A stretch of 64,000 nt of DNA, from contig OY282361.1 in the NCBI GenBank assembly GCA_958295645.1, positions 2,508,501 to 2,572,500 of the forward strand, written 5' to 3'. Position numbers and translations under genes: made by a program. This document shows, one piece after another, positions 1 to 64,000 of this stretch. The first letter of the stretch is position 1, and each line of letters starts with the position of its first letter. Under the pieces are notes generated by a model. It was not told where the DNA came from and made no database searches. It worked only from the letters and a program-made list of their open reading frames with translations. The DNA is from Longimicrobiales bacterium (lineage in GTDB: Bacteria > Gemmatimonadota > Gemmatimonadetes > Longimicrobiales > Gaopeijiaceae).

Positions 1-100
1 CATTCGATGGACGAGCGAGTCGAGGGGCCAAGCGTTGCTTTCCAACCGCCTCGAGGCCCTCTTCGACCCGCGCGGCGTGCTGGCGGCGAAACGAGCGTGA
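1..100 (+). CDS. FAD-linked oxidase (GlcE/GlcD-like), C-terminal tail only
   Basis: The window opens inside a gene read in frame from base 2 and stopping at TGA 98-100. The visible end reads NRLEALFDPRGVLAAKRA, which resembles the last helix of FAD-binding_4 oxidases such as glycolate oxidase subunits GlcD and GlcE (usual pattern: LK..FDP.G.L.PG.). The GTG of the next gene overlaps this stop in a GTGA, and that gene is GlcF-like, so an upstream glcDE operon is the natural reading. Only about 32 residues are visible, so GlcD and GlcE cannot be told apart. Confidence 0.6.
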   Translation, partial: IRWTSESRGQALLSNRLEALFDPRGVLAAKRA

Positions 101-1626
101 ACGTGCCTGCCCGGGCTCGGATGCGGCGGCCCTCCGGCCCAGGTGGCTCGCTGCGCGCCGCGGCCCCCCCCGCCGCCACCGTTGCCGTCCCGGCCGCCGC
201 GAGCGCCGCCGACACCCTCGCTCTGGCGCTCGCCGACCAGCAGGAGGGCCTCCTCAACTGCGTGCACTGCGGCTTCTGCCTTCCCGCCTGCCCGACCTAC
301 CGGCGCCTCGGCGACGAGGCGGACTCGCCCAGAGGACGCCTCTACCTGATGCAAGCGGTCGTCGAAGGGCGGCTCGACGCCGCCTCCGCCGCCTTTCAGG
401 AGCACATCGGCCGTTGCCTCGGGTGCAGGGCCTGCGAACCCGCCTGTCCGTCCGGCGTCGAGTACGGCCGACTTCTGGAACTGGCCCGGCACGTAGGCGG
501 CGAAGCAAGGCGTCCCGGCCTCGCGACACGCCTTCTGTTGCGCGTGGTCGGAACCCGCTGGCTGGCGCGGCCCGCCATGGCCGCGGCCCGTCTGCTCCGA
601 GCCACCGGCGCCCCCGCGCTCGTCGCCTCCGCAAAGTTCGTGCCGGGCCGCCGAGGACGACTCGCGGCCGCCATGCTGGCGTCCTCGGCGCGCGGCAGGC
701 TGCCCGTCGGCGAGACGGCGGCGGCCGAAGCGACGACTGGTCCGCGTGTCCGTCCCGCCGCCGCCGGGAGTGCGGTTGGCGCCGGGCTCCGTGCCGACCG
801 CCCATCCTCCGACCGCCCCCCGACCGCCCCCTCCGGCCGCCCGCCCACCGTGGCGGTGCTCGACGGGTGCGTCCAAGCCGGCTTGTTCGCCCGCGTGAAC
901 AAGGCCACGGTTCGAGTTCTCGAGACCAACGGCTACCGGGTCGCGCCCGCCCCCGGGCAAGGATGCTGCGGCGCCCTGCACGCTCATGCCGGCGATCTGC
1001 GAGCGGCGCGAGCCCTGGCGCGGCGCAACGTGGAGGCGTTTCGCAAGGCGGGGACCGACTACGTCGCCATGAACGCCTCCGGATGCGGTGCCGCAATGGC
1101 TTCGTACGGCGAGCTCCTGGCCCGCGACCCCGAGTTGGCCGGTCCCGCCGCGGAAGTCGCCGCCAAGGTCAGGGACGTCTCGCAACTGACGGCCGAGAGA
1201 GGGCCCGTCGCGGGCGCCCCCGTCGCGGCCAAGGTCGCCTGCGACGAGCCCTGCCATCTCCTCCACGCCCAGGGCCTGCCGCGCAGCGCGGAGAGGATCC
1301 TGCGAGCGGTTCCCGATCTGGACGTGGTGCCGCTCGCGAACGCGGCGGAATGCTGCGGTGGCGCAGGCATCTATGGACTTGCCCAGCCCGAACTGGGCGG
1401 GCGGATCGGCGGAGACAAAGTGGACGCCGTGCTCGAGTCGGGCGCTCAAGCGCTGGCGACCGGCAATCCCGGTTGCATGATGCAGATCGGCGCCGAACTC
1501 CGTCTGCGCGGGTGCCGCTTGCCCGTTCTCCACCCTGTCGAGATCCTCGACGAGAGCTACCGCCGGGCGGGAATGTACAAGCACGTCCGCCCCGAGCCTG
1601 TCAACGCGGCCGGAGCCAAGGCGTGA
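97..1626 (+). CDS. glcF: glycolate oxidase iron-sulfur subunit GlcF-like
   Basis: This is a 509-residue two-[4Fe-4S] oxidoreductase subunit that passes electrons from a flavin subunit oxidising glycolate or lactate towards quinone. Two ferredoxin-type clusters appear early (CVHCGFCLPACP, then CLGCRACEPACPSG about 45 residues on). Two CCG-type heterodisulfide-reductase domains follow (GCCGALHAHAGD and ECCGGAGIY, each with an upstream Cys-containing motif). I chose GTG 97 because it overlaps the upstream stop as GTGA; ATG 121 is an alternative, since residues 1-40 are low-complexity Ala/Pro and poorly conserved. A Pro/Arg/Ser-rich linker near residues 210-250 separates the halves. A paralogous Fe-S dehydrogenase for lactate is possible. 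Its stop overlaps the next gene. Confidence 0.85.
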   Translation: MNVPARARMRRPSGPGGSLRAAAPPAATVAVPAAASAADTLALALADQQEGLLNCVHCGFCLPACPTYRRLGDEADSPRGRLYLMQAVVEGRLDAASAAFQEHIGRCLGCRACEPACPSGVEYGRLLELARHVGGEARRPGLATRLLLRVVGTRWLARPAMAAARLLRATGAPALVASAKFVPGRRGRLAAAMLASSARGRLPVGETAAAEATTGPRVRPAAAGSAVGAGLRADRPSSDRPPTAPSGRPPTVAVLDGCVQAGLFARVNKATVRVLETNGYRVAPAPGQGCCGALHAHAGDLRAARALARRNVEAFRKAGTDYVAMNASGCGAAMASYGELLARDPELAGPAAEVAAKVRDVSQLTAERGPVAGAPVAAKVACDEPCHLLHAQGLPRSAERILRAVPDLDVVPLANAAECCGGAGIYGLAQPELGGRIGGDKVDAVLESGAQALATGNPGCMMQIGAELRLRGCRLPVLHPVEILDESYRRAGMYKHVRPEPVNAAGAKA

Positions 1627-2789
1627 ACTCGGCGCCAAACGTGGTGAACCTGGCGCCGCGGGTCGCGGAAGCGGACGCTCGCACAGGCCTCGACGATTTC
1701 TTGCAACTCCTGCAGGCGCTCGTGGAGACCGAGTCTCCCTCCCGCGACGAAGTTGCGATGGGCCGGGTGGCGCGAGTCGTCGAAGAGGCGATCGTGCAAG
1801 CAGGCGGACAGGCCGAGTCCATCCCCGCTTCAGGACTGGGCTCGCACCTTCTGGGCCGGTTTCGCGGCAGTCGGCCAGCGAACGAGAGGCCGCTTCTCGT
1901 GCTTGCGCACATGGACACCGTCCATCCCGTCGGCACGCTGGAGCGCTTGCCGTTCAAGGTTGTCGGCGGCCGCATACAGGGCCCCGGCGTGTACGACATG
2001 AAGGCCGGACTCGCTGCGGGGTTGGCAGCGCTTGGCTTGCTGGCGGAGAAGAGCGGGCGTCCGCGCTCGGACGTGTTGTTTCTCGTCACCTGCGACGAAG
2101 AGATTGGTTCGCCCGATTCTCGGCCTTTGATAGAGGCCAAGGCGAAGGCGGCGCGGGCGGGATTGGTGCTGGAGCCTTCGGCGCCGGGGGGCGCGGCCAA
2201 GACCCGGCGCAAAGGCGCTGGCGAATACGTGCTCGAGGTTGCGGGCCGGCCGGCGCACGCGGGAATCGAGCCGGAGGCGGGGGCGAGTGCCATCCACGAA
2301 CTCGCTCGCCAAGTCGAACGCATATGTCGCATGAACGACACCGGCGTCACGTTCAACGCAGGCCTGATACGGGGCGGCACGCGGACGAACGTGGTCGCGG
2401 AAGAAGCTTGGTGCGCCATCGACGTGCGGTTCTGGACGCGGGACGACGGGGAACGCGCCGACGCCGCTCTGCGCTCGCTGGCGCCTGTCGACCCGGGTTG
2501 CACGTTGCGTTTGAAGGGCGGCGTGAATCGCGGGCCACTGGAGAAGACGCCCGAATCGGCACAGTTGTTCGACCGGGCGCGCCGCATTGCGCAAGCGGTG
2601 GGCTTCACCCTGAGCGAGGCCGAGACGGGCGGAGCCAGCGACGGCAACATCGCCTCCGCCGCGGGCCTTGCCGTACTGGACGGGTTGGGACCCGACGGCG
2701 GGGGGGCGCATTCGCTCACGGAGCATGTGCTCTTGGCCGACGTGCCGCGTCGCGTCGCGTTCTTGTCCGGTCTCTTCGAGAGGCTGTGA
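1623..2789 (+). CDS. M20 family zinc peptidase, carboxypeptidase G2-like
   Basis: This 388-residue M20 metallopeptidase would cleave an amide bond near a C-terminal or N-acyl amino acid. Zinc ligands and catalytic residues are visible: LAHMDTVHP (HxD), VYDMKAG (bridging Asp), TCDEEIGS (catalytic Glu plus ligand), LEPS, and a late GGAHSLTEHV with the final His. A dimerisation domain with PAHAG sits between the catalytic halves. The start is GTG 1623, overlapping the previous stop as GTGA, so it is probably co-translated with the GlcF-like gene. No signal peptide is seen, so it is cytoplasmic. With the enolase-superfamily gene at 3567 it fits N-acyl or dipeptide amino acid salvage. The exact substrate is unknown. 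Confidence 0.85.
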   Translation: MNSAPNVVNLAPRVAEADARTGLDDFLQLLQALVETESPSRDEVAMGRVARVVEEAIVQAGGQAESIPASGLGSHLLGRFRGSRPANERPLLVLAHMDTVHPVGTLERLPFKVVGGRIQGPGVYDMKAGLAAGLAALGLLAEKSGRPRSDVLFLVTCDEEIGSPDSRPLIEAKAKAARAGLVLEPSAPGGAAKTRRKGAGEYVLEVAGRPAHAGIEPEAGASAIHELARQVERICRMNDTGVTFNAGLIRGGTRTNVVAEEAWCAIDVRFWTRDDGERADAALRSLAPVDPGCTLRLKGGVNRGPLEKTPESAQLFDRARRIAQAVGFTLSEAETGGASDGNIASAAGLAVLDGLGPDGGGAHSLTEHVLLADVPRRVAFLSGLFERL

Positions 2790-2790
2790 C

Positions 2791-2833
2791 TTTGCATAGT
2801 GGGGTTTTGCATAGCGGGGTATTGTGTTATTGT
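2791..2833 (+). promoter_or_regulatory. tandem 14-bp repeats and AT-rich leader before the KPGPKP protein gene
   Basis: TTTGCATAGYGGGG occurs at 2791-2804 and again at 2806-2819, a 15-bp period, right after the M20 gene stop. An AT-rich stretch follows, with TATTGT at 2820-2825 and 2828-2833, in otherwise GC-rich DNA. Each repeat contains TTGCAT, which can serve as a -35-like element. The arrangement looks like a promoter with two operator half-sites for the gene at 2932. No transcription start can be assigned from sequence alone. Confidence 0.4.
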
Positions 2834-2931
2834 TGTCAACGTTCGAGCCCGCACACTGCCCAACAACCGATTCACGCAGGGGAGCGGGTCGCCGTCCCGT
2901 ACAGATCAGAGCCAAGGAGCGAACTGATCAA

Positions 2932-3462
2932 ATGAACGCAAAGGAATTGCGTACCTACCAAAGCGCCCTGGAGCAGGCTCGGGCAGAACTCGCAAACCAC
3001 GACAAGCGCGGCGAGGAGCTGCGGGCCGTCGTGCAGGGACTCGAGAGCCTGCTGGCGGCGCCGCGTCCCAGGAAGAAGCCTGGCCCGAAGCCTGGTTCGA
3101 AGGCGCGCAAGAAGCCCGGTCCGAAGCCCCGCAAGAAGCCTGGTCCGAAGCCGGGCGCGAAGGGCGGCCGTCCGAAGGCCAAGTCCCAGTTGAAGCCTGG
3201 ACCGCGGTCGCAGGGAGCTGGACATCCCGAGGTGAGCCCGAGTGCCTTCCGAGGGCTGGGCACGACGAAGGCGTACCGCCGTTTCTTGCAGGAATACGGA
3301 GACGGGTACACGCCGCCGCAGATCCGCGACGCGTTGATTGTCGGCGGGCTGAGGCCGAAGTCGCGCAGTGGCTTGCTGACGGCCATTCACGGCATCATCC
3401 GCCGCGACAGGATCAAGGCCGAGAAGGAAGCCAAGGCGAAGAACGCGGCGCAGGACAAGTAG
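2932..3462 (+). CDS. KPGPKP-repeat (AT-hook/histone H1-like) DNA-binding protein
   Basis: This 176-residue basic protein has three parts. Residues 1-42 form a charged, probably coiled-coil helix. Residues about 44-95 hold repeated (R)KKPGPKP units with GGRPK and LKPGP variants, similar to AT-hook or H1-tail motifs that bind the DNA minor groove. The last 80 residues are a compact helical segment with TPPQIRDALIVGG and an IRR end, possibly a winged helix. ATG 2932 is chosen because AAGGAGCG lies about 16 bp upstream and the more upstream reading frame has no conserved content. A nucleoid-associated or silencing role is inferred from composition only. Repeats upstream (2791-2819) may control it. 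Confidence 0.65.
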   Translation: MNAKELRTYQSALEQARAELANHDKRGEELRAVVQGLESLLAAPRPRKKPGPKPGSKARKKPGPKPRKKPGPKPGAKGGRPKAKSQLKPGPRSQGAGHPEVSPSAFRGLGTTKAYRRFLQEYGDGYTPPQIRDALIVGGLRPKSRSGLLTAIHGIIRRDRIKAEKEAKAKNAAQDK

Positions 3463-3484
3463 GCGCCGAGGAGCCGAGGCGGTT

Positions 3485-3547
3485 CTAGCGCCTTCCACGG
3501 GCCGTTCGGAGGTTGTGAACCCGGACGGCGCCCGTGGAAGGCGCTAG
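3485..3547. terminator. perfect 18-bp inverted repeat, terminator-like or mobile palindrome
   Basis: CTAGCGCCTTCCACGGGC at 3485-3502 is exactly reverse-complemented at 3530-3547. Shorter near-complementary segments inside it (CCGTTCGG at 3502-3509 and CCGGACGG at 3521-3528) could extend the stem. It lies between the KPGPKP gene stop (3462) and the enolase start (3567). No T-run follows, so it may be a transcript-end hairpin, a bidirectional terminator or a REP/MITE-like palindrome. Confidence 0.55.
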
Positions 3548-3566
3548 CGGTTCGGGCTGGTCCGTG

Positions 3567-4670
3567 ATGATCGAGCAGGCGGTATTGCGGGAAATCTCGC
3601 TCGACCTGAGAGAGACTTTCGCAATCAGCAGCGGTAGCACGCACGCCAGGCGGATCCTGTTGCTTGCATTGAGAGCCGACGGCGTCGAAGGATGGGCGGA
3701 GTGCGTGGCCGGCGAGACGCCTGCGTATTCCTACGAGACCACCGACACGGCTTGGTCGGTTCTCACGACTTGGTTGTTGCCGGATGTCGTGGGCACGGAA
3801 GCGGACGACATGCGCAGCCTAGGTCCCGCACCCTGGCTTCGCGGCCACCCCATGGCCTGCGCGGCGGTGGAAATGGCGGGGTGGGACTTGGAGGCCAAGC
3901 GCAAGGGAATCAGCCTGCGCGAACTGCTTGGCGCAAATGAAGACGCAATTCCCGTCGGCGTCTCCATCGGCCTTCAAGAGGACGACGACGCGTTGCTGGC
4001 CAAGGTCGCGCAGCATCTCGCCGAGGGATACCGCAAGATCAAGATCAAGATCAAGCCGGGCAGAGACGTCGAAATGTTGCGCGCGGTGCGCCACAGCTTC
4101 CCCGACGCTCCGCTCATGGCGGACGCCAACTCGGCCTATGCGATGCCGCGCGACGCGGCCCGACTCCGGCAGTTCGACGACTTGGACTTGATGATGCTCG
4201 AACAGCCGCTTTCTCACGAAGACTTGTTGGACCACGCGGCTCTGCAACGAGAGATCGCGACTCCTGTCTGCCTGGACGAATCGATACGATCCGCCGCCGA
4301 CGCCCGCTTGGCCGTTCACCTTGGCGCGGGGCAGATCGTCAACATCAAGCCCGGTCGCGTCGGCGGCCTCTCCTCCGCGATGGCGATTCGCGACGTCTGC
4401 AACGCCGCGGGGTGGCCGGTCTGGTGCGGCGGGATGCTGGAATCGGGGATCGGGCGCGCGCACAACGTGGCGCTCGCGGGCTTGCCGGGCTTCACCGTGC
4501 CGGGAGACATATCCAATTCGAGCCGGTACTGGGCGGAAGACGTTGTCGCGCCGGAGTTCGAGATGACGGACGGACTGATGCCGGCGACGCAGGGGCCGGG
4601 GATCGGAGTTGCGCCCCGCATGGACCGGATCGAAGCTCTGACGAAGCGGATCGCCGTCTTCGAAGCATAG
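3567..4670 (+). CDS. menC: enolase-superfamily N-succinylamino acid racemase / o-succinylbenzoate synthase
   Basis: This 367-residue muconate-lactonising subgroup protein carries the KxK catalytic pair in KIKIKIKPG (about residue 166), metal ligands in DANSAY, EQP and DES, and the second catalytic Lys in NIKPGRVGG. The C-terminal WCGGMLESGIG and NS segments are typical of NSAR/OSBS enzymes. ATG 3567 avoids a longer GTG start lying inside the 3485-3547 palindrome. OSBS activity would serve menaquinone synthesis and NSAR activity would racemise N-acyl amino acids. No other men gene is nearby and an M20 peptidase is close, so racemase use seems at least as likely. Homology alone cannot separate the two activities. 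Confidence 0.85.
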   Translation: MIEQAVLREISLDLRETFAISSGSTHARRILLLALRADGVEGWAECVAGETPAYSYETTDTAWSVLTTWLLPDVVGTEADDMRSLGPAPWLRGHPMACAAVEMAGWDLEAKRKGISLRELLGANEDAIPVGVSIGLQEDDDALLAKVAQHLAEGYRKIKIKIKPGRDVEMLRAVRHSFPDAPLMADANSAYAMPRDAARLRQFDDLDLMMLEQPLSHEDLLDHAALQREIATPVCLDESIRSAADARLAVHLGAGQIVNIKPGRVGGLSSAMAIRDVCNAAGWPVWCGGMLESGIGRAHNVALAGLPGFTVPGDISNSSRYWAEDVVAPEFEMTDGLMPATQGPGIGVAPRMDRIEALTKRIAVFEA

Positions 4671-4711
4671 AGGACGCCGGGCCGCAGGCCTGTTGCCGCT
4701 TGCGCGCCCAG

Positions 4712-6490
4712 CTACACCGCCAAGACGGCAGGGCGAAGACAGGCGGGACAGAATCGCCAACGACGATCGAGCGGCTCTCCGCACTGGCAGGCCGCGGCGC
4801 GGGGATGACCGCAGAACGGACAGCCGGCGGCTCCGGGCGGCAACGGGTGACCGCAACCGGAACAGGGTATGTTGGCGGCCTCGGCGAGCCCGATGAGTCG
4901 TCCGGCTTCATGAGGGGTCGTCACGCCTTCGGCGATCTGGCGCCGGACGTCGCGCGCCATCGATTCCATGCCGCTGCGCCGGGCCAGCGTGCGCAGAGTC
5001 GTCACTGGCGCACCCGATGCGATCGCCGTTCTGATTTCGTCGTCCACCGCGAGCACTTCGAACACGCCGCTGCGTCCCCAGTAGCCGTCCTTGCAGAGGC
5101 GGCAGTCCGTCCCCCGGCTTCCTCGACAATGCGAACAGACCCTGCGAACGAGACGTTGCGCAACCACGCCCGCCAAGCCCCCGGCGACCAGGAACGGCGG
5201 CACGCCCATCTCCAGAAGTCTGACGACTGCGCTCGGAGCGTCGATAGTGTGCACGGTCGTCAAGACCAAATGTCCGGTGACGGCGGCCGACATCGCGATC
5301 TCTGCGGTTTCGCGGTCGCGTACTTCGCCCACGAGAATCACGTCGGGATCCTGGCGCAGAATGGCGCGCAGTCCCGAAGGAAACGTCACGCCCGCCTTGC
5401 GGTCGATCTGCACTTGGGCCAAACCGGGGAACCGGTACTCGATGGGGTCTTCGAGCGTGACGATGTTGACGTGTTCGGCGGCGAGTTCCGCCACTGCGCC
5501 CGACAGCGTGGTGGTCTTGCCGCTGCCGGTGGGGCCCGCTGCCAGGAGAACGCCTTGGTTGCGGCTCAGGATTCGGCGCAGGCGATCGAGGTCCCGCGGA
5601 GCTAGGCCCAGCGAGGCCAAGTCGCGGGGCGCGTCGCCCGGATCGAGCAGCCGCAGCACCGCCTTCTCGCCTTCGTGCGTGGGAACCGTCGAGGCGCGCA
5701 CCGTTATCTCGGCGTTCTGCCGCCGCGTGGTGAAGCCTCCGTCCTGGGGCCTTCGACGCACGGAGATGTCCAGGCCCGCCATGATCTTGATCCGCGAGAT
5801 GGCGGCGCGGTGGGTCCCGGGCGGCAACTCGGCGGCGGTCGCCAGCAGGCCGTCGATCCGAAAGCGCACGCGAGAGCCCTCGCCCAGCCGCTCCACGTGG
5901 ATGTCGCTGGCCCGCGCGTCCATCGCTTCGGCGAGCAGGTGGTCCACGATCCTCACGATGGGGGCCGCGCTGGCCTCGCGTTCCAGGACTTGGCGCTCGT
6001 TGCCCGCGGCGCCGGGCGGGCTTTGGACGAGACGGCTGATCAGCTCCGGCAGCTCGCCGCCGTAGGCGTCCTTCACGGCTTGGGCGACGGCGGAGGGCGG
6101 AGCGGCCAGGGCGTCCACGTGGCAGCCCGACTGGAAGCGCAGCTCGTCGACGGCTTCGGCGTCGAGCGGGTCGGCGAAGGCAACCTTGAGGCGGCGGCCG
6201 TCGAGGGCGAGCGGTAGCACGCACTTCGCCCTCGCCAAGCTGGGCTCGACGCGCGCCAGCGCATCCGGATCGGGCCGGAAGGGAGGCGCCGCGAAGTCCA
6301 GGCCCAGTTGCTGGGCCAGCGCCTTGGCGACGTGCATCTCGCCCACGAGACCCCGCCGCAGCAGGATGTCGCCGAGGCGCCTGCCCGAGCGGGCCTGCTC
6401 CGCCAGGGCGTCCCGCAACGCGGCCTTCGCCAGCACGCCTCTGTCCACCAAGATGTCGCCGAGGCGCCTGCCGTCGCTCGCGTTCGCCAT
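4712..6490 (-). CDS. GspE/PilB-type secretion ATPase with MshEN repeats and C-terminal zinc ribbons
   Basis: This 592-residue traffic ATPase powers a type II secretion or type IV pilus machine at the inner membrane. The N-terminus has two MshEN-like repeats (RRLGDILVDRG and RRLGDILLRRG, each followed by an AL..Q helix), known to bind cyclic di-GMP. Then come Walker A GPTGSGKTTT, Asp and His boxes with the Walker B Glu (DPDVILVGEVRD, TGHLVLTTVHT), and the family's own zinc site (CSHC...CRLC). The last 50 residues add CSGCG, CPFCG, CQCG and CPAC pairs, a double zinc ribbon not usual in GspE/PilB. ATG 6490 is used because the upstream frame is low-complexity. It faces the menC-like gene convergently. 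No pilin or GspF gene is nearby. Confidence 0.88.
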   Translation of the reverse strand: MANASDGRRLGDILVDRGVLAKAALRDALAEQARSGRRLGDILLRRGLVGEMHVAKALAQQLGLDFAAPPFRPDPDALARVEPSLARAKCVLPLALDGRRLKVAFADPLDAEAVDELRFQSGCHVDALAAPPSAVAQAVKDAYGGELPELISRLVQSPPGAAGNERQVLEREASAAPIVRIVDHLLAEAMDARASDIHVERLGEGSRVRFRIDGLLATAAELPPGTHRAAISRIKIMAGLDISVRRRPQDGGFTTRRQNAEITVRASTVPTHEGEKAVLRLLDPGDAPRDLASLGLAPRDLDRLRRILSRNQGVLLAAGPTGSGKTTTLSGAVAELAAEHVNIVTLEDPIEYRFPGLAQVQIDRKAGVTFPSGLRAILRQDPDVILVGEVRDRETAEIAMSAAVTGHLVLTTVHTIDAPSAVVRLLEMGVPPFLVAGGLAGVVAQRLVRRVCSHCRGSRGTDCRLCKDGYWGRSGVFEVLAVDDEIRTAIASGAPVTTLRTLARRSGMESMARDVRRQIAEGVTTPHEAGRLIGLAEAANIPCSGCGHPLPPGAAGCPFCGHPRAAACQCGEPLDRRWRFCPACLRPAVLAV

Positions 6491-6546
6491 GGGGTGGAAG
6501 ATGCGTCCCCAGGCGGGACGCGCCCATGGCGGAAAGGGCGGGGGTC

Positions 6547-7140
6547 TTAGCCGAAGAGGCGGCCGTCTTCGCTGTCGGGGCTGTTGGGGCGCAGGTGCAG
6601 TGCGACTTCCGCTTCGACGTGGCCGATGTCGGCCCTTTCCTTGAGCGCGTCCCGCACGCGCGGAAGGATCTTCTCGTAGGCGGCCAGAACGCCGTCGCGC
6701 AGGCGAAGCCGGAGGACCTTCATCGCGTTGACGTCCGGCCGACTCGTGCGGCTCTCCTTCTTGGCGACGTCCAGGTCGTGCGGCACGACCTCGAACGGCA
6801 CCACGCCCACGTCGTCGTGGCGCTCGGCATCCATGTACTTGAGCGACACGCTGACGTCGCCCCTTGCCGCATGGTGCGAAATGTCTCCGATGGCGCGAAA
6901 ACGGGCGGCCAGCGGCGTCATTTCGGGCCCTTGGGCTGCCTTGCGGTACGCTGTCTCGACGAGCGCGAAGAGGCGCTTCAGTCGCTCCGGCGTCGTGGAG
7001 TCTCCGTCCGGTGGCGTGGTGTCCATCTCGCGGCCCTTGGCCTGGAGGTCGTGCAGCGAGAGGGCGCGCTCGAGGTCGCGGCTGCGGGCGCGGTCGATGT
7101 TGTCGAGGATGCGGTCGGCTTCGGTTCGGCGATAGTTCAT
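6547..7140 (-). CDS. hypothetical protein, 197 aa
   Basis: I do not recognise this family. The product is soluble and charged. It has an N-terminal helical part, a conserved-looking middle with SVSLKYMDAERHDDVG, a LRLRLRDGVLAAYEKILPRVR helix, and a C-terminal EAEVALHLRP strand. No signal peptide or membrane segment is seen. It lies 56 bp upstream of the GspE-like gene on the same strand, so the two may be co-transcribed. The start ATG at 7140 is the first in frame. The region to 7322 is a divergent promoter space shared with the Yip1 gene. Confidence 0.55.
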   Translation of the reverse strand: MNYRRTEADRILDNIDRARSRDLERALSLHDLQAKGREMDTTPPDGDSTTPERLKRLFALVETAYRKAAQGPEMTPLAARFRAIGDISHHAARGDVSVSLKYMDAERHDDVGVVPFEVVPHDLDVAKKESRTSRPDVNAMKVLRLRLRDGVLAAYEKILPRVRDALKERADIGHVEAEVALHLRPNSPDSEDGRLFG

Positions 7141-7221
7141 TGGGGTCGCGCGTTGTTGCGCCGGTGGCTTGATTCGGTTGCTTTCGGCTTTCGGTCCGGT
7201 TCAAGAATAACCCCCGCACCA

Positions 7222-7250
7222 TTGCCCGGCCAACTGTTGCGGTCTAGATT
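7222..7250 (+). promoter_or_regulatory. putative sigma-70-type promoter for the Yip1 gene
   Basis: TTGCCC (7222-7227) and TAGATT (7245-7250) are separated by 17 bp, each matching four of six consensus bases. The predicted start near 7257 gives a leader of about 65 bases to ATG 7323. This is a pattern match only. Confidence 0.35.
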
Positions 7251-7322
7251 GCCCTCTGGCGGCGCCTCGCCACGGCGGCGGCGGCGTGCGCGAGCGGACA
7301 ACTCCCAGGCGACGGGGCGGAG

Positions 7323-8081
7323 ATGACAAACGGGCACGACGACGACAGGTGGACCATGCAAGAGGATCCGAGCGACCCGGACGGTTACGGCGAGGGAGAA
7401 GCGGACGGCCCGCCACCGTTGCCCGGACTCTTCAAGCGGGCGGGCATGGTGCTCTACGCGCCTGGCGATCTGTTTGCGGCGCTGGGACCGCAACCGGCGG
7501 TTGCCGGAATCATCGTCTTGTCGGCGCTGTTGACGGCGGCGGCGATAGCGGTGGTGCCCGGAGAGGCATTTGGCCCGGCGGGCGCCTCGGCGGACGAGTT
7601 GCCGTTCGACCCGGCGTGGATCAAGATCATGGTGCTGGGCGCTGGGCTGGTGGGCAGCGCATTGACGCCCTTTGTCTTCACCGTGATCTCCTGGGTGGCC
7701 TTCCGGGTTGTTCGCCGCGACGAGGCCACGTTCGGACAGCACTTGGCCGTCAATGCCCATGCTCTCTTCATCGGCGCGGTCGGTGCCGTGTGCATGTTGC
7801 CTGTGTGGCTCACCACACTCGACATGGAGAGTCAATTCACGTTCGCGTCGTTGTTGCCGTTCTTGTCGGACGGCTTCCTGTACGATGTCTTGTCGGAGAT
7901 GCAATTGTTCCACGCGTGGGTCCTGGCTGTAGCGTCGCTGGGCCTGTCCAGCCTGGATCCTCGCCGCACGTGGGGGTCCACCGCGCTCGTGCTGGTCGCG
8001 ATCTGGATAGCGGTGACGCTTGCGGGCATGGGCATCGGGTCGGCCCTCGGATCCGCGTTCTCGTCGGCCGCAACAGGCTGA
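7323..8081 (+). CDS. Yip1-domain membrane protein
   Basis: This 252-residue inner-membrane protein has an acidic, Pro-rich N-terminus of about 35 residues. A LFKRAGMVLYAPGDLFAAL amphipathic segment follows, then five hydrophobic helices (about 60-85, 95-125, 145-165, 190-215, 220-245). The 'P...F' entry segment and helix layout match bacterial YIP1 family proteins (Pfam Yip1), whose role is mostly unknown. ATG 7323 is preceded by GGGGCGGAG. It stands alone between a divergent hypothetical gene and an aminotransferase gene 46 bp downstream, which may share its transcript. Confidence 0.7.
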   Translation: MTNGHDDDRWTMQEDPSDPDGYGEGEADGPPPLPGLFKRAGMVLYAPGDLFAALGPQPAVAGIIVLSALLTAAAIAVVPGEAFGPAGASADELPFDPAWIKIMVLGAGLVGSALTPFVFTVISWVAFRVVRRDEATFGQHLAVNAHALFIGAVGAVCMLPVWLTTLDMESQFTFASLLPFLSDGFLYDVLSEMQLFHAWVLAVASLGLSSLDPRRTWGSTALVLVAIWIAVTLAGMGIGSALGSAFSSAATG

Positions 8082-8127
8082 CTGAAAGCCGGCCGCCCAC
8101 GGTCTCCTCCAGGACCGAAGCGGTGCG

Positions 8128-9339
8128 TTGAGTTCGGACTTGCGTTGCCAGCGCGCGCATTTCTCGTTGCCGGACGATGTCCATTATCTGAATTGCGCGT
8201 ACATGGGCCCGCTTCCCCGCGCGGCCGAGGAAGCCGGCATTGAGGGCTTGCGAGCCAAGCGTTGTCCGGCTTCGATAACGCCTGACGACTTCTTTCGGGC
8301 GTCGGACGGCTTGCGGAGCCGCTTCGCCAAGCTCGTAGGGGCGCCGGACCCGTCCCGCGTCGCCATTGTGCCGTCCGTGTCCTATGGGGTGTCCACGGTC
8401 GCTAGGAACACGAGGCTGGGCAGCGGCCGAAACGTCGTCGTCGTGCACGAGCAGTTCCCCTCCAACGTGTATCCGTGGCGGCGCTTGGCCGCGGAGCAGG
8501 GGGGCGCCGTGCGCGTGGTTCGGCCGCCGGGCGGAAAGCGAGACGGCGCTTGGACCGACGCGATCGCCGGCCAGATCGACGCCGGCACCGCCGTGGTCGC
8601 GATGGGCGCGGTGCACTGGACGGACGGCACGCCGTTCGGGCTGGCCGCGATTCGGAACCGCGCGCGCGATGTCGGCGCGGCATTCGTGCTGGACGCTACG
8701 CAGACCGCCGGCGCCGCGCCCATCGACGTGCAGGCGCTTCAGCCCGACGCGCTGCTCGTCGCGGGATACAAGTTCCTGCTCGGGCCATATTCGGTGTCGC
8801 TGGCCTACTTCGGCGACCGCTATCTGGAAGGCGTTCCCCTGGAAGAGGGGTGGGCCGGCCGCCGGGGCTCCCGGGACTTCCGCGGCCTGGTCGACTACGC
8901 CGACGAGTACGAACCCGGCGCCGTGCGCTTCGACGTGGGCCAGCGTTCCAACTTCGCGCTGGTTCCGGCGCTGTCGGCTTCGCTCGACCTCATCCTGAAA
9001 TGGGACCCGGCCCGGATATCGTCTTACTGCCGGGTCTTGTCGGCTCGCGTGGCGGCCCCTCTGCGGGAGGCGGGCTTCGGCGTGGCTTCCGCGGATCTCC
9101 GATCCCCCCACCTCTTCGGCGTCGGCCTGCCGACGGGCGTCGCGGCCGCAGGCGTCCAGGAATGCCTCGTCCAGCGCGGCGTGTCGGTGTCCTTCCGGGG
9201 CGCGTCGATCCGAGTGTCGCCGTTCGTCTACAACACCGAGGACGACATGGACGCCCTCGTCGACGCGCTGGCCGCCGCGGCCCAGACTCGAAAGCGCCCC
9301 AGTCCCGCGGCGGGCGTCCCGGTTGCCCAGCCAAGCTGA
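8128..9339 (+). CDS. class V aminotransferase (cysteine desulfurase-like fold)
   Basis: This 403-residue PLP enzyme has YLNCAYMGPLP near the N-terminus, a V.HEQFPSN segment, the cofactor Asp in LDATQTAGAAP and the Schiff-base Lys in VAGYKFLLGPY. The late RVSPFVYNTEDD motif is typical of the family. It lacks an evident conserved active-site Cys loop for a desulfurase, so isopenicillin-N-epimerase-like or other class V activities are equally possible. The start is taken as TTG 8128; TTG 8140 is an alternative. It is cytoplasmic. The context (Yip1 upstream, repeats downstream) does not define the substrate. Confidence 0.8.
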   Translation: MSSDLRCQRAHFSLPDDVHYLNCAYMGPLPRAAEEAGIEGLRAKRCPASITPDDFFRASDGLRSRFAKLVGAPDPSRVAIVPSVSYGVSTVARNTRLGSGRNVVVVHEQFPSNVYPWRRLAAEQGGAVRVVRPPGGKRDGAWTDAIAGQIDAGTAVVAMGAVHWTDGTPFGLAAIRNRARDVGAAFVLDATQTAGAAPIDVQALQPDALLVAGYKFLLGPYSVSLAYFGDRYLEGVPLEEGWAGRRGSRDFRGLVDYADEYEPGAVRFDVGQRSNFALVPALSASLDLILKWDPARISSYCRVLSARVAAPLREAGFGVASADLRSPHLFGVGLPTGVAAAGVQECLVQRGVSVSFRGASIRVSPFVYNTEDDMDALVDALAAAAQTRKRPSPAAGVPVAQPS

Positions 9340-9377
9340 CTCCGAGCGGCCGCCCGCGTCCAGCCAGGGCCGCACCG

Positions 9378-9530
9378 GACCTTCCCGCTCGCGGGGCAAG
9401 TCTTCGAGCACCGCCTTTCCCAAGCGCCGCCTTCGAGCCCGCACCCTGGCGCTCGCGGGCCAAATCTCGACGTAGGCGGGCGGGTTGGCGCCGCTCGGCC
9501 CGACCTTCCCGCTCGCGGGTTAAGTTTTCG
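9378..9530 (+). repeat. three degenerate 30-bp direct repeats
   Basis: A block with core GCTCGCGGG followed by (G/C/T)(C/T)AA(G/A)T and TCG-rich sequence appears near 9378, 9442 and 9501, about 60-64 bp apart, between the aminotransferase gene and the Trm112-like gene. The first and third copies share ACCTTCCCGCTCGCGGG exactly. The block has no convincing gene on either strand. It could be a decayed tandem duplication or spaced regulatory sites. Confidence 0.5.
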
Positions 9531-9630
9531 GTTCGCCCCACGACGCTTCGGTCCGACCCCGGCGCTTCCCTGCCGGTTCGCCGGACGCTTGGTGCGCACC
9601 GACCGCCGTCAGCCCAAAGGGAGGCCCAGC

Positions 9631-9888
9631 TTGCCCATCGATCAGGAACTGCTTGCGATCTTGGTCTGCCCGGAGACCCGGCAACCCATTGCCGAAGCAA
9701 GCGCCGACCTGCTGGCCCGGGTCAACGCCGCGGTCGCCGAGGGCACGTTGAAGAACCGCGGGGGCGCCCAAGTCGGGGATTGCGTCGAGGAGGGCTTGGT
9801 GAGGGAGGACGGGCGAGTCCTGTACGTGGTGCGGGACGGCATTCCGATCATGCTCGTCGACGAGGCGATCGATCTCGCGGACTCCTGA
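9631..9888 (+). CDS. Trm112-like zinc-ribbon-fold protein (UPF0434 type)
   Basis: This short protein of 85 residues starts IDQELLAILVCPETRQPI and ends VRDGIPIMLVDEAIDL, which is the Trm112p/UPF0434 signature. Bacterial members are small partner or chaperone-like proteins; the eukaryotic homolog stabilises methyltransferases. Only the first Cys (CPE) is present, so the zinc site is degenerate, and an insertion of about 20 residues sits in the middle. TTG 9631 is preferred because AAAGGGAGG lies a few bases upstream; TTG 9589 would add 14 unconserved residues. A MOP-type exporter follows after 12 bp. Confidence 0.75.
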   Translation: MPIDQELLAILVCPETRQPIAEASADLLARVNAAVAEGTLKNRGGAQVGDCVEEGLVREDGRVLYVVRDGIPIMLVDEAIDLADS

Positions 9889-9900
9889 CGTGCTTGGCCG

Positions 9901-11313
9901 GTGCCGCCATTGCCGCGCAAGGGCCGGGACACGGGCGTAGCGGTGGAGGCGGACGCCGGCTATCGGGTCACGGGGCGAGGCTTCGCCCGGTTCTATGCGC
10001 CGCTGGCTGCTACGAGCCTGTTGCTGACCGGCACGGATCCGATCCTCATGATGATGCTGGCCCGGACGACCGACCCCGTCCTGGCGCTGGCGGCGTACTT
10101 CGTAGGCTTCTCCGTCTGCGGAGTCCTCTACGCGCCCATGCTGGCCATGCAGCAGGTGGCGGCCGCCCGGTTGCTGAACGGCGGAGCGCTGGCGCCGGTG
10201 AAGCGGTTCGCCTACGCGAGCGGCGCCGTTCTCTCGGCGGCCGGAGCGCTGATCGCGTACACGAGCGCCGGCGACTGGGTGTTCCTGGGGGCGGTGGGCG
10301 TCGGCGAGGACGTGGCGCGCGAGGCGATGCGGGCCATGGCGTTCTTCTGGCCGGTCCCGTTCTTGACGGCGGTGCGCGCGACTCACCAGGGCCGCTTGGT
10401 GGCCGGGCACCGCACCAAGCCGATCGGTTGGGCGACGGGGGCTCGAACGGGCGTGCTCACGGTCGTGGCCTTGATCTTGGCTACGCTGGGCGGAGGGGCT
10501 TGGCTGGGGGCGGCCGCCTTTACGGCCGGCCTCGTGGTGGAAACGGTGATCGTGATGGGATCGCGGGCCTCGACCCCGGCTCCGGCCGCGGCCTCCAAGG
10601 CCAAAGCGGAGCCCGCCGCGGCCGGCCTGGGCGGCGAGAGCCTGGGAAGATTCTCGGTGCCGCTCATGGCGAACGTGCTGCTCTGGTGGGCGACCCCGCT
10701 GATCATCAACGCGGTTCTGGCCCGAACGCCCGACCCGGAATCGGCGCTGGCGGCGTTCGGCGTCGTGCAGGCCGTGGGGTGGTTCGTGGCCTCGCCCGTG
10801 GGGCAGCTCCAACACGCCAGCATCGCCCTTGTGCAGTGCTCGGAGACTCATGCGCGAGTTCGCCTCTGGGGAGGGCTCGTCGCCCTCTCGATGACGGGCG
10901 TGCTCCTGTTGCTCACCGCTGTGCGCGAGCCCTTCCTCCGGGCGCTCTACGCCCTGGACTCGCACTTGCTGGCTCTGGCGGGTCCCGCTCTGGCGATCGC
11001 CGCGTTGTACCCGGTGCTCTACGGCTGGAGGCAGTACTATCAGGGTCTGTTCGTTCGCGCCGGGACCACGTGGGTCGTGGGCGCGGGCGCCTGCGGGCGG
11101 GTGGTTGCCATCTTGGCGGCGGCCTTCGTCCTGCGGCTGCTGGACGCTCAAGGCGCGGTGCTGGGGGCTGGCCTGATGGTCCTGGGACTCGGGTTCGAAG
11201 GGCTGTTCCTGTCGCGTCTGTCGCGGAGCAGGGTGATGCCGGGCCTCAGGGCGCGGGCGCAGGCGGCGGTGAAGCCGGAGGTCTTCGAGGGCGCCGCGGA
11301 GGCTTCGCGGTAG
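9901..11313 (+). CDS. MATE/MOP-superfamily membrane exporter
   Basis: This 470-residue inner-membrane protein has about 12 hydrophobic helices in two homologous halves. The first half begins GFARFYAPLAATSLLL and the second LGRFSVPLMANVLLWW, a pattern seen in MATE/MOP flippases. A short Ala/Pro-rich loop near residues 220-245 joins them. The family exports drugs or flips lipid-linked molecules using ion gradients. The low loop conservation means no substrate can be named. GTG 9901 is used. It is followed 15 bp later by mutY on the same strand. Confidence 0.7.
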   Translation: MPPLPRKGRDTGVAVEADAGYRVTGRGFARFYAPLAATSLLLTGTDPILMMMLARTTDPVLALAAYFVGFSVCGVLYAPMLAMQQVAAARLLNGGALAPVKRFAYASGAVLSAAGALIAYTSAGDWVFLGAVGVGEDVAREAMRAMAFFWPVPFLTAVRATHQGRLVAGHRTKPIGWATGARTGVLTVVALILATLGGGAWLGAAAFTAGLVVETVIVMGSRASTPAPAAASKAKAEPAAAGLGGESLGRFSVPLMANVLLWWATPLIINAVLARTPDPESALAAFGVVQAVGWFVASPVGQLQHASIALVQCSETHARVRLWGGLVALSMTGVLLLLTAVREPFLRALYALDSHLLALAGPALAIAALYPVLYGWRQYYQGLFVRAGTTWVVGAGACGRVVAILAAAFVLRLLDAQGAVLGAGLMVLGLGFEGLFLSRLSRSRVMPGLRARAQAAVKPEVFEGAAEASR

Positions 11314-11328
11314 CGGTGGTGTAGGGCG

Positions 11329-12531
11329 GTGCCGAGAAACGGGTCGCGTTCGCCGTCCGGGCGGAGCGAAGGGCTTCCGCCGGGAGAGGCCGGACGCTTT
11401 CGAGCCGCGCTCCTGCAGCGCTTCGACCGGACCCGCAGACCGCTGCCCTGGAGGACCGCCCGCACGCCCTACCGGATCCTCGTGTCGGAATTCATGCTGC
11501 AACAGACCCGGGCCGAGACTGTCGCGCCCTACTACGCGCGCTGGATCCGCCGGTTCCCCTCGTGGGACGCGTTGGCGGCCGCCTCGCCGGACGACGTGAT
11601 GCGCGAATGGCAGGGCCTCGGCTACTACGCCCGCGCCCGAAACCTGCACCGCACGGCTCAGATCGTGCGGAAGCGCTTCGGCGGACGCCTCCCGGCCGAC
11701 CCCCGCCTGCTCGTGGAGCTTCCGGGCGTGGGCGAATACACCGCCGCCGCAGTCGCGAGCATCGCCCATGAACGCCCCGTGGCCGCGGTGGACGGCAACG
11801 TGCGGCGGGTCGTGGCACGGCTCCTGGACATGGCCGACCCGCCCGCCTCCCGGGTTCGCCGGGCGGCCGAGCAGATGCTGGACCCGGAGCGCCCCGGAGA
11901 CTTCAACGAGGCGATGATGGAGCTCGGCGCGACCGTGTGCCTGCCGCGCAGGCCGCTGTGCGAGGCCTGTCCGGTCGCCGCGTTCTGCCGGTCGCGGGCC
12001 GCGGGGACGCCGGCCCGCCGGCCGGGCGCTCGCCGTTCGCGCCGCCTCCGCGAGGCGGTCTTCGCATCGGCGGTGTTCGTGGACGGGCGGGGCCGCACGC
12101 TCTTGGCGAGGCGTCCGAGCAAGGGCCTGCTGGCGGGCCTGTGGGAGTTTCCCGGCTCCGAACTGCCGGCAAGCGAGGCCGGGCGCGGTTCCGAAGCGCC
12201 GGGTCCGGAATCCCCCGGCCTCGTCGAAGAGGTCGCGCGGCGGCGGCTGGCCGACTTCGGCTTGGCCGCGGGCGCCTGCCAACGTCTCGAACCCGTCAAG
12301 CACGCCTTCTCCCACTTCCGGGCGACCTACCATCCGGTGATCGTTATGGAGCAACCCGGCTCGGCCGCTCCGAAGCGCCTTCCTGCCGGGGCGCGCATGG
12401 TGCCCGCTCGTCCGTCCGGGTTCCGCCGCCTCGCCGTGTCGGCCGCCCAACGAAGAATCGCCGAGCTTCTCCAACGGCGTCTCCTCGCCGAACCCGAGTC
12501 CCGCCCCTTGGACGGAGGCGCCTTGCCATGA
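11329..12531 (+). CDS. mutY: A/G-specific adenine glycosylase MutY
   Basis: This 400-residue base-excision-repair enzyme removes adenine mispaired with 8-oxoguanine. It shows EFMLQQTRAETVAPYY, the helix-hairpin-helix with catalytic Asp (LPGVGEYTAAAVAS, then AVDGNVRRV), the [4Fe-4S] loop (CLPRRPLCEACPVAAFC) and a C-terminal Nudix-like 8-oxoG recognition domain with LWEFPGSE and KHAFSHF. Length is slightly above the usual 350-370 because of an Arg/Pro linker after the cluster. The start is GTG 11329; RFRAALLQRFD, about 25 residues in, marks the conserved beginning. The stop overlaps the ETF-QO start as ATGA. Confidence 0.95.
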   Translation: MPRNGSRSPSGRSEGLPPGEAGRFRAALLQRFDRTRRPLPWRTARTPYRILVSEFMLQQTRAETVAPYYARWIRRFPSWDALAAASPDDVMREWQGLGYYARARNLHRTAQIVRKRFGGRLPADPRLLVELPGVGEYTAAAVASIAHERPVAAVDGNVRRVVARLLDMADPPASRVRRAAEQMLDPERPGDFNEAMMELGATVCLPRRPLCEACPVAAFCRSRAAGTPARRPGARRSRRLREAVFASAVFVDGRGRTLLARRPSKGLLAGLWEFPGSELPASEAGRGSEAPGPESPGLVEEVARRRLADFGLAAGACQRLEPVKHAFSHFRATYHPVIVMEQPGSAAPKRLPAGARMVPARPSGFRRLAVSAAQRRIAELLQRRLLAEPESRPLDGGALP

Positions 12532-14183
12532 CCCCTCCCCTGCGCTTTCGGCCCGCCGACTACCAGCCCCCGCTCCAGCGGGACAGCCTCGTCGTGCCGG
12601 AGCGGCCCGGCCCGGAGGCCGTGCCCATGGACGTGGTCTTCGTCGGCGGGGGACCGGCGGGCCTCGCGGGCGCCGTCGAGCTGTCCCGCTTGGCGAAGGC
12701 GGCCGAGGCTGCCGGCGACGGCCCCGGTGCGCTGGAGATCGGCGTTCTCGAGAAGGCCGGGTCGCTGGGCGAGCACAACCTCTCCGGGGCGGTGGTCGCA
12801 CCCGCTCCCTTCCGGGCGCTCTTCCCCGGCGTGGCGGACGACGAACTACCGTTCCGCCGTCCGGTAGGCCGCGAGGCCGTGTATTTCCTCGGCGCGAATC
12901 GCGCCATGCGAATCCCCGTACCGCCGAGCATGAGGAACGAGGGCAACTTCGTGGCGTCGGTCTGCGAGATCGTCCGCTGGCTCGGGGAACGCGCCGAAGA
13001 GGCGGGCGCCAGCGTGCTGCCCGGGTTCCCGGTGGCCTCGCTGCTCGTGGACGGGGAGGCCGTGGTGGGCGTTCGCACGGTGGCTTCGGGCCTCGGCCGA
13101 ACCGGCGAGCCGGGGCCGGCGTACGCCGAGCCGATGGACGTCGCGGCGCGGGTCGTGGTGCTGGCGGAGGGCGCGCGCGGACCTCTGACCCAGGCCTACC
13201 TCGACTGGCAGGGGATCGGCTCGCCGAATCCGCAGATATACTCGTTGGGCGTCAAGGAGCTGTGGCGCGTCAAGCGCCCGCTGGATCGCGTCGTGCACAC
13301 TTTGGGCTGGCCGTTGGCGGACGGCTTCGGGGGCTCCTTCGCCTATCCGATGGCCGACGATCTCGTCTCCTTGGGCCTGGTCGCCAGCCTGGACGACCGC
13401 AACGCCCGCCTCGACGTCCACGAGCTGCTGCAGCGGCTGAAGCGCCATCCCCTGTTCCGCGACTTGCTCGAAGGGGGAGAGCTCCTGGAATGGGGCGCCA
13501 AGACCATCCCCGAAGGCGGATGCCATTCCTTGCCGGAGCGCCGGCACGGGAGCGGCCTCTGCATCGTCGGCGACGCGGCGGGCTACGTGGACGTCGCCTC
13601 GCTGAAGGGCATCCACTACGCGGTCCAGTCGGGCGTGCTGGCGGCGCGCGCCGTCTACCGAGCCCTGTGCGCGGACGATGTTTCGGCGAGCGGGCTGGCC
13701 TCCTGCACGGCTGCCGCCGACGCGTCGTTCATCGCGCGCGACTTGCGGCGCAATCGCAATATGCGGCTCGCCTTCAAGGGGGGCTTCTGGACGGGAGGAC
13801 TGAAGGCCGGGCTTGCCACGCTGACGGGAGGGCGCCTGCCGGGAGGCTTGATACGCACGCCCGCGGACGCCGAGGAGCCCAAGCACTCGGGATCGCGGCA
13901 GGCGGAAAGCGTTCCTGCGGGCCTGTCGAAGACCGACGCGGTGTTCAAGAGCGGCAACCAGACCCGCGACGACATTCCGCCGCACTTGCTGGTTGGCGAC
14001 GCCGTGCCCGCCGAAGTGGCGGACATGTACGTCCACCTGTGTCCGGCGGGCGTCTACGAAGCGAGCGACGAGGGCCTCGTCGTGAACGCGCCCAACTGCG
14101 TAGATTGCAGGGCGACCGACGTGCTCGGACCGCGCTGGACGCCCAGAGAGGGGGGCAGCGGCCCCCGCTACCGGCGCATGTAG
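12528..14183 (+). CDS. electron-transfer flavoprotein:ubiquinone oxidoreductase, lacking one cluster Cys
   Basis: This 551-residue enzyme moves electrons from ETF (fed by acyl-CoA dehydrogenases) to quinone at the membrane. FAD binding is shown by VVFVGGGPAGLAGA, the ETF-QO signature by EHNLSGAVV, quinone and FAD contacts by LIVGDAAGYVD-type and LKGIHYAV motifs, and the ferredoxin-like end by LCPAGVYE. The cluster motif is abnormal. Normal enzymes end NC..C..CD, whereas here residues 524-530 read CVDCRAT, so the fourth ligand is Thr530 (ACC at 14115). The tail after it is also a few residues short. The gene follows mutY by ATGA overlap and precedes a tandem CDGSH gene. Confidence 0.9.
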   Translation: MTPPLRFRPADYQPPLQRDSLVVPERPGPEAVPMDVVFVGGGPAGLAGAVELSRLAKAAEAAGDGPGALEIGVLEKAGSLGEHNLSGAVVAPAPFRALFPGVADDELPFRRPVGREAVYFLGANRAMRIPVPPSMRNEGNFVASVCEIVRWLGERAEEAGASVLPGFPVASLLVDGEAVVGVRTVASGLGRTGEPGPAYAEPMDVAARVVVLAEGARGPLTQAYLDWQGIGSPNPQIYSLGVKELWRVKRPLDRVVHTLGWPLADGFGGSFAYPMADDLVSLGLVASLDDRNARLDVHELLQRLKRHPLFRDLLEGGELLEWGAKTIPEGGCHSLPERRHGSGLCIVGDAAGYVDVASLKGIHYAVQSGVLAARAVYRALCADDVSASGLASCTAAADASFIARDLRRNRNMRLAFKGGFWTGGLKAGLATLTGGRLPGGLIRTPADAEEPKHSGSRQAESVPAGLSKTDAVFKSGNQTRDDIPPHLLVGDAVPAEVADMYVHLCPAGVYEASDEGLVVNAPNCVDCRATDVLGPRWTPREGGSGPRYRRM

Positions 14184-14206
14184 GCATAAAGCGAACGGAG
14201 CGACCG

Positions 14207-14626
14207 ATGAGGCCAGGCAACCAAGCCAAGATCGACCCCGGCGGCCCGCTCTGCGTGACGGGCGCCGTCCGCGTGGAGATGCCGGGAGGGGAGGTGCGGG
14301 AGATGTCGGAAGCGGCCCTGTGCAGGTGCGGCCGTTCGCAGGACAAGCCGTTTTGCGACGGGTCGCACGCAGTCGAGGGCTTCGCGGACGACGGCTTGAT
14401 CCACGGAGGACGGTTGGCTCCCGGAGAGGACAGCGGAGAAGGCGATCCGGTGACCCTGTCGTGCGCCGCCAACGGCCCGCTCCTGGTGCGGGGGCCGCTC
14501 ACGGTCGTGGCGGAAGACGGGCGAACCTCGAGCGGCGCGAAGGGGGCCCTGTGCCGTTGCGGGTCGTCGGCGACCAAGCCGTTCTGCGACGGAACCCACC
14601 GCCGAACCGGCTTCGAGGCGGCATAG
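14207..14626 (+). CDS. tandem CDGSH iron-sulfur protein
   Basis: This 139-residue protein contains two CDGSH [2Fe-2S] sites with the Cys3-His pattern: CRCGRSQDKPFCDGSH and CRCGSSATKPFCDGTH. It belongs to the double-CDGSH group known from bacteria, which act in electron transfer or Fe-S handling in the cytoplasm. The start ATG 14207 gives a typical opening with a GPLCVTG strand. It lies 23 bp after the ETF-QO gene, probably in one operon. That makes a functional link with the altered ETF-QO cluster conceivable but unproven. It faces the Nudix gene convergently, 9 bp apart. Confidence 0.88.
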   Translation: MRPGNQAKIDPGGPLCVTGAVRVEMPGGEVREMSEAALCRCGRSQDKPFCDGSHAVEGFADDGLIHGGRLAPGEDSGEGDPVTLSCAANGPLLVRGPLTVVAEDGRTSSGAKGALCRCGSSATKPFCDGTHRRTGFEAA

Positions 14627-14635
14627 GGACGAGCG

Positions 14636-15475
14636 TCAGCCGCCGGGCAGGCCCAACGCCTTGCGCTCTTCCGGCAAGGGCCTTGCGGGCGCCCTGTGTA
14701 CGGCCGGCCTTTGCCGGAGGTGCGACACCAAGTCGGCGGCGGTTTCGAGTCCGAGACAGTCCTCCAAGGTGCTTGCGGTAGGGAAGATCATCGTGAGGCT
14801 GCCTTCCGCGCGCAGAGCGAGCGCCCGGGCAGGCGTCAGCCAAGTGGCGCGCTCGGCCTCGCGTTCGTCGGTGGTTGCGCGAGCGCCCGGCGGGGCCATG
14901 CAGGCGAAGAAGCGAGTGTCGTAGCGCCGGGCGACGGACGGGGGCGTGACCCAGTGAGCCACATAGGCGAAGGCGGGGCCGTCGAGGCGCATCCCAAGTT
15001 CCTCCAGAATTCGGGCGAAGGACCGGCCTCCGGCAAGCAGCGCCTCTCGAGCCTTGGCGACGGCCGCTGCGGTTGCGTCCTCTGCGGCGGGGGCGACGCC
15101 ATGGCCCTGCGGGTCGCTTTCTCGCGGCCCGGCTCTCCGGCAGCCGAGAAGCAGGCCGGTCTCCTCGAAGGTCTCGCGTACCGCGGCTCCAAAGTAGGCG
15201 ATTGCGGGCGGCAGGCTGGCGGAGTGCAGTCCGAGCCGCGACTGCGCCTCCTCGGGCGCCAGTCCCTCCCACAGCTCGACCATGGTGCTGGAGCCGTCGC
15301 CGTCGTCCACCAATCCCCCGGGGAACACGTAGGCGTTGGGCATGAAGCCGGCCGAGCGGGCGCGGCGCAGTAGCAGCACTTCGGGGCCGTCCGTCGCCTC
15401 CCGCGCCACGACCAAAGTCGCCGCGGGCCGGGGCGCCGCTGGAGGGCGCTTGCCCTCCGAATCGGCTTGCTTCAC
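14636..15475 (-). CDS. Nudix hydrolase, NUDT19/CoA-pyrophosphatase-like
   Basis: This 279-residue protein has RPAATLVVAR and LLRRARSAGFMPNAYVFPGG at the start, followed by a Nudix box GAAVRETFEETGLLLG that keeps RE..EE. The spacing between FPGG and the box is expanded to about 40 residues, as in NUDT7/8/19-type enzymes that split CoA or acyl-CoA esters. A WVTPP..ARRYDTRFF segment supports that subgroup. GTG 15475 is used with GGGGAAG upstream; GTG 15508 is an alternative. It is divergent from the FAH-family gene at 15602. Confidence 0.82.
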   Translation of the reverse strand: MKQADSEGKRPPAAPRPAATLVVAREATDGPEVLLLRRARSAGFMPNAYVFPGGLVDDGDGSSTMVELWEGLAPEEAQSRLGLHSASLPPAIAYFGAAVRETFEETGLLLGCRRAGPRESDPQGHGVAPAAEDATAAAVAKAREALLAGGRSFARILEELGMRLDGPAFAYVAHWVTPPSVARRYDTRFFACMAPPGARATTDEREAERATWLTPARALALRAEGSLTMIFPTASTLEDCLGLETAADLVSHLRQRPAVHRAPARPLPEERKALGLPGG

Positions 15476-15601
15476 GCGAACGCTTCCCCACCGGCCATTG
15501 ACTTGCACCGGCCAAGGAAGTAGAAAGTCAGACTGGACACGGCGGCGGACACTCCCCGGCGCTGGACTGCACCAGCATCTTCGGCAAAGGAAAAGGAAAT
15601 C

Positions 15602-16756
15602 ATGCGACTCGCAGCGACGGCAGGCCTCTTGGCGGTTCTTGCGGCTGACGCGACCGGGAGTCCGGCACAGGACGCCGCCGGCGCGGGCGTCGCGGAACCC
15701 TTCAAGGTAGGCACGTTCGAGATCGGCGGGGAGCCGCGCGTCGGCTTGGTGCTCCGCGACGCGCTCGTCGTGGACGTCCGAGAGGCCAACCGAACCTTGG
15801 AGCGCATTCCGGCCTATCCGCCCATTCCCATGCCCACCGACATGATCGAGCTGATCGGACGCTACGAGTACGGCGTCAAACGCCGCCTGTACGAGATCGT
15901 GAAATTTCTCTCGGCGGGCGGCCTGCTCGACGCGGACCGAGCGCCGCCTTACGTCCATGCGGTAGAGGACGTGCGGACGCTGCCGCCCATCATGTATCCC
16001 GGCAAGATCCTCAACGCGGCGGTCAACTTCTACAGCCACGTGGAGGAGACCGGCACGCCGGAAGAACGCGCCGAGGCCCGCCGCCAGCGTCGCGAGAACA
16101 GGGGCGTGCCCTATCTGTTCCTGAAGCCCAGCCGAGGCGCCGTGATCGGCCACGGCGAAGCCGTCGTGATCCCATATGGACGCGACCGCACCGACTGGGA
16201 AGTCGAACTGGGGACCGTCATCGGGCGGGCGGCGAAGTACGTCTCCGCGACGGAAGCCGCGGACTACGTCTTCGGCTACACCGTCACCATCGACGTCTCG
16301 GACAGGGGCGGGCGGCCTCCCGGCGGCAACCCTCTGCGCTCCGATTGGTTCGTGGGCAAGGGCCACGACACCTTCGCCCCCATGGGACCGTGGATCGTCC
16401 CGAAGGAGTTCTACGGCGACCCGATGGAGAAGCTGCGGCAGACCCTCAGCGTCGGCGGCGAGCAGATGCAGGAGGCCCAGGCGGGAGACATGATCCATTC
16501 GCTCTACGAGCTGATCGAGTACGGGTCCTCCATCATCACGCTGTTTCCCGGCGACGTGATCAACAACGGCACCTCCGGGGGCGTGGGCATGGGCACAGCG
16601 GTTCGGGGAGAGCAGCGGTTCCTCCGGCCGGGAGACGTCGTCGAGGCGACCATCGACGGAATCGGCACGCTTCGGGTGCCGGTGGTCGCCGAAGAGGAGC
16701 CTCCCGGCGGGACGGGGGCGCGGTTGCCGCCGGTGGGCGCCTATCGCCGCAACTGA
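15602..16756 (+). CDS. fumarylacetoacetate hydrolase family protein with signal peptide
   Basis: This 384-residue protein ends in a full FAH catalytic domain. It shows PGKILNAAVNFYSH, the metal-binding WEVELGTVIG (ExE), a GYTVTIDVSDRG strand and KGHDTFAPMGPW. FAH-fold enzymes hydrolyse or decarboxylate acylpyruvates and related C-C bonds. The first 22 residues (RLAATAGLLAVLAADATGSP) look like a Sec signal peptide, unusual because FAH enzymes are normally cytoplasmic. ATG 15602 has AAGGAAAAGGA just upstream, so the leader is genuinely translated. A helical insertion with EERAEARRQRRENR precedes the ExE motif. Substrate unknown. Confidence 0.82.
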   Translation: MRLAATAGLLAVLAADATGSPAQDAAGAGVAEPFKVGTFEIGGEPRVGLVLRDALVVDVREANRTLERIPAYPPIPMPTDMIELIGRYEYGVKRRLYEIVKFLSAGGLLDADRAPPYVHAVEDVRTLPPIMYPGKILNAAVNFYSHVEETGTPEERAEARRQRRENRGVPYLFLKPSRGAVIGHGEAVVIPYGRDRTDWEVELGTVIGRAAKYVSATEAADYVFGYTVTIDVSDRGGRPPGGNPLRSDWFVGKGHDTFAPMGPWIVPKEFYGDPMEKLRQTLSVGGEQMQEAQAGDMIHSLYELIEYGSSIITLFPGDVINNGTSGGVGMGTAVRGEQRFLRPGDVVEATIDGIGTLRVPVVAEEEPPGGTGARLPPVGAYRRN

Positions 16757-16946
16757 CCAACGGCTCGCGCCGTCCTGCGACCGCGGCGCGACGTCTTGCT
16801 TCGTGGCGGCTGGGGCTTCCCGGACTTAAACTGAGAAACTCGATCCGGCGAACAGCCGTTGTCGAAACAGGGCGTCGTCCGAGCCCGCCAGACCATTCCC
16901 AGCAAGAAGACCGAAGAAGACCGATGGACGGGAAGATCGGCATGAA

Positions 16947-19439
16947 ATGAAGACCAATAGATTGTCGTTGCCTGTGTTGCCCCTTCGCGGCACCGTCGTG
17001 TACCCCGGAGTCGCGGTTCCCATATCGGCCGGCCGTCCGGGCACCGTCGAAGCAGTCCAGGAGTCGTTGGAGGGCGACCGCCGGCTTTTCGCCGTCGCGC
17101 AGCGAAAGAACGTGGACGAACCTCGCCCCGAGCTTCTCTACACGGTCGGAACCATCGTGCGCGTCATTCAGACGCATCGGGTGCGCCAGGGCATCCAGCT
17201 CTTGGTGCAGGGCGAAGCCAGGGCCCGTGCGGACGCCTACGAGGACGACGGCGAGGCCATGCTTCGGGCCGTGCTGACGTCGATGGAGCGCAAGGGCCCG
17301 CCGGACGCCCAGGACCCCGCCTTCCTGGCCCTCGATGCCGAATTGCGCCGTCGCGCAGCCGAGCTGGGCACTCGCCGGGGCGTCCCTTCCGAGGCGCTGA
17401 GCCAGCTCATCCAGGGCATGGAAGACCCGGGCGCGTTCGCCGACTTGGTTGCGTTCTACCTGGAGCACCCCACGGAGGAGAAGCAAGACCTGCTCGAGCT
17501 GCTGGGCGACGAGGAACGCATGCGCGCCTGTCTAGTGGCCGTCGAAAAGGAGCTGGTGCGCATCGACGCGAGGGAGGACATCCAGGCGAAGGTTCAGGAG
17601 CATCTGGGCGAGCGCCAGCGCGAAATGCTTCTCCGCGAACAGATGAAGCAGATCCGCAAGGAGCTGGGCGAGGAAGGCGAGCGCAACGAGATGGACGAGC
17701 TGCGCGAGCGGTTGGACGAGCTCGACCTGTGCCAGACGGCCCGAAAGGAAGTGGAGCGCGAGCTCAGGCGGCTGGGACGCACGGCCTCGCAGTCCGCCGA
17801 GTACCAAGTCATCCGAACCTATCTGGAATGGGTCGCCGAGCTGCCGTGGAGCGCCCGCACCGACGACAAGATCGATCTGCGCCGCGCGGAAGAAATCCTG
17901 GCCGAAGACCACTACGGGCTGGAGGACGTGAAGGATCGCGTGCTGGAATTCCTGGCCGTGCGCAAGCTCCAGCAGGACCGCTTCGACGAGGAGGGCCTGG
18001 AGGTGGACGACGAGGAGGGCGCGGACGCAGACGGCGAGACCGCGGCGAACGAGCCGCTGGAACCGGATGCCGCCAGTCCGGCGACCGAGCAGCCGACCGT
18101 CCCCGAAGAGGCGCCGATCCCTCTGCATGCGGACGACAACGGCAGCAAAGGGCCGATTCTGCTCTTCGCAGGCCCGCCCGGCGTCGGCAAGACCAGCATC
18201 GCGCGTTCCATCGCCCGCTCCGTGGGCCGCAAGTACGTGCGCATTTCCTTGGGAGGGGCGCGCGACGAAGCCGACATACGCGGTCACCGGAGGACGTACG
18301 TCGGCTCGATGCCGGGGCGAATCATCCAGGGCATCAAGGAGGCCGGCGCCAAGAACCCGGTGTTTCTGCTCGACGAGGTGGACAAGCTGGGCGTCTCGTT
18401 CCAGGGCGACCCGAGTTCGGCTTTGCTCGAGGTGCTCGACCCGGCGCAGAACCGAACGTTCATCGACCATTATCTCGGGGTGCCCTTCGACCTGTCCGAG
18501 GTGCTGTTCATCGCCACCGCCAACTCGGCGGACAGAATTCCCGCGCCGATGTTGGATCGCATGGAATTGGTCGAGTTCCGGGGCTACACGGAGAAGGAAA
18601 AGCTGGAGATCGCCCGGCGCTACTTGGTGCCCCGGCAGCTGCGGAACTCGGGTCTGTGGCCCGACGAACTCGACGTCGGAGACGAGGCGATTCTGGCGGT
18701 GATTCGCAAGTACACGCACGAAGCCGGGGTTCGCCAGCTCGAGCGCGAAATGGGGAAGCTGGCCAGGAAAGTGGCCCGTCAAGTCGCGGCGGGGACTTTG
18801 CCCGAGATCGAGATCACGCCCAAGAAGGCCCGCAAGCTGCTCGGACACCCGCGCGTGCACCAAGAACAGCGGGCGGCGGACGACGCCGTCGGCGTGGCGA
18901 CGGGGATGTTCTACACGCCGATGGGGGGCGACATCATGTTCGTCGAGGCCAGCGTGATGCCGGGCGAGGGCGATCTGGTGCTCACTGGCCAGCTGGGCGA
19001 CGTGATGAAGGAATCGGCCAGGGCGGCGCTTTCTTACGCGAAGAGCAACGTCGGTGTGCTGGGCATTGCCGATTCAGCCCTGGACAAGCGCGAAATCCAC
19101 ATCCATGTGCCGGCCGGCGCGGTGCCGAAGGACGGACCGTCGGCGGGCATCACGATGGCCACCGCGCTCATTTCGGCGGTCTCGGGGCGCAAGGTGCGCA
19201 GCGACGTGGCCATGACGGGCGAGCTCACGCTGACCGGACGCGTGCTGCCCATCGGGGGCGTCAAGGAGAAAGTGCTGGGCGCGGTGCGGGCGGGCATCCA
19301 GGAGATCATTCTTCCGTCCGAGAACCAGACTCACCTGGAAGACCTGCCGGAGTCCGTGCGCAACGACCTTACGGTTCACTTGGTGGACGATCTGCACCGC
19401 GTCGTGGAGCTGGCGGTCCACCCAGCATTGCCACCTTGA
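16947..19439 (+). CDS. lon: ATP-dependent protease Lon
   Basis: This 830-residue Lon A-type protease degrades misfolded and regulatory proteins. An N-terminal substrate domain (LPVLPLRGTVVYPG) is followed by a coiled coil, Walker A GPPGVGKTS, Walker B VFLLDEVDK, sensor and arginine-finger regions, and a C-terminal protease domain with catalytic Ser in KDGPSAGI and Lys in GGVKEKVLGA. Unusual is an acidic, Pro/Ala-rich insertion of about 50 residues just before Walker A (DDEEGADADGE to LHADDNGSKG), where most Lons have a few residues. ATG 16947 starts the conserved domain. No clear heat-shock promoter was recognised in the 190-bp upstream space. Confidence 0.96.
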   Translation: MKTNRLSLPVLPLRGTVVYPGVAVPISAGRPGTVEAVQESLEGDRRLFAVAQRKNVDEPRPELLYTVGTIVRVIQTHRVRQGIQLLVQGEARARADAYEDDGEAMLRAVLTSMERKGPPDAQDPAFLALDAELRRRAAELGTRRGVPSEALSQLIQGMEDPGAFADLVAFYLEHPTEEKQDLLELLGDEERMRACLVAVEKELVRIDAREDIQAKVQEHLGERQREMLLREQMKQIRKELGEEGERNEMDELRERLDELDLCQTARKEVERELRRLGRTASQSAEYQVIRTYLEWVAELPWSARTDDKIDLRRAEEILAEDHYGLEDVKDRVLEFLAVRKLQQDRFDEEGLEVDDEEGADADGETAANEPLEPDAASPATEQPTVPEEAPIPLHADDNGSKGPILLFAGPPGVGKTSIARSIARSVGRKYVRISLGGARDEADIRGHRRTYVGSMPGRIIQGIKEAGAKNPVFLLDEVDKLGVSFQGDPSSALLEVLDPAQNRTFIDHYLGVPFDLSEVLFIATANSADRIPAPMLDRMELVEFRGYTEKEKLEIARRYLVPRQLRNSGLWPDELDVGDEAILAVIRKYTHEAGVRQLEREMGKLARKVARQVAAGTLPEIEITPKKARKLLGHPRVHQEQRAADDAVGVATGMFYTPMGGDIMFVEASVMPGEGDLVLTGQLGDVMKESARAALSYAKSNVGVLGIADSALDKREIHIHVPAGAVPKDGPSAGITMATALISAVSGRKVRSDVAMTGELTLTGRVLPIGGVKEKVLGAVRAGIQEIILPSENQTHLEDLPESVRNDLTVHLVDDLHRVVELAVHPALPP

Positions 19440-19459
19440 CCGTTCTCGCCTTCACGCGG

Positions 19460-20548
19460 CTACAAGTGGATCCGGATTCGACCGGCGGGACCCTCCGCGA
19501 AGCTTCCGACGAGCGCTCCCGGCTCGCCCTTGGCCTTTAGTTCGGCCTGAAGGGCGTCCATCCGGCCGGGCGGACAGGAGATCAGAAGGCCGCCGGACGT
19601 CTGCGCGTCGGACAACAGGACCTTGGCGGTCTCCGTCACGCCGCCGTCATAGGACGTCCACTGCGCCGAGTCCGCCAAGTTGCGCCGGGTGCCCCCGGGC
19701 ACATGGCCCGCTTCCACCAGGGCCGCGACGCCGTCCAAGGAGGGAACGCGTCCGGCTTCTATGCGCGCCGACAGCCCCGAGGCCCGCGCCATGTTTCGCA
19801 GGTGACCGGTCAATCCGTATCCCGTCACGTCGGTGGCAGCGGTGGCGCCCGCCGCCAGGGCCGCTTCCGAGGCGTTGCGGTTCAACCGGGACATCGTCGC
19901 CACGGCTGCCTCCAGCGCTTCCGGGGGACAGGCGTCGTTCTTGACGGCCGTGGCCACCACGCCGGTGCCCAGCGGCTTGGTCAGCACGATCGCGTCTCCG
20001 GCCCGAGCGCCCCGGTTCGCCAGCATCGCAGCGGGATCGACTTCGCCCACGGCGACCATCCCGTACTTGGGCTCCGCATCGTCGATGGAATGCCCTCCCA
20101 GCACGGGGACGCCCGCCTCGGCCGCCTTCTCCGCCCCGCCGCGCATGATCTCTTCCGCCAGCCCTTCCCCCAGGAGCCGCCGAGGGAACGCCAGCAAGTT
20201 GAGCACGAACAGCGGCGCGGCGCCCATGGCGTACACGTCGGACAGCGCGTTCGCCGCCGCGATGCGCCCGAAGTCCCGCGGATCGTCCACGATGGGCGTG
20301 AAGAAGTCGAGCGTGACCACAAGGGCGCGGTCTTCGGCGATCCGGTAGACGGCGGCGTCGTCGGTGGCGGCCACGTCCACGAGCACGCGCGGGTCGTCGA
20401 CTGGAAGAAATGGACGCAGCACCTGCGCCAGCTCGGCTTGCCCGAGCTTGCAAGCTCACCCCGCGCCGTGGGACAGCGTGCTCAGCCGAATCTTGGGTCT
20501 TTGGTCCCGGCCGGCGTCCGCTTGCGGACGGAGCGAGGGTTGCCCCAT
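19460..20548 (-). CDS. selD: selenide, water dikinase SelD with active-site selenocysteine (in-frame UGA)
   Basis: SelD makes selenophosphate from selenide and ATP, the selenium donor for Sec and selenouridine. The conserved part runs through DDAAVYR, TLDFFTPIVDDP, GRIAAANALSDVYAMG and GGHSIDD to a normal C-terminus. Reading through TGA at 20458-20456 joins it to an upstream segment from ATG 20548. The junction reads LSTLSHGAG-U-ACK, aligning with E. coli TQYSHGAGCGCK, where the first Cys is catalytic. So U31 replaces the catalytic Cys and Lys34 is kept. The total is 362 residues, near the family norm. A stem-loop follows the UGA (20430-20448). It converges on lon. selA and selB are not in this window. 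Confidence 0.9.
20430..20448 (-). promoter_or_regulatory. candidate bacterial SECIS hairpin in selD
   Basis: On the minus strand AGCTCGG (20448-20442) pairs perfectly with CCGAGCT (20436-20430) around loop GCAAG. The loop begins 15 bases after the UGA and has G first. Two more pairs may form below a mismatch. Bacterial SECIS elements are short hairpins at about this distance inside the coding sequence and are bound by SelB. The match is structural only. Confidence 0.65.
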
Positions 20549-20638
20549 TTGGCTTCGCTTTCGTTTCTTGGCGAACTTGGGAACGTGTCCCTCCGGTTGC
20601 CTCCTCGCCCCGCCTGGGGCGCCGTCCCCCACTGCAAC

Positions 20639-21856
20639 GTGACCGACAACCCTAATCTATCGGATGGCGCCCGAAGCCGCTTCGAGGGCCGCCGGATTGC
20701 GCCGGCCGGGGGCGCGTCCCGTGAAGCCGGCGACGCGCCGGAGCGTCATGGAGACCCGGCAGCCGAGTACGAGCACGCGACGGCGGGCTGCGCAATGGTC
20801 CGTCGCGCCGACCGGGGCCTGTTGCGGATTTGGGGGCGGGCCCCCCGGCAGATGCTGAACGGCATGCTCACGAACCGGTTGCCGGAGCCGCCCGATGCGC
20901 TCGGGGATGCCGGTGGCAGCCGCCAGGGGAGGGACCGTCTTGCCGAAGCGGAGACGGATCGCGGCGAGAGCTTGCCCGCCTGGGCCGCCGCACTGGCGGG
21001 CGAGCGAACCTACGGGACGATTCTTACCCGCAAGGGCCGCATCGTCTCGGACGTGCGCACCTTCTGGCTGGGCGGGTCGGAGGACGCCGGCCTTGGGCTG
21101 GACTTGGCTGCGGCGGCGTGGGACCGCGTCCTGCGGCATTTCGCTACGTACTTGCCGCCGAGAATGGCGAAGACGGAAGACCTGTCGGGCGAGACCGGCC
21201 TCCTGACGGTCGTCGGCGACCGGGCGCGGTCAACCCTGCAAGGGGTCTTCGGGGGGGTTCCGGAAGACGGCGGGTATTGGCTGGTCGGCGGCGGACCGGG
21301 CGAGGGGGGTGCGGTCGTGGCTCGGGGACTCGAGCAGGCTCCGTCGTGGGACGTCTGGGCGGGTCGGTCCGAGATGGATCGGATCGCCGGCCGGCTCGGG
21401 AAGGCGGGCGCCGTCTTGGTCGGTTCTCGCACGTGGGAGACGTTGCGCGTCGAAGCGGGCTACCCGGCGATGGGCGCCGACATGGACGAATCGGTCATTC
21501 CGATCGAGGCGGGACTCGAACGCCGGGCCTTCGATCACGACAAGGGTTGCTACACGGGCCAGGAAGTCGTCGTCAGACTCCTCCACAGGGGTCGCGTCAA
21601 CTGGCGACTGCGCGCGTTGCGGTTCGCCGACGCCGACGCCGCGCCGGGCGACGCGCTCTACGCGAAAGCGGCTGGAAAGGCCGTCGGTCGCGTCACGTCC
21701 TGCGTTCGCTCGCCCCGCTTCGGCCAGCGAATCGGAATGGGTTACGTGCGACGAGAGGTCGAGCCGCCCGCAGTGCTGCGGCTGGGAAGCGCCGAGGGTC
21801 CGGAGGTGGCCGTCCTGCCGCTGCCCCCGGAACTGGACGGCGCCGGGGGCTTTTGA
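20639..21856 (+). CDS. ygfZ: folate-binding YgfZ/GcvT-domain protein
   Basis: This protein of about 405 residues has the aminomethyltransferase-like fold used for folate-dependent Fe-S cluster maintenance. The YgfZ signature is clear in DKGCYTGQEVVVRLLHRG. Other landmarks are RRADRGLLRIWGRAPRQMLNGMLTN near the N-terminus and the C-terminal barrel with IGMGYVRRE. The start is uncertain. GTG 20639 keeps the AAEYEHATAGCAM region that homologs have, while ATG 20795 would cut into the domain. It diverges from selD with about 90 bp between them. It could be mistaken for GcvT, but the KGCYxGQE motif argues for YgfZ. Confidence 0.82.
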   Translation: MTDNPNLSDGARSRFEGRRIAPAGGASREAGDAPERHGDPAAEYEHATAGCAMVRRADRGLLRIWGRAPRQMLNGMLTNRLPEPPDALGDAGGSRQGRDRLAEAETDRGESLPAWAAALAGERTYGTILTRKGRIVSDVRTFWLGGSEDAGLGLDLAAAAWDRVLRHFATYLPPRMAKTEDLSGETGLLTVVGDRARSTLQGVFGGVPEDGGYWLVGGGPGEGGAVVARGLEQAPSWDVWAGRSEMDRIAGRLGKAGAVLVGSRTWETLRVEAGYPAMGADMDESVIPIEAGLERRAFDHDKGCYTGQEVVVRLLHRGRVNWRLRALRFADADAAPGDALYAKAAGKAVGRVTSCVRSPRFGQRIGMGYVRREVEPPAVLRLGSAEGPEVAVLPLPPELDGAGGF

Positions 21857-21894
21857 GCGGCGCCAGGGCCGCGGGAAGGTTCTAGGGCAAGCGA

Positions 21895-21926
21895 ACGGGC
21901 GCGGCCCCGGTCGAAGCCGCGCCCGT
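21895..21926. terminator. 11-bp GC-rich hairpin between convergent genes
   Basis: ACGGGCGCGGC (21895-21905) is exactly reverse-complemented at 21916-21926, with a 10-base loop. It sits between the ygfZ stop (21856) and the end of the minus-strand gene (21940), where it could serve both directions. No T-tract follows on either strand, so termination would not be classical. Confidence 0.6.
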
Positions 21927-21939
21927 CAAGAACGCCCCG

Positions 21940-22989
21940 CTAGGCACAGGGCTCGCCCGATACGGGCCGAACCGGGCGCACGAAGATGTGCGTCCGCTCC
22001 GAGCTGAACACGCGGACGCGCTTGCCGTCCACCATCCTCGTTGCCATCGGCTGCCGACTGCTCTCGGCCGTCACGACGCTGTCGCCGAACATCCCGACAT
22101 ACGTAACGTGAGATGTCCAGGGCCTGTTCCTCAACAGCGCGTAGCAACCCGTCGCACGGTCCAACACGGCGCCCGCCAGCAGCCGGGCATTAACCGTCGT
22201 TATGACGAGCCGGCCATCGTCGGCCAGGAACAGGTTGCTGTACGCGCTGTTCCGGTCGGCAGACTCCATCTCCTCGCGCGCCGCTTCCACCAGCTCCGCG
22301 GGCATCGCGACCAAGCGTGGCTCCGCCCCCAGCTTGTATTCCGTAAGCACGTGGACGTTGCCGGCCAGCACGTACGCGGCCGAATCGGCACATGCCAGCT
22401 TAGTTGTAAAGTAGGCGGTTATTGCATCCTCTATAGCGGACGGAGTCGCCACATGCAACGAAGTTCGCGCTTCTTCGCCCAGCACTACGCTCTCGCCGTC
22501 GTCGCCTCGGAACACCACGCCCTTCTGCACCGTGAGGGCGGGACGGCCGTTCAATGCGCAAAGATCAGCTCCCGGCGGCGCGGTCGGCCTCCATTCAGGG
22601 AGAAGGGCGCCCGACCAACTCCAATGAAGCACCCTGCCCCTTCCCGACATGAAGACCCCGTCCGGCCCCACGGCCGTCGCTTCCAGATGCGGGAGTTCGC
22701 CCGGGCCGTCGCCCGCCCGGCCGCCTCCGAAGACGTACTGCACCGAACCGTCGTCCAGCGAGTAGGCCGTCACGGCCCGCGGATCGGCGGCCTCCGCGGC
22801 CAACACCAGCCGCCGGCCGTAGTCCACGACCGTATGGTAGAACGAGTACTCGGCACCGCCGACGAGCTCGCGACCAGCCTCCGTGTCCACTTCCAGAATC
22901 TGTTGCGCCGCCGCCGGCACGCCTGCCGCCAACGCAACAACGACCGCGCTCCAAGAGCGCATCACCTGTTGTAGAGAAATCTTCCACAT
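21940..22989 (-). CDS. secreted hypothetical protein, likely beta-propeller
   Basis: This 349-residue protein begins with a Sec signal peptide (core SWSAVVVALAAGVPAAAQQ). It then has repeated strand-rich segments, each with a short blade-like pattern (VVDYGRRLVLAAE, YSLDDGSVQYVFGG, LEATAVGPDGVFMSG, NLFLADDGRLVITT). This resembles the six-bladed 'G-E-F' propeller proteins common in Gemmatimonadota and Bacteroidota, of unknown function. ATG 22989 is used; ATG 22962 would give a more compact signal peptide and is about equally likely. It lies divergent from the DUF4143 ATPase gene. Confidence 0.6.
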   Translation of the reverse strand: MWKISLQQVMRSWSAVVVALAAGVPAAAQQILEVDTEAGRELVGGAEYSFYHTVVDYGRRLVLAAEAADPRAVTAYSLDDGSVQYVFGGGRAGDGPGELPHLEATAVGPDGVFMSGRGRVLHWSWSGALLPEWRPTAPPGADLCALNGRPALTVQKGVVFRGDDGESVVLGEEARTSLHVATPSAIEDAITAYFTTKLACADSAAYVLAGNVHVLTEYKLGAEPRLVAMPAELVEAAREEMESADRNSAYSNLFLADDGRLVITTVNARLLAGAVLDRATGCYALLRNRPWTSHVTYVGMFGDSVVTAESSRQPMATRMVDGKRVRVFSSERTHIFVRPVRPVSGEPCA

Positions 22990-23178
22990 TTCCCGTAGTC
23001 GCAAGGGACCATAAAGTCGCCACGCCAGATCCGGCGGCGTCTCGTCGTTCCCCGGTTGCTGGGCAGGAACTGCGGCCGGTAGGCCAAAGATATCGCCTCG
23101 ACGAAGCCTTGACGATCCGTCGAGTCGCCTTGCGGGACAGGGCGTTTGGAGCACTTGGAGCCGTTGCGAGTCCGGGGC

Positions 23179-23208
23179 TTGAAATCTGCGACATTCATTG
23201 CGCATATT
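23179..23208 (+). promoter_or_regulatory. putative promoter giving a near-leaderless DUF4143 transcript
   Basis: TTGAAA (23179-23184) and CATATT (23203-23208) are 18 bp apart. The predicted start near 23215 lies only a few bases before ATG 23218, so translation would be leaderless or nearly so. No Shine-Dalgarno sequence is seen there, consistent with this. Confidence 0.4.
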
Positions 23209-23217
23209 TCATGCATC

Positions 23218-24372
23218 ATGATCCCGCGTCCTTTCCATTTGGCCCAGTTGAACGAGAAGCTCGAGGACGCTCCGGTCGTGGCATTGCTGGGCGCGCGGCA
23301 GGCGGGCAAGACCACGCTGGCGGGGGTGCTGGCCGAGTCCCGGGGCGACGTCGTCCGATTCGACCTCGAGGATCCGAGGGACTTGGCGCGGCTCGAGGAG
23401 CCAATGCTGGCACTCGAGCCGTTGCGGGGGCTGGTCGTCATCGACGAAGTGCAACGCAGACCGGATCTCTTTCCCGTGCTCCGGGTGCTGGCCGACCGGC
23501 GGCCGTTGCCGGCGCGGTTCCTTGTCCTCGGCAGCGCATCGCCGAGTCTGCTTCGCCAGGGATCCGAATCCTTGGCCGGCCGCGTCGCCTTTCACGAACT
23601 CGGCGGCCTCGACCTGAGCGAGATTGGCGCGGAGCGCTGGCGGACGCTCTGGCTTCGCGGCGGCTTTCCCGAGGCTTGGCTCGCCCGCGACGATGCTCGC
23701 AGCGCCCGGTGGCGACGCGACTTCGTGAGGACGTTCGCCGAGCGCGATCTGCGGGACCTGGGCATCTCGCTGTCGCCCGGGTTGCTCCGCGACTTCTGGA
23801 CGATGCTGGCTCACTATCACGGCCAGACCTGGAACGCCTCGGAACTGGCCCGCGCTTTCGGCCTCTCTCGCGCGACCGTCGGGCGCTATCTGGACAGGAT
23901 GACCGGCGCCTATGTGGTGCGGCAGATCCGGCCCTGGCGGGAGAATCTGGGCAAGCGGATCGTCAAGGCCCCGAAGGCGTACGTCGCCGACCCCGGGCTT
24001 CTCCACGTCCTGCTGGACATCGAGAGCGCCCAGGACTTGGCCGCCCACCCCAAGGTGGGTGCAAGCTGGGAGGGCTTTGCGCTGGAGCAGGTCGTTCGCC
24101 GCCTGGGGGCGCGACCAAGCGAGTGCTACTTCTGGTCGGTCCACGGCGGGCCGGAACTGGATCTGCTCGTCGTCCGCGGGCAACAGCGACGAGGCTTCGA
24201 GTTCAAGCGCACCGACGCTCCCAAGGCCACCCGCTCGATGCGCGCAGCCGCTGCCGCTCTCCGTCTAACTGGTGTGGACGTGGTTCACGTAGGCCGCGAC
24301 ACTTTCCCGCTGGCCGAAGGGATACGCGCCGTGGCGGCCGGCGACATTCTCTCCGAGATCAGTCCGTTGTAG
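23218..24372 (+). CDS. AAA ATPase with DUF4143 domain
   Basis: This 384-residue protein belongs to the AAA_14/DUF4143 group. Walker A is GARQAGKTT at about residue 27. Walker B follows as GLVVIDEVQRRPDLFPVLR, sensor LVLGSASPSLLRQGSESLAGR and a winged-helix stretch (ARAFGLSRATVGRYLDRM). The DUF4143 part has PKAYVADPGLLHVLL and a nuclease-like ELDLLV...FEFKRT end. Cellular roles are unclear; such genes are often patchily distributed and sit in accessory regions. Its last 88 bases overlap the end of the convergent YpdA-like gene. ATG 23218 is chosen by promoter position and conserved N-terminus; ATG 23146 is possible. Confidence 0.85.
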   Translation: MIPRPFHLAQLNEKLEDAPVVALLGARQAGKTTLAGVLAESRGDVVRFDLEDPRDLARLEEPMLALEPLRGLVVIDEVQRRPDLFPVLRVLADRRPLPARFLVLGSASPSLLRQGSESLAGRVAFHELGGLDLSEIGAERWRTLWLRGGFPEAWLARDDARSARWRRDFVRTFAERDLRDLGISLSPGLLRDFWTMLAHYHGQTWNASELARAFGLSRATVGRYLDRMTGAYVVRQIRPWRENLGKRIVKAPKAYVADPGLLHVLLDIESAQDLAAHPKVGASWEGFALEQVVRRLGARPSECYFWSVHGGPELDLLVVRGQQRRGFEFKRTDAPKATRSMRAAAAALRLTGVDVVHVGRDTFPLAEGIRAVAAGDILSEISPL

Positions 24373-25418
24373 GAGGCGCGACGGGCGATGTCGGCGGCGA
24401 TCAGCGCGCCGTGCCGTCTGCCGTTCTCGATGAAGATCTTGTTGGCGTCGAAGCCCGCCGCGAGCACGCCGGCAACGTATGCGCCGGGCACAGTCGTCTC
24501 CATCGTGGCCGGGTCGTGGAGGGGGACTCCGGTCTCGGCGTCGAAGTCGGCTCCCAGCGCCGTCAACAGCGCGCGGTTGGGCCGCCAGCCAGTCATGGCC
24601 AGCACGGTGTCGCAGGGAGCTTCGATGTGCGCGCCCGTTTCGTGGTCCTTGATGGCGGCCGTGCCGCGCCCCAGCCCTGCGACCCGCGACCGCCAGTGCA
24701 TGAGGATCTCGCCTGTGGCGATTCGGTTGTCGATGTCGGGGCGCACCCATGGCTTGACGCCGCGGTCCAGCTTGGTCCCGAAGTGCACCATGCGTACGCG
24801 CACACCATTGCGATGCAGGTCGAGGGCGGCTTCGACGGCCGAGTTCCCACCGCCGACCACGACCACGTCCTGGTCGAAGTAGGCGTACGGCTCCGTGTAG
24901 TAGTGGACGACGCGCCGGTCGTATTCGTCCCGCACCTCCGGGATGTCCAGGCGGTTCGGCTCTCCCAGTCCACCGGTGGCGACGACCACGGCGCGAGTCC
25001 AGATGGCGGCGGCGCCCCCTCGCCCCTCGGTGCGCAGGCGGAAGCCGTCCGCACCCGCACCGCCCGTCCCGGGCTCTCGCTCGATTCCCACGACCGCCTC
25101 GTGCTGGCGAACCGCGATGCCGTGGTGCAGGGCAACGCGGCGGTAGTACGCAAGCGCTTCGCGTCGCGTCGGCTTGGCCTCGGGGATCGTGAACGGCACG
25201 TCGCCGATCTCGAGGCGCTCGGCCGTCGAGAAAAACGTCATGTAGTAGGGATAGCGCGTGAGCGAATGCGTGACGCAGCCGCGGTCGAGGATCTGGAACC
25301 GCAGGCCATGTTCCTTGACGGCGACCGCCGTTGCCAAGCCGCACGGACCAGCCCCGGCGATCACCACGTCGAGCGGGTCGGACCGAGCGCCGCCCGCTGG
25401 CGCCGCCGACTCCGCCAA
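24285..25418 (-). CDS. YpdA-like FAD/NAD(P) pyridine nucleotide-disulfide reductase
   Basis: This 377-residue flavoprotein has an N-terminal FAD motif VVIAGAGPCGLATAVA, the family's TRYPYYMTFFST stretch, an NAD(P) motif VVVVGGGNSAVEAALDL, and a C-terminal GAYVAGVLAAGFDANKIFIENGR. These match the YpdA group; Bacillus YpdA reduces bacillithiol disulfide. TTG 25418 is preferred since GGAGG lies 8 bases before it and it falls just after the stop of the upstream amidohydrolase; GTG 25433 would overlap that stop. Its 3' end overlaps the convergent DUF4143 gene by 88 bp. Use of bacillithiol by this organism is inference. Confidence 0.85.
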   Translation of the reverse strand: MAESAAPAGGARSDPLDVVIAGAGPCGLATAVAVKEHGLRFQILDRGCVTHSLTRYPYYMTFFSTAERLEIGDVPFTIPEAKPTRREALAYYRRVALHHGIAVRQHEAVVGIEREPGTGGAGADGFRLRTEGRGGAAAIWTRAVVVATGGLGEPNRLDIPEVRDEYDRRVVHYYTEPYAYFDQDVVVVGGGNSAVEAALDLHRNGVRVRMVHFGTKLDRGVKPWVRPDIDNRIATGEILMHWRSRVAGLGRGTAAIKDHETGAHIEAPCDTVLAMTGWRPNRALLTALGADFDAETGVPLHDPATMETTVPGAYVAGVLAAGFDANKIFIENGRRHGALIAADIARRASYNGLISERMSPAATARIPSASGKVSRPT

Positions 25419-25423
25419 CGCGC

Positions 25424-26992
25424 CTACCTCCACCGCCCGGTCACCGCCCGGCCGGGAAACACGCCCTCGACGTTTTCCTCGTCCCGCACCGCGAACTCGC
25501 CGCCCACCAGCACGTGCACGACGCCCACCGAATACGACAAGTCCTCCTCGAAGGTCGCCGTGTCGACGATCCGGGCGGGGTCGAAGACGGTGACGTCGGC
25601 ATCCGCCCCGGGATGCAGGCGGCCCTTGAAGGCCATCTGCTCCGACACCGTTTCCAGGCGCTGCGCGGGCATGATCGTGATGCGAGCGAGTCCCTCCATG
25701 AGCGAGACGGCCCCTTCGTCCCTCACGTACCGTCCCAGGAAACGGGAGAACGTCCCCGCGCTCCTCGGGTGAGCCCCGGGCGCGTAAGGCATTCCGTCGG
25801 AGGCGATCATCACGAAGTCGCGCGACACGGCCTCGCGGATCCATTCGGGCCGCATCATGTGAATGATCACCGTGCCGCCGATGCGCCGGTAGCGGTCGAA
25901 GCTGGCCGCCGTCAGGCGTTCCCCCGTGTCCTGCCATTGGACGTCGCCGTAGCCGATCCCGAGCCTGCCCTGCCATCCCCGGTCGAAGATCGCGGACTGA
26001 ATGCCGGTCGAAGCGGCGGTGTACGGATAGGCCTCCGTCGTGATGTCCAAGCCCCGACTCCTCGCGCCGCCGATCAGGTCCAGCACAGGCGAAATGGCTC
26101 CGAGGCTGGAGCTGTTCACGTGCACGACGTGCAACCCTGCGCCCGTGACGGCGGCGTTCGCGACGACCTCCTGCATGGCGTCGATGCCCATGTTGCGCAC
26201 GTGCGTGTAGACGACGGCCCCGGTTTCGGCGGCGATCTCGAACACGCGAAGGATCTCGTCGCGGCTCGCGCCCGGATAGTACTGATGCGCCATGCCGAAC
26301 CCCAGCGCGCCCTCGGCCAGCCCTCCTTCGAGCGCCTCCGCCATCGCCGCGTAATTCTCCGGCAAGACGCCTTCGTACCGGGCCGCGGACCCGGCGGAGC
26401 TCAGCGCTTGTTCCCCCGCCTCGGGATCGCTTGCCAAGAGGGCCGTCGCCTTCCGCAACGCCGCCTCGCGCGCCGGCATCGCCCGGACGCGAGCCGCCAT
26501 GTGCGACACCGAAACGCCGTAGTTCAGAATCGCCTTCCCGCTCCGGCGCGCCAGGAAGGCGGCCGGGCTGGCGACCCCGCTCTCGAGCTCCAAGGCCGTG
26601 GTCACTCCGTCGCGCGCCTGAAACTCGTTGGCCCGGTTGGTCTGTCCGTGGGCGTGCAAATCGATGAAGCCGGGCGCCACGACGAGCCCGGACACGTCGA
26701 TCACGACGTCGCCCTCCAACGTCGCCGGCGAGACGGCCGCGATTTCCGAGCCGACGATGCCGACGTTCGCGACCTCGTCCCGCCCCGACTCCGGATCCAT
26801 GACCCGTCCGCCTGCCAGCACGATGTCGTATCGCTGCTGCGTGGACGAGTCCTGGGCGGGCGGCTCCTGCCCAGCCGCTTGCGGCGCGGCCGGGAGGGCC
26901 AGCGAAAGGGCCAGAGAAGCGACCAGGGAAACGACTGCCGCTCCGGCGATCTTCTGGGTCGGGGCCGCCATGGCCTCTGGACGGATCGTCAT
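25424..26992 (-). CDS. exported N-acyl-D-amino-acid deacylase-like amidohydrolase
   Basis: This 522-residue amidohydrolase-superfamily protein starts with a signal peptide (VVSLVASLALSLALPAAPQAAG). The TIM-barrel metal site begins with GFIDLHAHGQ. Later come VVYTHVRN and LHVVHVNSSS His residues, an EAYPYTA strand and the Asp in MIASDGMPY. The C-terminal composite sheet has ARLIDTATF-like and GVVHVLVGG segments. The closest recognisable function is D-aminoacylase / N-acyl-D-amino acid deacylase, acting in the periplasm. ATG 26992 is used; ATG 26971 is an alternative. The YpdA-like gene starts 5 bp after its stop. A paralogous enzyme is at 29472. Confidence 0.85.
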   Translation of the reverse strand: MTIRPEAMAAPTQKIAGAAVVSLVASLALSLALPAAPQAAGQEPPAQDSSTQQRYDIVLAGGRVMDPESGRDEVANVGIVGSEIAAVSPATLEGDVVIDVSGLVVAPGFIDLHAHGQTNRANEFQARDGVTTALELESGVASPAAFLARRSGKAILNYGVSVSHMAARVRAMPAREAALRKATALLASDPEAGEQALSSAGSAARYEGVLPENYAAMAEALEGGLAEGALGFGMAHQYYPGASRDEILRVFEIAAETGAVVYTHVRNMGIDAMQEVVANAAVTGAGLHVVHVNSSSLGAISPVLDLIGGARSRGLDITTEAYPYTAASTGIQSAIFDRGWQGRLGIGYGDVQWQDTGERLTAASFDRYRRIGGTVIIHMMRPEWIREAVSRDFVMIASDGMPYAPGAHPRSAGTFSRFLGRYVRDEGAVSLMEGLARITIMPAQRLETVSEQMAFKGRLHPGADADVTVFDPARIVDTATFEEDLSYSVGVVHVLVGGEFAVRDEENVEGVFPGRAVTGRWR

Positions 26993-27273
26993 GGGGCGTG
27001 CTGAACCTCGGCGACATGGGAGATCGCCGCGACGCACGAGGCCGTCGCCGGGCGTCTTCCGGGGAAACGGAACCACCGGCGCGATCCAGGGCAACTGCCG
27101 CGCCAGAAACCTAGGAATCGTAACGCCTCTTGCGGAACCGGCAAGTTGACGGCTCGGCAGACGACTTGCCATCTTCATCGCGCTCGCGAGACCAGCCGCC
27201 ATGTTGGAATGGCCGGGTCGGCGGCTCGGGCTGTCTGGCAACATCAAGTTCGCGACATGAAAGGAACGTGGTC

Positions 27274-28662
27274 ATGCTGACTCGACTTCGCCTGCGGAAC
27301 TTCAAGTCTTGGAGCGACACAGGAGACGTGGCCCTTCGTCCGATCACTGGATTCTTCGGCGCCAACAGTTCCGGCAAGAGCAGTTTGCTTCATGCTCTCT
27401 TGTTGCTCAAGCAGACGTCGGAATCGCTCGATCGGGGTTTGGTCTTTCACTTCGGCGACAAATCGACGCCGGTGGACCTCGGCGACTTCCACAGCGTCGT
27501 TCACGGTCACAATGCCATGAACGAAATGCAGGTATCCCTGGATTGGAATCTCCCAAAGCCATTCCGAATCAAGGACAGCAAGAACAAGAACAGGACTGTG
27601 GTCGAGAGCAAACGACTCGGTTTCTCCGTAAGGACTGGCCTGAAGGCAACAAACGGACCAGATCGCCCGGAGGTGAAGGAAATGTCTTATCGTGTCGGCG
27701 ATGTCTTGTTCGGCATGAGAACAGCGTCGCCCAAGGCCAAGTATGATCTCTTTGCGACCGTGCCCGGCGCACCGAACGAACCGGACTTCAGGTTTGTTCA
27801 CAGCGTGGGTCGCAAATGGCCTTTGCCCGCCCCAGCCAAGTGCTACGGTTTTCCGGACCAGGCTCGTGCCTATTTCCAGAATGCTGGATTCCTTGCGGAC
27901 TTGGCGTTGGCTCTCGAACAGCGTCTCAAACGGGTGGCGTACCTAGGTCCGTTGAGGGCCTATCCGGAGAGGCGGTACGCATGGACGGGCGCTCGGCCCG
28001 CGGACATGGGCAGGGCGGGAGAAGCGGTAGTTGACGCGATACTGGCCGCCCGAGAGCGCGGCAGCACGATATCGCCCGGCTTCAAGAGGAGGCGCCTGAG
28101 CCTCGAAGCATATGTTGCAAAGTGGCTCAAGGAACTGGGCCTCATCCACGATTTCTGGGTTGCGCCTGCCTACAAAGACAGCCAGATCTACGAAGTGAAG
28201 ATCAAGCGAACGCCACGTTCGTCCGAGGTTCTGGTCACAGATGTCGGCTTCGGGATATCGCAGATTCTACCGGTGCTGGTGTTGTGCCTGTTCGTTCCCG
28301 AAGGATCGACGGTGATCCTCGAGCAACCCGAGATTCACTTGCATCCGTCCGTGCAATCTGGGCTTGCGGACGTATTGATCGACACCTGGAAGTACCGCAA
28401 AGTTCAAGTGATTATCGAGAGTCACAGCGAACACCTCCTGCGTCGGTTGCAACGCCGGGTTGCGGAGGAGCAAGTCAAGACCAACGACATCGGTCTATAT
28501 TTTTGCGACCTCGAAAAAGAACATTCGACCATCCAGAGACTGAAAGTCGACTTGCTGGGCGGAATCGACAATTGGCCGTCGAACTTCTTTGGCGACGAGT
28601 TCGGCGAGATGGCAGCCACTACACGGGCGATGCAAGAGCGCCGAAAGGAACTTGGCCATTGA
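27274..28662 (+). CDS. SMC-like AAA ATPase (AAA_21/DUF3696 type), partner of PIN gene
   Basis: This 462-residue ABC/SMC-type ATPase has RLRLRNFKSW, Walker A GANSSGKSSLLHALLLLKQ, a LGPLRAYPERRY segment, a signature-like TDVGFGISQILP, Walker B TVILEQPEIHLHP and the H-loop IIESHSEHLLRRL. The C-terminal NWPSNFFGDEF resembles DUF3696. A coiled-coil/insert region lies between residues 110 and 230. ATG 27274 has AAAGGA upstream. Base composition looks less GC-rich than its neighbours, which suggests acquisition. It is joined by TTGA overlap to a PIN-domain gene. ATPase-nuclease pairs of this kind occur among defence or toxin systems; the role here is inferred. Confidence 0.85.
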   Translation: MLTRLRLRNFKSWSDTGDVALRPITGFFGANSSGKSSLLHALLLLKQTSESLDRGLVFHFGDKSTPVDLGDFHSVVHGHNAMNEMQVSLDWNLPKPFRIKDSKNKNRTVVESKRLGFSVRTGLKATNGPDRPEVKEMSYRVGDVLFGMRTASPKAKYDLFATVPGAPNEPDFRFVHSVGRKWPLPAPAKCYGFPDQARAYFQNAGFLADLALALEQRLKRVAYLGPLRAYPERRYAWTGARPADMGRAGEAVVDAILAARERGSTISPGFKRRRLSLEAYVAKWLKELGLIHDFWVAPAYKDSQIYEVKIKRTPRSSEVLVTDVGFGISQILPVLVLCLFVPEGSTVILEQPEIHLHPSVQSGLADVLIDTWKYRKVQVIIESHSEHLLRRLQRRVAEEQVKTNDIGLYFCDLEKEHSTIQRLKVDLLGGIDNWPSNFFGDEFGEMAATTRAMQERRKELGH

Positions 28663-29150
28663 GGCCGCCGGTGATCGTCGACACCAACGTGATGCACGTG
28701 GCCAACGGCGCAACGGAACAGGCGAGCCCGGAATGCGTCATGGCTTGCGTCGATCGGCTGGCGCAAGTCATCGACCAAGAGCGGCTTGTCCTTGACGACG
28801 CCCAGCACATCTTCGACGAATACCCGATGCCGACTCAGCAACCAAGAGCTGGACATGTCTTCCTGAAATGGATCTGGACGAACCGTTACAACTCCGAACT
28901 CTGCACTCTGGTGACCATCGATCCCCATGAGGAACGCGGCTTTGAGCAGTTTCCGGACGACGACGAACTAGCCGGATTCGACCAGGACGATCGCAAGTTC
29001 GTCGCTGTCGCTGTCGCCAGCGGAGAATCGCCCCCGATAGTGAACGCGTCCGACAAGGACTGGTGGGATCATCGCGACGCGTTGTCGCGGCATGGAGTCC
29101 GCATCGAGTTCGTTTGCATGGACCTGATGGCAGACGACCAGCGGCCGTAG
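28659..29150 (+). CDS. PIN-domain-like nuclease coupled to the ATPase
   Basis: This 163-residue protein opens PPVIVDTNVMHVANG, the PIN motif with the first acidic metal ligand. Other candidate ligands are in DDAQHIFDEY, FDQDDRKFVAVAVAS and VNASDKDWWDHRD, which fit a four-acid PIN site. PIN proteins cut RNA or sometimes DNA. TTG 28659 overlaps the ATPase stop as TTGA and has AAAGGA about 10 bases upstream; GTG 28671 would still retain the VDTN motif. No antitoxin-like small gene precedes it, so the ATPase may itself control the nuclease. Composition matches the ATPase rather than the flanks. Confidence 0.8.
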   Translation: MRPPVIVDTNVMHVANGATEQASPECVMACVDRLAQVIDQERLVLDDAQHIFDEYPMPTQQPRAGHVFLKWIWTNRYNSELCTLVTIDPHEERGFEQFPDDDELAGFDQDDRKFVAVAVASGESPPIVNASDKDWWDHRDALSRHGVRIEFVCMDLMADDQRP

Positions 29151-29226
29151 TCAGCGGGGGGCGGGAAGTGATGCGATGTCGATGTCCCGTAGCGCCGGAC
29201 CGCGAGACTCCTCTTAGCTTCCTCCG

Positions 29227-29475
29227 ATGAAGACTGCACTGGGAGACGCTCGAAGGTCGCTGGCGCGGTTGCGGAGAGCGCTGGAGAAGGCTCGTCGCGA
29301 ACTGGGAGCGTTGCGCACGGCGCTGGAGACGGCGGAAGACGACGGCGCCGACGACGGCGACTACGAGGAGGCCGCCGGCCACATGACGGCGGTGGAGGAC
29401 TGGTTGCGCTCGGAAGAGACGCGGCTGCGAGCCAAGGTTCTCGAGAGCGGAGGCCTCCGCCCGCCGCTCGCATGA
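29227..29475 (+). CDS. small coiled-coil hypothetical protein
   Basis: This 82-residue, highly charged helical protein (SLARLRRALEKARRELGALRTALETAEDDG...) looks like a single hairpin of two helices around a DDGADDGDYEE turn. I do not recognise a family. It is probably real because its stop overlaps the next gene as ATGA, the standard coupling in this genome. It may be an adaptor or a translational lead-in to the Tat-exported D-aminoacylase. Confidence 0.5.
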   Translation: MKTALGDARRSLARLRRALEKARRELGALRTALETAEDDGADDGDYEEAAGHMTAVEDWLRSEETRLRAKVLESGGLRPPLA

Positions 29476-31199
29476 AGCGGCGCGAGTTCGTGCGGCACGG
29501 CATCGCAGGGGCGGTGCTCGCGGGATCGGCGCACCTGCCCGCGCCCTGGGTCTCGCTCGGGAGGGGACGGGCGGACCTCGTGGTTCGCGGCGGCGTCCTC
29601 TACGACGGGACGGGCGGCCCTCCGCGCACCGCCGACATCGCCGTCGCCGGCGACCGGATCGCCGAGATCGGCAGGCTCTCCGCACCCGGCGTGGCCGAGA
29701 TCGACGCGTCGGGAATGGCGGTGGCGCCCGGTTTCGTGGACATCCACTCCCACGCCGACCTGTCGCTGCTGGTCAACCCGAAGGCGGAGAGCCGCATTCG
29801 CCAGGGCGTGACGCTGGAGGTCGCCGGGCAGGACGGCAGTTCGGTCGGCCCCTGGGACGATGCCGCTTTCGGGTCCGTCCGCGACCGGTACCGGCGCACC
29901 TACGGCGTGGAGATCGACTTTCGCACTCCGGGGGGATTCTTGGATCGCATCGACCGGGTGCGGCCCGCGGTGAGCGTGGCCACCATGGTCGGCCACGGCA
30001 CGGTTCGGAGCTACGCGATGGGCGGCGCGAACCGCCCCGCCTCGGATCGGGAGACGGCGGCCATGAGGCAGGCGGTTCGGGAGGCGCTGGCGGACGGAGC
30101 GATCGGGCTGTCGAGCGGACTGGAGTACACGCCCGGCAGCTTCGCGAGCCGCGAGGAGATGGTCTCGCTGGCCGAGGAACTGCGCGGAACATCCTGCCCG
30201 TACGCCACGCACATGCGCAACGAAGACGATGGCCTCTTGGCGGCCCTGGAGGAGGCCATTCACGTCGGACGCATGGCGGGCGTCCCTGTTCAGGTGTCGC
30301 ACTTGAAGGCCCAGGGGCGGCGGAACTATTGGAAGGCGGAGGCCGCGCTCGCCGCCGTCGAGGCCGCCAGGGCCGGGGGCGTGGACGTGCACTTCGACCG
30401 CTATCCCTACACGGCCTACGCCACCGGACTGTCCAACCTCTTTCCGGCCACGGCCCGCGCGGGCGGAACTCGGCGCTTCTTGGAGCGGCTCGCCGATCCC
30501 AGCCAAGCGCCGACCCTGGAGCGCCTCTGCCGGGAGAAGATCGCGTTGCTCGGCTCCTGGGACGCGGTGCAGATCACCCGCACCAGCCAAGCGAACGCCG
30601 CCGCCCGGGGACGCCGCCTCGGCGATCTGGCCCAAGAACTCGGCGAAGACCCCTATCGCCTAGTCGTGCGTCTCCTTCGGGAAGAGGGCGGCAGCGTGGG
30701 GATGATCGGCTTCGGGATGTCGGAGGAGAACACGGAACGCCTGCTCGCGCATCCGCTCGGCATGATCTGTTCCGACGGCGGGGCCTATGCGCCGTACGGT
30801 CCTCTCTCCGCTTCCTCTCCCCATCCCAGGGGCTACGGCAGCTTTCCCCGCGTGCTGGGACTCTACGTTCGCGAGCGCGCGGCGCTGTCCTTGGAGGCCG
30901 CGATCCACAAGATGACCGCGCTTCCGGCGCGCAAGCTGGGACTGCCGGACCGAGGCGTGCTTCGCCCGGGCGCGGTGGCCGACCTCGTGGTCTTCGACCC
31001 GGACGCCGTCGCCGACCGGGCCACCTTCGAGAACCCTCACCAGTACCCCGAAGGCATCGCGCACGTGGTGGTTCGTGGGGTGCACACGATCCGTCAAGGA
31101 GAACACACGGGCGCGACGGGAGGACAGGCGGTGCGCAGGGCCGGCTGGGTCCGGAAGCCGCCGTCGCCCAGCCCCTCTCGTTCTCTTCCGCGCGCCTGA
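29472..31199 (+). CDS. Tat-exported N-acyl-D-amino-acid deacylase (D-aminoacylase)
   Basis: This 575-residue amidohydrolase has a twin-arginine-type N-terminus, KRREFVRHGIAGAVLAG, followed by Ala-rich cleavage context. Metal-binding landmarks are PGFVDIHSHADLS, YATHMRNEDD and QVSHLKAQG. The substrate-binding EYTPGSF and CSDGGAYAPYG regions and a C-terminal GVLRPGAVADLVVFD sheet match D-aminoacylases and dihydroorotase-like enzymes. It would release D-amino acids from N-acyl forms outside the cytoplasm. The start is ATG 29472, overlapping the small coiled-coil gene. LuxE/LuxC-like genes follow after 10 bp. Confidence 0.87.
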   Translation: MKRREFVRHGIAGAVLAGSAHLPAPWVSLGRGRADLVVRGGVLYDGTGGPPRTADIAVAGDRIAEIGRLSAPGVAEIDASGMAVAPGFVDIHSHADLSLLVNPKAESRIRQGVTLEVAGQDGSSVGPWDDAAFGSVRDRYRRTYGVEIDFRTPGGFLDRIDRVRPAVSVATMVGHGTVRSYAMGGANRPASDRETAAMRQAVREALADGAIGLSSGLEYTPGSFASREEMVSLAEELRGTSCPYATHMRNEDDGLLAALEEAIHVGRMAGVPVQVSHLKAQGRRNYWKAEAALAAVEAARAGGVDVHFDRYPYTAYATGLSNLFPATARAGGTRRFLERLADPSQAPTLERLCREKIALLGSWDAVQITRTSQANAAARGRRLGDLAQELGEDPYRLVVRLLREEGGSVGMIGFGMSEENTERLLAHPLGMICSDGGAYAPYGPLSASSPHPRGYGSFPRVLGLYVRERAALSLEAAIHKMTALPARKLGLPDRGVLRPGAVADLVVFDPDAVADRATFENPHQYPEGIAHVVVRGVHTIRQGEHTGATGGQAVRRAGWVRKPPSPSPSRSLPRA

Positions 31200-31209
31200 G
31201 AGGGCCGCC

Positions 31210-32439
31210 GTGCCCGGCCACTCGGCGATCTCCCCGCTCCTCGCGGATCTCGCAAGCCGCCTTCGCGAATGGCCCGGCCCGGTGCCGCCTGACCACCCCG
31301 CCCCGCCGCCTGGACGCCCCGCCCCGGCCCCCGCCCGCGACCAACCGCATCGTGCGGCGCCCTCCGGCCCCGCCGCCGAGGCGCCCGCGAGCTTCCTCGA
31401 CGACAAGACCTTCGACGGCTGGGCCATGCGCGTCCACGAGGCGCAACGCGAAGCCAACCCTGTGTTGCGCCGTTTCTGGGAGGCCACCTCGGCCCGCCCG
31501 CCCGCAACTTGGCGAGACATACCGCCCGTCCCGGCATCGGCGTTCAAGGAGGTCGCGATCCACGCGGGCGCCGTGGAGGCGGTCTTCCGCACCAGCGGCA
31601 CCTCCGCCGGAGCAGAGCGGAGAGGCGAGCACCACGTCGCCAGCCTGGAACTCTACCGCGCGGCCGCCCGTGGCCACTACCGCGCGGCGCTCCTCCATGG
31701 CATCGAATCCGCGATGATGGTGTCCCTCGTGCCCGACCCTCGCGAGAGGCCCGACTCGTCGCTCGGCGCCATGGCCGGATTCCTCGCCGGGGAGCCTGAA
31801 GTCGCGCAGGCGCTCTGGGCCTTCGATTTGTCGCACGGGGTTCGCGCGCAGCTCGTCCGCGAGGCGGTCTCGGTCGCAGAGCGGCCCGTGCTGCTGCTGG
31901 CCACGGCCTTCGCGCTGGCGCACCTTCTCGACGCCCTCGGCGAAACGAACCTGCCTCTGCCGGAGGGATCGAGAGTCATGGAGACCGGCGGCTTCAAGGG
32001 GAGAGCCGTGCAGGTGGGCCGCCGCGCGCTCTACGACCGCGTCGCCCGCCGTTTGGGCGTCCCCCCGGCCCTCGTGATCAACGAATACGGCATGACGGAA
32101 CTGCTCTCGCAGGCGTACGACGGGATCGCAGGCCACGCTCCGCCGCTCGAGGCTCGCTCTCACCGCTTTCCTCCCTGGGCGCGCGTGCAGGCCCTCGATC
32201 CGGCCAGCCTCCGGCCGCTGCCGCCCGGCGAGACGGGGCTGTTGGCGATCTTCGATCTCGCGAACGCGGGCTCGGCCTGCCACGTCCTCACCGAAGACGT
32301 GGGCTGCACGGACGCCGAGGGCGGCTTTCGGCCGAGGGGCCGGGCCTCCGGCGCCGAAGCCCGCGGTTGCTCGCTCGCGGCCGAGTCGTTCGTCCGCGCA
32401 GCAGGCGCCGCGGCGCACCCGACGACATCGCCCGCATGA
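31210..32439 (+). CDS. LuxE-like acyl-protein synthetase (fatty acid activation)
   Basis: This 409-residue AMP-forming synthetase of the LuxE family activates a carboxylic acid for transfer to an acyl-CoA reductase partner. The N-terminal 60 residues are Pro-rich. The LuxE core follows: KTFDGWAMRVHEAQ, PPVPASAFKEVAI, VFRTSGTSAG (P-loop-like Ser/Thr/Gly), SRVMETGGFKGRA and VINEYGMTELLSQ. GTG 31210 is 10 bp after the previous stop. Its stop overlaps the LuxC-like gene as ATGA. There are no luciferase genes nearby, so the pair more likely reduces fatty or other acids to aldehydes for another pathway. Confidence 0.87.
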   Translation: MPGHSAISPLLADLASRLREWPGPVPPDHPAPPPGRPAPAPARDQPHRAAPSGPAAEAPASFLDDKTFDGWAMRVHEAQREANPVLRRFWEATSARPPATWRDIPPVPASAFKEVAIHAGAVEAVFRTSGTSAGAERRGEHHVASLELYRAAARGHYRAALLHGIESAMMVSLVPDPRERPDSSLGAMAGFLAGEPEVAQALWAFDLSHGVRAQLVREAVSVAERPVLLLATAFALAHLLDALGETNLPLPEGSRVMETGGFKGRAVQVGRRALYDRVARRLGVPPALVINEYGMTELLSQAYDGIAGHAPPLEARSHRFPPWARVQALDPASLRPLPPGETGLLAIFDLANAGSACHVLTEDVGCTDAEGGFRPRGRASGAEARGCSLAAESFVRAAGAAAHPTTSPA

Positions 32440-33914
32440 CGAGGTTCGCGGAGCCGCAAACCCTCGACGGATGGTCGTGGCCCCCCGGAGTCCCGCCGCC
32501 CGTCGCCCTCGCGGAGACCCGCGCAGGCGCCGCCACGATCCGCTATCCGGACGCCCGAGCGGGCACGGCGGACACCTTGCTCGACGCTCTCCGCGCTGGC
32601 AGCCGAGCGCTGGCAGCCGTCCCCGTTCGCGAAGTCGCCGCCGCGCTCGGGGCCGCCGCCGTCCGCATGACCGAGAGGCTTGACGACAACCTCGCCGCGG
32701 TTGCGGCCAACGCGGGCCTGTCGCCCGAGTCGACTCGCGCCGCCCTGGCCGGAATGGCCGACTCCTGGACACCCTCCGCGCTGGCCAAGCTGGTTCGCGA
32801 AGAGTTCCCCGCCCCGGAGGCGCTCGACGGATTCGTGCCGTCGGGCAGCCGCAGCATCCGGGCGGCCGGACACCCGCTCGCCCTTCACCTGGGATCGGGA
32901 TCGGTGCCGGGCGTGACCGCGACCTCGCTGATTCGGGCGTTGCTGGTCAAGTCCGCCGTGCTGGTCAAGCCGGGCGCCGGGGACGTGGCCTTGACGGTGC
33001 GCTTTGCGAAGCTCGCGCGGGCGGCGCATCCCGCGCTGGCGTCGGCGATCGCCGTGCAGTATTGGCCCGGCGGCCACCGGGACTGGGACGGCTGGGAACG
33101 CGCCATGTTCAGGGAGGTCGGCCAGGTGGTGGTCTATGGAAGCGACGAGGCCATCGAGTCGGTTCGCGCCCGCACCCCGGCCCGCACGAACTTGGTCGAG
33201 CATCCCCATCGCATCGGCGTGGCCATCGTCGACCCCGCCCGGGCCTCCGCCTCGGCGGAAACGGCGGCGAAGGCGGTCGCGCTTTTCGATCAGCGCGGCT
33301 GCGTGAACCCCCAGCTCTTCTTCCTGCTGGCCGCCCCGGCCGAAGCGACCCGCTGGTGCGGCGAACTCGCCGGCGAGCTCGAGAAGCTGTCCCGCACCCT
33401 TCCCCCGGCTGCGCCCACCTCGGGCGAGGCCTCGGCGGTCCACCAGACGAGAGGGCGCTTGGCGCTCAAGGCCGCGGCGGGCGAGGCCGTGCGCCTCTGG
33501 TCTCCCGCGCATGGCGAGTCCCTGTCCCGCACCGGCCCTCCGGCGCATGTAGGTGCCCCAGCCCCGGCCGAGCCCCCGGAGGCCCTGGGGTGGACGGTGG
33601 CCCTCGCCCGAGTCGAGGACTTCGTGCCGGGCGGCGCTCGTACGGCGTGGGTCGTCCCGGCGTCGGGGCCGGAGGCCTGCCTAGCCGGTCTCGCGACGCT
33701 CTTGGACGTCCTTCCAACTGCGGGCGTCCTTCAAACCGTCGGAGTCGCAGGCCCGAGTCTCGGCGACGCCTTCGCCGAAGCCTTGTTCGACCTAGGCGTC
33801 GCCCGCATGGTGCCCTTGGATCGCATGCCTTTCCCGGAAGCCGAATGGCTACACGACGGAAGACGTCCCCTGGGCGAACTGGTGCGCTGGGGAGAGCGCC
33901 GGGAGGACGCGTGA
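32436..33914 (+). CDS. LuxC-like acyl-CoA/acyl-protein reductase
   Basis: This 492-residue NADPH-dependent aldehyde-forming reductase belongs to the LuxC branch of the aldehyde-dehydrogenase superfamily. It shows a LGSGSVPGVTATSLIRALLVKS nucleotide-binding region, VYGSDEAIESVR, and the catalytic Cys in FDQRGCVNPQLFFLL. The first 120 residues are the typical helical LuxC entry, somewhat Ala-rich. It would accept the acyl group activated by the preceding LuxE-like protein, to which it is translationally coupled (ATGA). A GTGA at its stop begins a 35-residue reading frame. Confidence 0.88.
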   Translation: MTRFAEPQTLDGWSWPPGVPPPVALAETRAGAATIRYPDARAGTADTLLDALRAGSRALAAVPVREVAAALGAAAVRMTERLDDNLAAVAANAGLSPESTRAALAGMADSWTPSALAKLVREEFPAPEALDGFVPSGSRSIRAAGHPLALHLGSGSVPGVTATSLIRALLVKSAVLVKPGAGDVALTVRFAKLARAAHPALASAIAVQYWPGGHRDWDGWERAMFREVGQVVVYGSDEAIESVRARTPARTNLVEHPHRIGVAIVDPARASASAETAAKAVALFDQRGCVNPQLFFLLAAPAEATRWCGELAGELEKLSRTLPPAAPTSGEASAVHQTRGRLALKAAAGEAVRLWSPAHGESLSRTGPPAHVGAPAPAEPPEALGWTVALARVEDFVPGGARTAWVVPASGPEACLAGLATLLDVLPTAGVLQTVGVAGPSLGDAFAEALFDLGVARMVPLDRMPFPEAEWLHDGRRPLGELVRWGERREDA

Positions 33915-34018
33915 ACGAGCAAGCCCCGACGCACGAACCGAAAGGCGACACGGTGCGCCGCTTCTTCAGCCCGCTACCCGGCGCGCCCCCCGCTTGGCTT
34001 GTTTCGCCGTCCCGCTAG
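33911..34018 (+). CDS. short 35-residue frame coupled to LuxC (doubtful)
   Basis: GTG 33911 overlaps the LuxC stop as GTGA and the frame ends at TAG 34018. The predicted peptide is Pro/Arg-rich with no recognised motif, and it overlaps the end of the minus-strand AbrB gene. It could be a truncated third gene of the lux-like operon or chance. Confidence 0.2.
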   Translation: MNEQAPTHEPKGDTVRRFFSPLPGAPPAWLVSPSR

Positions 34019-34206
34019 TCGTCTTCGTCCCGGTCGTTGCGCCAAAGAACCAGCTTGCGGCCACCTGCCGAATCGGCGTCCATCCTGACGGTCATCTTGT
34101 CGCCGTCCTGAATCCCGCAATCCTTCCGCATCGCAAAGGGTATCGTGAGCCGTCCGCCGCTTCCGACCGTCACGTCCGCCCACTTGAGAGTCCGGTAAAT
34201 CGCCAC
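34015..34206 (-). CDS. AbrB/SpoVT-fold transcriptional regulator
   Basis: This 63-residue swapped-hairpin protein contains VTVGSGGRLTIPFAMRKDCGI and DGDKMTVRMD, the AbrB/MazE pattern. It would bind DNA as a dimer. GTG 34206 is preceded by AAAGGAG at good spacing. No toxin gene is adjacent, so it is an orphan regulator or a MazE relic. A promoter (34254-34282, minus strand) lies immediately upstream. It converges on the lux-like operon. Confidence 0.8.
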   Translation of the reverse strand: MAIYRTLKWADVTVGSGGRLTIPFAMRKDCGIQDGDKMTVRMDADSAGGRKLVLWRNDRDEDD

Positions 34207-34590
34207 TTTCCTGGCTCCTTTTCGCGCATGGGTCCACCTGTGCCCAACCGAAAAGTATAATCAACTGAGGCGGGCTGGGCAATACGCAAGCCGGACAAGA
34301 CCAATACGCAAGCCGAACCGGGCCGTCCACGCCAGACAGGCCAGAGCCAGCAGGCGGAACAGGCTTGCCGCGCCCACGCCGGGGTCCTTGCCGGGGTCCT
34401 TGAAGAAAATGGCCGCGAGAGCCGTATTGCATTTCCGGAAGGGCCGGCCGCAGCGTCCGCAACGCCTCGGTGGAGCGGAAGAGCGCATGTACGTTCGCGT
34501 CGCTACGCTAGCTTTTCCTCGCGGCCTGGGGGCCCGAGCGTTCGAGCGCCCCGAGCCGCCGCCGACAACCCTTTTCCCCGGATTCCCTAC
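34207..34590. other. gene-poor spacer with short duplications
   Basis: The 384 bp between AbrB and the ABC transporter hold the AbrB promoter, two copies of AATACGCAAGCCG (34281-34293 and about 34310-34322) and two copies of GCCGGGGTCCTTG near 34379-34402. A minus-strand frame (34488 to 34261) encodes 75 residues with a CGRCG..FRKC start and a hydrophobic middle, but it lacks a ribosome site and I do not call it a gene. Part of it may be the leader of the ABC operon. Confidence 0.4.
34254..34282 (-). promoter_or_regulatory. promoter of the AbrB gene
   Basis: On the minus strand, TTGCCC (34282-34277) and TATACT (34259-34254) are exactly 17 bp apart, and the start codon lies about 48 bases past the -10. 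The plus strand here also reads TATAAT at 34256-34261, so a promoter in the other direction is conceivable. Confidence 0.55.
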
Positions 34591-35571
34591 ATGACGCAAC
34601 ACCCGGTGCGGCTCTCGGGCGTGTCCAAGACGTTCGGCGCCCACACGGCCGTCTCCGACTTCGACTTGGAAATCCCCGAAGGCTCCGTCTACGGCCTCCT
34701 GGGGCCGAACGGATCGGGCAAGACCACGACGATCCGCATGATCATGGACATCCTCATGCCGGACAGCGGCTCCGTGGAGCTCTTCGGCCGCCCGCCCGAC
34801 TTCGCTGGACGAGGCCGGGTCGGATACTTGCCGGAGGAAAGGGGCGTCTACGAGAAGATGAAGGTGCTCGAGCAGCTCGTCTTTCTCGGGCAGATCCGCG
34901 GCGTCGCCCGGGATCTCGCTCGCAAGCGCGCCTGCGAATGGCTGGAGCGACTCGACCTGGCCGACTGGGCCTCCAAGAAGGTTCGCGAACTCTCCAAGGG
35001 GATGCAGCAGAAGGTGCAGTTCGTCGGCACCGTGCTGCACGACCCCAAGCTGTTGATTCTGGACGAGCCGTTCAGCGGCTTGGACCCCATCAATCAAGAC
35101 GTCCTGGAGTCCATCGTGCGTGAACGAAGCGCGCTGGGAACCACCGTGCTCTTCTCGACGCACCTCATGGAGCAGGCCGAGCGGCTCTGCGAGCGCGTGT
35201 GCTTGATCTCGCGGGCGAAGAAGGTTTTGGACGGCGATCTCAAGGAACTCAAGCGCCGCGAGCGATCCGGCACCATCGCGGTCGAATTCGACGACGCGCT
35301 GGGCCGGAGCGATCCAAGACGGGCCTGGCAACAAGAACGCGCGGTTGGTTCCTGGCCCGGAGTCGCCGGGGTCGTCCAGGCGGGCGACGCCTGGCATCTG
35401 TCGCTGGAAGACGGCGCTGGCGCTCGGTCCGTCCTCGCGGCGGCCGTCGCAGAGGGCGCCGAGCTGCGGCGCTTCGAACTGCTGGAGCCCACGCTGCACG
35501 AGATCTTCGTGAGACACGCGGGCAACGACGACAACGACAATGGCGCTGGACCCGATGGAGGCGCGCGATGA
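34591..35571 (+). CDS. ABC transporter ATP-binding subunit, NatA-like
   Basis: This 326-residue ATPase has Walker A LGPNGSGKTTTIRM at about residue 40, Q-loop region YLPEERGVY, signature LSKGMQQKVQF, Walker B LLILDEPFSGLDP and H-loop LFSTHLMEQA. The C-terminal extension of about 100 residues is typical of the NatA/CcmA-type export ATPases. ATG 34591 directly begins the conserved strand. The stop overlaps the permease start as ATGA, giving a two-gene exporter. The NatAB family exports Na+ in Bacillus, but homologs vary. Confidence 0.88.
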   Translation: MTQHPVRLSGVSKTFGAHTAVSDFDLEIPEGSVYGLLGPNGSGKTTTIRMIMDILMPDSGSVELFGRPPDFAGRGRVGYLPEERGVYEKMKVLEQLVFLGQIRGVARDLARKRACEWLERLDLADWASKKVRELSKGMQQKVQFVGTVLHDPKLLILDEPFSGLDPINQDVLESIVRERSALGTTVLFSTHLMEQAERLCERVCLISRAKKVLDGDLKELKRRERSGTIAVEFDDALGRSDPRRAWQQERAVGSWPGVAGVVQAGDAWHLSLEDGAGARSVLAAAVAEGAELRRFELLEPTLHEIFVRHAGNDDNDNGAGPDGGAR

Positions 35572-36821
35572 AGCAGGTCTGGGTGATTCTGGTGCGGGAA
35601 TACCTCGAGAAGGTGAAGACCAAGGGCTTTTGGATCGCCACGCTCGCCTTGCCGGTGCTCATGCTGGGCATGATGGGCGTGAGCGCTTTCCTCGGAATCC
35701 GTTCCCAGCAGGCCGAGGCGGACAGGCCGCTGGTCGTGCTGGACCGGACGGGAGCACTTGGCGAAGCGGTGGTCGAGAGGATTGGCGCGGCCGGCTACGC
35801 CACCGAGCTGCTCGAGGCGGATCTCGGCGTGGAAGAGATGGACCGCCGCGTGACGGAGGAGGAGGTCGAAGCCTTCCTGATCTTGGACGAGCGAACTGCT
35901 GCCGAGGGCGCCTTCGTCTACCGCGGACAGGACTCGCCCGGCCGCGTTCGCTCGGCGCTGCTGGCCGCCATCGTGGGCGAGGCCGCGCTGGAGAACCGCC
36001 TCGCCGGCGCCGAAGAGGCCGAGAGCCTGCGCGCGCTGGTGCGGGGAGGGCGCCTGGAGTATGAGGCCGTCGGGGGCGAGGTGGCGGAAGTGGCCCGGGT
36101 CGCCGCGAAAGCGCACGGCATGATCGGCGCGGTCTTGCTCTACATGTGCATGGCGATCTACGGGTCCTTCGTTCTTCGCTCGGTCCTGGAGGAGAAGCGG
36201 ACGCGGATCGTGGAAGTCGTGATCTCCTCCGTCCGTCCCTGGCAGCTCATGCTGGGCAAGATCATGGGCGTCGGCTCGATGGGACTGACGCAGCTCGCGA
36301 TCTGGATGCTCTGCGTGGCGCTGATCGGCACGGCAGGGATTTCCTTCCTGGTTCAGGTGGTGCCGGCGGCGGACACGAGCATGATCTCCGAGATCCTGCC
36401 CAGCGTAGGTTCGGTCGCGCTCCTCGCCGTGTTCTTCGTGCTGGGATACTTCCTCTTCTCCTCGCTCTTCGCCGCGGTCGGCGCGATGTGCTCTCGGGAA
36501 GAGGAGGCGGCTCAGGCCCAGCTGCCCGTCATCGCGTTGCTCGGGATTCCCTTCGTGCTCCAGATGTCGACCGCCGGGGGCGCCTCGTTCGCCTGGATGG
36601 GCTGGGCGGCGCTCTTTCCGTTCTTCAGTCCGATCCTTATGTATCCGCGCGCCGTGGACGGATCGGCTCCCGTCTGGATGGTGGCCGCGTCGATCGTCCT
36701 CATGGTGGCGGCGATCTTCGCCATGGCGTGGCTGAGCGGGAGGATCTACCGGGTCGGCATCCTCATGCAGGGCAAGCGGCCGAGCCTGCGGGAACTGTAT
36801 CGTTGGGTCAGGGCCGCATAG
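35568..36821 (+). CDS. ABC-2 type permease, NatB-like
   Basis: This 417-residue inner-membrane permease has one N-terminal helix (GFWIATLALPVLMLGMMGVSAFLG), a soluble domain of about 140 residues, then five or six helices beginning at AKAHGMIGAVLLYMCMAIYG. The VLEEKRTRIVEVVISSVRPWQLMLGKI motif is the ABC2_membrane_3/NatB hallmark. It is translationally coupled to the ATPase. A GATase gene converges 8 bp downstream. Confidence 0.87.
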   Translation: MKQVWVILVREYLEKVKTKGFWIATLALPVLMLGMMGVSAFLGIRSQQAEADRPLVVLDRTGALGEAVVERIGAAGYATELLEADLGVEEMDRRVTEEEVEAFLILDERTAAEGAFVYRGQDSPGRVRSALLAAIVGEAALENRLAGAEEAESLRALVRGGRLEYEAVGGEVAEVARVAAKAHGMIGAVLLYMCMAIYGSFVLRSVLEEKRTRIVEVVISSVRPWQLMLGKIMGVGSMGLTQLAIWMLCVALIGTAGISFLVQVVPAADTSMISEILPSVGSVALLAVFFVLGYFLFSSLFAAVGAMCSREEEAAQAQLPVIALLGIPFVLQMSTAGGASFAWMGWAALFPFFSPILMYPRAVDGSAPVWMVAASIVLMVAAIFAMAWLSGRIYRVGILMQGKRPSLRELYRWVRAA

Positions 36822-36828
36822 CAGCGGA

Positions 36829-37614
36829 CTAGGGCTGCCCGCCGCCGGGCCGGGGCCGCACGTGCAACGCCACGAAGCGGCGCAGGAGCTCGGCGGCCTT
36901 CGGCGTCTCCTCGATGCGGCCCGCGATTTCGGCGAGCGTCAGGCCCGCGACTTCCTCCGAGTACTTCGGATAGGTCCGGAAGCGGCGCAACATGCCGTCC
37001 CGGTCGAGTTCGGGGTGAAACTGCGTGCAGTAGATGGGCCGGCCGTCGAAGCGGTAAGCTTGGTTCTCGACCTTCTTCGACGAAGCCAGCAGCGTCGCTC
37101 CCCGAGGCAGCACGTCCACCCTGTCTTCGTGGCCCATCTGCGCCTGGAACCGGGGCCCCAGATAGCCGAACAGGGGGTCGGCCAGCCCCTCCCGGGTGAG
37201 CGCCAGTTCGTGAGTGCCGATCTCGGCTCGCTCCCTGTCCCGCACCACGGTCCCGCCCATCGCGGCGGCCATGCCCTGGAATCCCCAGCAGGAAGCGAAG
37301 GCCGGAATCCCCGAGTCGTGCACCGAACGCAACGAATCGAGCGCTCGCTCCAGCCACGGCCCCCGCTCGGCGGCAGAGTACGCTCCGCTGCCGCCCATCA
37401 GCACCAAGTCCACCCCGAGCAGGTTCTGGGGCCGCAACCGGCCGGCCAAGAGGTCGAACACGCGGACCTGCGCGTCGAGAGGCGCCAGCGCGCGCCGGAA
37501 GGACGTGATCTCGTGGGGCCCCATCGGGTCGCCGGCGTCCCGCACTTGGAGGAGAAGGCAGTGCAGGGGCTGCGCTCCGGGCTCGGGCGTGGAGGAGGGC
37601 GAGTCCGCCGTCAT
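36829..37614 (-). CDS. class I glutamine amidotransferase-like protein
   Basis: This 261-residue protein carries the GATase-I triad: nucleophile in FASCWGFQGM, with His and Glu in TQFHPELD. The elbow has Ser-Cys-Trp-Gly rather than the usual Gly-x-Cys-x-Gly, as seen in some stand-alone GATase proteins annotated as 'GMP synthase-like'. Conserved LLLQVRDAGDPMGPHE opens the domain. No synthetase partner is adjacent, so it may be a gamma-glutamyl hydrolase or have another peptidase-like role. It lies 31 bp from an upstream hypothetical gene on the same strand. Confidence 0.8.
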   Translation of the reverse strand: MTADSPSSTPEPGAQPLHCLLLQVRDAGDPMGPHEITSFRRALAPLDAQVRVFDLLAGRLRPQNLLGVDLVLMGGSGAYSAAERGPWLERALDSLRSVHDSGIPAFASCWGFQGMAAAMGGTVVRDRERAEIGTHELALTREGLADPLFGYLGPRFQAQMGHEDRVDVLPRGATLLASSKKVENQAYRFDGRPIYCTQFHPELDRDGMLRRFRTYPKYSEEVAGLTLAEIAGRIEETPKAAELLRRFVALHVRPRPGGGQP

Positions 37615-37645
37615 TCGTCGTCGCAGCCGCCCGGCCGTCCGGGGA

Positions 37646-38125
37646 CTAGATCGCCGACCGCAGCATCGCGGCCACTTGGTGCTGGTTCAGCGACCGGGCC
37701 TGCGCCAGAACCTCGTCCACGCTGGACTCGATGATGATGACCGCGGTTCGGGCCGGAACCTCGTGATCGGCGCGGTCGGTGGGCACGAAGCACAGCCGCG
37801 CCCGGTGGGAATCCGGCCGGCCGGGATCGTCCACGAACTCGACGAAGGCGTCCCAAAAACGCCCCTCGTGAGTCAGCGTGACGAGATGCAGGCCCCGCAG
37901 AGAGGCGTCCTCCTGGGCGCGGTCCTCCGGCGGGCGGCGGTCCCGGGCGCGTTCGTCGGCGCGTTCGCCCCCTGGGCGGCCCTGGCCCTGCTCGGCGTGG
38001 CCGTCTGCAGTACGGCCCTGCTTGGCACGGTCGCCCCCGGCGCGTTGGTCTCCAGGGCGGCCCTGGGCGTCGGCCGGCGAGGCCGACTGGCGCTCGGCGG
38101 AAGCGAAGGGACGTGGATCGGTCAT
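37646..38125 (-). CDS. hypothetical protein with low-complexity N-terminus
   Basis: This 159-residue protein has residues 1-75 Arg/Gly/Asp/Gln-rich and probably disordered. The last 80 form a compact domain: LHLVTLTHEGRFWDAFVEFVDD, RARLCFVPTD, ARTAVIIIESSVDEVLAQARSL. I do not recognise the family. The start is ATG 38125, first in frame. It may be co-transcribed with the GATase gene. The act operon diverges 260 bp away. Confidence 0.5.
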   Translation of the reverse strand: MTDPRPFASAERQSASPADAQGRPGDQRAGGDRAKQGRTADGHAEQGQGRPGGERADERARDRRPPEDRAQEDASLRGLHLVTLTHEGRFWDAFVEFVDDPGRPDSHRARLCFVPTDRADHEVPARTAVIIIESSVDEVLAQARSLNQHQVAAMLRSAI

Positions 38126-38384
38126 TTCGGCAATCTAGGTTGCGGCCGCGAGTTTCGCATGGGCCGGGGGTTGCTTGGGCTCTGGTTCCGGGACGGCTTC
38201 GGCTTCGGGTTCCTGGCCTTTCGACCTGCGCGCTCCCCGGCGTTGGAGCTGGTTTCCCGGCCCTGGACTTGCGAGAGGCCATCCGCGCTTCTACGTTCCT
38301 TGCCGCTGGAACACACAAAGCCCGCATTGGCTCGTCGACCCCTCAACCCATCGCACAGCGACGCGATCTGTTGCCCACCGCTCT

Positions 38385-38939
38385 GTGAAACGAAAGTGGC
38401 TGGCAGCCGGAACCGGCTTGGTTTCCGCTCTTGGCGCCGTCCTGTTCTTGGGTGCCGGGCAGACCCAAGAAGAGGACGTGGCGTCGGGTGGCGAGCAGGA
38501 GTCGCAGTCCCAGCCCATCCAGTTCCCGCACGACACGCACGCCGGCCAGTTCCGCATTGACTGCCAGTACTGCCACTTCTCGGCGGAGCGTTCGGTGGAC
38601 GCGGGAATCCCCCCCGTGGAGACGTGCATCGGGTGCCACCGGGAGGGCCTCGTCGCAGGCCGAACGCACCCCGAGGAAGTTGCGAAGGTGCGGGAATTCT
38701 TCGAGTCCAACACGCCCATCCCGTGGCGGCGCATCTACAAGGTGTCGGACCACGTCAGGTTCCCGCACCTGCGTCACGTGGCCGCCGGCGTCTCCTGCCA
38801 GACCTGCCACGGACAGGTCCAGGAGATGGGCGTGCTGGAGTCGGTGGCGCCCGAGGCCGGGGACCTGAAGATGGGCTGGTGCGTATCCTGCCACTTGGAG
38901 CGGGGCGCCTCTCGCGACTGCACGGTGTGCCACTACTGA
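38385..38939 (+). CDS. actA: Alternative Complex III pentaheme cytochrome c subunit ActA
   Basis: This 184-residue periplasmic cytochrome has a signal anchor (KRKWLAAGTGLVSALGAVLFLGAG) and five CxxCH sites: CQYCH, CIGCH, CQTCH, CVSCH and CTVCH. Distal His candidates occur in FPHDTH and FPHLRHV. This is the ActA/cytochrome c7-like pattern of Alternative Complex III, a quinol:electron-acceptor oxidoreductase replacing cytochrome bc1. GTG 38385 gives a basic n-region; there is no good ribosome site. Its TGA overlaps the actB ATG by one base. Confidence 0.92.
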   Translation: MKRKWLAAGTGLVSALGAVLFLGAGQTQEEDVASGGEQESQSQPIQFPHDTHAGQFRIDCQYCHFSAERSVDAGIPPVETCIGCHREGLVAGRTHPEEVAKVREFFESNTPIPWRRIYKVSDHVRFPHLRHVAAGVSCQTCHGQVQEMGVLESVAPEAGDLKMGWCVSCHLERGASRDCTVCHY

Positions 38940-41900
38940 TGAGCGGCGGAATGGAGCGCCGGGGGTTCTTGAAGGCTGTCGGCGCCGGGGGCGCGGGCGC
39001 GGCGCTGGCCGGGTGCGCGACCGACAAGGTGGAGTCCCTGATCCCCTACGTCACCGCCCCCGAAGAAATCACCCCGGGCGTGGCGACCTGGTACGCTTCC
39101 GTGTGCGGAGAGTGCGCGAGCGGCTGCGGCATCCGGGTTCGCACCCGCGAAGGCCGGGCGGTGATGATCGAGGGCAATCCGGATCACCCTCTCTCCAAGG
39201 GCGGCCTCTGTTCGCGCGGCGTGGCCGCCTTGCAGGGACTCTACCACCCGGATCGCTTGGCTGCGCCGAGGCGTGCCGTCGCCGGCGGCTTCGAGGACAT
39301 TTCGTGGGACGAGGCCCTGGACGCCCTCGCGGAGCGTCTGGGCGGGGCCAGCCGGGCCCTCTTCCTGACGGGGCGGCAGGGGCCCGCGGAAGGCGACTTG
39401 CTGAACCGCTTCGTGGAGGCCGTCGGCGGGACCCGCCTGACCTTCGATCCGCTGGACGACGTGGCGCTCCGAGCCGCGGTGGACATCGGATTCGGCGTGA
39501 AGGCGCTGCCGCGCTACGACATCGCCTCCGCGCGCCAGTTGGTGTCCTTCGGCGCGGACTTCCTGGAGACCTGGTTGTCCCCGACGGCCTTCGCGGCCGA
39601 CTTCGCGGCGATGCACGGGCTGGACCATGGCGAGAAGGGACGCTTCGTGTTCGTGGGACCGCGCCTGTCGCTCACCGGCCAGAACGCGGACGAGTGGATT
39701 CCGGCGCGGCCCGGGTCGGAGGCGGACATCGCGCTGGCCATCGCCGGCGAACTGGTTCGCAACGGCACCAGCGCGGGCCCGTACACGGAGCTGGTGGCCG
39801 GCCGCAGTCTCGCCGCTGCTGCTGCGGCCGCGGGAGTGGCCGAGGGGGCGCTGGCCGCTCTGGCGGTGCGCTTTGCCGAAGGCGGCGTGCTGGCCCTGGG
39901 ACCCGGCTTGGCCGGAAGCCACGGCGCTGCGGCGGCGGCCAACTTGGCAGTGCTCGTCCTGAACGCGGCGGCGGGGAACGTCGGCGAGACGATCCACATC
40001 CCGGACGCCCCCGACCGCGAAGCCGCCTCGCCGCACGGCGACCTGGTGGAGGCCCTGTCCATGATGCGCGACGGCGCGTACGGCGTGGCGGTGACAGCGG
40101 GCGCCAATCCGGCCTACGCACTGCCTCCGGCCGCCGGATTCCGAGAGGCGTTCGGGGCGGTGCCCTACAAGGTCGCGCTCGCTTCGGTCATGGACGAGAC
40201 CGCGGCCATGGCCGACCTCGTGCTTCCCGTCGCGCACCCCTTGGAGTCGTGGGGCGACAGCGAGCCCGCGCCGGGAGCCTACGCCGTGCGCCAGCCCGTC
40301 ATGAGCCCCGTGCCCCTCTTCGACTCTCGCGCCACGGGCGACGTGCTGATCGAGACGGGGCGCCGCCTGGGGCACGACTTCGGCGCCGCGAGCCTGCGCG
40401 AACACGTCCGTGCGGCCGCCGAGACTCGCCTGGACGCGCTGGGGGTGTCCGCCGAAGACGGAGAGGTGCGCTGGCATTCGCTGTTGCGCACCGGCACGGC
40501 CGCCGCAGCAGGGTCCGCGGCCTCCGGTTCGCCTGCGTCCGCCTCCGCCCCGGCGGCCCGCCGCGCGCTTCAAGCCCCGAACACGGCCGCGGGCTTCGGC
40601 GCTCCGGCGCTCGAGGGCGCCGGCGACTTGGCCCTGCTCGTCCACCCCTCCGCCCGCTTCGGAGACGGAACGCACGCGGATCGTCCCTGGCTCCGGGAGC
40701 TGCCCGACCCGGTCTCCAAGATCATGTGGCAGTCCTGGGTCGAGATGAACCCGGCCGCGGCCGAGCGAGCGGGCATTCGTCGCGAGGGCGAGATCGTCCG
40801 CGTCTCCTCCGAACACGGCGCCCTGGAACTCCCGGTGTGGTTCTCCCCGGGCATCCGCGAAGACGCGGTGGCGATCGCGATGGGCGGAGGCCACGAGAAT
40901 CACGGCGACTTCGCGAGCGGACTCGCCAACGACAACGGCGTGAATCCCATGACGCTGCTGCCGGCGGCGGCGGACGAGCAGTCCGGTGCGCTGTCGCTGG
41001 TGTCGGTTCGCGTGACCGTCTCGCCGACCGGCGCCTGGGAGCGCTTGGCCTCCACCGAGGGAACGCGCGACGCCCAGCATCATCAAGACGACCGTCGCAT
41101 CGCGCTCGCGGTTGCGATGTCCGCGCTGGGGCATGGCGAGGAGGACGCCGGCGAGCACGAAGGCGGCCACGGCCAGCTCCAGGAGCTTCAGGAGGGCGGC
41201 GGCTTCATACCCGTTCCCACGGAGGGGCGGGCCGCCGACTTCCCCTTGCCCGGCTCCGACTTCGGCGAATACGGCCAGGAGCACCCGCGCTGGGCGATGG
41301 TCGTCGACCTCGACAAGTGCACGGGATGCAGCGCCTGCGTGACGGCTTGCCAAGCCGAGAACAACATCCCGTGGGTCGGCGAGAGAGAGACGCAGAACGG
41401 GCGCGAGATGCACTGGCTCCGCCTGGAGCGCTACTACGAGACCGTGGACGCCGCAGAGGCCGGTCCGCTGGACGTGCGATTCCTCCCGATGCTGTGCCAG
41501 CACTGCAACAACGCGCCCTGCGAACCCGTCTGTCCCGTCTTCGCGGCCTATCACACGCCCGACGGCCTGAACGCGCAGGTGTACAACCGGTGCGTGGGCA
41601 CGCGCTACTGCGCCAACAACTGTCCGTACAAGGTGCGCGTCTTCAACTGGTACCGGTACGTCTCCGAGAACGTCAAGGAGCCCCTCAACTGGCAGTTCAA
41701 TCCCGACGTCACGGTTCGCGACAACGGCGTCATGGAGAAGTGCACGTTCTGCGTGCAACGCATCCGCGAAGCCGGCAACCGGGCCTCCGTGGAGGGACGC
41801 GAAGTGCGGGACGGCGAGATACGCACCGCCTGCCAAAGCGTCTGTCCGAGCGAGGCCATCGTCTTCGGCAACGTCAAGGATCCGGAGTCGGCCGTGGCCC

Positions 41901-42016
41901 TGGCGGCGGCCGACGAGCGCTCCTACCGCGTGCTGGACGAACTCATCAACACTCAGCCCGCGGTCCACTACCTGAAGAAGGCGACCTTCCACGACGTGGA
42001 CGAGGGCGGGCACTAG
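38939..42016 (+). CDS. actB: Alternative Complex III fused molybdopterin-like and Fe-S subunit ActB
   Basis: This 1025-residue protein begins with a Tat motif ([21 protein letters not shown], possibly a lipoprotein site). A CISM-family catalytic-like domain follows with the first cluster [10 protein letters not shown]...GLCSRG. This domain lacks molybdopterin in studied complexes. After a low-complexity Ala/Ser linker (about 520-550) comes a four-cluster ferredoxin domain: [41 protein letters not shown] and [17 protein letters not shown]. Length and order match ActB. It would pass electrons from quinol to the hemes. actC starts 4 bp after its stop. Confidence 0.94.
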
Positions 42017-42020
42017 CGCG

Positions 42021-43424
42021 ATGGCGACAGCCGATCTCGGAAAACGCGGAGCGCTCCCCAATCCCGACGTCGAGACCTACGGGGAAGTCAACCGCGACAT
42101 CCTCAAGGTGCTTTCTCGGCCGGGGAAGGGCTGGTGGATTCTCTTCGGCCTGGCCTTGGCGGGCGTGGGACTCTTTCTGGGCTCTTGGTTCGTGCAGATC
42201 GTTCGCGGGATCGGCGTCTCGGGACTGAACGCTCCGGTGGGATGGGGCGTCTACATCACCACGTTCGTCTTCTGGGTCGGCATCGCCCACTCGGGCACGC
42301 TCATATCGGCCATCCTGTTCTTGTTCCGTGCGCCCTGGCGACAGTCGATCTACCGAGCCTCGGAGGCCATGACGGTCTTCGCGGTGATGACCGCGGGCCT
42401 CTTCCCCCTGATCCACGTTGGGCGCGTGTGGCACGCCTATTGGCTCGTGCCGTACCCGAACGACCGCTTCCTGTGGCCCAACTTCCGCTCGCCGCTCGTC
42501 TGGGACGTGTTCGCGGTCACCACGTACTTCACCGTCTCCGCGGTCTTCTTCTACCTGGGGACGATTCCGGACTTGGCCGCCGCCCGCGACCAAGCGCGCG
42601 GCCTGCGCCAGAAGTTCTACAAGATCGTCTCGCTGGGCTGGCGCGGCACGGACCGCGAATGGCATCACTTCTCCAAGGCGTACATCTACTTGGCCGCCTT
42701 GGCGACGCCGCTCGTGCTCTCGGTCCACTCGGTAGTGTCGTGGGACTTCGCGATGTCGATCGTGCCGGGATGGCACACGACCATCTTCGCTCCGTACTTC
42801 GTGGCCGGCGCGATCTTCTCGGGCGTGGCCATGGTCATCACGCTGGTCGTCCCGATGCGAAAGTACTTCGGCCTGGAGAAGTACCTGACGGTCAAGCACT
42901 TCGAGGCGATGGCGAAGTTGTGCTTGCTGACGGGCTCCATCGTGCTCTACGCGTATCTCGTCGAGTACTTCCTTGCCTGGTATTCCGGCGAGCCTCCCGA
43001 GCGCGGCTCGTTCTGGAACCGCGCGTTCGGCCATTATTGGTGGGCGAACTGGACGATGCTCACCTGCAACGGGCTCGTGCCCATCATGTTGTGGTTCAAG
43101 CGCGTTCGAAGATCCATCGCCGCGCTCTTCGTGATTTCGATCTTCATCAACATCGGCATGTGGTTCGAGCGCTTCGTCATCATAGTCACCTCCCTGTCGC
43201 ACGAATACGAGCCGTGGGCATGGGGCCTCTACAGGCCTTCCTTGGTGGAGATGGGGATTCTCGTGGGCAGCTTCGCCTGGTTCGGCTTCTGGTTCTTGCT
43301 GTTCACGCGGTTGTTGCCGCCGGTCGCGATTGCGGAGATGAAGGAGGTCGTTCCGCCGCCGCTCAGAGGCAAAGCGCCCGCGGACGAAGCGGGAGCCGCC
43401 GCCCCAGCAGGGTCCGCCACATGA
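42021..43424 (+). CDS. actC: Alternative Complex III NrfD-like quinol-binding subunit ActC
   Basis: This 467-residue inner-membrane protein has about ten helices, including [34 protein letters not shown] and the quinol-site region [17 protein letters not shown]. The NrfD/PsrC signature is clear in [17 protein letters not shown]. It holds the quinol-oxidation site in known structures. ATG 42021 follows actB by 4 bp. The stop overlaps actD as ATGA. The C-terminal 30 residues are cytoplasmic and Ala-rich. Confidence 0.94.
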
Positions 43425-43948
43425 CCGAACGCAAGGGTTTCTTCGCCCTCTTCGAGCACCTCGACGCCACGGTGGACGCCTGCAAGGCGCTGCGTCAGGC
43501 GGGCTACAAGCGCTTTCGCGCCTTCGCGCCTCTGCCGGAGCACAGCCTGTTGGAAGAGGGACTGGCGCACAAGCACAGCCCGGTTCGCGTCTTCACTCTG
43601 GCGGGCGCGATGACCGGAGCGGCGACCGGCTTCGCCTTCACGACGTGGACGTCCATGGACTGGCCGCTGATCACCGGCGGCAAGCCCTTGTACTCGATCC
43701 CGGCCTATGTGGTCATCGCCTTCGAGTGCGCAATCCTCTTCGGCGCCCTGTCCACCGTGATCGGCCTCTTCATCAACGCCGGCCTGCCGAACTTCCGGCC
43801 CCGCGTGGCGTACCACCCGGAGTGCTCCAGCGGTTCGTTCGGCCTCTACGTGGCGGTACCGGAGACGAACGCCTCCGAGGTTCGGGACATCTTGAAGGCG
43901 TTCGATCCCACTGAACTTCGAGAAGACGCGGAGGGACTCGATGCCTAG
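43421..43948 (+). CDS. actD: Alternative Complex III subunit ActD (DUF3341)
   Basis: This 175-residue protein with two helices has [25 protein letters not shown] and [23 protein letters not shown]. The N-terminal ferredoxin-like part starts [25 protein letters not shown], typical of ActD. It is a structural membrane subunit. ATG 43421 is coupled to actC and the last codons overlap actE by 8 bases. Confidence 0.92.
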
Positions 43949-44579
43949 CGGACTTCGCGACGGAACCGGAGCGCGCCCGGCGCTGTCGGCGATCTTGGTC
44001 GCAATGGTCCTCGGGGCCGCCGGCTGCACGCCGCTGGACGACCTGATGGCGGACATCTTCAAACGCAGCATGAGGAACCAGGAGTCGTTCGACCCTTACG
44101 AGAACACCTTGCCGCCACCCGAGGGCTCGGTCGCGATGTCGGCGGGCAACTACGCCGCGTCGCCTTTCGAAGTGAACCTGGGACAACCCGAGGGCGCGTC
44201 GGACGTCCCGCCCCCGTTCACGCAGCTCGACATGACCAACCGTCCGGAGATCGTGGACCGATTGGCCAACCCGGTGCCGTCGTCGCCCGAGTCCCTGGCC
44301 CGAGGCGAGGAGCTGTACGACCGCGTCTGCGTCGTGTGCCACGGCTCCGACGGGGCGGGGACCACGGGCTACATCTTCGAAGTGCACCCGCTCATGGCGG
44401 CGTACCCCTTGCGCGCCCCCCGGGCGGTCGCGCTCAGCGACGGCTACATCTACGGCATGATTCGCGTCGGGCGCGGCAACATGCCCGCCTACGGACACCA
44501 GATTCCGCACTACGACCGGTGGCACGTCGTCAACTACGTGCGCCAGCTCCAAGGCGTTGGCGCGGAAGGCGCGAACTGA
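43941..44579 (+). CDS. actE: Alternative Complex III monoheme lipoprotein cytochrome c ActE
   Basis: This 212-residue cytochrome has a lipoprotein signal ending in GAAGC and one heme site, CVVCHG. A later Met in RGNMPAYGHQI is the likely axial ligand. It is the exit heme towards downstream oxidases. Its start overlaps actD. No terminal oxidase genes follow in this window. Confidence 0.9.
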   Translation: MPSGLRDGTGARPALSAILVAMVLGAAGCTPLDDLMADIFKRSMRNQESFDPYENTLPPPEGSVAMSAGNYAASPFEVNLGQPEGASDVPPPFTQLDMTNRPEIVDRLANPVPSSPESLARGEELYDRVCVVCHGSDGAGTTGYIFEVHPLMAAYPLRAPRAVALSDGYIYGMIRVGRGNMPAYGHQIPHYDRWHVVNYVRQLQGVGAEGAN

Positions 44580-44581
44580 GC

Positions 44582-45895
44582 GTGGCGCACGACCGGATCC
44601 CCGAGAACGTGCCGCTTCTCCACCTGTCCGGAGGAGGACTTGGCGCGGCGCTTCTCCGCGGCGCAACCCTCGTCGGGGCGGTGGCGTTCGTCGTGACCCT
44701 GTTCCGCGATTCCAGCTTGGCCTGGAAGTCGTACGTGGTCAGCTGGAGCTACTTCACGTCCATCGCGGCCGGGGGCGTCGCGGTCGCGGTCGTGACCTGG
44801 ATCGTGAAGGCGAAGTGGAACTGGCCCGTGCGGCGCATCCATCAGTCGTTCTCGGCGTTCCTGCCGTTCTCCTTCCTGTTGTTCCTGCCCATGCTGGCGT
44901 TCCTGCGGGAAGACTACTTCCCCTGGATCGGCATGATGGCCGACGACGCCATCGTGCAGAAGAAGCAAGCTTGGCTGAACGTCCCCTTCTTGGTGAGTCG
45001 CAACGTCGTGGGCGTGATCGCGCTGTTCGGCCTCGCGCTGGGCTTCGTGTACCTGGCGCTTCGCCCGGACATGGGACGGCTTCGCGCGGCCTCCGCCGTC
45101 GGCGAGGACGACGAGTCCTCTCCCAGGAAGACGTCCTGGTGGGTCGAACGCTTGTCGGCCGGATGGCTGGGCGACGCCGAGGAAGCCGAGCGGAGCTACC
45201 GGCGCATGACCAAGATGGGACCGGTCGTGATCCTGGTCTATGCGGTGGTGATGACCATGCTGGCGTTCGATTGGGCGATGTCCCTGGAGCCCCACTGGTT
45301 CTCGACGCTCTTCGGCGGCTGGTACTTCATGGGCGCTTTCTGGGGCGGCCTTGCCGCCACGGCCTGCATCGCGACCTGGCTGAAGGACCGGGACGAAGCC
45401 GTCGGCCGGCACATCGGAACGCCAGTTCTGTGGGACCTCGGCAAGCTCACCTTCGCGTTCACGGTGTTCTGGACCTACTTGCTGTGGTCCCAGTACATCG
45501 TCATCTGGTACGGGAAGCTGCCGTGGGAACAGGCCTGGATCAACACGCGGACCGGAGTGCCTTGGGGCGGCCTCTCGGCCTTGGTCGTGGTGCTCTGCTT
45601 CGTGGTTCCTTTCGCCGGGTTGCTCGGGGCGCGCCCCAAGAAGAACCCGCGCGTGTTGCGGGCTTTCGCAAGCATAGTGCTCGCGGGGTTGTGGCTGTGG
45701 CACTACATGCTGGTGTTCCCGTCGTTGCACCACGCAGGCGATCCGGTGTTCGCGATCGAGACTCCCTTGATCGGCTTGATGTTCCTGGGACTGTTCCTGA
45801 CGTCCGTGCGGTGGTTCCTCTCGACTTTTCCGGTCGTTCAGGCTTGGCAACCGCCGGTGGACCCGGAGCCGCTGGAGGCCGAAGGGACTTCCTGA
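44582..45895 (+). CDS. actF: Alternative Complex III membrane subunit ActF
   Basis: This 437-residue ten-helix protein is a paralog-like structural partner of ActC. Motifs include WSYFTSIAAGGVAVAVVTW, HQSFSAFLPFSFLLFLPML, DWAMSLEPHWFSTLFGGWYF and WSQYIVIWYGKLPWE. GTG 44582 starts 2 bp after the actE stop. The 3' end overlaps the convergent GT4 gene by 58 bp, so transcripts of the two run into each other. Confidence 0.92.
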   Translation: MAHDRIPENVPLLHLSGGGLGAALLRGATLVGAVAFVVTLFRDSSLAWKSYVVSWSYFTSIAAGGVAVAVVTWIVKAKWNWPVRRIHQSFSAFLPFSFLLFLPMLAFLREDYFPWIGMMADDAIVQKKQAWLNVPFLVSRNVVGVIALFGLALGFVYLALRPDMGRLRAASAVGEDDESSPRKTSWWVERLSAGWLGDAEEAERSYRRMTKMGPVVILVYAVVMTMLAFDWAMSLEPHWFSTLFGGWYFMGAFWGGLAATACIATWLKDRDEAVGRHIGTPVLWDLGKLTFAFTVFWTYLLWSQYIVIWYGKLPWEQAWINTRTGVPWGGLSALVVVLCFVVPFAGLLGARPKKNPRVLRAFASIVLAGLWLWHYMLVFPSLHHAGDPVFAIETPLIGLMFLGLFLTSVRWFLSTFPVVQAWQPPVDPEPLEAEGTS

Positions 45896-47085
45896 CGGCC
45901 CGGCCCGTCTTGGCGCGGGCTCGCGCCGGGGCGAACAGTCGCGGCGGGGTCGCTAGTCGCGCTCGCAATCCCCTCGTAGATCGCCGTCAGCTGCGGCGCC
46001 ACGACCGAGTGCACGTACTCTTTCCGGACCTTCTCGCGATTGAAGGCGCCCATGCGTTCGCGCCGCGCCGGGTCGCCCGTCAGAGAACGCAACGCCGAGA
46101 CCAACGCGGTGAGATCGCGACGCGGCACGACGACGCCGCCCTTTCCGTCTTCGATCATGTCCGGCAGCGCCCCAGCCCGCGTGGCGACCACCGGCAGGCC
46201 GACCGCCATGGCCTCCAGCGCCGCCATCGGAAAACCCTCGGTCCAACTCGGCAACACGAAGATGTCGCTGGCGCTCATTTCCTGCAGCACCACGTCCTGC
46301 GGCACCTGGTCGACGATCCTGACGTTCGCCGGCAGATCGCCGAGCCGTTCGTCCATGTCCTTGTCGACGACTCCGAGCAGAACGAAGTCCGCCTCGCCCA
46401 TCTGGCGGGCCGCCTCCAGCAACTCGATGCACCCCTTGCGCACTTTGACTTGGCCGGTGAACAGGACGCGAACGCGTTCGGACGAACCCTGCGGGCTACG
46501 GCCTTGGCGCCGAAGAACGTCGTCTTCGATGAAGTTGGGCAACTGGAAGACGCGGCCGTTCGGCCCGGCGATTTTCCTGGCCCACTCGCAAGAGTTGGGA
46601 TCGAGGACAATGTTGGCCTCCGACATCCGCACCAGTCTGCGGAAGCGTGCGCGGCCCCTGACTCCGCGCACGAATGCCGGAACTTCACCGTGGTAGTGAA
46701 TTGCCAGCGGCAGACGTCGAAAGCGCACTAACCGTGCGTAGATACAAGACGCCAGGAGCCCGATGTCGGTGATCGAACAGTTGATGTGAACCAAGTCGAA
46801 GCGTCGCCCGGCAAGTTGGCGAAGCAGCGATGCAAGAATGCGCAACGCGCGGCTAGCCTGGCCGGCCCAAGCCGACATCTCCCGAAACCGCGATATGTTC
46901 CAGATTGCGGTGTCGACGAAATGCAAGTGGACATGGTCGGCCAAGCCATGTCGCGCTACGATCTGCGTCCACCTCTGAATGCCGCCGAAGCACCTCTCGA
47001 CGCCTCGAGACTGAACCGGGCAGGCCGTAATCAGCAGTACCCGCAGCGCCTGCTTTGGGTTCGAGCCGGTCGCGCGGAGGCCCAA
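45838..47085 (-). CDS. GT4-family glycosyltransferase
   Basis: This protein of about 415 residues is a GT-B retaining glycosyltransferase. It has RVLLITACPV, a GGIQRWTQIVA glycine-rich N-domain loop, DLVHINCSI, VLFTGQVKVRKGCIELLEAA, and the donor-site motif DIFVLPSWTEGFPMAALEAMAVGLPVVAT (EGFP...E). It probably adds a nucleotide-sugar to surface polysaccharide at the cytoplasmic face. The start is uncertain: TTG 47085 just after the epimerase stop or CTG 47046. The C-terminal 40 residues are low-complexity and overlap actF antisense. It shares a transcript with the epimerase. Confidence 0.82.
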   Translation of the reverse strand: MGLRATGSNPKQALRVLLITACPVQSRGVERCFGGIQRWTQIVARHGLADHVHLHFVDTAIWNISRFREMSAWAGQASRALRILASLLRQLAGRRFDLVHINCSITDIGLLASCIYARLVRFRRLPLAIHYHGEVPAFVRGVRGRARFRRLVRMSEANIVLDPNSCEWARKIAGPNGRVFQLPNFIEDDVLRRQGRSPQGSSERVRVLFTGQVKVRKGCIELLEAARQMGEADFVLLGVVDKDMDERLGDLPANVRIVDQVPQDVVLQEMSASDIFVLPSWTEGFPMAALEAMAVGLPVVATRAGALPDMIEDGKGGVVVPRRDLTALVSALRSLTGDPARRERMGAFNREKVRKEYVHSVVAPQLTAIYEGIASATSDPAATVRPGASPRQDGPGRQEVPSASSGSGSTGGCQA

Positions 47086-47095
47086 GGCCGTCGGC

Positions 47096-48064
47096 CTAGC
47101 CGTACTCTCGCATGTATTCGTCGTGGATCCAGCGATAGGTCTTCTCGATGCCGTACTCCAGCCCGATGTTGGGCTCCCATCCCAGTTCACGCCGGATCAT
47201 GGCATTGTCGCTGTTTCGTCCGTTCACTCCTTTGGGCGCGTCGAGCTTGTAGCGCCGAGCCAGCTTGACGCCCGCGACGTTCTCCACGGCGTCCACGAGT
47301 TCGTTGATGCTCGTCAGGACGGCGGAGCCCAAATTGATCGGATCGGCCATGTCGCTGGCAGCGATGTCCATCGTTCCCTTCACGCAGTCGTCGATGTACA
47401 TGAACGAGCGCGACTGCGTTCCGTCTCCCCAAATCTCGATTTCGTGATTGCCCGTGTGCTTGGCGTGAATCACCTTGCGACAAATTGCGGCTGGGGCTTT
47501 CTCGCGGCCGTCTTCCCAGGAACCGAAGGGGCCGTAGACGTTGTGATAGCGAGCGACGCTCGTGCGCAATCCAAAGTCCTCGCGGAAATGACGGCACATC
47601 CTCTCCGAGAACAGCTTTTCCCAACCGTAGCCGTCCTCGGGCATGGCCGGATAGGCGTCTTCCTCCCGCAACGGAACGGCGGCGACGCTCTTCTGCTTGT
47701 CCTCGTTGTAGACGCAGGCGGACGAAGAGAAGAAGAATGTGCGAAGATCGTGTTCCCGCGCCGCCAACAACATGTTGGTGTTGATCAAGACCGAAAGCAT
47801 GCAGAGCGCTTTGTTGTTCTCGATGAAGCCCATCCCTCCCATGTCGGCCGCTAGCTGATAGCAGTCCTTCATTCCTTCGCAGGCGGCCATGCAGGCTTCC
47901 GGAGCCTGAAGGTCGGCGACGACGTTGTCCGCGGCGGCGTGCAGTTGGTACCATTCGGACAAGGGCTTGCGATCCACGCAACGAACTTGGCGGCCTTGGG
48001 CCACGAAGAAGGCGGCGACATGCCCGCCGATGAATCCCCCCGCGCCGGTCACTAGAACGCTCAC
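47096..48064 (-). CDS. GDP-mannose 3,5-epimerase-like SDR
   Basis: This 322-residue extended SDR has the NAD motif VTGAGGFIGGHVA and the catalytic Ser and YxxxK in FFFSSSACVYNED and GYGWEKLFSE. The stretches HNVYGPFGSWEDGREKAPAAICRKV and WGDGTQSRSFMYIDDCV are close to plant GDP-mannose 3,5-epimerase, with the reductase/epimerase Cys in SSACVY. It would make GDP-L-galactose or GDP-L-gulose for glycans. GTG 48064 has GAGGA upstream. It leads the GT4 gene. Confidence 0.83.
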   Translation of the reverse strand: MSVLVTGAGGFIGGHVAAFFVAQGRQVRCVDRKPLSEWYQLHAAADNVVADLQAPEACMAACEGMKDCYQLAADMGGMGFIENNKALCMLSVLINTNMLLAAREHDLRTFFFSSSACVYNEDKQKSVAAVPLREEDAYPAMPEDGYGWEKLFSERMCRHFREDFGLRTSVARYHNVYGPFGSWEDGREKAPAAICRKVIHAKHTGNHEIEIWGDGTQSRSFMYIDDCVKGTMDIAASDMADPINLGSAVLTSINELVDAVENVAGVKLARRYKLDAPKGVNGRNSDNAMIRRELGWEPNIGLEYGIEKTYRWIHDEYMREYG

Positions 48065-48257
48065 GTGTTCCTCGTCGTGGTTTGGCAGTTCCGGCTTGCC
48101 GCCGAGATCTTGGTCAAGTGGGTCCCGGTAGGGCTCGCAGAGTGGGTGCGCCGACCGGGAGTCCAGGTCCGACACGGCGCCCGAGATGCAACGCAAGAAG
48201 TTCAAATGTAACGGCTCCTTGGCGCTTCTTCAACAGGAGGGGGTTGCCGGGGTGTCA

Positions 48258-48300
48258 AACCAAAGTAGAAATGTCCGGTCTTGCCAAAGTAGAAATGTCC
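48258..48300. mobile_element. tandem end repeats of an insertion-sequence remnant
   Basis: CCAAAGTAGAAATGTCC is present twice in direct order (48261-48277 and 48284-48300, 23 bp apart), immediately before an ISNCY-type transposase fragment. Similar CAAAGTAGAAATGTCC sequences form the ends of some DDE elements. The right end was not recognised, so the element is probably truncated. Confidence 0.5.
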
Positions 48301-48352
48301 TCTTTCGGATCATGTTCGGTCGGAGGCAGAACGCGATCCGGGAGAGGAGCGA

Positions 48353-48750
48353 ATGGAGTTGAGCGCAAGGGAGCGGGACCGCATGGCGGTGTTGAGGCAG
48401 GTGGACGAGGGGATGTTGGCGGCGGCGACGGGGGCGGCGCGGCTGGGGGAGAACCGGCGGGCGATCATCGCGTGCCTGAAGCGCCACGGCCGTCCGCTGG
48501 CCCGTCTATGCGGACCACGCCGGGCAGATCCAGCGCTTCGGCCAACCGAGGAGCGCTGGATTCCGTTCTGGAACGAGCGCTTCGCCGTGGCGCCCGCCGA
48601 TCCTCTGGACGCGCATCGCCCGTTGGCGCCGGACGCCGATGCCCCTATTATCTTCACCTTGGCGTTGCGGTCGGCGGGCCGCCGATTCCTTGCCTGGCGC
48701 CTCCGTCCTTCCTCGAAGGGCCTCAAGCATGTCGCGACGACCACAACGAA
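48353..48750 (+). pseudogene. ISNCY-family transposase, internally deleted
   Basis: The frame opens ELSARERDRMAVLRQVDEGMLAAATGAARLG, the N-terminal helix-turn-helix of ISNCY transposases. It then jumps to CLKRHGRPLA, part of the DDE core; the next piece (YADHAGQ) continues in another frame. The frame resumes with WNERFAVAPADPLDAHRPL, the conserved C-terminal region. A normal protein is over 400 residues, so most of the catalytic domain is missing and one frameshift is present. ATG 48353 is the original start. It sits directly before the duplicated TolQ leader at 48802, so it may mark an old rearrangement point. Confidence 0.6.
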
Positions 48751-48801
48751 CGGCCAACCCGACGTGAACCCGACCATCGGAACGGCGACCCGGCCGGCCT
48801 C

Positions 48802-49080
48802 GCTACGCCGGCGCTCGGCGTCGCAGACAGTCCAACCATCCGAACTAGACGAGAGCCGGAGGTTCCCTTGGTCAGCTTCGCAACAATCAACGAGGTGATG
48901 GTTCAACTTCCAGGCTTGGAAGGGCCGGAACTCACCCTCGCCGAGAGACTCGGACAGGCTTGGCAGGACGCCGGCGGGATGGCATGGCTGTTGGCGCTGT
49001 GCGTCTTGGTGGGTTTCGTGGTGATCGTCTGGAAGTTCTTCGACCTGATGGCCAAGAGCGGCTCGACCCGCAAGACGGTC
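48802..49080 (+). repeat. 279-bp copy A of the tolQ 5' region
   Basis: This block matches 59594-59872 over 279 bp without gaps and with seven mismatches by my count (about 97.5% identity). It carries 66 bp of leader and the first 71 codons of the TolQ/ExbB-like gene. The right edge ends exactly between codons, before the TylF part. The left edge lies just after the transposase remnant. Confidence 0.93.
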
Positions 49081-49788
49081 GCACAAGCCGTCCGCTTGAT
49101 GCCGAGGCAGAGAAACCGGTTGTTGCTTATGTGCCCCGTTCTCTACCGGTTGCGCTTTGTCCGCTACGAGAGCAATCTGGAAGAGATCGGTTTGCGAGAG
49201 CTGTATGAACTAGCAGATCGCGTGGCGTCGCTTCCCGGCGTGATCATCGAATGCGGCTCGTCTCGGTTGGGCTCCGCCATCCTGTTGGCAAGACATCTCG
49301 AGAGGCGAGGTCGGCTCCGGCCGATATTTGCTTTGGACAGCTTCGCCGGATTTCGAAGAGACGAACTGGATCGCGAGAGGGCGCTGGGGCTGACGGAAGC
49401 TTCGGACGACGCCTTCACTTCCACGAGTTTCGAGTATGTTGTTGCCAAGTTGCGCAAGCTGAAGCTGGCGGACACGATTTTCCCGGTCGAGGGCTTCTTC
49501 GAAGACACGTTGCCCGCGGTCGCCGACCGAGAGGTCGCTTTGGCGTTTGTCGATTGCGACCTGGGAGACAGCCTGAGATTCTGCGCCGAGACCATCTGGC
49601 CTCGGCTCGCGTCCGGCGGCATCATGGCGTTCGACGACTATACGGCCTGGATCGTCGGCGAGAAGAGGCCGTCGCTGGAGTTCTTTCTGGGAGTAAAGCC
49701 GGCCGTAGACGCATTTGTTGCGGACAACCTCGAGAACATCGCCGACCACGGCCTGATGAGAAGGCTGTACTACGTCAAGAAGCGCTGA
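48868..49788 (+). CDS. chimeric protein: TolQ-like N-terminus fused to TylF O-methyltransferase
   Basis: This is 306 residues from TTG 48868, with GGAGG 5 bases upstream as in the parent gene. Residues 1-71 are almost identical to the TolQ/ExbB-like protein at 59660 and include its first membrane helix (about 37-57). From residue 72 the sequence is a TylF/macrocin-O-methyltransferase domain. It has the SAM-binding GVIIECGSSRLGSAILLA, FALDSFAGF, FVDCDLGDSLRF and GGIMAFDDYTAW. A pre-fusion start may be ATG 49099. The product would be a membrane-tethered sugar or glycan O-methyltransferase driven by the tolQ leader. The second half is less GC-rich, like the neighbouring glycan genes. Confidence 0.85.
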   Translation: MVSFATINEVMVQLPGLEGPELTLAERLGQAWQDAGGMAWLLALCVLVGFVVIVWKFFDLMAKSGSTRKTVAQAVRLMPRQRNRLLLMCPVLYRLRFVRYESNLEEIGLRELYELADRVASLPGVIIECGSSRLGSAILLARHLERRGRLRPIFALDSFAGFRRDELDRERALGLTEASDDAFTSTSFEYVVAKLRKLKLADTIFPVEGFFEDTLPAVADREVALAFVDCDLGDSLRFCAETIWPRLASGGIMAFDDYTAWIVGEKRPSLEFFLGVKPAVDAFVADNLENIADHGLMRRLYYVKKR

Positions 49789-49827
49789 TGCGCAGCGGAG
49801 GACGAGCCTCCGCCTTGTTGCTTGCGG

Positions 49828-50691
49828 TCAGGGATGGACGCTTTCGCGGACGCCCTCGCGGGGCCGGATCGGCCCCCGGCTCGTCGACGGGGCGACGGAA
49901 AGCCGCCCGGGCCAGTACTGCAACAGCTTCCTCGCGGGCTTCAACAGGGGAACGAGAAAGGCGCCGTACAGGCGCCGACGCCAAATCATGCGAGCTACCT
50001 CCATGTTTCCCTTGACGAAGGAAGAACTCAATCCGCCGGGGGCGACCTTGGCGATTGTGCGTTCAATGTACGTCGTCTTGATGTGATGCTGCATCATCAC
50101 GCGAAGAAAGAATTCGTAGTCCGCGGCGATGGGGTAGGCCGTGTTGTACGGACCGTATTGGTCTATGACCTGTCTTCGCATGAAGACGCCCGGGTGCGGC
50201 AACTGCCATCCGGTATACAACTTGAGCGATGAACGATTCCCTGCTTTCCAAGACCGTATGACCTTGTTGTCGCTGTCGACATAGACCACGTCTCCGTAGC
50301 AGGCGTCAAGCTGCTCTTCCGCGAAACGCTTCATCGCGTCCTTGATCACCCACGGATCCGCGTAGCGATCGTTGGCCCCGAGAAAGGCGATCACGTCCCC
50401 CGAAGCTATACGGTTGCCTTTGTTGATGGCGTCGAATATGCCTTGGTCGGGCTCTTGGATCAGTACCGAAATGCGATCCCGGTACTCGGCGATCACGTCC
50501 AAGGTCCGGTCGGTCGAGCCGCCGTCCACGACGACGAGTTCCGGACGGGGTTCGTACGTCTGCGAGAGGATGGACTCGATCGCTAGGCGCAGACGCACCT
50601 CGTTCAGCACGGGCACAACCACCGATACGGTCACGCGGTTGCCGTGGTTCGCCCGGGCGCTCGGGGTCTGGTTCAACTTGGCTTCCGGCAC
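49828..50691 (-). CDS. GT2-family glycosyltransferase
   Basis: This GT-A inverting glycosyltransferase of about 287 residues has VSVVVPVLNEVRLRLAIESILSQTY, the nucleotide-binding VVDGGSTDRT, DQGIFDAINKGNRIASGDVIAFLGAND (DxD-like site) and a later PIAADYEFFLR. It matches WcaA/'GT2 family colanic-type' enzymes. GTG 50691 is a tentative start because the upstream frame has no recognisable conservation. It faces the chimeric methyltransferase convergently, 39 bp apart. Its role in surface polysaccharide follows from the neighbours. Confidence 0.8.
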   Translation of the reverse strand: MPEAKLNQTPSARANHGNRVTVSVVVPVLNEVRLRLAIESILSQTYEPRPELVVVDGGSTDRTLDVIAEYRDRISVLIQEPDQGIFDAINKGNRIASGDVIAFLGANDRYADPWVIKDAMKRFAEEQLDACYGDVVYVDSDNKVIRSWKAGNRSSLKLYTGWQLPHPGVFMRRQVIDQYGPYNTAYPIAADYEFFLRVMMQHHIKTTYIERTIAKVAPGGLSSSFVKGNMEVARMIWRRRLYGAFLVPLLKPARKLLQYWPGRLSVAPSTSRGPIRPREGVRESVHP

Positions 50692-50863
50692 TCGTCTATT
50701 CTCTGAGGCGACGGCGTGGCGTTCCGTCGGCGTGGGGCGTCGTTTCGCGGGGAGATCGTTCCATTGAATATACCGGTCGAGGAGTCTCGTGCAAGAAGCC
50801 GCCTCTCTTGCGTCGGGCCGCACCAAGGCCGGCACGCACTGGACGGCCTCCAGCAACCAGGCT

Positions 50864-50929
50864 GGTCACATGACCTCGATCCGCTCCATCGGTCATGTGG
50901 CCTCGGTCCTCCCACCATCGGTCATGTGG
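50864..50929. repeat. three GGTCATGTG sites before/at the trmJ 3' end
   Basis: CCATCGGTCATGTGG occurs at 50886-50900 and 50915-50929 (29-bp period), and an inverted CACATGACC lies at 50867-50875 within palindrome-like GGTCACATGACC. The last copy overlaps the trmJ stop. The set looks like a protein-binding array or an RNA 3' structure in the gap upstream of the GT2 gene. Confidence 0.5.
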
Positions 50930-51731
50930 GCTCCGGATCCTCGCCGGCTGCGTTGCCGTCGGCGTTCCGCGCCACGTGGTTTCGCATCTCGTAGCCCACG
51001 GAGCGGAGAAGGCGCGCTTCGTGCCCGTCGAGCTGCGTCCGGCTCAGAGCCGTCCGCAGAGTGCGCATCACGCTCTCGGGCTTGCGCGCCTTGAAGAAGT
51101 CGATTTGGCGCAGGCCGGCTTCGAGCGCTGCGTACATATCCTCGAGCTCCGCGGCGGCTGCCGGCCCTACCGAACGCTTGCCGGCCGGGAGCTGGCCGTC
51201 GCCGCCGTCCGCCAAGAACAACTCGTAGGCCACGAGCAGCACGGCCTGAGCCAAGTTGAGCGAGGGGTGCTCGGCGGTCGTCGGCACGACCAGCACGTCG
51301 TGGCACTGGTCGAGGGCCGCGTTCGAGAGGCCGCGGTCCTCGCGTCCGAACACCAGCGCGACCCGGCCCTCGGCCGCGCGGCGGAGGATCTCGGGGGCGA
51401 GCTCCCTCGGCCGCCGGTAGTTGCGCTGCGCCGTTCTTGGACGAGCGGACGCCCCCGCCACGTATACGCACGGAGCGAGCGCCTCCTGAAGCGACGGCAC
51501 GCACGACACGTTGTCGACGACGTGCTCGGCGCGATGGGCGATTCCGGCGACGCGGCGGGCGTCGAAGTCGGCGGGCTCGACCAGCACGAGACGCCGAAGC
51601 CCCATGTTGGCCATCGCCCGGACGGCGCCGGCGATGTTGACGACGTTCTGGGGCTGGTGGAGCACCACCGTCACCCGGTCGAGGACCGGCTCTGCCGAAG
51701 GTTGGCGCCGCCGCCCGGATTTGCCGCTCAC
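50922..51731 (-). CDS. trmJ: tRNA (cytidine/uridine-2'-O-)-methyltransferase TrmJ-like
   Basis: This 269-residue SPOUT methyltransferase has VVLHQPQNVVNIAGAVRAMANMGL at the front, ALVFGREDRGLSN (motif 2) and VPTTAEHPSLNLAQAVLLVAYEL (motif 3), which form the knot that binds SAM. It would 2'-O-methylate position 32 of tRNA. GTG 51731 overlaps the MFS stop as GTGA. The C-terminal 70 residues are helical as in TrmJ. Very high similarity in motif spacing supports TrmJ over other SpoU enzymes. Confidence 0.88.
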   Translation of the reverse strand: MSGKSGRRRQPSAEPVLDRVTVVLHQPQNVVNIAGAVRAMANMGLRRLVLVEPADFDARRVAGIAHRAEHVVDNVSCVPSLQEALAPCVYVAGASARPRTAQRNYRRPRELAPEILRRAAEGRVALVFGREDRGLSNAALDQCHDVLVVPTTAEHPSLNLAQAVLLVAYELFLADGGDGQLPAGKRSVGPAAAAELEDMYAALEAGLRQIDFFKARKPESVMRTLRTALSRTQLDGHEARLLRSVGYEMRNHVARNADGNAAGEDPEPT

Positions 51732-52948
51732 CGGGCCGGCCCTCTCGACGTCGCCCCTGCGCCCGGATCCTGGCCAGTCGAGGGTTGCAGGATCCCCCTC
51801 GACACGACGGCCGCCAGACCGATGACCAGCGCACCGGCGAAGTAGGGAAGCGCCAATCGAACATCGAACAGGGCGCCGGCCGCCGCGGGGCCGACCACCC
51901 TCGCGAACGAACCCACGCTCTGGCCCATGCCCAGGCCAGCCCCCTGCGCGCCCGGGCCGGCGGCGCGCGAGACCAGTCCCAGCACGCTGGGCACCGCGCA
52001 GCCGTATCCGACGCCGACGAGGACGAGCCCGCCCACAAGGACATGGGGTTCCTCCGCCCACCCCGTCATCAGAAGGCCTATCGCGAAGGGCGCCGTGCTG
52101 GCCCGCAACAGGAGGCGCTCGCCCATTCGGGGTATGGCGGCCCGCACGATCCCGCCCTGCACCACGGCCGACACGACGCCAAGCAGCAGAAAGAGGAGGG
52201 CGGCCTGCCGCTCCACCATGCCGAAGCGCTCCGCGGCCAGCAACGAGAGCGTGGGCTGGAGGGTCGAGAAGGCCACCGTGATGCACAGATACGTGGCTAG
52301 CACCAGGCGAACTTGCCTTGTGCGAAGGGCCTCGGCGAAGACGTCGAGCAGGCTCCGCCGGGCGGGCGTCGCCCTGTCGTCGTCCTTCGACTCGCGCAAC
52401 AACGCGAGCGCGAACACCGCGTTGGCGAAGCAGAGCGCGGCCGCCAGGTATCCAGGACCGGCCGGCGAACCGGGATACTTGCCGGAGACGTACCACCCCA
52501 GCGCGGGGCCGATCACGAAGCCGATCCCGAAGGCCGCGCCGATCAGTCCCATGCCGCCTGCCCTGCGCTCCGGCGGAGTGACGTCGGCGATGTACGCCTG
52601 GGCCACGGGAATCGTGGAACCGCCGATCCCGCCGATTATGCGCGACAAGAAGAGGGCGGCTAGCGAGTCGGCGCGCGCGAAGGCGACGTAGGCGAGTCCG
52701 CTCCCCAGCAGTCCCAGCATCAGCACCGGGCGGCGCCCGATCCGGTCCGAAAGGCGGCCCCAAAGCGGCGCCATGACCAGCTGCACGAGCGAGTACGCCG
52801 TCACCAGGAGACCTACGGCGAGGCCCCCGGCGCCGAAGTCCCGCGCGTAGAGCGGCAACAGGGGCAACACGATCCCGAAGCCGATCAGATCGACCAGGAC
52901 GGTCGAGAAGAGGACGCCCAGCCTTGGGTCAGACCGCTCCGTCTTCAC
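51728..52948 (-). CDS. MFS transporter, TetA/multidrug-like
   Basis: This 406-residue, twelve-helix transporter has the motif-A loop PLWGRLSDRIGRRPVLMLGLLG and a typical motif-C-like stretch in GLIGAAFGIGFVIGPALG (DHA1 drug:H+ antiporter type). It starts KTERSDPRLGVLFSTVLVDLIGFGIVLPLLPLYA. GTG 52948 lies inside the end of tatA (20-base overlap), with GAGG just upstream. Its stop overlaps trmJ. Export of drugs or metabolites is likely; the substrate is unknown. Confidence 0.87.
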   Translation of the reverse strand: MKTERSDPRLGVLFSTVLVDLIGFGIVLPLLPLYARDFGAGGLAVGLLVTAYSLVQLVMAPLWGRLSDRIGRRPVLMLGLLGSGLAYVAFARADSLAALFLSRIIGGIGGSTIPVAQAYIADVTPPERRAGGMGLIGAAFGIGFVIGPALGWYVSGKYPGSPAGPGYLAAALCFANAVFALALLRESKDDDRATPARRSLLDVFAEALRTRQVRLVLATYLCITVAFSTLQPTLSLLAAERFGMVERQAALLFLLLGVVSAVVQGGIVRAAIPRMGERLLLRASTAPFAIGLLMTGWAEEPHVLVGGLVLVGVGYGCAVPSVLGLVSRAAGPGAQGAGLGMGQSVGSFARVVGPAAAGALFDVRLALPYFAGALVIGLAAVVSRGILQPSTGQDPGAGATSRGPAR

Positions 52949-53108
52949 CGTCCTCGGGATCGTCCTTGGCCCCCGCCTTGAGCGACCCCTTGAAGTTCCG
53001 AATCCCCGTCCCGAGTCCCCTTGCGAGGTCCGGGATTCGCTTGGCGCCGAAGAGCAGAACGAAGAGCCCGGCCAGGAACAGGATCTCCTTCAGCCCGATG
53101 GAAGGCAC
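52929..53108 (-). CDS. tatA: twin-arginine translocase subunit TatA/TatE
   Basis: This short gene of 59 residues reads PSIGLKEILFLAGLFVLLFGAKRIPDLARGLG, one membrane helix followed by the FGxxxxPDLARGLG amphipathic helix of TatA, and ends with an acidic tail (DDPEDGEDG). It would form the protein-conducting part of the Tat system, which the Tat-type signals of ActB and the D-aminoacylase need. GTG 53108 follows AGGGGA. It overlaps the MFS start by 20 bases. tatB and tatC are not in the window. Confidence 0.88.
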   Translation of the reverse strand: MPSIGLKEILFLAGLFVLLFGAKRIPDLARGLGTGIRNFKGSLKAGAKDDPEDGEDGAV

Positions 53109-53114
53109 GATCCC

Positions 53115-54278
53115 CTATCCACGGAACAGGTCCTTGGCGATGGTCTGAAGCTGCATGTTGTCGGTGCCCTCGTAGATGGTCCCGATCTTGGCGTCCCTGT
53201 ACAACTTCTCCACGGGGTACTCGCGAGTGAAGCCGTACCCCCCGTGAAGGTCCACGCAAAGAGAAGATACCGACTGAGCCACGCGGGAGGCGAACAGCTT
53301 GGCCATGGCGCTCTGCCGCAGAAACTTGGCGCCCTCGTCCTTCAGGCGCGCCGCGTTGTAGACCATCAACCGAGCCGCTTCGACGTCGGTGGCCATCTTC
53401 GCCAGCTGGAACTGCACGCCCTGAAACTCGCCCACGGGACGCCCGAACTGCTCCCGCTCCTGCACGTAGCGCAAGGTGTGTTCGAGCGCCCCGCAGGCCA
53501 ACCCGACCATCTGCGCCCCGATCCCTATCCTTCCCTCGTTGAGGGTCTCGATGGCGACCTTGTAGCCCTTTCCCACTTCGCCCAGCACGTTCTCCGAGGG
53601 CACGCGCACGCCGTCGAGCACAAGTTCCGTGGTCGAAGAGGCCCGAATCCCCAGCTTGTCCTCCTTCTTGCCGATCGAGAGCCCGGGCGTGCCGCCCTCC
53701 ACGATGAAAGCCGTGATTCCCTTGTAGCCCAGCGTGGGATCGATGGTGCCGAAGATCACGAAGAAGCCGGCTTCGGCCCCGTTGGTGATCCACATCTTGC
53801 GTCCGTCCAGCACCCAGTCGGAGCCGTCGCGGGTGGCGCGCAACGACAGTCCGAAGGCGTCCGAGCCGCTCCCCGCCTCCGAGAGGGCGTAGGCGCCCAC
53901 GGTATCCGCGGCGAGGCTCGGCAGGTAGCGCGCGTGTTGATCCGGCGTCCCCCATCTCGTCAGCGCGTTGACGACCAGCGTGTTCTGGACGTCGACCAGG
54001 ACGGCCACCGAAGGGTCCACCCGGGAGAGCTCCTCCACGACCAGCGCCGCGGCAAAGAAGGAGCCGCCGACCCCGCCGTAGCGCTCCGGGATCTCCACCC
54101 CCATGACGCCCAGCTGGAACAGGCTGGCGATCAGGTCGGGGTCGATGCTCTCGTCGGCGTCCATTCTCGCGACGCGCGGCGCCACTTCGGCCTGCGCGAA
54201 TTCCCGGACGGCGTCCCGGAACAGCGTGTCGTCCTCGGAAAGAGTGGTGAGCGACGGGGCGTGAACGAGCGTTGTCAT
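53115..54278 (-). CDS. short-chain acyl-CoA dehydrogenase family enzyme
   Basis: This 387-residue FAD acyl-CoA dehydrogenase has [15 protein letters not shown], the FAD-binding [15 protein letters not shown], and [19 protein letters not shown]. The catalytic Glu region is [18 protein letters not shown], so the base is placed as in SCAD and short/branched-chain enzymes. It passes electrons to ETF, and the ETF-QO at 12528 could receive them. ATG 54278 starts the conserved helix. tatA begins 6 bp after its stop, in the same direction. Exact chain preference is not deducible. Confidence 0.9.
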
Positions 54279-54466
54279 GCTGGACAATCTAACGACGCTC
54301 GCGGGACCGCCACGGGCTGGACGGAGCGGGCGGCGCGCCCGAACGGGGTCCCTTCGCGAGGCGGAGCGGGGCTGGTTCCGAGCAGGCGAGGTTGACGGCG
54401 CCCCGCATGTCTTTTTTCTTCTCATTGCTTCAGGCCGCTTCAGTGCAAACCCCAGCGGAGACGGCG

Positions 54467-54862
54467 ATGTCCTCCAGCATTCCCGACGACCTCAGGTACA
54501 CGATGGAGCACGAGTACCTGCGAGAAACGAAAGAACCCGACGTGTTCATCGTCGGCATCACCGACTACGCGCAGGGCGAGTTGGGCGACGTGGTGTTCCT
54601 GGAACTGCCCGAGCCCGGCGATTCGTTCGCGCACATGGAAACCTTCGGGACCATCGAGGCGGTGAAGGCCGTCAGCGACCTCTACTGCCCGCTCGCAGGC
54701 GAAGTGGTGGCCGTCAACGAGGCGGTCCACGACGATCCCGCCTTGGTCAACACGGATCCCTACGGCGAAGGCTGGATGATCAAGTTGCGAGTCGCCGACC
54801 CCGCGGAAGTCGAGTCGCTCCTGGACGCCGTGGGCTACGAGCGGCACACCGGCGGCCTCTAG
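54467..54862 (+). CDS. gcvH: glycine cleavage system H protein GcvH
   Basis: This 131-residue lipoyl carrier has the canonical [16 protein letters not shown] with lipoylated Lys67, preceded by HEYL and [19 protein letters not shown]. It shuttles the aminomethyl group between GcvP, GcvT and Lpd. ATG 54467 is chosen for the [17 protein letters not shown] start and GGAG upstream. gcvP follows after 26 bp. I searched the 188-bp upstream space for a glycine riboswitch and saw no convincing one. gcvT is not adjacent. Confidence 0.95.
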
Positions 54863-54888
54863 AGATCGATTCACTGGGCCAGTCCCTC

Positions 54889-57837
54889 ATGAAATCCTCG
54901 CCGGTTGGGCATCCTCCGGACTTCCTGCGCCGCCACGTAGGTCCCTCGCTCGAGGACGTCGAAGCCATGCTCGACGTCGTCGGTTGCGCCACGCTGGACG
55001 ACCTGATGGACGAGGCCCTGCCCGCGGACATCCGGCTGAACCGGCCGCTCCGCGTCCCCGAAGCGGCCACCGAGGCCGAACTGCTGGCGCGGCTTCGGGA
55101 GATCGCCTCCGAGAACGACGTTTGGCGAAGCTATCTGGGGATGGGATACTCGGGGACCGTCACGCCGGGCGTGATCCAGCGAAACATCTTGGAGAACCCC
55201 GGCTGGTACACGCAGTACACGCCGTACCAGGCCGAGGTGGCGCAGGGCCGGCTGGAGGCGTTGCTCAACTTCCAGACCGCCGTCGTCGACCTCACGGGGC
55301 TGGAAATCGCCAACGCCTCGCTCTTGGACGAGGCCACGGCGGCCGCCGAGGCGATGTGCATGCTGTTGGGACGGGGCCGGCGACGGCGCGGCAACGTCTT
55401 TCTCCTGGCCGACGACTGCCATCCGCAGACCGCGGCCGTGGTCCAGACCCGCGCCGAGCCATTGGGCATCGAGGTGAGGACCGGGCGGGTCGAGGACTTC
55501 TCGTTCGACGAGACGGTCTTCGGCGCGATGGTGCAGTATCCCGCCACGGACGGCTTGGTGCGCGACTACCGGGCGCTCTGCGAAGCCGCTCGCGAGGCGG
55601 GCAGCCGGGTGGCAGTCGCCGCCGACCTGTTGTCGCTCGCCCTGCTGGCGCCGCCGGGGGAATTCGGCGCGGACGTGGCCGTCGGCAATACGCAGCGGTT
55701 CGGCGTCCCCATGGGGTACGGCGGGCCGCACGCGGCCTACATCGCCTGCCGCGACGAGTTCAAGCGCTCGCTGCCCGGCAGGATCATCGGCCTGTCGAGG
55801 GACCGCCACGGCGACCCCGCGCTCCGGATGGCGCTGCAAACGCGGGAGCAGCACATTCGCCGCGAGCGGGCGACCTCCAACATCTGCACGGCGCAGGTTC
55901 TGTTGGCGGTGATGGCCGGCATGTACGCGGCCTACCACGGCCCCGGCGGCATCCGGCGCATTGCGAAGCGGATACGCGCCCAGACGGCGACGCTGGCCCG
56001 AGGCGTGGCGGCGGCCGGACACGAGGTCGTCCACGCCGACTACTTCGACACGCTGCGCCTGCGGCCCTCGGGTGGTTCGGCGGCGGCGGTCGCGGCGGCG
56101 GCGGGCAAGCGCATCAACCTGCGGGACTTCGGCGACGGAACGCTGGGCGTGGCGCTGGACGAGACCGTCGGCGAGGCGGACTTGAACGACCTGCTCGAGG
56201 TGTTCGGCGCACCCCCGTTGCCGGAGGCCGGCCGGTTCGGCGGTCCTGGCGAGTCCAGCGGCTCCAGCGATCCCCCCTCCAGCGCCGCCTGCACCGAGCC
56301 CTTCGATCCGGGCGACCATCGGCCTCCGCTCGGCCGCACCAGCCCGTATCTCGAGCATCCCGTCTTCAATTCGTACCGCTCCGAGACCGAGATGCTGCGG
56401 TACGTCCACCGCCTCGAGTCCCGCGACCTTTCACTCAACACCAGCATGATCCCGCTCGGGTCCTGCACCATGAAGCTGAACGCCACGACGCAGATGACGC
56501 CTGTGACCTGGCCGGAGTTCGGCGGCCTCCACCCCTTCGCGCCCGTGGAGCAGGCCGCCGGCTACGCCCGCATCGCCGACGACCTGAAGCGCTGGCTCGC
56601 CGAGATCAGCGGCCTGCCTGCCGTCTCGCTGCAACCCAACTCGGGCGCGCAGGGCGAGCTGGCCGGCCTGCTGGTGATTCGCGCGCGGCTCAAGGCGCTG
56701 GGACGGGAGCGCCGCAACGTGTGCCTGATCCCGTCCTCGGCCCACGGCACCAATCCGGCCAGCGCGGTGCTCGCGGGCATGGACGTGGTGGTCGTCCAGT
56801 GCGACGCGCGCGGCAACGTGGACACCGAGGACTTGGCGAAGAAGGCGGCCGCCCACGCGGAGCGCTTGGCCGCCTGCATGATCACGTACCCTTCGACGCA
56901 CGGCGTCTTCGAGAAGGACGTCCGCGAGATTTGCGCCACCGTGCACGAACACGGGGGCTACGTGTACCTGGACGGCGCCAACCTGAACGCCCAGGTGGGC
57001 CTCTGCCGTCCCGGCGACTACGGCGCCGACGTGATTCACATCAACCTGCACAAGACCTTCGCGATTCCCCACGGCGGCGGCGGTCCGGGCATGGGTCCGA
57101 TCTGCGCAAGCGAAGAGTTGGCGCCGCACCTCCCCGGTCACCCGTTCGCGCCGCGGGCGGCCTCCGGATTTGGGGATTCCGGGCCCGTGGCCGCGGCGCC
57201 GCTGGGAAGCGCGAGCATCCTCCTCATTTCCTGGGCGTACATCGCTCTGCTGGGCCGCGACGGCCTGGCCGTCGCGACTCGAACCGCGATACTGAGCGCC
57301 AACTACATGGCCGAGCGCCTGGAATCGCACTTCGACGTGCTGTACTGGTGGGGCTCGGGCTCCGGCCGGGTGGCGCACGAGTTCATCGTCGATCTGCGGC
57401 CGTTCAGGCAGTCGGCCGGCGTAACGGAGGAAGACGTCGCGAAGCGCCTCATGGACTACGGCTTCCACGCGCCGACGATGGCGTTCCCGGTGCCCGGGAC
57501 GATCATGATCGAACCCACCGAGAGCGAATCCAAGGCCGAACTGGACCGGTTCTGCGAGGCGCTGGTCTCCATCCGACGCGAAATCGCGGAAGTCGAGGAC
57601 GGACGGCAGGACCGGGAGGACAACGTCCTCAAGAACGCGCCGCACACGGCCCGCGCGGTTTCCGCCGACGACTGGCCCCACGGGTACTCCCGACAGCAGG
57701 CCGCGTATCCCGCCGCCTGGCAGGCCCAATACAAGTTCTGGCCTCACGCCGGCCGCATCGACAACGCCCGCGGCGACCGCAACCTGATTTGCGCCTGCCC
57801 GCCCGTCGAGGCCTACGAGTCGCCCGAGCCGGCCTGA
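54889..57837 (+). CDS. gcvP: glycine dehydrogenase (decarboxylating) GcvP, single-chain form
   Basis: This 982-residue P protein combines both halves that are split (GcvPA/GcvPB) in many bacteria. The N-half has [58 protein letters not shown]-type segments in series. The C-half carries the PLP Lys in [18 protein letters not shown] and [12 protein letters not shown]. It decarboxylates glycine and loads GcvH. An extra Pro/Ser-rich linker (about 450-480) joins the halves. ATG 54889 begins the conserved part. The tail is normal ([23 protein letters not shown]). Confidence 0.95.
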
Positions 57838-57889
57838 CCAACCGCATGCTTCCCCCGCAACAGCACGCTTCCTCCGCAGGAGACGGACC

Positions 57890-58573
57890 TTGGCCAGCCT
57901 GACCTTCCACGGACACGCGACGTTCACAGTCGAAGCCGCCGACGGCACGCGGATCGTGATCGATCCCTTCTTCGACGACAACCCCGCCGCGGACATCCGC
58001 CGCTCCGAAGCTGGACGCGTGGACTACGTGCTGTGCACGCATGGACACACCGATCACTTCGCCGACGCGATTCCGCTGGCGTGCGAGACCGGGGCCACTC
58101 TCGTCGGCAGCTACGAGATCGCGGCCTTCGCGGAGTCGCAGGGCGTCGCCGCCCACGCCATGCACATCGGAGGCCGGCACGCCTTCCCGTTCGGGAGCGT
58201 GAAGATGACCGCCGCCGTGCACGGGGGCATGGTTCATGGAGACGAGACGGGCCAGTTCACGACCTCCGCCGCCGGGCTCCTGGTGGAGGTGGACGGCAAG
58301 CGCGTCCACCACGCCGGCGACACCGGGCTCACGCTGGACATGCAGCTCCTGCGCGGCCAAGTGGACGTGGCGTTGCTGCCCATCGGCGACAACTTCACGA
58401 TGGGTCCCGAGGACGCGGCGCGGGCGGTCGAGTTCGTCGAGCCGGCCGTCGTCGTGCCGATGCACTACGACACCTGGCCGGTGATCGAGCAGGATCCGGA
58501 GCGGTTCCGCGCTTTGGTGGGCGGCATGGCGCGTGTGGAGATCATGGCGCCGGGCGAGACGCTGGCCCTCTGA
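57890..58573 (+). CDS. metal-dependent hydrolase, UPF0173 (metallo-beta-lactamase fold)
   Basis: This 227-residue metallo-beta-lactamase-fold protein opens LTFHGHATF and has the metal motif CTHGHTDHFADA, plus HHAGDTGLTLDM and VPMHYDTWP. These are the UPF0173/YtkL-like hallmarks; the reaction is unknown. TTG 57890 follows GGAG. It lies between gcvP and lplA, all on one strand, so it may be part of the glycine-cleavage transcription unit. Confidence 0.88.
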   Translation: MASLTFHGHATFTVEAADGTRIVIDPFFDDNPAADIRRSEAGRVDYVLCTHGHTDHFADAIPLACETGATLVGSYEIAAFAESQGVAAHAMHIGGRHAFPFGSVKMTAAVHGGMVHGDETGQFTTSAAGLLVEVDGKRVHHAGDTGLTLDMQLLRGQVDVALLPIGDNFTMGPEDAARAVEFVEPAVVVPMHYDTWPVIEQDPERFRALVGGMARVEIMAPGETLAL

Positions 58574-58617
58574 CGGGGCGCCGGCGGGCGAACGAAACCG
58601 AGACAAGGGCGGACGAC

Positions 58618-59517
58618 TTGGGCAGGGGAGAGGGGGCGCGGGACGGCGCGGAGGCCCGGCTCGCATGGAGAGTGCTGGTGGACGACGCGCGCCCGGGAGC
58701 GGCCAACATGGCGCGAGACCATGCCTTGGCGGCCTGCCCGGGAGCCGGCAGCGGCACGGTGCGCTTCTATCGCTGGGAGCCCGCGGCGCTTTCGCTTGGC
58801 CGCAACGAGCCCCTGACGGTGTCCTACCGGCGCCTCCTGCGCGAACGGCCCGAGCTGGATGCGGTTCGCCGCCCGACCGGCGGACGCGCGGTCGTTCACG
58901 ACGGCGAGCTGACGTACTCGGTCGTGGCGCCGTTGCGGGCGTTGGGCAACCTGCGCGAAGCCTACCGCCGGATCAACGGAGGGCTGATGGACGGCCTGCG
59001 CCGCCTGGGCGTCGACGCGCGCTGCGCCAACGGAAACGGAGCGGGAGGCGCGGGAGGCGCGAGGCCGCCGGATCCGGGGGCGGGGCCATGCTTCTTGGAG
59101 CCTGCGGAGGGCGAGATCGTGGTGGACGGCTGCAAGTTGGCGGGCAGCGCCCAGGCGCGAATCGGGGACGCGCTGCTCCAGCACGGGTCGCTCCTGTTGG
59201 CGGCCGACCAGGGCCAGCTGCTGGGACAGGGCAATGGCGGCGGGAGCCGCGACGCCGGGACGGGAACGGGCGGCACGGCGGGCAGCGAGGGAGCCGAGCC
59301 TCCGGCCGGAACGCGCGCGGCCTTCGTGACGCTGGCCGAGGTCCTGGGACGGACGCCGTCCTGGACGCGCATGGTGGAGGCTCTGGCCGGGGGGCTCCAG
59401 GGGCGCCTTGGCGGGACGTGGGCTCGCGGTTCGTGGACGGCGCGCGAACTCGACATGGCGATGCGACTCGAGGCGCGGTATCGTTCTCCGGGCTGGACCT
59501 GGCGACGGGCGCAGTGA
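58618..59517 (+). CDS. lipoate-protein ligase / octanoyltransferase family protein
   Basis: This 299-residue BPL_LplA_LipB-fold enzyme has MARDHALAACPG, the LSLGRNEPL strand, RRPTGGRAVVHDGELTYSVV and the substrate Lys region VDGCKLAGSAQ. It would attach lipoyl or octanoyl groups to GcvH or the 2-oxoacid dehydrogenases. Gly/Ala-rich insertions at about 142-160 and 200-225 are longer than in E. coli LplA. TTG 58618 is tentative; GTG 58672 is also possible. It is close to gcvH-gcvP, which fits. Confidence 0.85.
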   Translation: MGRGEGARDGAEARLAWRVLVDDARPGAANMARDHALAACPGAGSGTVRFYRWEPAALSLGRNEPLTVSYRRLLRERPELDAVRRPTGGRAVVHDGELTYSVVAPLRALGNLREAYRRINGGLMDGLRRLGVDARCANGNGAGGAGGARPPDPGAGPCFLEPAEGEIVVDGCKLAGSAQARIGDALLQHGSLLLAADQGQLLGQGNGGGSRDAGTGTGGTAGSEGAEPPAGTRAAFVTLAEVLGRTPSWTRMVEALAGGLQGRLGGTWARGSWTARELDMAMRLEARYRSPGWTWRRAQ

Positions 59518-59563
59518 GGGTCTTGACGGCCGCCCAGGAGACAAGCCACTATGTTCCTATTGC

Positions 59564-59587
59564 GTTTCGGGCGCACCTGCCCGAAAC
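59564..59587 (+). terminator. 9-bp hairpin between lplA and tolQ
   Basis: GTTTCGGGC (59564-59572) pairs perfectly with GCCCGAAAC (59579-59587) around a 6-base loop, followed by TT. It lies 46 bp past the ligase stop and 7 bp before the duplicated tolQ leader. It is a plausible terminator, which would force the tolQ promoter into the 59588-59659 segment. Confidence 0.55.
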
Positions 59588-59593
59588 TTCACA

Positions 59594-59872
59594 GCTACGC
59601 CGGCGCTCGGCGTCGCAGACAGTCCAACCATCCGAACTAGGCGAGAGCCGGAGGTTCCCTTGGTCAGCTTCGCAACAATAAACGAGGTGATGGTTCAGCT
59701 TCCAGGCTTGGAAGGGCCGGAACTCACCCTCACCGAGAGACTCGGACAGGCTTGGCAGGACGCCGGCGGGATGGCATGGCCGTTGGCGCTGTGCGTCTTG
59801 GTGGGTTTCGTGGTGATCGTCTGGAAGTTCTTCGACCTGATGGCCAAGGCCGGCTCGACCCGCAAGACGGTC
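59594..59872 (+). repeat. 279-bp copy B (source) of the tolQ 5' region
   Basis: This is the copy that begins the complete TolQ/ExbB-like gene. It matches 48802-49080 in direct orientation, 10,792 bp away. It is taken as the source because the coding sequence continues into the rest of TolQ, whereas the other copy breaks off into an unrelated methyltransferase. Confidence 0.93.
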
Positions 59873-60373
59873 AAGAACGTGGACGAACTCCTGACCCAGC
59901 AGCGAGTCGACGAAGCGCTGGAGACGACGCGCGAGTCGGATTCGCCGGCCGCCAACATCCTGTACGCGGGCCTGGAGCGCAGCGACGAGGGGATGGACCG
60001 CGTCACCAAGGCGATCGAGAACCGCGGCCTCATCGAGCTCAGCAAGCTCGAGAGCGGTCTGGTGGTGCTCGCGACGCTCACCAACGTGGCGCCCTTGTTG
60101 GGCTTCCTGGGGACGGTGCTCGGGATGATCGAGGCCTTCCAGGCGATCCAGCTTGCCGGCGAAGTGGACGCCCAGACGGTCGCCGAAGGGATCAAGATCG
60201 CCCTGACCACCACTGCGGCCGGTCTCGCGATCGCGATTCCTGTGAGCATCGCGCACAACTACTTCGTGTCGCGCATCGACCACTTGGTCGTCGACATGGA
60301 GGAATCGGCGCAGAAGATGATCGACACCCTCTTCTCGATGCAGGCCGGCAGGCCGACTTCGGCGGGGAGCTAG
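59660..60373 (+). CDS. tolQ: TolQ/ExbB/MotA-family proton channel protein
   Basis: This 237-residue inner-membrane protein has a first helix (about 37-57), then the cytoplasmic loop. The two conserved helices of the MotA/TolQ/ExbB domain follow in GLVVLATLTNVAPLLGFLGTVLGMIEAF and IALTTTAAGLAIAIPVSIAHNYF. It couples the proton motive force to TolR/ExbD-type partners. TTG 59660 is preferred because GGAGG lies 5 bases before it. No TolR/ExbD gene follows; a lytic transglycosylase does, in the same frame after TAG. Its 5' part is duplicated at 48802. Confidence 0.88.
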   Translation: MVSFATINEVMVQLPGLEGPELTLTERLGQAWQDAGGMAWPLALCVLVGFVVIVWKFFDLMAKAGSTRKTVKNVDELLTQQRVDEALETTRESDSPAANILYAGLERSDEGMDRVTKAIENRGLIELSKLESGLVVLATLTNVAPLLGFLGTVLGMIEAFQAIQLAGEVDAQTVAEGIKIALTTTAAGLAIAIPVSIAHNYFVSRIDHLVVDMEESAQKMIDTLFSMQAGRPTSAGS

Positions 60374-60403
60374 CAAGCGACGGCGCTCGGTCGCGGGACT
60401 GCC

Positions 60404-62725
60404 CTGGCCGCCTTTCTTCTGGCGGCCGGACTCTTCGGAACGTGGAGTGCGGCGGCCGGCCAAGAGAGTTCGGCCCCCGCCTCCGTGCTTCGGCTGTTGG
60501 CGAACGGCCAGCATTGGAAGGCCAGCCTGGAGTTGCGCGCCGGTTTCGAGCGGGGCGCGGCCGTCTCGGTGCAGGATCGAATCGCGCTTGCCGAGGCGGA
60601 AGCCGGCTGGCGGAACTGGGAAGGCGTCCTGGAGGCGCTCGCCCCGGACGGTGCGCATCCGGCGGAGCCGCCGCCCAGGTATTGGGCGTTGCTGGGGCGT
60701 GCGCAGGCGGCGGCCGGAGATTCGGCCGCGGCCGCGGCCGCCTTGGCGCGCTTCGCTGAAGAGGCGTCGGAAGATCATCCCGGCGTGGCCGCGGCCCTCT
60801 CGCTCTTGGCGCGGGTGGGCGTGGCCGAGCGTCCGCTCGCCGACACGGAAGCCGCTCTCGCGAAGTTGCGGTCCGCGTTTCCGGTCGTGGCCGACTGGAC
60901 GGCCCTCGAGGCCGCGCGCCGCCTAGGCGCGAAGGGGCGTCCGGCGGAGACCGGCAGCGTCCTTCGGGGGATTCGCGACCCTTCCGTCCGCCGCCGGGGC
61001 TGGAACCTGATCGTCGACGCCTGGCTGGCCGCCGGGGACACGGCCAAGGCGCTGGCCTCCCTGGACGAGTTGGCGCCGCAGGACGACGGGAGACCGTCTC
61101 GGCTGGACCTTGCCTCGAGGCGGTGGCGCTACCAGCTGGCCCTGGCCGACACGGCCGCCGCCGCGTCTTCCATGACGGAGGTGATCGGCGCGGCGACCCG
61201 CGGGCGGATGGCGCTGGAGGCGGCGAAGGCGCTGCTCGCGCACGGAGGGAATCCGGAGGTGGCGTTGCTGCTGCGGATGGCCTCCGCTCTCGCCAACGGG
61301 GGCGAGTTCGGCCCGGCCGTGCGGGTTTGGAGGACCGCGGAGTCGGCGGGCGCGACGCTGACGGACCGCGAAGGACTGGCGCGGGCAAGGGCCCTCGCCG
61401 GCAGCGGCGACCGGAGCGCCGCGGTGGCCGAGTACCGGCGGCTGTCCGCCTCCGAAGACCCCGCAGTCGCCGCTCCGGCGCTGGCGGCCTGGGCGGCGAT
61501 TCGGCGGCGGCAGGGCCGCGATGGCGACGTGCGCATCCTCGAGGACAGGCTGGTCGAGCGGTTCCCCGCCCGGGAGGAGGCCGTGGACGTGGTCTTCTTT
61601 CGGGCCGACGACCACCACGACGCGGGACGCTCCGGCGAGGCCCTGCGGGGCTACCGCCAAGTCGCGGCCATGTCGCCGTCCACGAACAAGGCGGGACTGG
61701 CCCGGATGCGCTGGGGCCAGATTCACTTGGCGCGGGGAGAGGCGAAGGAAGCCGCGGAGGTGTTCGCGGCCTACCTGGACGACTTCCTCGACGGCCGCCG
61801 CTGGGAGGAGGCCAGCTTCTGGGCGGCCCGCGCGGCCGAAGCCCAGGGCGACACCGCTGCCGCTCGCCGCCATGCCGGGCGGATTCGCCGGGAGAGTCCG
61901 TTGTCCTACTACGCGGCCTTGGCGCCGGACGGACCGGAGGAAGCCTACGACTCCTTGGCTGCCGGCTCGGCGACGGCCTCGGTTCCGGCGGCCCCGCCTC
62001 CTTGGCTGGCTCGCGAGTTCGAAACGCTGGCGGTTATGGACGAAGCCGGGTTGGAGCAGGGCGCGGCCGCGCACGTCGGGGCGATGAAGTCCGCGGCTCG
62101 CGACTCGGACGAACTCCTGTTCGTGCTGGCCATGGCGCTCGGCAGGGCAGGCCGTGCGCGCGACGGCATCTCGCTGGGGTGGGAGCTGCGCGAGCGGGGC
62201 AGGCCGTGGGACGCCGCGCTCCTGCGGCTGGTGTTTCCGTTTCCGCACCGTGCGCTGATCGAGGCCCGGGCGGAGGAACTCGGCCTCGACCCCTATCTGG
62301 TGGCAGGCGTCGTTCGCCAGGAGAGCGCCTTCGATCCACGGGCGGTTTCGCCGGCCGACGCCGTCGGGCTGATGCAGGTGCTGCCCGCCACGGGCCGGCA
62401 GCTCGCCCGTTCCGCCGGCCCGCGCAGGTTCAACCGCCAGTCCCTGACCACGCCGGAGGTCAACGTCCACCTGGGCGCGCTCTTCCTGGCCGAGCTGATG
62501 GAGCGCTACGGCGGCGACGTCCCGTTGGCGCTGTCGGCCTACAACGCCGGCCCTACCCGGGCCAACCGCTGGCGCCGCTTTCCCGAGTCCGAGCACCCCC
62601 GCCGCTTCATCGAGCGCATCCCGTTCGCCGAGACCCGCAACTACGTGAAGAACGTCACGCGCAACCAAATCCTGTACGCTTGGCTCTACGGCGGCGACCG
62701 CGGCCCGGGGGCCGGTCCCGCTTGA
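60404..62725 (+). CDS. soluble lytic murein transglycosylase (Slt) with non-standard start
   Basis: This exported protein has about 773 residues. Residues around 60404-60470 read LAAFLLAAGLFGTWSAAAGQ, a signal peptide, yet there is no ATG, GTG or TTG between the tolQ TAG (60371-60373) and GTG 60485, which lies after the signal. I mark CTG 60404 as the putative start. Helical superhelix repeats fill the middle. The catalytic SLT domain is at the C-terminus: VVRQESAFDPRAVSPADAVGLMQVLPATG with Glu, then LSAYNAGP and RNYVKNV. It cleaves peptidoglycan. It shares tolQ's reading frame, so readthrough of TAG is another possibility. Confidence 0.82.
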   Translation: MAAFLLAAGLFGTWSAAAGQESSAPASVLRLLANGQHWKASLELRAGFERGAAVSVQDRIALAEAEAGWRNWEGVLEALAPDGAHPAEPPPRYWALLGRAQAAAGDSAAAAAALARFAEEASEDHPGVAAALSLLARVGVAERPLADTEAALAKLRSAFPVVADWTALEAARRLGAKGRPAETGSVLRGIRDPSVRRRGWNLIVDAWLAAGDTAKALASLDELAPQDDGRPSRLDLASRRWRYQLALADTAAAASSMTEVIGAATRGRMALEAAKALLAHGGNPEVALLLRMASALANGGEFGPAVRVWRTAESAGATLTDREGLARARALAGSGDRSAAVAEYRRLSASEDPAVAAPALAAWAAIRRRQGRDGDVRILEDRLVERFPAREEAVDVVFFRADDHHDAGRSGEALRGYRQVAAMSPSTNKAGLARMRWGQIHLARGEAKEAAEVFAAYLDDFLDGRRWEEASFWAARAAEAQGDTAAARRHAGRIRRESPLSYYAALAPDGPEEAYDSLAAGSATASVPAAPPPWLAREFETLAVMDEAGLEQGAAAHVGAMKSAARDSDELLFVLAMALGRAGRARDGISLGWELRERGRPWDAALLRLVFPFPHRALIEARAEELGLDPYLVAGVVRQESAFDPRAVSPADAVGLMQVLPATGRQLARSAGPRRFNRQSLTTPEVNVHLGALFLAELMERYGGDVPLALSAYNAGPTRANRWRRFPESEHPRRFIERIPFAETRNYVKNVTRNQILYAWLYGGDRGPGAGPA

Positions 62726-62813
62726 CCCCTTCGGTTGCTCGGCGCCATGATGCACGGCTCGCACCGCTAGGGGGTTTCCTGCCCCGGACTTCTCGTTTTC
62801 CGGAGGATCGGCT

Positions 62814-63014
62814 ATGGCAAGAGGGAAGGTGAAGTGGTTCAACGATTCGAAAGGCTACGGCTTTATCGCGCAACCGTCCGGTGAAGACGTCTTCGTGCAC
62901 TTCAGTTCCATTCGGAGCGAAGGCTTCAGGACGCTCTCCGAAGGGGAGGAAGTGGAGTTCGAAGTCGAGACGACCGATCGCGGGCTTCAGGCGACCAACG
63001 TGCTCCGCGGCTAG
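62814..63014 (+). CDS. cold shock protein (CspA family)
   Basis: This 66-residue single OB-fold nucleic-acid chaperone has [15 protein letters not shown] (RNP1) and DVFVHFSSI (RNP2). It binds single-stranded RNA and DNA. ATG 62814 has GGAGG at the right distance. The 88-bp leader to the previous gene is short for a cold-sensing RNA element, so regulation may be constitutive. Confidence 0.95.
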
Positions 63015-63083
63015 GACGGACTCGGCCGCCGCCTCCCAGCGGCGCGAGCAACGGCAGGCATCCGTGACCTGCCCGGCCGGCCG

Positions 63084-64000
63084 TTGACGGCCTCTTCTCC
63101 CGACGAGGCACGCCGGCCGCGTCTATTCCTCGTCGACGCCTACGCCTTCATCTACCGAGCGTACTTCGCGTTCGCGGGCCGGCCGCTGACCAACTCGCGC
63201 GGCGAGAACACCTCCGCCACGTTCGGCTTCTCCAAGTTCCTGCTGGATCTGCGAAACGAGCATGCGCCCGACTACGCGGCCGTGGTCTTCGACTCGGGCC
63301 GGAGCCACCGCGAAGAGCTCTATCCAGCCTACAAGGCCACCCGCAAGAAGATGCCGGAGGAGCTCAGGGACAGCCTTCCCCGCATTCGCGACATCGCGCA
63401 GGCCATGGGCCTGGCCCTCGTGGAAGTCGAAGGATGGGAGGCGGACGACGTGATCGGGACCCTGGCCAAGCGGGCGGAGGCCGAGGGCTTGGACTCGGTG
63501 ATCGTCTCGGGCGACAAGGACTTCTACCAGCTCGTGGGTGCCCGCGTGAAGCTGTTGCGCCCCGGGCGCAGGAGGCAGGGGGAGGGCGTCGCCTCGCATT
63601 GGGTGGGCGAGGAGGACGTGACCGAGAAGCTGGGCGTGGGCCCGCGGCAAGTGGTCGACTATCTGGCGCTGGTGGGCGACGCCTCCGACAACGTGCCGGG
63701 GGCGCCCGGGATCGGGCCGAAGACCGCTGTCCGCCTGCTGAAGGCCTTCGATTCCGTCGGGGACGTCTTGGACGGAGCGGCGGAAGGGGCCGGCGAAGTG
63801 TCGCCCCAGCGGGTTCGCGAGTCGCTGGCGTCCAGGAGGAGCGACGTGCTGCTGTCGCGCGAACTCGTGACAATCCGTACCGACGTGGAGGTGGACGCCG
63901 GCCTGAAGGACATGCGCGTGGCGCGGCACGACGAGGCCCGTCTGCGCGACCTCTTCGTCGAACTCGAGTTCACGTCGCTTCTGGGCGAGTTGGCCTCCTC
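63084..64000 (+). CDS. polA: DNA polymerase I, N-terminal 5'-3' exonuclease domain (runs off the end)
   Basis: The open frame continues past the window. The visible 305 residues form the PolA FEN-type nuclease: LFLVDAYAFIYRAYFAF, VVFDSGRSHREELYPAYKATRKKMPEEL, WEADDVIGTLA, VSGDKDFYQLV and the helix-hairpin-helix GDASDNVPGAPGIGPKTA. The polymerase domains would follow outside. TTG 63084 is the likely start, the first in-frame possibility before the conserved strand. It lies 69 bp after csp. Confidence 0.9.
   Translation, partial: MTASSPDEARRPRLFLVDAYAFIYRAYFAFAGRPLTNSRGENTSATFGFSKFLLDLRNEHAPDYAAVVFDSGRSHREELYPAYKATRKKMPEELRDSLPRIRDIAQAMGLALVEVEGWEADDVIGTLAKRAEAEGLDSVIVSGDKDFYQLVGARVKLLRPGRRRQGEGVASHWVGEEDVTEKLGVGPRQVVDYLALVGDASDNVPGAPGIGPKTAVRLLKAFDSVGDVLDGAAEGAGEVSPQRVRESLASRRSDVLLSRELVTIRTDVEVDAGLKDMRVARHDEARLRDLFVELEFTSLLGELAS

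Follow-up and report, generated by a model that had tools for sequence, protein, structure and literature searches.

The closest described relative of the protein considered here is the canonical ETF-quinone oxidoreductase (ETF-QO; ETFDH, EC 1.5.5.1), represented by the pig enzyme (2GMH), which joins FAD- and quinone-binding domains to a [4Fe-4S] site with four Cys ligands and belongs to an enzyme class through which electrons released by fatty-acid breakdown enter respiration. A second described system is EtfD, the mycobacterial ETF:menaquinone oxidoreductase (PMC13083937, PDB 9ojn)—according to that source, a membrane-helix protein that has CCG domains and a linear [3Fe-4S] cluster and is unrelated to ETF-QO, with one Gemmatimonadota species named among the holders of its cluster motif.

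The window (the whole stretch of 64,000 nucleotides that was analysed) encodes a homologue that resembles the canonical enzyme in full-length sequence and fold, in both PF21162 and PF05187, and in three of the four cluster Cys, but differs from it by a Thr at the fourth Cys, a tail four residues shorter, the changes His526 to Asp and Thr529 to Ala, and other subfamily residues. We refer to homologues as Thr, Cys, or Ile types by their residue at position 530 of the window protein. The features of the locus are as follows:

11329–12531, + strand: MutY-like adenine glycosylase, its stop overlapping the ETF-QO start (ATGA)
12528–14183, + strand: three-Cys (Thr-type) ETF-QO homologue, 551 aa, with PF21162 and PF05187 over cut-off and a full-length match to the 2gmh fold
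14040–14042, + strand: Cys505 codon TGT (within CPAGVYE), predicted cluster ligand 1, invariant across the 189 Thr, 74 Cys, and 3 Ile types aligned
14097–14099, + strand: Cys524 codon TGC, predicted cluster ligand 2, invariant in the same alignment
14103–14105, + strand: Asp526 codon, candidate non-Cys ligand, Asp in every Thr type, where Cys types have an invariable His and Ile types Gln
14106–14108, + strand: Cys527 codon TGC, predicted cluster ligand 3, invariant in the same alignment
14115–14117, + strand: Thr530 codon ACC, where the fourth-ligand Cys would stand (73 Thr, 74 Cys, and 4 Ile among C-termini found without regard to motif)
14118–14180, + strand: C-terminal 21 residues, four fewer than in Cys types by tail-length comparison
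14207–14626, + strand: double zf-CDGSH protein, 139 aa, a neighbour in the closest clade only and outside the general system

The MutY-like gene (11329–12531), the ETF-QO gene, and the CDGSH gene (to 14626) are three consecutive genes for iron-sulfur-type proteins, the first two sharing a 4-base ATGA overlap. The ETF-QO homologue is single copy in its own genome, which is one contig of 2.89 Mb.

In Pfam searches, the quinone-binding domain PF21162 was matched at 78.7 bits, above its cut-off, and the C-terminal cluster domain PF05187 at 35.2 bits against a cut-off of 24; with a GGGPAGL motif also present in the translation, the protein has the FAD- and quinone-binding domains of an ETF-QO. An AlphaFold2 model built with 40 Thr-type sequences reached a mean pLDDT of 88.4, with a mean of 62 for residues 481–490 and moderate values over the cluster domain (blocks of 70–86 from residue 491 to 550), and its best PDB match in Foldseek was 2gmh, at a TM score of 0.85–0.86 over 575–579 columns. 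The pig enzyme was likewise matched directly by phmmer (E 2.8e-74), in an alignment that pairs NCVDCRATD of the window protein with NCVHCKTCD of 2gmh and sets Thr530 on the last Cys of CxxCxxC. Because the two motifs align without a gap, Thr530 is a true substitution, and we rejected an alignment slip as the source of the missing Cys, Asp531 being common to both. The window protein thus lacks one of the four Cys ligands of canonical ETF-QO. An earlier note on this DNA had read residue 530 as Thr (ACC, 14115–14117), leaving Cys505, Cys524, and Cys527, and the codons, read directly, and the ungapped alignment agree with it. It had also proposed aligning orthologues to see whether the Thr is fixed, naming close relatives with Cys at this position as the result that would count against it. 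Our ETF-QO search matched 52 of 58 genomes (the own genome and its relatives), and NC[VI]DC[KR]ATD stands in each of the 50 readable C-termini, those of the own genome and of 49 relatives in three families of its order, with the other three Cys invariant in every one; no Cys at 530 was found among them. The note had considered one protein, and the sequences place the feature in a multi-phylum subfamily.

That breadth emerged from several searches. A DNA pattern for the Thr motif matched 172 of 298 Gemmatimonadota genomes, a count that misses Thr types with CGN arginine codons, as in G187 and in three f7-family genomes. Scanning named contigs for the motif yielded at least 117 loci, selected by the Thr motif itself, with labels including Gemmatimonadota, Bdellovibrionota, Planctomycetota, Eremiobacterota, Acidobacteria, and Eisenbacteria; an ETF-QO carrying the motif was present in 116 of 117 scanned loci among the matches listed, the one without being L179. 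The phylum labels of metagenome-assembled genomes may be wrong, and doubt attaches to the only gammaproteobacterial one (L127), since the protein there shares 66% identity with that of the window. Protein searches blind to the motif returned 73 Thr, 4 Ile, and 74 Cys C-termini in total: 50 Thr from the own genome and relatives; 4 Thr, 3 Ile, and 2 Cys among the matches listed for Gemmatimonadota genomes without the DNA pattern; 10 Thr and 17 Cys from Bdellovibrionota (all matches); 6 Thr, 1 Ile, and 22 Cys from the best 30 matches in Planctomycetota; 3 Thr and 26 Cys from the best 30 in Acidobacteriota; and 7 Cys from plasmids (7 of 435 plasmid records). These counts leave out L094 (not an ETF-QO), L289 (cut off), L329 (in-frame stop), and 11 loci of the pattern-less Gemmatimonadota set in which the C-terminus was unreadable or the cluster domain absent. 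Identity to the window protein was 44–100% for Thr types, 45–49% for Ile types, and 32–43% for Cys types. The 217 Thr loci of the tail-length comparison are not independent, many coming from the same genomes; distinct 60-residue ends numbered 183 Thr, 70 Cys, and 4 Ile. By sequence, the three-Cys type is a well-supported, widespread ETF-QO subfamily found in several phyla. It is apparently undescribed so far: we found no description of a three-Cys ETF-QO in the open-licence literature, searched by the titles and abstract openings of the matches listed, with most subscription papers outside the search.

Among the individual loci, L296, L319, and L329 are ETF-QO matches with in-frame TGA stops, reflecting wrong match starts, assembly errors, or decaying genes. 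L094 (G086) is a flavoprotein with a ferredoxin-like tail, a weak match to the query, and a very long branch, and is probably a different oxidoreductase.

A maximum-likelihood tree of 60 rows separated 25 Thr and 3 Ile rows from 32 Cys rows by a branch with 100/100 support, the Thr rows forming one group and the Ile rows another. This tree was built without the last 62 residues, so that the cluster region is excluded, has no outgroup root, and corresponds to a 78-row tree from which L094 and 17 others, the latter for thinning, were removed. The substitution goes together with a deletion: every Thr and Ile type ends 21 residues after position 530, compared with 25 for 70 of the 74 Cys types, bearing out an initial impression of a shortened region. 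Because the separate ferredoxin FixX (chain 7koe_D) also has Cys at the position equivalent to 530, Cys was probably ancestral there and, by parsimony on the unrooted tree, lost once. All aligned full-length sequences (189 Thr, 74 Cys, 3 Ile) have the three remaining Cys. At position 526 every Thr type has Asp and the Ile types have Gln, with an invariant His in the Cys types. Ala stands at 529 in both the Thr and the Ile group, where most Cys types have Thr. Thr530 and Asp531 never vary among Thr types, and the Ile types, with motifs such as NCVQCGAIS or NCVQCNAIS, have Ser or Thr at 531. Other group-specific residues include Trp322, which replaces Tyr, and N.TRD (477–481), which replaces T.HEE. 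No group-wide Cys or His that could substitute for the lost ligand was found in this alignment, the best candidate, Cys146, occurring in 78% of Thr types and 0 of 3 Ile types, and we reject such compensation. Against this absence of a group-wide Cys or His substitute stand Asp526, Thr530, and Asp531, which are invariant in Thr types. Judged from these sequences, this central respiratory enzyme has truly lost a cluster ligand, and the loss is fixed, old, and present in several phyla.

Genomic context bears on function. Because the own genome has an EtfB-EtfA gene pair and a MenD over the family cut-off, the ETF partner and menaquinone are probably both present. MenD matches were found in 9 of 9 genomes, over cut-off in 8 including the own genome, and the futalosine gene PF02621 in 9 of 18, the own genome not among them. 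Quinone type was uninformative as an explanation of Thr versus Cys, since Cys-type ETF-QOs are also present in phyla regarded as menaquinone users. The ETF-QO gene of one Bdellovibrionales locus adjoins a gene for an acyl-CoA dehydrogenase, and an enoyl-CoA hydratase is encoded close by. An EtfD query, whose identity was established by phmmer to 9ojn_A (E 4.7e-90), matched 96 of the 298 Gemmatimonadota genomes at E 1e-40. Across the 298, the Thr motif was found in 172, EtfD in 96, both in 4, and neither in 34; the figure of 4 comes from comparing lists by eye, with the f5 part cross-checked, and may truly be 3, as the match in G046 is a 250-residue piece with stops. At E 1e-40 the EtfD query found nothing in the own genome, and Pfam found no CCG domain in the window ETF-QO. 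The near exclusion is partly a matter of descent, since 88 of the 96 EtfD genomes belong to one family (f5); a Fisher test takes no account of such relatedness and carries no weight here. Alternation is also seen within genera: in g5, G122 has EtfD and no ETF-QO match, and G004, G202, and G305 have the Thr motif; in g115, G255 has EtfD and no ETF-QO match, and G231 has the Thr motif. This pattern supports, though it does not prove, the idea that the two unrelated proteins probably perform the same task, and the near exclusion suggests that the window protein is a working ETF:menaquinone oxidoreductase. Separately, positions 1–1626 of the window encode a protein with two CCG matches, GlcF-like by eye and truncated at the window start.

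Our preferred reading, to which we assign a probability of roughly 60%, is that the window protein belongs to a distinct subfamily of working ETF:(mena)quinone oxidoreductases whose [4Fe-4S] site has become a three-Cys, [3Fe-4S] site. From sequence comparison we infer that a cluster is bound at all: Cys505, Cys524, and Cys527 would hold a [3Fe-4S] cluster, with Thr530 (Ile in the sister group) occupying the space of the lost fourth Cys. This cluster would accept single electrons from ETF and pass them to FAD, which in turn would reduce menaquinone. We prefer [3Fe-4S] because coordination by three Cys, with nothing in place of the fourth, would fit the Thr types and the Ile types alike, an Ile at 530 being incapable of acting as a ligand. 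The [3Fe-4S] centre of succinate dehydrogenase is held by three Cys, close to the place of quinone reduction and with an aliphatic residue at the lost Cys; it lies in a separate subunit with a different fold and offers an analogy, not homology. Ferredoxins that partner P450s share with the window protein a non-Cys residue at one ligand position of a ferredoxin-like motif, and in the available part of PMC6237146 those with such a residue, Thr among them, in CXX?XXC(X)nCP all held [3Fe-4S] clusters where examined, with potentials from −340 to +230 mV. That statement covers the examined ferredoxins, among which the Thr one (Fdx2) may or may not be counted. The precedent is also imperfect, as these are small separate proteins in which the missing Cys is the second of CXXCXXC and not, as here, the third, so that the geometry is not the same. 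Counting against the preferred reading, a residue that did no more than fill space would not need to be conserved as strictly as this Thr.

The main rival, which we consider possible but rather unlikely, is that the cluster is still [4Fe-4S], its fourth iron held by Asp526, Asp531, Thr530, or water. In every Thr type Asp526 stands where Cys types have an invariant His, Thr530 and Asp531 never vary within the group, and an Asp-ligated ferredoxin of P. furiosus is described in the available part of PMC6237146 as [4Fe-4S] when isolated without oxygen and [3Fe-4S] in air. Against it, the Ile types, which share the branch and the deletion, carry Gln526, Ile530, and Ser or Thr at 531, so that the clade as a whole has no protein ligand in common. 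A much less probable alternative, to which a site with only three sulfur ligands might point, is that it is no longer redox active and holds structural zinc, another metal, or [2Fe-2S], ETF passing electrons directly to FAD; the three Cys and the surrounding CPAxVYE and NC are strictly conserved, as in an active centre, and human ETF-QO without its cluster is reportedly unable to accept electrons from ETF. It is less credible still that a partner protein supplies a fourth ligand or an alternative path. The adjacent CDGSH protein is one candidate, its gene immediately following that of the enzyme in 9 of the 17 Thr-type loci whose protein shares 68% identity or more with the window protein, but the count is 0 of 115 at 60–68% identity and 0 of 62 below 60% (0 of 177 together), and 0 of 70 for Ile or Cys loci, adjacency being counted only in loci with at least 600 bases downstream. 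Seen in 9 Thr-type loci out of 194, each of them from the nearest clade, the adjacency is not the conserved one of a coupled redox pair, a CDGSH link is rejected as a general feature, and the arrangement is local. Of the earlier note's suggestions, a [3Fe-4S] cluster and a different ligand both stay live, and the alternative electron path through the CDGSH neighbour finds no support. Sequencing error or a decaying gene can be set aside as an explanation of Thr530, because Thr stands in all 50 readable C-termini across three families and the frame of this single-copy gene is intact, in keeping with the same note's view that it is no pseudogene.

Returning to the preferred [3Fe-4S] reading, its wider meaning, which we favour on balance, would be that a large class of ETF-QO spanning several phyla has permanently swapped [4Fe-4S] for a [3Fe-4S] (or Asp-ligated, interconvertible) cluster as the entry point for ETF electrons, an alternative to EtfD in menaquinone-using bacteria that family models score as [4Fe-4S]. 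The type of cluster probably departs from the one that databases assign. The 4Fe-4S model PF05187 scores this three-Cys protein above its cut-off. Thr-type ETF-QO and EtfD would then be alternative solutions within one phylum, and a natural subfamily that is deficient in a ligand while keeping three of four cluster Cys offers a direct test of what ETF oxidation and quinone reduction need of the cluster.

The Cys types show variation of their own. In 91% of the 74 (examined loci L291–L342 and L265–L281), three extra conserved Cys lie just before CPAxVYE, a possible second metal site that is missing from the seven plasmid-borne proteobacterial Cys types and from the Thr types. The 17 Cys types of Bdellovibrionota (L265–L281) carry a further Cys, in NCIHC[KQ]TCD[IL]KCP, so that richer and poorer cluster motifs coexist in this phylum.

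Follow-up and report, generated by a model that had tools for sequence, protein, structure and literature searches.

The question raised by this locus is whether an open reading frame that begins as a TolQ-like membrane protein and continues as a methyltransferase is a genuine gene and, if so, how it was formed and what its product may do. The sequence analyzed (the window) is a stretch of 64,000 nt from the single-contig, 2.886-Mb genome of a Longimicrobiales bacterium. In a preliminary description of the window, the frame had been regarded as a recent gene birth by 5' capture, in which an otherwise complete TylF O-methyltransferase gained the start site, ribosome site, and membrane anchor of a TolQ/ExbB-like gene located 10.8 kb away. 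The features of the frame and of its source are as follows.

48868-49788, plus strand: chimeric open reading frame with a tolQ-derived N terminus and a TylF-type methyltransferase, 306 aa, TTG start, frame open to the stop at 49788
48802-48867, plus strand: copied tolQ leader, 66 bp, direct repeat with 59594-59659
48868-49080, plus strand: copied tolQ codons 1-71, with three amino-acid differences from tolQ (T25A, P41L, and A64S)
48973-49041, plus strand: predicted membrane helix GGMAWLLALCVLVGFVVIVWKFF (residues 36-58), from hydropathy and an AlphaFold model, followed by a basic stretch
49081-49128, plus strand: linker joining the tolQ piece to the conserved start of the methyltransferase; the linker of copy A in genome G025 (described below) is shorter by 21 nt
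49129-49788, plus strand: methyltransferase domain from a conserved ATG (MCPVLYR), 219 aa
59594-59872, plus strand: donor tolQ leader and codons 1-71, from the repeat alignment
59660-60373, plus strand: intact tolQ/exbB-like gene (MotA_ExbB match at residues 93-214) in the conserved locus MBL - lplA - tolQ - slt

The direct repeat formed by 48802-49080 and 59594-59872 is 279 nt long, consists of the 66 bp leader plus tolQ codons 1-71, and has a spacing of 10,792; 272 of the 279 bases are the same and 7 are mismatched (97.5% identity), in agreement with the near-identical copy reported earlier. A search of the whole genome with the tolQ 5' repeat (E = 1e-133) returned two copies only, which ruled out a recurrent multi-copy module. 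Identity with tolQ stops at 49080, and the chimera is not tolQ from codon 72 onward; as had been stated, the junction falls on a codon boundary and creates no stop, the frame being open for 306 codons. The sequence GGAGG is present at 48858-48862, 5 nt before the TTG, and a single open frame holds the start with its ribosome site, the helix, and the methyltransferase domain. Compared with the TolQ/ExbB/MotA proton-channel subunits (PF01618), the N-terminal leader, TM1, and following basic stretch of the chimera are almost the same as those of the local tolQ, whereas the MotA_ExbB domain (tolQ residues 93-214) is wholly absent; a profile search with the 306 aa gave no PF01618 match.

The direction of copying was established by comparison with G025, a Longimicrobiales MAG (CATQHQ01) of a different genus in the same family, in which genes for a metallo-hydrolase, lplA, tolQ, and a lytic transglycosylase follow one another in the order seen at 57.9-62.7 kb in the window. 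Since tolQ lies at this ancestral locus, it is the donor and 48802-49080 is the copy; the reverse assignment was ruled out by the conserved lplA-tolQ-slt synteny. The locus thus has what identifies a chimeric gene, namely a source gene intact at its ancestral position and a truncated copy fused in frame.

In the remainder of the frame, residues 113-261 matched TylF (PF05711) with an E value of 9e-19 and 68.2 bits versus a gathering score of 23, and residues 127-258 matched Methyltransf_24 along its full length. The TylF profile was covered at positions 80-232 of 264 only, as in both G025 copies, and positions 1-79 were unmatched in the chimera; the earlier claim of completeness therefore holds for the short methyltransferase domain and not for the TylF profile as a whole. 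The nearest solved folds were those of SpnH, NovP, MycF, and CalS11, all sugar O-methyltransferases. With this family (PF05711; SpnH 4cdz/4ce0, NovP 2wk1, MycF 4x7u, CalS11 3tos) the chimera shares the Rossmann methyltransferase domain, conserved acidic residues (FVDCD; FDDY), and a glycan setting, but it has the first helix of TolQ in place of the N-terminal third of the profile and is only ~20-24% identical to the solved members. The FVDCD and FDDY motifs align with LDGDL and IDDY/VDDY of SpnH, NovP, and MycF, and all three methyltransferase copies retain D229, D256, and D257, as do the solved relatives; the conserved acidic residues of TylF-type enzymes have a metal-binding role. The MCPVLYR start is likewise conserved in all three copies, near the point where they begin to agree, and distant short methyltransferase relatives begin near the same ATG at 49129, which is probably the native start of the methyltransferase.

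Two further copies of the methyltransferase subfamily were found, both in G025. Copy A (L015:9637-10395, minus strand) reads MPHYLHLGVPVGGPPIPCLERFFDLMTKSGSIRKTASPTFQRLKLMCPVLF, and within it RFFDLMTKSGSIRKT corresponds to the last part of the tolQ piece (~46 nt), in frame with an 87%-identical methyltransferase. These 46 nt agree with the chimera at 42 positions and with tolQ at 40. Directly before the remnant lies a segment of the window termed segment X (48636-48697), and a deletion of ~330 bp, equivalent to ~48698-49030, converts the window arrangement into that of copy A, which has lost the anchor with its methyltransferase frame still open. The tolQ gene of G025 itself is far off (49-56% at the N terminus) and reads WKFFDLLSKGGGTKKIL at the site equivalent to the remnant; it is too divergent to have been the source of the remnant. 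Copy B (L016:9542-10375, plus strand) contains no tolQ sequence and represents the unfused form. Both the fusion and the unfused homologue that had been proposed as checks were thus found in a relative. An in-frame, IS-linked fusion of tolQ and a methyltransferase is real, and a decayed form of it exists in another genus; the 5' partial duplication therefore stands, while its being confined to this genome, as a recent birth would suggest, does not.

Core DNA identity was 92% between the window and copy A, and 90% both between the window and copy B and between copies A and B. These values, together with the common junction, are consistent with a fused pair (window and A) with B as the unfused outgroup; the fusion is hence older than the separation of the window and A. 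The methyltransferase gene was found in no other genome among those sampled (~390 in the class and, a second time, in the phylum), and because the rest of the sampled phylum does not have the cassette, the fused form probably moved between genera. Plasmid relatives of the methyltransferase were only 26-33% identical, and none were found in phages. In the vicinity of copy B there are two occurrences of a sequence like ccttcaaacgcttgaagcttatgtgcc, ~100 bp apart and just 5' of the methyltransferase (L016:9650-9770), indicating another rearrangement at the same 5' boundary, and a sulfotransferase-family gene (L016:10904-11932) adjoins; copy A adjoins glycosyltransferase-like genes.

The surroundings of the chimera in the window are made up of the following features.

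45838-50856, no strand: inserted glycan block of 5 kb between ActF and SpoU, containing a GT4, an epimerase, an IS remnant, the chimera, and a GT2
45838-47190, minus strand: GT4
47096-48205, minus strand: GDP-mannose 3,5-epimerase-like gene, closest to GME structures (2c59 and others), E 1e-89
48252-48640, plus strand: ISNCY-family remnant, internally deleted and frameshifted, with the left end and N- and C-terminal pieces of the transposase, from alignment to the intact G025 copy L046
48623-48651, plus strand: sigma-70-like site TTGGCG-17-TATTAT, recognized only by its match to the consensus (9/12; shuffles give an expectation of 0.0)
48636-48697, plus strand: segment X, 95% identical to the segment directly 5' of the tolQ remnant in copy A
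49828-50856, minus strand: GT2

The GC content of the genes in the inserted block is 0.60-0.65 versus 0.71 for the backbone, and in the relatives G024 and G084 a single serine-hydrolase-like gene (~1.3 kb) lies between ActF and SpoU instead. Among 39 genomes of relatives, a set to which G025 did not belong, homologues of the epimerase (49-54%) were found in only four. The glycan-gene surroundings noted previously were borne out by the GT4, GME-like epimerase, and GT2 adjoining the chimera; given these neighbors, our best guess for the reaction is that a sugar of a membrane-linked glycan becomes methylated.

ISNCY remnants adjoin all three methyltransferase copies. The intact G025 relative (L046) was found to encode an ISNCY transposase at 320 bits versus a cutoff of 250 (NF033594), whereas the window remnant, with its internal deletion and frameshift, contains no intact transposase; a tblastn search of plasmids with the transposase remnant gave no match. 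Copy A has IS pieces on both flanks; copy B is followed by IS sequence and preceded by a match to an IS end. The arrangement resembles the passenger genes of IS-bounded, composite-transposon-like cassettes in that every copy adjoins ISNCY remnants, on both sides in the case of copy A, but the IS copies are internally deleted, and what the sequences show is an IS-linked cassette rather than an intact, working composite transposon.

The promoter-like site is located 5' of the copied leader and arose where the IS remnant (-35) meets segment X (-10). It was the sole match, no such site being found within the copied leader or at tolQ, and a promoter inside the leader was accordingly discarded as a candidate. 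The captured start and ribosome site of the preliminary description are present, in that the TTG and GGAGG were copied, but the native start is probably the internal ATG and the leader would supply a ribosome site at most.

The carry-over of a membrane helix from tolQ was upheld as a prediction, the Kyte-Doolittle mean over 19 residues being 2.60 for the chimera versus 2.32 for tolQ. An AlphaFold model of low confidence placed a helix at 38-63; the model, built on a four-row alignment, was poor overall (mean pLDDT 59, although ~75-88 for most of the methyltransferase core), and only its fold match was used. At residue 41 in TM1, proline is present in tolQ and in 9 relatives and leucine in the chimera, a change consistent with a lost TolQ constraint and with helix hydropathy kept or raised. 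Residue 64 is serine in both the chimera and the G025 remnant, which had been considered a derived marker common to the two; serine is the commonest residue there among relatives, so this marker is weakened and the argument for a shared origin rests on the common breakpoint and segment X. Rows L011 and L013 were left out of the comparison of relatives at these two residues (wrong strand). In TolQ/ExbB proteins TM1 runs from periplasm to cytoplasm, and the methyltransferase would therefore face the cytoplasm, where SAM is.

Selection on the methyltransferase was assessed by NG86 comparison of the cores, which gave dN/dS values of 0.75 (window/A), 1.02 (window/B), and 0.66 (A/B). The three methyltransferases (49129-49785, L015, and L016) differ about equally at all codon positions, which is unusual for an open-frame enzyme and suggests relaxed or diversifying selection. 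In a neutral simulation 2.1 stops were expected, with P = 0.12 for none, so that the absence of stops proves little. The length differences among copies after the junction (21, 6, 30, 3, and 3 nt) all keep the frame; for those inside the methyltransferase, at least four in number, the chance of this is ~0.01 if each was independent. Relative to both G025 copies, the window also has a compensating -G/+G pair at ~49378-49390 that alters two or three residues and restores the frame; this pair could also represent paired homopolymer sequencing errors. The frame-keeping length changes are more informative than the lack of stops about selection, which is weak (dN/dS 0.7-1.0).

On balance we favor the following history, with confidence slightly on the positive side. 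A short, IS-associated cassette of the TylF type would have gained the 279-bp tolQ 5' end by illegitimate recombination, the source being the chromosomal gene of the window lineage or of a close one. The join, which is in frame, puts a complete SAM-methyltransferase domain behind the start, the ribosome site, and the first membrane helix of TolQ. The fused cassette would predate the separation of the window and G025 forms, given their common junction, and would have moved between genera in a direction deduced indirectly, copy A having lost most of its tolQ piece. The likeliest product, which we put at about an even chance, is a membrane-anchored glycan O-methyltransferase with its N terminus outside, a helix, and a cytoplasmic methyltransferase, following the topology of TolQ TM1; it may O-methylate a sugar of the glycan built by the neighboring glycosyltransferases and epimerase. 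More tentatively, and with some doubt, it may be proposed that an IS-borne methyltransferase took a host 5' end as a prefabricated module for expression and targeting, became anchored, and then spread between genera as a fused cassette. The two-place 97.5% copy, the conserved tolQ locus, the copy A remnant with segment X, the unfused copy B, the ISNCY remnants at three copies, the rarity in the phylum, the frame-keeping lengths, the raised helix hydropathy, and the sugar O-methyltransferase folds argue for this account; dN/dS values of 0.66-1.02, P = 0.12, the open frame of copy A with no anchor, and the conserved internal ATG argue against it. From sequence comparison, the formation history of the fusion is well supported and the function as an anchored enzyme is plausible.

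Among the alternatives, the one to be taken most seriously, unlikely as it is, is that the product is a soluble enzyme of 219 aa begun at ATG 49129, the tolQ piece being a chance passenger that serves as an upstream start at most and the in-frame join a one-in-three accident. The retention of MCPVLYR in every copy, the nearby starts of distant short relatives, and the lack of an anchor in the G025 copies speak for it; however, no Shine-Dalgarno-like sequence precedes 49129, whereas TTG 48868 has a well-spaced GGAGG, the tolQ frame is free of stops, and the linker changed length by a multiple of three. Less probable still is a decaying accessory gene, in which case the cassette would be IS debris on which selection is slight or absent, and the chimera would be a non-functional accident that has gained no stop so far. 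A dN/dS near 1 and near-equal change across codon positions would fit decay, as would the degenerate IS remnants nearby, the 0.12 probability of no stop under neutrality, and rarity in the phylum, but not the frame-keeping length differences, including the +1/-1 pair, nor the kept aspartates D229, D256, and D257.

Two readings concern the junction itself. Independent tolQ 5' captures in the two genomes, or a window piece kept tolQ-like by gene conversion, would explain why the piece is only 2.5% from tolQ when the two genomes are 8% apart in their methyltransferases, and the serine at residue 64 may be ancestral to tolQ. Such separate events are nevertheless improbable, since the right-hand breakpoint and the upstream segment X are common to both genomes, the G025 tolQ is too divergent as a source, and conversion accounts for the low divergence only and not for the common order. 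An assembly chimera, in which unrelated reads were joined through the tolQ repeat, had been named as the outcome that would overturn the gene, and the 279-bp repeat does offer a possible join point. It is almost certainly wrong: the genome is a single contig, the repeat copies have seven fixed differences, the divergent second genome has the same order of segment X, tolQ remnant, and methyltransferase, and a join made through the repeat should have left tolQ context on one flank, but neither has any. An assembly join was thus ruled out by the single contig and the second genome.

The in-frame fusion resembles chimeric genes formed elsewhere by partial 5' duplication beside another gene, which likewise have a copied leader and start, an intact source gene, and a codon-boundary join. 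The parts of the literature on such genes considered here describe mainly eukaryotic cases, whereas the window case is bacterial, IS-flanked, and common to two genera. It is a clear instance of bacterial gene formation by 5' partial duplication, in which one can see the donor, its fused copy, a homologue that is not fused, and a subsequent deletion product, and it can be ordered relative to the separation between genera. The biological consequence would be modest unless anchoring matters, and the case permits testing whether a ribosome site and a membrane helix taken from another gene come into use, persist, or are lost.
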